A DNA stretch of 10,553 nt, from assembly GCA_012729785.1 (NCBI GenBank), contig JAAYCL010000019.1, forward strand, positions 1 through 10,553. Reading direction: 5' to 3'. This document shows, one piece after another, positions 1 to 10,553 of this stretch. The translations under genes and the position numbers were made by a program. Each line of letters opens with the position of its first letter. Within the stretch, counting starts at the first letter, position 1. The notes under the pieces are model-generated. The model did not search any database. It was not told the origin of the DNA and saw only the letters and a list, made by a program, of their open reading frames with translations. Source of the DNA: Chlamydiota bacterium. Its GTDB lineage: Bacteria; Auribacterota; Tritonobacteria; UBA1439.

Positions 1-23
1 ATATACTGACAAGTTTTCGGTTC

Positions 24-39
24 GGCCCCCTAGGGGGCC
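24..39. repeat. Perfect 16-bp palindrome
   Basis: GGCCCCCTAGGGGGCC is its own reverse complement. A second hairpin, CACTCT-CCAC-GGAGTG, follows at 51-66. Neither has a T-run after it. They may be part of the end of the mobile element, or a factor-independent stop for its last gene that lacks a clear U tract. Confidence 0.6.
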
Positions 40-78
40 AAGGGAAGATGCACTCTCCACGGAGTGAATCTCAAAACC

Positions 79-122
79 GGACATTTTAACTTTGCTAGAA
101 ATAGGACATTTTAACTTTGCTA
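79..122. repeat. Two 19-bp direct repeats with 25-bp period
   Basis: The identical 19-mers are at 79-97 and 104-122, separated by GAAATA. They are probably transposase-binding repeats of the insertion-sequence end described for 1-127. Confidence 0.9.
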
Positions 123-143
123 TTACATGGCCGCGCGAATATC

Positions 144-172
144 TTGTGCGGCAGGAGGGTTTGCGGTATACT
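144..172 (+). promoter_or_regulatory. Putative promoter of the ppdK operon
   Basis: A -10 box TATACT (167-172, 5 of 6 consensus) lies 17 bases after a weak -35 TTGTGC (144-149, 3 of 6). Start of transcription would be near 179, leaving a leader of about 38 bases before the ATG at 217. The ribosome site AGGGGGT at 203-209 lies 7 bases before that ATG. Confidence 0.5.
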
Positions 173-216
173 GTAATGTTCTGTTCGGCTGATTTTCCAC
201 ACAGGGGGTGCATACG

Positions 217-2982
217 ATGCACAGCTATGTCTACTACTTCGGCGCGGGGAAGGCGGCCGGCGACGCCTCGATGAAGGCGCTCCTCGGCGGGAAGGGGGCC
301 AACCTCGCCGAGATGACCAACCTCGGCATCCCGGTCCCGGCCGGCTTCACCATCACCACCGAGGTCTGCACGCACTACTACACGCACAAGCGGAGCTACC
401 CCAAGGGCATCCGGGGAGAGGTCGATCGCGCCCTCGCCCGCGTCGAGAAGGCGATGGGGGCGCGCTTCGGCGACGCGGAGAACCCGCTCCTGGTCTCGGT
501 GCGGTCCGGCGCCCGCGCCTCGATGCCCGGGATGATGGACACGGTCCTCAACCTCGGCCTCAACGACGTGACGGTCGAGGCGCTTGCCCGCCGCACGGGC
601 AACGAGCGCTTCGCGTGGGACTGCTACCGCCGCTTCGTGCAGATGTTCGGCGACGTCGTCCTCGGCCTCAAGCCCGAAAAGAAGGACGACGTGGACCCGT
701 TCGAGGAGATCATCGAGCGGGTGAAAAAGGCGCGCGGGGTGAAGAACGACACCGAGCTCACCGCCGGCGACCTGCGGGGGCTCGTCCGCGACTTCAAGGC
801 GGCCATCAAGGAGAAGACCGGCCACGGCTTCGAGGAGGACCCGCGCGCCCAGCTCTGGAAGGCGGTCGGCGCGGTCTTCGGCTCCTGGCAGAACGCCCGC
901 GCGATCGCCTACCGGAAGCTCAACCGCATCCCCGACGACTGGGGCACCGCCGTCAACGTCCAGGCGATGGTCTTCGGCAATATGGGCGGGGATTGCGGCA
1001 CCGGCGTGGCGTTCACGCGCGACGCGGCCACAGGCGAGAAGCGCTTCTACGGCGAGTACCTCCTGAACGCCCAGGGCGAGGACGTCGTCGCCGGCACCAG
1101 GACTCCGAACCCGATCGCGAAGCTCGCCGAGGAGATGCCCCGCGCCTACGCGGAGCTCGAGAGGATCTACCGCAAGCTCGAGAGGCACTACCGCGATATG
1201 CAGGACCTCGAGTTCACGATCCAGAAGGGGAGGCTCTGGCTTCTCCAGACGCGCTCCGGCAAGCGGACCGGCTTCGCCGCGGTGCGCATCGCGGTGGAGA
1301 TGGTGAAGGAGGGGCTGATCGGGAGGGACGAGGCGCTGCGGCGCATCGACCCGATGCAGCTCAACCAGCTGCTGCGCCCCGTCTTCGACGCCGCCGAGAA
1401 GAAGAGGGCGACCGACGGGGGGCGGCTCCTGGCGAAGGGGCTGAACGCGGGACCCGGCGCCGCCTCGGGCGCGGTGGTGTTCAACGCGGCGGACGCCGAG
1501 GAGGCGGCGGGGCGCGGCGAGAAGGTGATCCTCGTCCGCATCGAGACCTCCCCGGAGGACATCAGCGGGATGTCGGCGGCCGAGGGCATCCTCACGGCGC
1601 GCGGCGGGATGACCTCGCACGCGGCGCTCGTCGCCCGGCAGATGGGGAAGGTGTGCGTCGCCGGCTGCGGGGCGCTCGAGATCGATTACCGCGCCCGCGA
1701 GATGCGGGTGAAGGGCGTCGTCGTCAGGGAGGGGGAGCCGATCTCGATAGACGGCTCGACGGGCGAGGTGCTCGCGGGCCCCATCAAGACCCTGCCCTCG
1801 GAGGTGCTGCGGGTCGTGTTGTACAAGACGATGCGGCCGGGCGAGTCGCGGATCTACCGCGACTACGCGACGCTGATGAAGTGGGCGGATGCCGCGCGGA
1901 GGCTCGGGGTCAGGACGAACGCGGACCAGCCGGACCAGGTGCGGAACGCCATCGCCTTCGGGGCGGAGGGCATCGGGCTCTGCCGCACCGAGCATATGTT
2001 CTTCGAGGGCGACCGGATCGACGCGGTGCGCGAGATGATCGTGGCGGAGGATGCCAAAGGGCGCCGCGCGGCGCTCGCGAAGATCCTCCCGATGCAGAAG
2101 GAGGACTTCAAGGGCATCTTCCGGGCCCTCAAGGGGCTGCCGGCCACGATCCGTACGCTCGACCCGCCGCTCCACGAGTTCCTCCCTCACGGGGACGCGG
2201 AGATCAGTGACTTGGCGGCGAAGATGGGCATCGCGGAGGAGCTGCTGCGGCAGAAGATCGCCAGCCTCCACGAGGCGAACCCGATGCTGGGCCTCCGGGG
2301 CTGCCGGCTGGGGATCGTGTACCCCGAGATCACCGAGATGCAGGCGCGCGCCATCCTCGAGGCGGCGGTCGAGGTGGCGGCCGAGCGGCTCCCCGTCCGG
2401 CCGGAGATAATGATCCCGCTCGTCGGGGTCGTCACGGAGCTCGAGGCGCAGAGGGCGGTCGTGGACCGGGTCGCCCGCGAGGTCTTCGCGGCGCGCGGCC
2501 GCAAGGTCGCCTACACCGTCGGGACGATGATCGAGCTTCCGCGGGCGGCGATCACCGCCGACCGGATCGCGCAGGTAGCCGAGTTCTTCTCCTTCGGGAC
2601 CAACGACCTGACGCAGACGGTGTTCGGCCTCTCCCGCGACGACGCGCAGGTCTTCCTGGCGAAGTACGTGGCGGACAAGCTGGTGCCGGAGGACCCGTTC
2701 CAGTCGGTCGACCAGGACGGGGTCGGCTACCTGATGCGCCTCGGCGTGGAGCGCGGCCGGTCCGTGAGGCCCGGGTTGAAGGTGGGCATCTGCGGCGAGC
2801 ACGGCGGGGAGCCGGAGTCGGTGAAGTTCTGCCACCGGATCGGGCTCGACTACGTGAGCTGCTCGCCGTTCCGCGTCCCGATCGCGCGACTCGCGGCGGC
2901 GCAGGCCGCGCTCGAGGAGAAGGCGGCGGCGAAGCCGTCCCGCAGGCGCGCCCGCGCGGCGAGGCGCCGGGGCGGGCGCTGA
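217..2982 (+). CDS. ppdK: Pyruvate, phosphate dikinase
   Basis: The enzyme interconverts ATP + Pi + pyruvate and AMP + PPi + PEP in the cytosol, linking glycolysis or gluconeogenesis to pyrophosphate. The 921-aa length fits the family. The N-terminal ATP-grasp half shows [10 protein letters not shown] and [16 protein letters not shown] (ATP-contact Arg at residue 96). The swivelling phosphohistidine domain carries GGMTSHAAL with catalytic His468. The C-terminal PEP/pyruvate barrel has CRTEHMFF (590s), [14 protein letters not shown] (Arg646), SFGTNDLTQ (Asn796-Asp797) and CGEHGGEP with the catalytic Cys859. ATG at 217 is preferred because AGGGGGT sits at proper spacing; a GTG at 208 would add three residues and overlap that site. 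The last 15 or so residues are an Arg-rich tail beyond the usual fold. It is the first gene of a probable operon with the sigma factor, apt and the toroid protein. All key residues seen here are intact. Confidence 0.98.
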
Positions 2983-3016
2983 GGCATCCCCCCTTCCCGG
3001 GGGAGAAGGGCCACGG

Positions 3017-3847
3017 ATGGGCGGGAAGGACACGGTCCAGCTCTATCTCCGCGATATCGGGGAGATCCCTCTGCTCACGCGCGAGGAGGAGATCGCCCTC
3101 GCCCGGAAGGCGGCCCGCGGCGACGAGAAGGCCCGCCAGCACCTGATCAAGGCCAACCTCCGGCTGGTGGTGAAGATCGCGCGCCGGTACGCCCATCTCG
3201 GCCTCTCCCTGCTCGATCTCGTCGAGGAGGGGAACCTCGGGTTGATGCGGGCGGTCAACAAGTTCGACGTGCGCAAGGGGAACAAGCTCAGCACCTACGC
3301 GGCCTGGTGGATCAGGCAGTTCATCCTGCGGGCGCTGGCCAATCAGGGGAAGATGATCCGCATCCCCGTCTACATGATGGAGAAGATCCAGCGGATCCAC
3401 CGCAAGGATGAGGAGCTCACCCAGAGGTACGGCAGGCCCGCGCAGCCGAAGGAGATCGCCAAAGCGCTGAAGATCCCGGTCCAGAAGGTGCGGCAGATGC
3501 TGGAGATGGACCGGAGGCCGCGCTCGCTCCACTCCTCCATCGACGGGGAGGGGGTCAACGAGCTGATCAAGGTGATCGAGGACGTCGACACGATCTCCCC
3601 GTCCAAGCTCATCTCCGACGAGGTGGTGCAGGGGAACATCGCGGAGCTGCTGGACAAGCTGAGCGCGCGCGAGGCGGGCATCCTGAAGATGCGGTTCGGC
3701 CTCCAGGGGTGTTCCCCGAGCACCCTCACCGTGATCGGGAAGAGGTATCGCATCACGCGCGAGCGGGTCAGGCAGATACAGGAGGCGGGGCTGAGGAAGC
3801 TGAAGGCGATCCTGGCGGAGACGAACCGGGGATTCCACGACTTCTAG
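3017..3847 (+). CDS. Sigma-70 family RNA polymerase sigma factor (group 2, RpoS/RpoD-like)
   Basis: This 276-aa factor directs RNA polymerase to promoters. Region 1.2 is at about 6-37, region 2 at 42-120, region 3 at about 122-195 and region 4 at 212-265; the acidic region 1.1 of primary sigmas is absent, as in group 2 factors. Region 2.2 reads LLDLVEEGNLGLMRAV, with the EEGN spelling of RpoS rather than QEGN. Region 2.4 reads WWIRQFILRALANQ: the -10-contacting Gln (Gln101) is kept, but the Thr equivalent to E. coli Thr440 is Leu104, and residues equivalent to Tyr425 and Phe427 are Asn89 and Leu91. Region 4.2 TRERVRQIQ keeps the Arg, Glu, Arg and Gln used for -35 contacts. ATG at 3017 has GGAGAAGGG at 3002-3010. 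It begins 34 bases after ppdK, with no terminator visible between them. It is more likely an alternative than the housekeeping sigma. Confidence 0.94.
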   Translation: MGGKDTVQLYLRDIGEIPLLTREEEIALARKAARGDEKARQHLIKANLRLVVKIARRYAHLGLSLLDLVEEGNLGLMRAVNKFDVRKGNKLSTYAAWWIRQFILRALANQGKMIRIPVYMMEKIQRIHRKDEELTQRYGRPAQPKEIAKALKIPVQKVRQMLEMDRRPRSLHSSIDGEGVNELIKVIEDVDTISPSKLISDEVVQGNIAELLDKLSAREAGILKMRFGLQGCSPSTLTVIGKRYRITRERVRQIQEAGLRKLKAILAETNRGFHDF

Positions 3848-3874
3848 TCTAGGCGACGGAGGGAGGGGGACACG

Positions 3875-4417
3875 ATGGCCACCGACGGCAAGAGGCTCAG
3901 GGATGCGATCCGCAGCGTGCCGGATTTTCCGAAGAAGGGGATCGTCTTCAGGGACATCACCACGCTGATCCGCGACGGGCGGCTCTTCCGGGAGGCGGTG
4001 GACGCCGTTTGCGACTGGTGCCGGGACAAAAGGATCGAGACGGTCGTCTGCATGGAGTCGCGCGGCTTCATCTTCGGGGCGGCGATCGCCTATGCGCTCG
4101 GGGCGGGGGTGGTGCCCGTGCGGAAGAAGGGGAAGCTCCCGCACGAGACCTTCAGCGCCGAGTACGAGCTCGAATACGGCACCGATTCGCTCGAGATCCA
4201 CAGGGACGCCTTCCCCGCCGGGAGTCGCGTCCTCATCGTGGACGACCTGCTCGCCACCGGCGGGACCGCCGCCGCGACGGCGCAGCTCGCCGCGCAGCTC
4301 GACGCCAGGATCGCCGGGATCGCCTTCATCATCGAGCTCACCTTCCTGAAGGGGAGGGAAAAGCTCGAGGGGTTCGACGTTCTCTCCCTCGTCCAGTACG
4401 CCTCGGAAGAGGAGTGA
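3875..4417 (+). CDS. apt: Adenine phosphoribosyltransferase
   Basis: Apt salvages adenine with PRPP to give AMP and PPi in the cytosol. The 180-aa protein has the family's opening (SVPDFPKKGIVFRDIT), the MESRGFIFGAAIAY segment at 60-73, the RKKGKLP loop and the PRPP-binding motif VLIVDDLLATGGTA with Asp123-Asp124. Length and motifs are typical and complete. ATG at 3875 is preceded by a very strong purine-rich ribosome site (GGAGGGAGGGGGA, 3858-3870). It lies 27 bases after the sigma factor stop, and its own stop lies inside the ribosome site of the next gene, so co-transcription is likely. The PPi and AMP it makes are substrates of the upstream PPDK when that runs towards pyruvate; this functional link is inference. 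Confidence 0.97.
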   Translation: MATDGKRLRDAIRSVPDFPKKGIVFRDITTLIRDGRLFREAVDAVCDWCRDKRIETVVCMESRGFIFGAAIAYALGAGVVPVRKKGKLPHETFSAEYELEYGTDSLEIHRDAFPAGSRVLIVDDLLATGGTAAATAQLAAQLDARIAGIAFIIELTFLKGREKLEGFDVLSLVQYASEEE

Positions 4418-4424
4418 GGCGGGG

Positions 4425-5516
4425 GTGCGGGAAATACACGATGCGGTCCCTCCCATCCGCGCGTCGCGCGCGGCCGCATCCAGCCGTGACGCGGACGCCG
4501 CCGCGCATGGTGAATGCTCGCGGGGGCCGACGCGTCGCATGACGCTGACCAGCGCGCTATGCGCCGATGACAATCCGGTCGTGGCCTATCGGGCGAGGAG
4601 ACTGCTTGCCGGCGAATCGGAGCAGTCCCGCTCGATGCGCGACCTGCGGCGTGCCGTCGGGCAGTCCGGGATGGCGCGGGATCTCCTGCGCGGGCTTTGC
4701 ATGGAGCGCTGGAGTCCCTATCGCAAGTGGCAGGGGCCGCACTGGACCCTGTACTCGTTGGCGGAGATCGGATTCCCGCCGGGGGACGAGAGGCTGCTCC
4801 CCTTGCGCCGGCGGGTGATGGACTGGCTCTTCTCGCCGGCGTTCCTGAAGCCCCCCAGCACGGCGATCTATCCCGACCAGCCCGAGAGGCCGCGCCGCTG
4901 CGCCTCGATGGAGGGTGTCGCCATCTGGTCGCAGCTCGAACTGGGCATCGTCGATGAAGCGCGCGCGCCCCTCCTCGTGGATCGTTTGGCAGCCTTTCAG
5001 TGGCCGGACGGCGGCTGGAACTGCGACAAGCGTCCGGGGGCGCACACCTCCTCCGTGCAGGAGACGCTGCTCCCGCTTCGAGGGCTGGCCGCCTGGCATC
5101 GCGCGACCGGGGACGACCGGGCGCGGCGCGCCGCGAACAAAGCGACCGAGTTCCTGCTCCGGCGGCATCTGCTCTGGCGCATGGGGGACGGGGCGCTCAT
5201 CGAGCCTGAATGGGGAGGGCCTGTCGACAAGATCCAGTACCCGATCCGCTTCTACGATCTGCTGAGCGTGCTCCTCGTGATGACGGAGATGGGCCTGGTG
5301 CGCGACCGGCGCTGCCGCCTCGCCCTCGACCTGCTCGAACGCAAACGCCTTGCCGACGGCACGTTCCCCGTCGAGTGGACCAACGCGAGGCGGGAGCGCC
5401 GGATCGAGACCCGCGGCACCTACGCGGACTGGGGGCCGCGGCACGTGAGGAAGGGCAACCCGTTTGTCACCGTCGACGCGCTGTATGTGCTCAAGGCGGC
5501 CGGACGGGGGGTCTGA
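4425..5516 (+). CDS. Alpha/alpha-toroid protein (prenyltransferase/terpene cyclase-like fold), function unknown
   Basis: The 363-aa protein resembles bacterial proteins loosely called prenyltransferases, whose helical repeats share the squalene cyclase/protein prenyltransferase fold. The visible signs are QWPDGGWNCD at 192-201 (a QW-like motif), a second similar ADGTFPVEW at 310-318, GPHWTLYSLAEIG near 104-116 and a C-terminal FVTVDALYVLKAAGR. An Asp-rich cyclase motif (DXDD) is not seen, so no cyclase activity should be assumed. The GTG at 4425 is chosen because GGAG and TGAGG (4411-4419) precede it at good spacing and it nearly abuts apt. However, residues 1-38 are low-complexity and their third-position GC is lower than elsewhere; recognisable homology starts around ALCADDNPVVAYRARRLL. 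The ATG at 4539 (residue 39) is therefore a serious alternative, though its ribosome site is weak. There are no signal peptide or membrane segments. Confidence 0.75.
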   Translation: MREIHDAVPPIRASRAAASSRDADAAAHGECSRGPTRRMTLTSALCADDNPVVAYRARRLLAGESEQSRSMRDLRRAVGQSGMARDLLRGLCMERWSPYRKWQGPHWTLYSLAEIGFPPGDERLLPLRRRVMDWLFSPAFLKPPSTAIYPDQPERPRRCASMEGVAIWSQLELGIVDEARAPLLVDRLAAFQWPDGGWNCDKRPGAHTSSVQETLLPLRGLAAWHRATGDDRARRAANKATEFLLRRHLLWRMGDGALIEPEWGGPVDKIQYPIRFYDLLSVLLVMTEMGLVRDRRCRLALDLLERKRLADGTFPVEWTNARRERRIETRGTYADWGPRHVRKGNPFVTVDALYVLKAAGRGV

Positions 5517-5541
5517 GCCGGGGCCGGGGCTCCTTTTCAGC

Positions 5542-5569
5542 TGGACAGGGTCCGGCGCATCGGTACAAT
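5542..5569 (+). promoter_or_regulatory. Putative sigma-70-type promoter of the histidine kinase
   Basis: TGGACA (5542-5547, 5 of 6) and TACAAT (5564-5569, 5 of 6) are separated by 16 bases. Transcription would start near 5576, just before the hairpin at 5579-5602. It separates the kinase from the ppdK operon. Confidence 0.6.
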
Positions 5570-5578
5570 TGCGGCGGT

Positions 5579-5602
5579 GGCGCGCGGGCTGCGCCGCGCG
5601 CC
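5579..5602 (+). promoter_or_regulatory. 9-bp GC-only hairpin in the kinase 5' leader
   Basis: GGCGCGCGG (5579-5587) pairs perfectly with CCGCGCGCC (5594-5602) around a 6-base loop. No T-run follows, so it is not an intrinsic terminator. It would lie at the extreme 5' end of the transcript and could stabilise the mRNA. Confidence 0.5.
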
Positions 5603-5627
5603 GTGACGCCGAGACGGGGCAGGACAC

Positions 5628-6815
5628 GTGACCAACCAGAAGCGCGTCGCGCTCACCGACCGTGGGGAGTCGCTCCTCCAGATCAGTCTCGCCATCAACG
5701 CCCGCAAGGAACTGCGCTCCATCCTCGAGACGATCGTCACGCACACCCGCAGCCTCCTCGGCTGCGCCGACTCGAGCATCGTCCTCTGGGACCGCCGACA
5801 GGGGGTCTTCAAGCACGGCGCCTCCACCAACATCGGCGCGGAGGTGTCGCGCCGCGTGCGGCGCGAGGGCGGCGCGACGCGCTGGGTCGTGGACCACCGC
5901 GAGCCCGTTCTCGTCCCCGACACCCGCCGCGACCCGTTCATCGCCAACCCGATGATCCCCGAGGGCGGCGTCATGGCCTACACCGGCGTCCCCATCGCGC
6001 AGGGCGACGAGGTGCTGGGGGTCCTCTACGCCCTCTACGCGACGACGCACAAGGCCACCCCCGACGATCTGTGGCTCCTGACGCAGGCCGCGGCGATGGC
6101 GGCCATCGCCATCCAGAACTCCCGCCTCCTGCATTCGCTCGAGGAGATCAACAACTTCAAAAGCGCGATGATCCGGATGCTGGTCCACGATCTCAACAAC
6201 ATCCTGCAGTCGCTCATGGGGGGGATCGAGATCCTTCGCCATTGCAACCGGGACGCCGATCGCGTCGATTTGGAGCGCATCGACGTCTCGATGATGCGGA
6301 TGCGCCGTCTGGTGGAGGGGATCCTCCGCTACGAGAGGATGACGTCGGTGGAGGAGATCGCGCGCGGGCCCGTGGACCTGAACGCCGTCGCCGAAAAGGC
6401 CGCGAAGGTTTTCGCCGAGGCCGCGGCGGGGAAATCCCACCGTCTGGTTCTGGCGCTGTCGACGGAACCGTGTACGGCGTACGGGGACCGGCTCCTGCTG
6501 GAGGAGGCGGCGTTCAATCTGGTCTCCAACGCCGTCAACTACACCTCCCCGGGGGGGACGATCACCCTCCGGACGAGCGCAACGGAGGACGGGTACGTAT
6601 TCGAGGTCGCGGACACCGGCTCGGGCCTCGAGGCGGAGGACCGGGAACGGATCTTCGAACCGTTCGTGCGCCTGAAGAAGGCGGGGCGGGTCAAGGGGAA
6701 CGGCCTCGGCCTCCACCTCGTCCGGACCATCGTCGACCGTCACGCGGGGACGATCGTTGTTTCCGGAACCCCCGGGAAGGGCTCCACGTTCACCGTGACG
6801 CTCCCCTCGCGCTGA
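5628..6815 (+). CDS. GAF-domain sensor histidine kinase
   Basis: This 395-aa kinase should autophosphorylate on His and pass phosphate to an unknown response regulator. A GAF sensory domain spans about 15-168. It is followed by a dimerisation/phosphoacceptor helix with MLVHDLNNILQ (His187), a variant of the H box lacking the common RTPL. The ATPase domain shows N-box residues in FNLVSNAVNYT (Asn297, Asn301), DTGSG (329-333), IFEPF (342-346) and GNGLGLHLV (357 on). No membrane segment or signal peptide is seen, so it is likely cytosolic and senses a diffusible ligand or a redox/light state through GAF. No receiver or regulator gene is adjacent, making it an orphan here. The start is GTG at 5628 with AGGA (5621-5624) and GGGG (5616-5619) upstream; spacing of the former is short. 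A 14-bp palindrome (6819-6832) follows the stop. Confidence 0.94.
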   Translation: MTNQKRVALTDRGESLLQISLAINARKELRSILETIVTHTRSLLGCADSSIVLWDRRQGVFKHGASTNIGAEVSRRVRREGGATRWVVDHREPVLVPDTRRDPFIANPMIPEGGVMAYTGVPIAQGDEVLGVLYALYATTHKATPDDLWLLTQAAAMAAIAIQNSRLLHSLEEINNFKSAMIRMLVHDLNNILQSLMGGIEILRHCNRDADRVDLERIDVSMMRMRRLVEGILRYERMTSVEEIARGPVDLNAVAEKAAKVFAEAAAGKSHRLVLALSTEPCTAYGDRLLLEEAAFNLVSNAVNYTSPGGTITLRTSATEDGYVFEVADTGSGLEAEDRERIFEPFVRLKKAGRVKGNGLGLHLVRTIVDRHAGTIVVSGTPGKGSTFTVTLPSR

Positions 6816-6818
6816 GGG

Positions 6819-6832
6819 CGGCCGCGCGGCCG
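6819..6832. repeat. 14-bp palindrome after the histidine kinase
   Basis: CGGCCGCGCGGCCG is a perfect palindrome 3 bases after the kinase stop. No T-run follows, so termination is not indicated. It lies just upstream of the ATG at 6839 and could mask that start. Confidence 0.5.
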
Positions 6833-6838
6833 TTGCGT

Positions 6839-7396
6839 ATGAAGCAGCGTTCGACGAAATGCGCCGTTTCCCGCGCCGTCCGCGCGGCACCACGCCGCAG
6901 CGCGCGGAAAATCGGGGTGTGCGACCGGATACGACTCGCGCGCTGGGCCGCGGAATGCGCGGAGGGCGTCCTGACGGTCTTCGAGCGGCGCGTCCCGGGC
7001 GACGCGCGGCCCCGCGAGGCCATCGCCGCGGCGCGCGCCTGGGCCCGCGGGCGTATGTCGATGGCCGCGGCTCGGGCCGCGGCGTTCGCCGCCCACGCCG
7101 CCGCCCGCGGCGCCGGGGATCCGGCGGCGGCCGCCGCGGCGCGCGCGGCAGGCCACGCCGCCGCCACCGCGCATGTGGCCGCGCACGCGCGCAGCGCCGC
7201 CGACTACGCGGTCAGGGCGGGCGCCGAGCGAACGCGGCAGCTGCGGCGTCTTCCCGTGCGCCTGCGCGCGTTCGTCTCTCCGCCGTCACGGCGCGGCGAG
7301 ACATGCCGCCGCGCTCCTTGCCCCCGCCTCCCGCGGACCGGGCGCGGGAAGCAGGAATCTCCGGATAGGAGCGCGGGGCATTGTATGCTACACTAG
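6839..7396 (+). CDS. Imm5-like 'putative immunity protein' family member
   Basis: The core DRIRLARWAAECAEGVL, then DARPREAIAAARAWARG, AARAAAFAAHAAARG, and AAGHAAATAHVAAHARSAADYAVRA matches from memory the widespread Ala-rich helical family annotated as putative immunity protein (Imm-5-like domain). The biochemical role of that family is not established, and no toxin gene is adjacent here. The 185-aa frame starts at ATG 6839 without a clear ribosome site; GTG at 6917 (residue 27, GGAAAA upstream) is an alternative that starts just before the conserved core and may be the real one. The family usually ends near the segment RQLRRLPVRLRAFV; here the frame runs about 40 residues further through Pro/Arg/Cys-rich sequence, and its stop overlaps the tRNA-Arg -10 box. 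That suggests a lost stop or a frameshift near the 3' end, or simple read-on. Longer antisense frames over this region are composition shadows. Confidence 0.7.
   Translation: MKQRSTKCAVSRAVRAAPRRSARKIGVCDRIRLARWAAECAEGVLTVFERRVPGDARPREAIAAARAWARGRMSMAAARAAAFAAHAAARGAGDPAAAAAARAAGHAAATAHVAAHARSAADYAVRAGAERTRQLRRLPVRLRAFVSPPSRRGETCRRAPCPRLPRTGRGKQESPDRSAGHCMLH
7386..7394 (+). promoter_or_regulatory. Extended -10 promoter of tRNA-Arg
   Basis: TGC-TACACT is an extended -10 element. No good -35 box is seen 16-18 bases upstream. Transcription would start near 7401, about 73 bases before the tRNA. The same TGCTAYACT pattern precedes tRNA-Gln. Confidence 0.5.
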
Positions 7397-7473
7397 CGCA
7401 CCTGACGGCGACTGTCTTGTCGAGATTGTCGCGCACCCCCACCCCTCGGCCGGGGGCGGGGGGGGCGGCGTCT

Positions 7474-7550
7474 GCGCCCGTAGCTCAGAAGGATAGAGCA
7501 CAGGATTCCTAATCCTGGGGTCGCGCGTTCGACTCGCGCCGGGCGCACCA
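7474..7550 (+). tRNA. tRNA-Arg (anticodon CCT)
   Basis: The acceptor stem GCGCCCG pairs with CGGGCGC; the anticodon stem CAGGA/TCCTG encloses loop TTCCTAA with anticodon CCT at 7508-7510. The T-arm contains GTTCGACTC and the 3' CCA is encoded (7548-7550). It decodes AGG. The PHP-domain gene begins 66 bases downstream with no T-run terminator between, so the two may share a transcript. Confidence 0.98.
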
Positions 7551-7575
7551 TGCATGCATCGGGGAGTTGGTCGTT

Positions 7576-7588
7576 CCTGGGTTCCAGG
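7576..7588 (+). other. Small hairpin between tRNA-Arg and the PHP gene
   Basis: CCTGG-GTT-CCAGG can form a 5-bp stem with a 3-base loop. Purines, not U, follow, so it is not an intrinsic terminator. It might guide processing of the tRNA away from the mRNA; this is speculative. Confidence 0.3.
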
Positions 7589-7616
7589 GGAAGGGTGCGG
7601 CACTGTGGAGCCGATC

Positions 7617-8276
7617 ATGATCGATTTTCACGCGCATACGCTGCTGAGCGACGGTGAGTTGATCCCCTCTGAATTGGCGAGAAGGGCGGAGGAGAAGGGG
7701 TACCGCGCCCTCGGCATCGCCGACCACGTGGACGGATCGAACGCGGATCTCGTCATCCCGCGCCTCGTCTCCGTCTGTTGCGATCTCCGGGAGGTGATGG
7801 ACATCGACGTCATCCCGGGCGCGGAGATCACGCATGTGCCCCCGCCGCTCATCGCGCCGCTCGTCGCCCGCTGCAGGAAGCTCGGCGCCGAGTATGTCAT
7901 GGTGCACGGCGAGACGCTCGCGGAGCCGGTGAAGGCGGGGACGAACGACGCCGCCCTGAAGGCGGGCATCGATATCCTCGCCCACCCGGGTTTTCTCCTT
8001 CCGCGGCAGGCCCGCGAGGCCGCGTCGCGCGGGATCTTCCTCGAGCTCTCGGCGCGGCAGGGGCACTGTCTGGCGAACGGGCTCGTGGCGCGCCAGGCGG
8101 TCGCGGTTGGCGCCAAACTGCTCGTCGGCTCCGACGCGCACTCCCCGCGGGACCTGCTCTGCCCCGAGGACCATCTCCGCGTCACGCGCGGCGCGGGGCT
8201 GAGCGACGAGGATGCGCGGAAGGCGCGCCAGAACGCGGAGCGGTTCTGGGCGGCGATCAAGAAGCGGCGCGGCTGA
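7617..8276 (+). CDS. PHP-domain metal-dependent phosphoesterase
   Basis: This 219-aa protein has the polymerase and histidinol phosphatase (PHP) metal-site motifs in order: DFHAHT (His5, His7), ADH (His37), PGAE (Glu70), VHGE (His97), AHPG (His123) and GSDAH (Asp173, His175). Such proteins hydrolyse phosphomonoesters with a multinuclear metal centre; histidinol phosphate, nucleotides or unknown substrates are all possible. It is a stand-alone PHP protein, close to the YcdX/histidinol-phosphatase-like type, without a polymerase part. ATG at 7617 is chosen because GGAG (7607-7610) is 6 bases upstream and the PHP fold begins right at that Met. GTG at 7605 or an ATG at 7554 next to the tRNA CCA end would only add unconserved residues. 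It is followed 18 bases later by the TPR protein gene, probably in one operon. Confidence 0.93.
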   Translation: MIDFHAHTLLSDGELIPSELARRAEEKGYRALGIADHVDGSNADLVIPRLVSVCCDLREVMDIDVIPGAEITHVPPPLIAPLVARCRKLGAEYVMVHGETLAEPVKAGTNDAALKAGIDILAHPGFLLPRQAREAASRGIFLELSARQGHCLANGLVARQAVAVGAKLLVGSDAHSPRDLLCPEDHLRVTRGAGLSDEDARKARQNAERFWAAIKKRRG

Positions 8277-8294
8277 GGCCGGGGGGGAAAACGA

Positions 8295-8990
8295 ATGTCG
8301 AGAAGGGACCGGTTCGACCAGACACCCGAGGACAGGTTTGTTCTCGCCGCCTACCAGCTGTTCGACTGGGTGGGGAGGCACAGGGCGCTGTGCGCGGCCG
8401 CCGCGGTGGCCGCAGCCGGCGCCGTTCTCGCCGGCATGGCGTACCTGAATCAGCTGCGCGCCTACAACGAGAACGCCGCAATCGCCCTCGATGCCGCGGG
8501 GACCTCCGCGGAGTACAAGGCGGTCGTGGACACCTACCCCGGAAGCCCCGCGGAGCCGGCCGCCCTGTTCCGTCTGGGCAGGAAGCTCGCGGACGAGGAG
8601 CGCTACCAGGAGGCGGAGGAGGCGTTCGCCCTGCTCGCCCGCTCGTACCCGGCGCACCATCTCGCCCCGGACGCCCTGGTGTTCGCGGGGATGCTCTGCG
8701 CGCAGCAGAAGAAGTTCGACGAGGCCGAGAAGCGGTACCGGGGGGCGGCGGAGCGGTACCCCGGCTCGTTCTCCGCCCCACGGGCGCTGCTGGGCCTCGG
8801 CGCCTGCTACGAGGAGATGCGCCGTCCGGACGACGCGAAAGCCGCATACGGGAAGCTCGTCGCCGACTACGGCTCCAGCGATTTGGCCAAGGACGCGGAG
8901 GCGAGGATCTCGAGACTCGCGCAGGCGCCACCCGCCGTCGAGACGAACAGTGCGGCGAAAGGGGGAGAGGGGGGCGCACCCGTTGAATGA
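8295..8990 (+). CDS. Membrane-anchored tetratricopeptide repeat protein (YfgM-like)
   Basis: The 231-aa protein has a cytosolic N-terminus (about 30 residues, charged), one Ala-rich transmembrane helix at 31-50 and an extracytoplasmic helical-repeat part. TPR-like units cover about 72-213, with EEAFALLARSYP, EAEKRYRGAAERYPGS and DAKAAYGKLVADYGSS as repeat ends. The layout resembles YfgM, an ancillary factor of the SecYEG translocon, or the TPR part of BamD-like proteins; the lack of a lipobox argues against BamD. No enzyme motif is seen. The last 20 or so residues are a Gly/Ala/Glu-rich tail. ATG at 8295 has GGGGGGGAAAA upstream at normal spacing. It follows the PHP gene by 18 bases. A strong promoter for the next transcript begins 10 bases after its stop. 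Confidence 0.85.
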   Translation: MSRRDRFDQTPEDRFVLAAYQLFDWVGRHRALCAAAAVAAAGAVLAGMAYLNQLRAYNENAAIALDAAGTSAEYKAVVDTYPGSPAEPAALFRLGRKLADEERYQEAEEAFALLARSYPAHHLAPDALVFAGMLCAQQKKFDEAEKRYRGAAERYPGSFSAPRALLGLGACYEEMRRPDDAKAAYGKLVADYGSSDLAKDAEARISRLAQAPPAVETNSAAKGGEGGAPVE

Positions 8991-9000
8991 CGAATAGCCC

Positions 9001-9029
9001 TTGACAGGAACCGGCCTCGGGCATATTCT
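9001..9029 (+). promoter_or_regulatory. Strong promoter upstream of hpt leader
   Basis: TTGACA (9001-9006, perfect -35) and TATTCT (9024-9029, 4 of 6) are separated by exactly 17 bases. The predicted start is near 9036. In sequence this GC-rich a perfect -35 at ideal spacing stands out. Confidence 0.65.
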
Positions 9030-9037
9030 TTGTGTGC

Positions 9038-9082
9038 ATGGGGCGCGTCTTTGAGCGGGCGCGAAAGGAAAAACGGAAATGA
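9038..9082 (+). CDS. Possible 14-codon leader ORF (basic peptide)
   Basis: ATG at 9038 encodes MGRVFERARKEKRK and stops with TGA at 9080-9082. Its ATG lies about 2 bases from the predicted transcription start, so it would be translated leaderlessly. The peptide is strongly basic. Its stop overlaps the next start as ATGA. No homologue is known to me, and an ORF this short may be chance. Confidence 0.25.
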   Translation: MGRVFERARKEKRK

Positions 9083-9129
9083 GCGATCCCATCATCGAGA
9101 TCACGGGAGATATCTGGATCAGCTTCTAG
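9079..9129 (+). CDS. Possible 16-aa micro-ORF
   Basis: The ATG at 9079 is preceded by an A-rich ribosome site (AAAGGA, 9064-9069) 9 bases upstream. It encodes MSDPIIEITGDIWISF, rich in Ile and acidic. The TAG stop at 9127-9129 gives its last G to a GGGGG/CCCCC hairpin, so a ribosome at the stop would block that stem. It could be a leader peptide, a small protein or chance. I do not recognise it. Confidence 0.35.
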   Translation: MSDPIIEITGDIWISF

Positions 9130-9142
9130 GGGGCTGTCCCCC
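9129..9142 (+). other. GGGGG-CTGT-CCCCC hairpin at the micro-ORF stop
   Basis: A 5-bp all-GC stem with a 4-base loop starts inside the TAG stop codon of the 16-aa ORF. Another GC-rich segment follows. There is no U tract, so it is not itself a terminator. Confidence 0.5.
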
Positions 9143-9153
9143 GGGCGGGCTTT

Positions 9154-9176
9154 CGTCGTCAGGGAGCCGTCGTCAG
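9154..9176. repeat. 9-bp direct repeat in the hpt leader
   Basis: CGTCGTCAG occurs at 9154-9162 and 9168-9176, separated by GGAGC. The 14-base period is not a full helical turn. It may be a binding site or a small duplication. Confidence 0.7.
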
Positions 9177-9218
9177 AAATGACCCGTGGGGCGCACGGCG
9201 CTCCGGCGGGCGCGCAGT

Positions 9219-9241
9219 CCAGGAGAAATCCTGGCTTTTTT
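9219..9241 (+). terminator. Intrinsic terminator before hpt
   Basis: CCAGGA-GAAA-TCCTGG forms a 6-bp stem with a GAAA loop, followed by C and six T (9236-9241). It sits 43 bases before the hpt ATG and about 205 bases after the predicted start of the promoter at 9001. Thus either hpt is controlled by termination in its leader, or the short transcript is a separate RNA and hpt has another promoter that I cannot see. Confidence 0.8.
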
Positions 9242-9284
9242 GTCTTCGAAAGAATCTTCCGCCTCTCGCGGGTTGTGCGAACCG

Positions 9285-9851
9285 ATGAAAAAGATCGTCA
9301 AGACGGTCCTGTTCAGCCAGGAGCAGATCTCGAAGCGCATCGCCGAGATGGTGAAGCGCATCGACGGGGATTTCCGCGGCAAGGACCTTGTCATGGTCGC
9401 GGTGCTCAAGGGCAGCGTGGTCTTCCTTGCGGACCTTGTCCGCGGTTTCACGCGTCCGCTGGCGTTCGATTTCATCGGCGTGAGCAGCTACGGGAACAGC
9501 ACGAAATCGCTCGGCGTGGTGACGCTCGAGAAGGGGATCACGGTGGAGGTGGCGGGCAAGAGCGTGCTGGTGGTGGACGATATCCTCGACACCGGCAGGT
9601 CGCTCGCCTTCGTCAAGGAGTACCTGCAGAAATTCAAGCCGAATGAGATCAAGATCTGCGTCCTCCTAGAGAAGAAGGAGACGCGGTTGATCGACATCAA
9701 GGCCGACTACGTGGGGTTCGAGATTCCCAACGTCTTCGTGCTCGGCTACGGTCTCGACTACGAGGATCGATACCGGCACCTGCCGTACATCGCCTCCTTG
9801 AAAGAGGAGTACTACCACGAGCTGGCCGAGCGCGGGATCGGTCCCGTCTGA
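9285..9851 (+). CDS. hpt: Hypoxanthine phosphoribosyltransferase
   Basis: Hpt salvages hypoxanthine (and usually guanine) with PRPP to give IMP or GMP plus PPi. The 188-aa protein has the family opening (VLFSQEQISKRIAEM), the LKGSVVFLADLVR loop, DFIGVSSYG, the PRPP-binding motif VLVVDDILDTG with Asp98-Asp99, and the late DYVGFEIPNVFVLGYGLDYEDRYRHLPYI segment. The length is typical. ATG at 9285 is chosen because homology begins there; the open frame extends upstream to 9186 but would translate the terminator hairpin into unconserved sequence. The ribosome site at 9285 is poor, with no clear GGAG. A terminator ends 43 bases upstream, so expression may depend on readthrough. Together with apt it completes purine-base salvage in this window. 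Confidence 0.97.
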   Translation: MKKIVKTVLFSQEQISKRIAEMVKRIDGDFRGKDLVMVAVLKGSVVFLADLVRGFTRPLAFDFIGVSSYGNSTKSLGVVTLEKGITVEVAGKSVLVVDDILDTGRSLAFVKEYLQKFKPNEIKICVLLEKKETRLIDIKADYVGFEIPNVFVLGYGLDYEDRYRHLPYIASLKEEYYHELAERGIGPV

Positions 9852-9965
9852 ATCCCCACAGGCGGCACATCGTGGTTTCCCCGCGTGCGATACCGGCCGG
9901 GGAGGCAGGAAGGTTTCGGCACACCGTAGGGTGAGGTTCTTTCCTGTCGCAATCCCTGGCGGATC

Positions 9966-9974
9966 TGCTATACT
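9966..9974 (+). promoter_or_regulatory. Extended -10 promoter of tRNA-Gln
   Basis: TGC-TATACT is an extended -10 element (hexamer 5 of 6). The start would be near 9981, a few bases before the tRNA at 9988. The -35 region is weak. It matches the element before tRNA-Arg. Confidence 0.6.
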
Positions 9975-9987
9975 CTGTCGTCTGCGC

Positions 9988-10061
9988 TGCGGGATCGTCT
10001 AACGGTAGGACGGCTGGCTCTGGACCAGTTAGTCCAGGTTCGAATCCTGGTCCCGCAGCCA
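9988..10061 (+). tRNA. tRNA-Gln (anticodon CTG)
   Basis: The acceptor stem TGCGGGA/TCCCGCA, D-stem GTCT/GGAC, anticodon stem GCTGG/CCAGT around loop CTCTGGA (anticodon 10020-10022), T-arm CCAGG-TTCGAAT-CCTGG and encoded GCCA end are all present. It decodes CAG. Confidence 0.97.
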
Positions 10062-10064
10062 CTT

Positions 10065-10131
10065 CACCACTGCTTCTGCGGTGTGGTTTCCGGTTTTTCG
10101 GAGCAGCGCGCCTTGGAAACGGGAAACCGGC
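10065..10131 (+). other. Hairpins in the tRNA-Gln/tRNA-Glu spacer
   Basis: CACTGC-TTCT-GCGGTG is a 6-bp stem soon after the tRNA-Gln end, and a CCGGTTTTT run follows. CCGGTTT near 10088 can also pair with AAACCGG near 10125. The structures may separate or process the two tRNAs; a true terminator is not clear. Exact pairing limits are approximate. Confidence 0.3.
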
Positions 10132-10143
10132 GACTGTTGGGAA

Positions 10144-10221
10144 GGCGCCATCGTCTAGTCTGGTCTAGGACACCGGGTTCTCAACCCGGTAACTGGGGTT
10201 CAAATCCCCATGGCGCTACCA
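10144..10221 (+). tRNA. tRNA-Glu (anticodon CTC)
   Basis: The acceptor GGCGCCA pairs with TGGCGCT (first pair G-U), the anticodon stem CCGGG/CCCGG encloses TTCTCAA with anticodon CTC at 10180-10182, the T-arm is CTGGGG-TTCAAAT-CCCCA-like and the CCA end is encoded (10219-10221). The D-loop is somewhat long. It decodes GAG. The composition changes immediately after its 3' end. Confidence 0.96.
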
Positions 10222-10255
10222 TCCTCCCGCGCAACGAGTTACGGGGGATTCGGTA

Positions 10256-10429
10256 GTGGGCAAACGGAATCCCGCCCGCCGAGCCTCAGAAACCGCCCCC
10301 CCAATCTCCAGAATCTCCGTCCACGAAGCGATTCCCCTCGGCAGGCAACTGGACAAGGTCCTCCAGACCCACCACGACGAAGACCTCGAATGGGCCTACG
10401 CCTCCCTTGGAATCCGCTACGAAGCATAG
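10256..10429 (+). CDS. Small hypothetical protein, 57 aa
   Basis: A GTG-started frame (GGGGG at 10243-10247 upstream) encodes a hydrophilic peptide that ends in LQTHHDEDLEWAYASLGIRYEA-like sequence, with a basic Pro/Ser-containing N-terminal half and an acidic, aromatic C-terminal half. It looks more protein-like than the shadows around it, but its third-position GC (about 70%) is lower than that of the main genes. I do not recognise the family. It lies 34 bases after tRNA-Glu, a common site for mobile elements, so it may be accessory or a remnant of a larger gene. Confidence 0.4.
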   Translation: MGKRNPARRASETAPPISRISVHEAIPLGRQLDKVLQTHHDEDLEWAYASLGIRYEA

Positions 10430-10435
10430 GGGTCA

Positions 10436-10486
10436 CCTATGTAGGCAGAAGGCAAGCGTAAAGACACCTTGCCAGTAAGGCCTGCC
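10436..10486 (+). other. Nested inverted repeats downstream of the 57-aa ORF
   Basis: CCTA-TG-TAGG (10436-10445) is followed by an outer stem GGCAG/CTGCC (10444-10448 with 10482-10486) enclosing an inner stem GGCAAG/CTTGCC (10451-10456 with 10468-10473). No T-run follows. From here to 10553 I see no gene, only this structure in lower-GC sequence. Confidence 0.4.
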
Positions 10487-10553
10487 CCCCTGCACTGAAC
10501 TTCCACGCTCTTCTCTTGCCAGCCGGGCTGAGTATCAGTGAAGCACTGGATTG

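Follow-up and report, generated by a model that had tools for sequence, protein, structure and literature searches.

A 16-codon gene upstream of hpt in Auribacterota, probably derived from an outer-membrane porin by retention of its C-terminal strand

The DNA ahead of hpt in the window (the whole 10,553-nucleotide stretch analysed here) raises the question of whether its short open reading frames, set between a promoter and an intrinsic terminator, serve hpt at all. An earlier note on this DNA had described a promoter, two overlapping micro-ORFs, a G/C hairpin, and an intrinsic terminator, proposing a translation-coupled attenuator, a small RNA, or a micro-peptide gene; every part was found where it had been placed (Table 1). 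We favor the reading that the second ORF, hereafter the micro-ORF, is a microprotein gene derived from the tail of a porin, whose product would act as a free β-strand, and we give this explanation as a whole a probability of about 0.55. Its basis in sequence consists of conservation, selection at the amino acid level, a shared locus, and the direction of change on a phylogenetic tree.

Stand-alone micro-ORFs occur in 22 of the 44 genomes of Auribacterota, an uncultured and little-known phylum, spread over seven families (four genomes in f1, one in f2, eight in f3, three in f7, two in f13, three in f16, and one in f17). They encode 16–17 amino acids in six families and 26 in f7, and start with ATG, or with GTG in f13, f16, and f17, mostly preceded by a GGAGG site; all three stop codons are represented. 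Wherever the contig continues, an intrinsic terminator follows the ORF, except in f2 (the terminators of contigs L069 and L093 were judged by eye; the hairpin script counts T's into the stem). A degenerate pattern for the tail of the peptide, designed on few members, recovered a single copy from the majority of Auribacterota genomes, as opposed to one match in 43 genomes for the reversed control, and further copies were picked up by allowing one mismatch. When run against 84,980 species genomes, the 16-codon pattern matched 10 contigs only, nearly all of them from phylum genomes already in the set; L093 and G043 carry an identical stretch. Two pattern matches were rejected as false, L045, which has an in-frame stop, and L048, in which the degenerate pattern took TGG as a stop; the match in L097 is the end of an unrelated receptor-like protein. 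The viral contigs scanned gave no match, and the 26-residue form matched no family in NCBIfam, nor did a 129-residue form described below.

The pattern of substitution indicates what is being kept. The window product MSDPIIEITGDIWISF has counterparts in G001 (MGDPTIEIRGDIWISF), G003 (MDDAVTEISGEIWISF), G002 (MDDNIVEIKGDLSVSF), and, in another family, G006 (MGEEDVIIITGDISVSF); predicted products also include MNNDTIVISGDIKVNF and MNNETVVISGGLQVNF, and residues I8, G10, and F16 are invariant. In all 12 pairs tested, pN is lower than pS (ratio 0 to 0.64), as in G034/G042 (four synonymous versus no nonsynonymous substitutions), G018/G011 (nine versus two), and G036/G022 (seven versus three), the 16 codons making the statistics weak for any one pair. 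A comparison of G000 with G003 gives 71% identity for the ORF, as opposed to 46% and 38% for its two flanks, both of which are at the level of shuffled sequence. Because change in the micro-ORF is synonymous-biased, a test that the note had suggested, a purely RNA-level function is contradicted; together with phylum-wide conservation, the same bias upholds the micro-peptide option for the second ORF. A search of Rfam at gathering and relaxed thresholds returned only tRNAs at gathering in the window, the best weak leader match having an E-value of 2.6, and in a DNA-level comparison with 97 other genomes just two close relatives showed a match to the region. The micro-ORF is very probably a real gene, made up of a promoter, the ORF, and an intrinsic terminator, with a predicted product, and the substitution pattern identifies the peptide as the selected entity. 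Few conserved protein genes can be named that are as short as this one, retained across a phylum at 16 codons and below the usual gene-calling size of annotation pipelines.

Table 1. Features of the micro-gene and its neighbors in the window
Feature	Position	Strand	Remarks
TPR protein gene	8295..8990	+	CpoB/YbgF- and BamD-like repeats after an N-terminal hydrophobic stretch; conserved upstream neighbor
Promoter of the micro-gene, σ70-type, TTGACA-N17-TATTCT	9001..9029	+	-35 at 9001-9006, 17-nt spacer, -10 at 9024-9029
ORF1, 14 codons, MGRVFERARKEKRK*	9038..9082	+	judged spurious
Predicted microprotein gene (ORF2, the micro-ORF), 16 codons, MSDPIIEITGDIWISF*	9079..9129	+	22 genomes, seven families, one copy per genome
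Tail EITGDIWISF	9097..9126	+	probable homolog of the final strand of the Alginate_exp porin at this locus in other families
GGGGG/CCCCC hairpin	9129..9142	+	overlaps ORF2 stop; unconserved outside the genus
Intrinsic terminator, CCAGGAGAAATCCTGG-C-TTTTTT	9219..9241	+	stem 9219-9234, T-run 9236-9241; ends the micro-gene transcript
hpt, hypoxanthine phosphoribosyltransferase	9285..9851	+	ATG at 9285; TIGR01203 189.9 bits, above cut-off; PF00156

The remaining parts of the arrangement are conserved to different degrees. ORF1, whose stop overlaps the start of the micro-ORF as ATGA in the window, looks spurious: it is ruled out as a conserved gene by its absence from G001, G002, G003, and G006, and the stretch of G001 that matches it is in frame with the micro-ORF. 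The evidence therefore gives no support to a coupled pair of micro-ORFs. As for the stems, the terminator is conserved in close relatives, and the GGGGG stem is not conserved beyond the genus. The terminator stem forms with a probability of 0.95–0.998, and G000, G001, and G002, which belong to two genera, share its 16-mer without a difference, whereas the other 95 genomes searched lack it. The identity of CCAGGAGAAATCCTGG between genera includes the loop, in a 3′ stretch that otherwise fails to align, a degree of sequence conservation that is unusual for a plain terminator.

The promoter lies where the note had put it, with a perfect -35 box, and calling it perfect overstated the case because the -10 box matches at only 4 of 6 positions (10 of 12 in total); promoter-like sites number three in the window versus 0.6 in shuffles. 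A TTGACA promoter is also conserved in G001, G006, and G003: ahead of the micro-ORF, the first two have the same arrangement of TTGACA, 17 bases, and a hexamer, and the third has a similar one. In G006 (L086, 4870-4936), only about 7 bases separate the end of the -10 box from the ATG, so that the mRNA of the micro-ORF may be leaderless there. In an alignment of contigs from f13, f16, and f17 (L068, L069, L070, L071, and L093), the motif AGGTCGA is invariant about 86 bases 5′ of the GTG start; it may be a promoter element or part of a structured leader.

Where the peptide comes from is suggested by families that lack the stand-alone form. Alginate_exp (PF13372) porins of f4, f14, f15, and f5 end in the tail, and no run of the porin alignment is more conserved; in f8 and f11 the tail ends a divergent relative, and f9, f10, and f12 have a porin with a variant tail. 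In f6, the tail sits on a 129-residue protein with an apparent signal peptide (G010, L075:4474-4863), which combines a porin-like N-terminus with this tail, as though a barrel had been excised. The locus is shared as well: in many families of the phylum a TPR protein gene adjoins the porin or the micro-ORF, and hpt or tRNA-Gln comes next in several, the porin-state order being PHP-TPR-porin-hpt. The TPR neighbor in the window scores 87.5 bits for YbgF/CpoB, for which the cut-off is 90.1, and matches BamD weakly. Genomes of f1 gave no match to PF13372, and a sequence search with the porin matched no solved structure. Alginate_exp paralogs encoded elsewhere were considered as carriers of the tail and discarded, their ends being different. 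The microprotein thus probably descends from the C-terminal tail of the porin, resembling the porins of sister families in tail and locus and differing from them in having neither barrel nor signal peptide.

On a ribosomal-protein tree (seven proteins, 777 columns, FastTree, f17 not included), the porin state occupies the base and the micro-ORF state is nested, with support of 0.90 for f7 beside f4, 0.95 for f1 with f2, and 1.0 for f3, f13, and f16 together. The ancestor of the phylum would then have carried an Alginate_exp-type outer-membrane porin at this locus, whose barrel was lost while the last ~15 codons were retained under purifying selection. Because the porin state is basal, this would have happened two or more times, in f7 and in one or more lineages that include f1/f2 and f3/f13/f16/f17. 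How many losses there were is uncertain, since the node splitting f5/f6 from f3/f13/f16 has a support of only 0.33; besides f7, there may have been one or two origins of the 16-residue form, and the likeness of the f1 and f13/f16 forms at the DNA level fits a single one.

Descent from the porin has to be weighed against chance likeness and against decay. Ends of outer-membrane proteins (OMPs) do converge, a receptor-like protein of G028 ending in WIWGEISVNF, and the micro-ORF could encode a microprotein of separate descent that resembles an OMP strand at its end by convergence only; we consider this improbable, as 13 of 15 residues are identical between an f7 peptide (DDDRIEIRGEILVSF) and an f15 porin end (DDDALEIRGEILVSF), and f1, f2, and f7 have the locus in common. 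Alternatively, the shared locus and tail could be what is left of a lost porin, its last codons and terminator persisting by chance. Such a decaying remnant would hardly keep a start codon and a constant length of 16–17 codons in six families, its own promoter, and purifying selection, or survive relocation; it is already disfavored by the apparent selection on amino acids, and we regard it as the least likely of the readings discussed here.

Two further readings place the function of the micro-ORF in gene expression. TnaC, HisL, and similar leader peptides have 14–26 codons and a terminator downstream, and the micro-ORF resembles them in both respects. Its conservation peaks beside the stop codon, which in f2 lies just 5′ of the hpt ribosome-binding site, as might be expected of a TnaC-like arrest peptide, which under some condition would halt the ribosome at the stop through its C-terminus and thereby alter downstream transcription or translation. 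However, the genes downstream vary by lineage (hpt, tRNA-Gln, or unrelated genes), a full-length porin ends in the same tail, all three stop codons are in use, and the terminator hairpin begins 25–89 nt past the stop in f1; in the window the distance is 89 nt, and the hairpin is therefore beyond the reach of a ribosome waiting at the stop. In addition, neither terminator arm in the window has a second complement within the transcript. An arrest peptide is thus unlikely, and equally so is an attenuator limited to f1, in which hpt would be transcribed only through terminator read-through, whether or not the micro-ORF assists. The identical terminator 16-mer in three genomes of two genera speaks for such control, as does the distance from the T-run to the hpt start, only 25–57 nt in four f1 genomes, which leaves little room for a promoter; none was recognized there in the window. 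Against it, no antiterminator, and hence no pair of mutually exclusive structures, was found, the whole micro-gene transcript folds no better than shuffles (z-score -0.18), and the micro-ORF is retained where hpt is undetected or distant. The f7 genomes have the micro-ORF and no match to hpt, and in f3, f13, and f16 the two lie on different contigs, so the ORF does not always stand 5′ of a regulated gene. For these reasons the micro-ORF is not basically an hpt leader, and an hpt-specific attenuator is not supported as its general role, given f7 and the varying neighbors. The link to hpt is incidental in most lineages, with read-through control possible in f1 as a local addition. Unlike TnaC or HisL, the micro-ORF has no common downstream gene or antiterminator, and its amino acid sequence is conserved over the phylum; the family is neither an ordinary leader nor a known RNA.

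What a porin-derived microprotein might do is suggested by the strand itself. A published pattern describes the C-terminal strands of OMPs, which end in an aromatic or hydrophobic residue (PMC3582582); it is fitted by 14 of 14 variants of the peptide and by 6 of 199 background frames of the window (3%). In vitro, both competition for BamA and inhibition of assembly have been found with peptides made of the final OMP strand (PMC10945584). From the fit and this competition, we tentatively propose that the microprotein is a free strand acting on a reader of porin C-termini. If produced, as its gene predicts, the peptide would pair through its strand and C-terminal Phe with such a reader, for which BamA/BamD, a quality-control protease, or a chaperone are candidates, and the pairing would tune the handling of outer-membrane proteins. 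Lacking a signal peptide, the microprotein would act on targeting or within the cytoplasm; this lack is the weak point of the mechanism, as access to the periplasmic BAM machinery is left unexplained. The likeness to the OMP β-signal and its mimics (PMC10945584; PMC3582582; darobactin) lies in an alternating strand of ~10 residues, a terminal Phe, and kinship to the last strand of an OMP. In contrast to these, the product is free-standing, without barrel or signal peptide, is neither synthetic nor an antibiotic, and has its glycine at position -6 instead of the -5 of the E. coli β-signal, whose strict form (polar-x-G-x-x-hydrophobic-x-hydrophobic) is found in only 1 of 14 peptides. The tail is also unlike the C-termini of BamA itself in these genomes. 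A literature search for microproteins tied to the BAM complex or the β-signal found no relevant paper in the collection covered.

The probable reductive origin is surprising. That separate lineages would have kept only the last strand of a barrel suggests a job for the strand apart from the barrel, and raises the question of which component in the cell would recognize a free porin C-terminus. The boldest form of the idea, in which a porin was repeatedly reduced to a selected strand and a 16-residue β-signal-like peptide regulates OMP assembly or surveillance from inside the cell, we hold to be doubtful. Elsewhere in the window, an ORF for 363 amino acids without a Pfam match (4425-5516) lies between apt and a histidine kinase gene.
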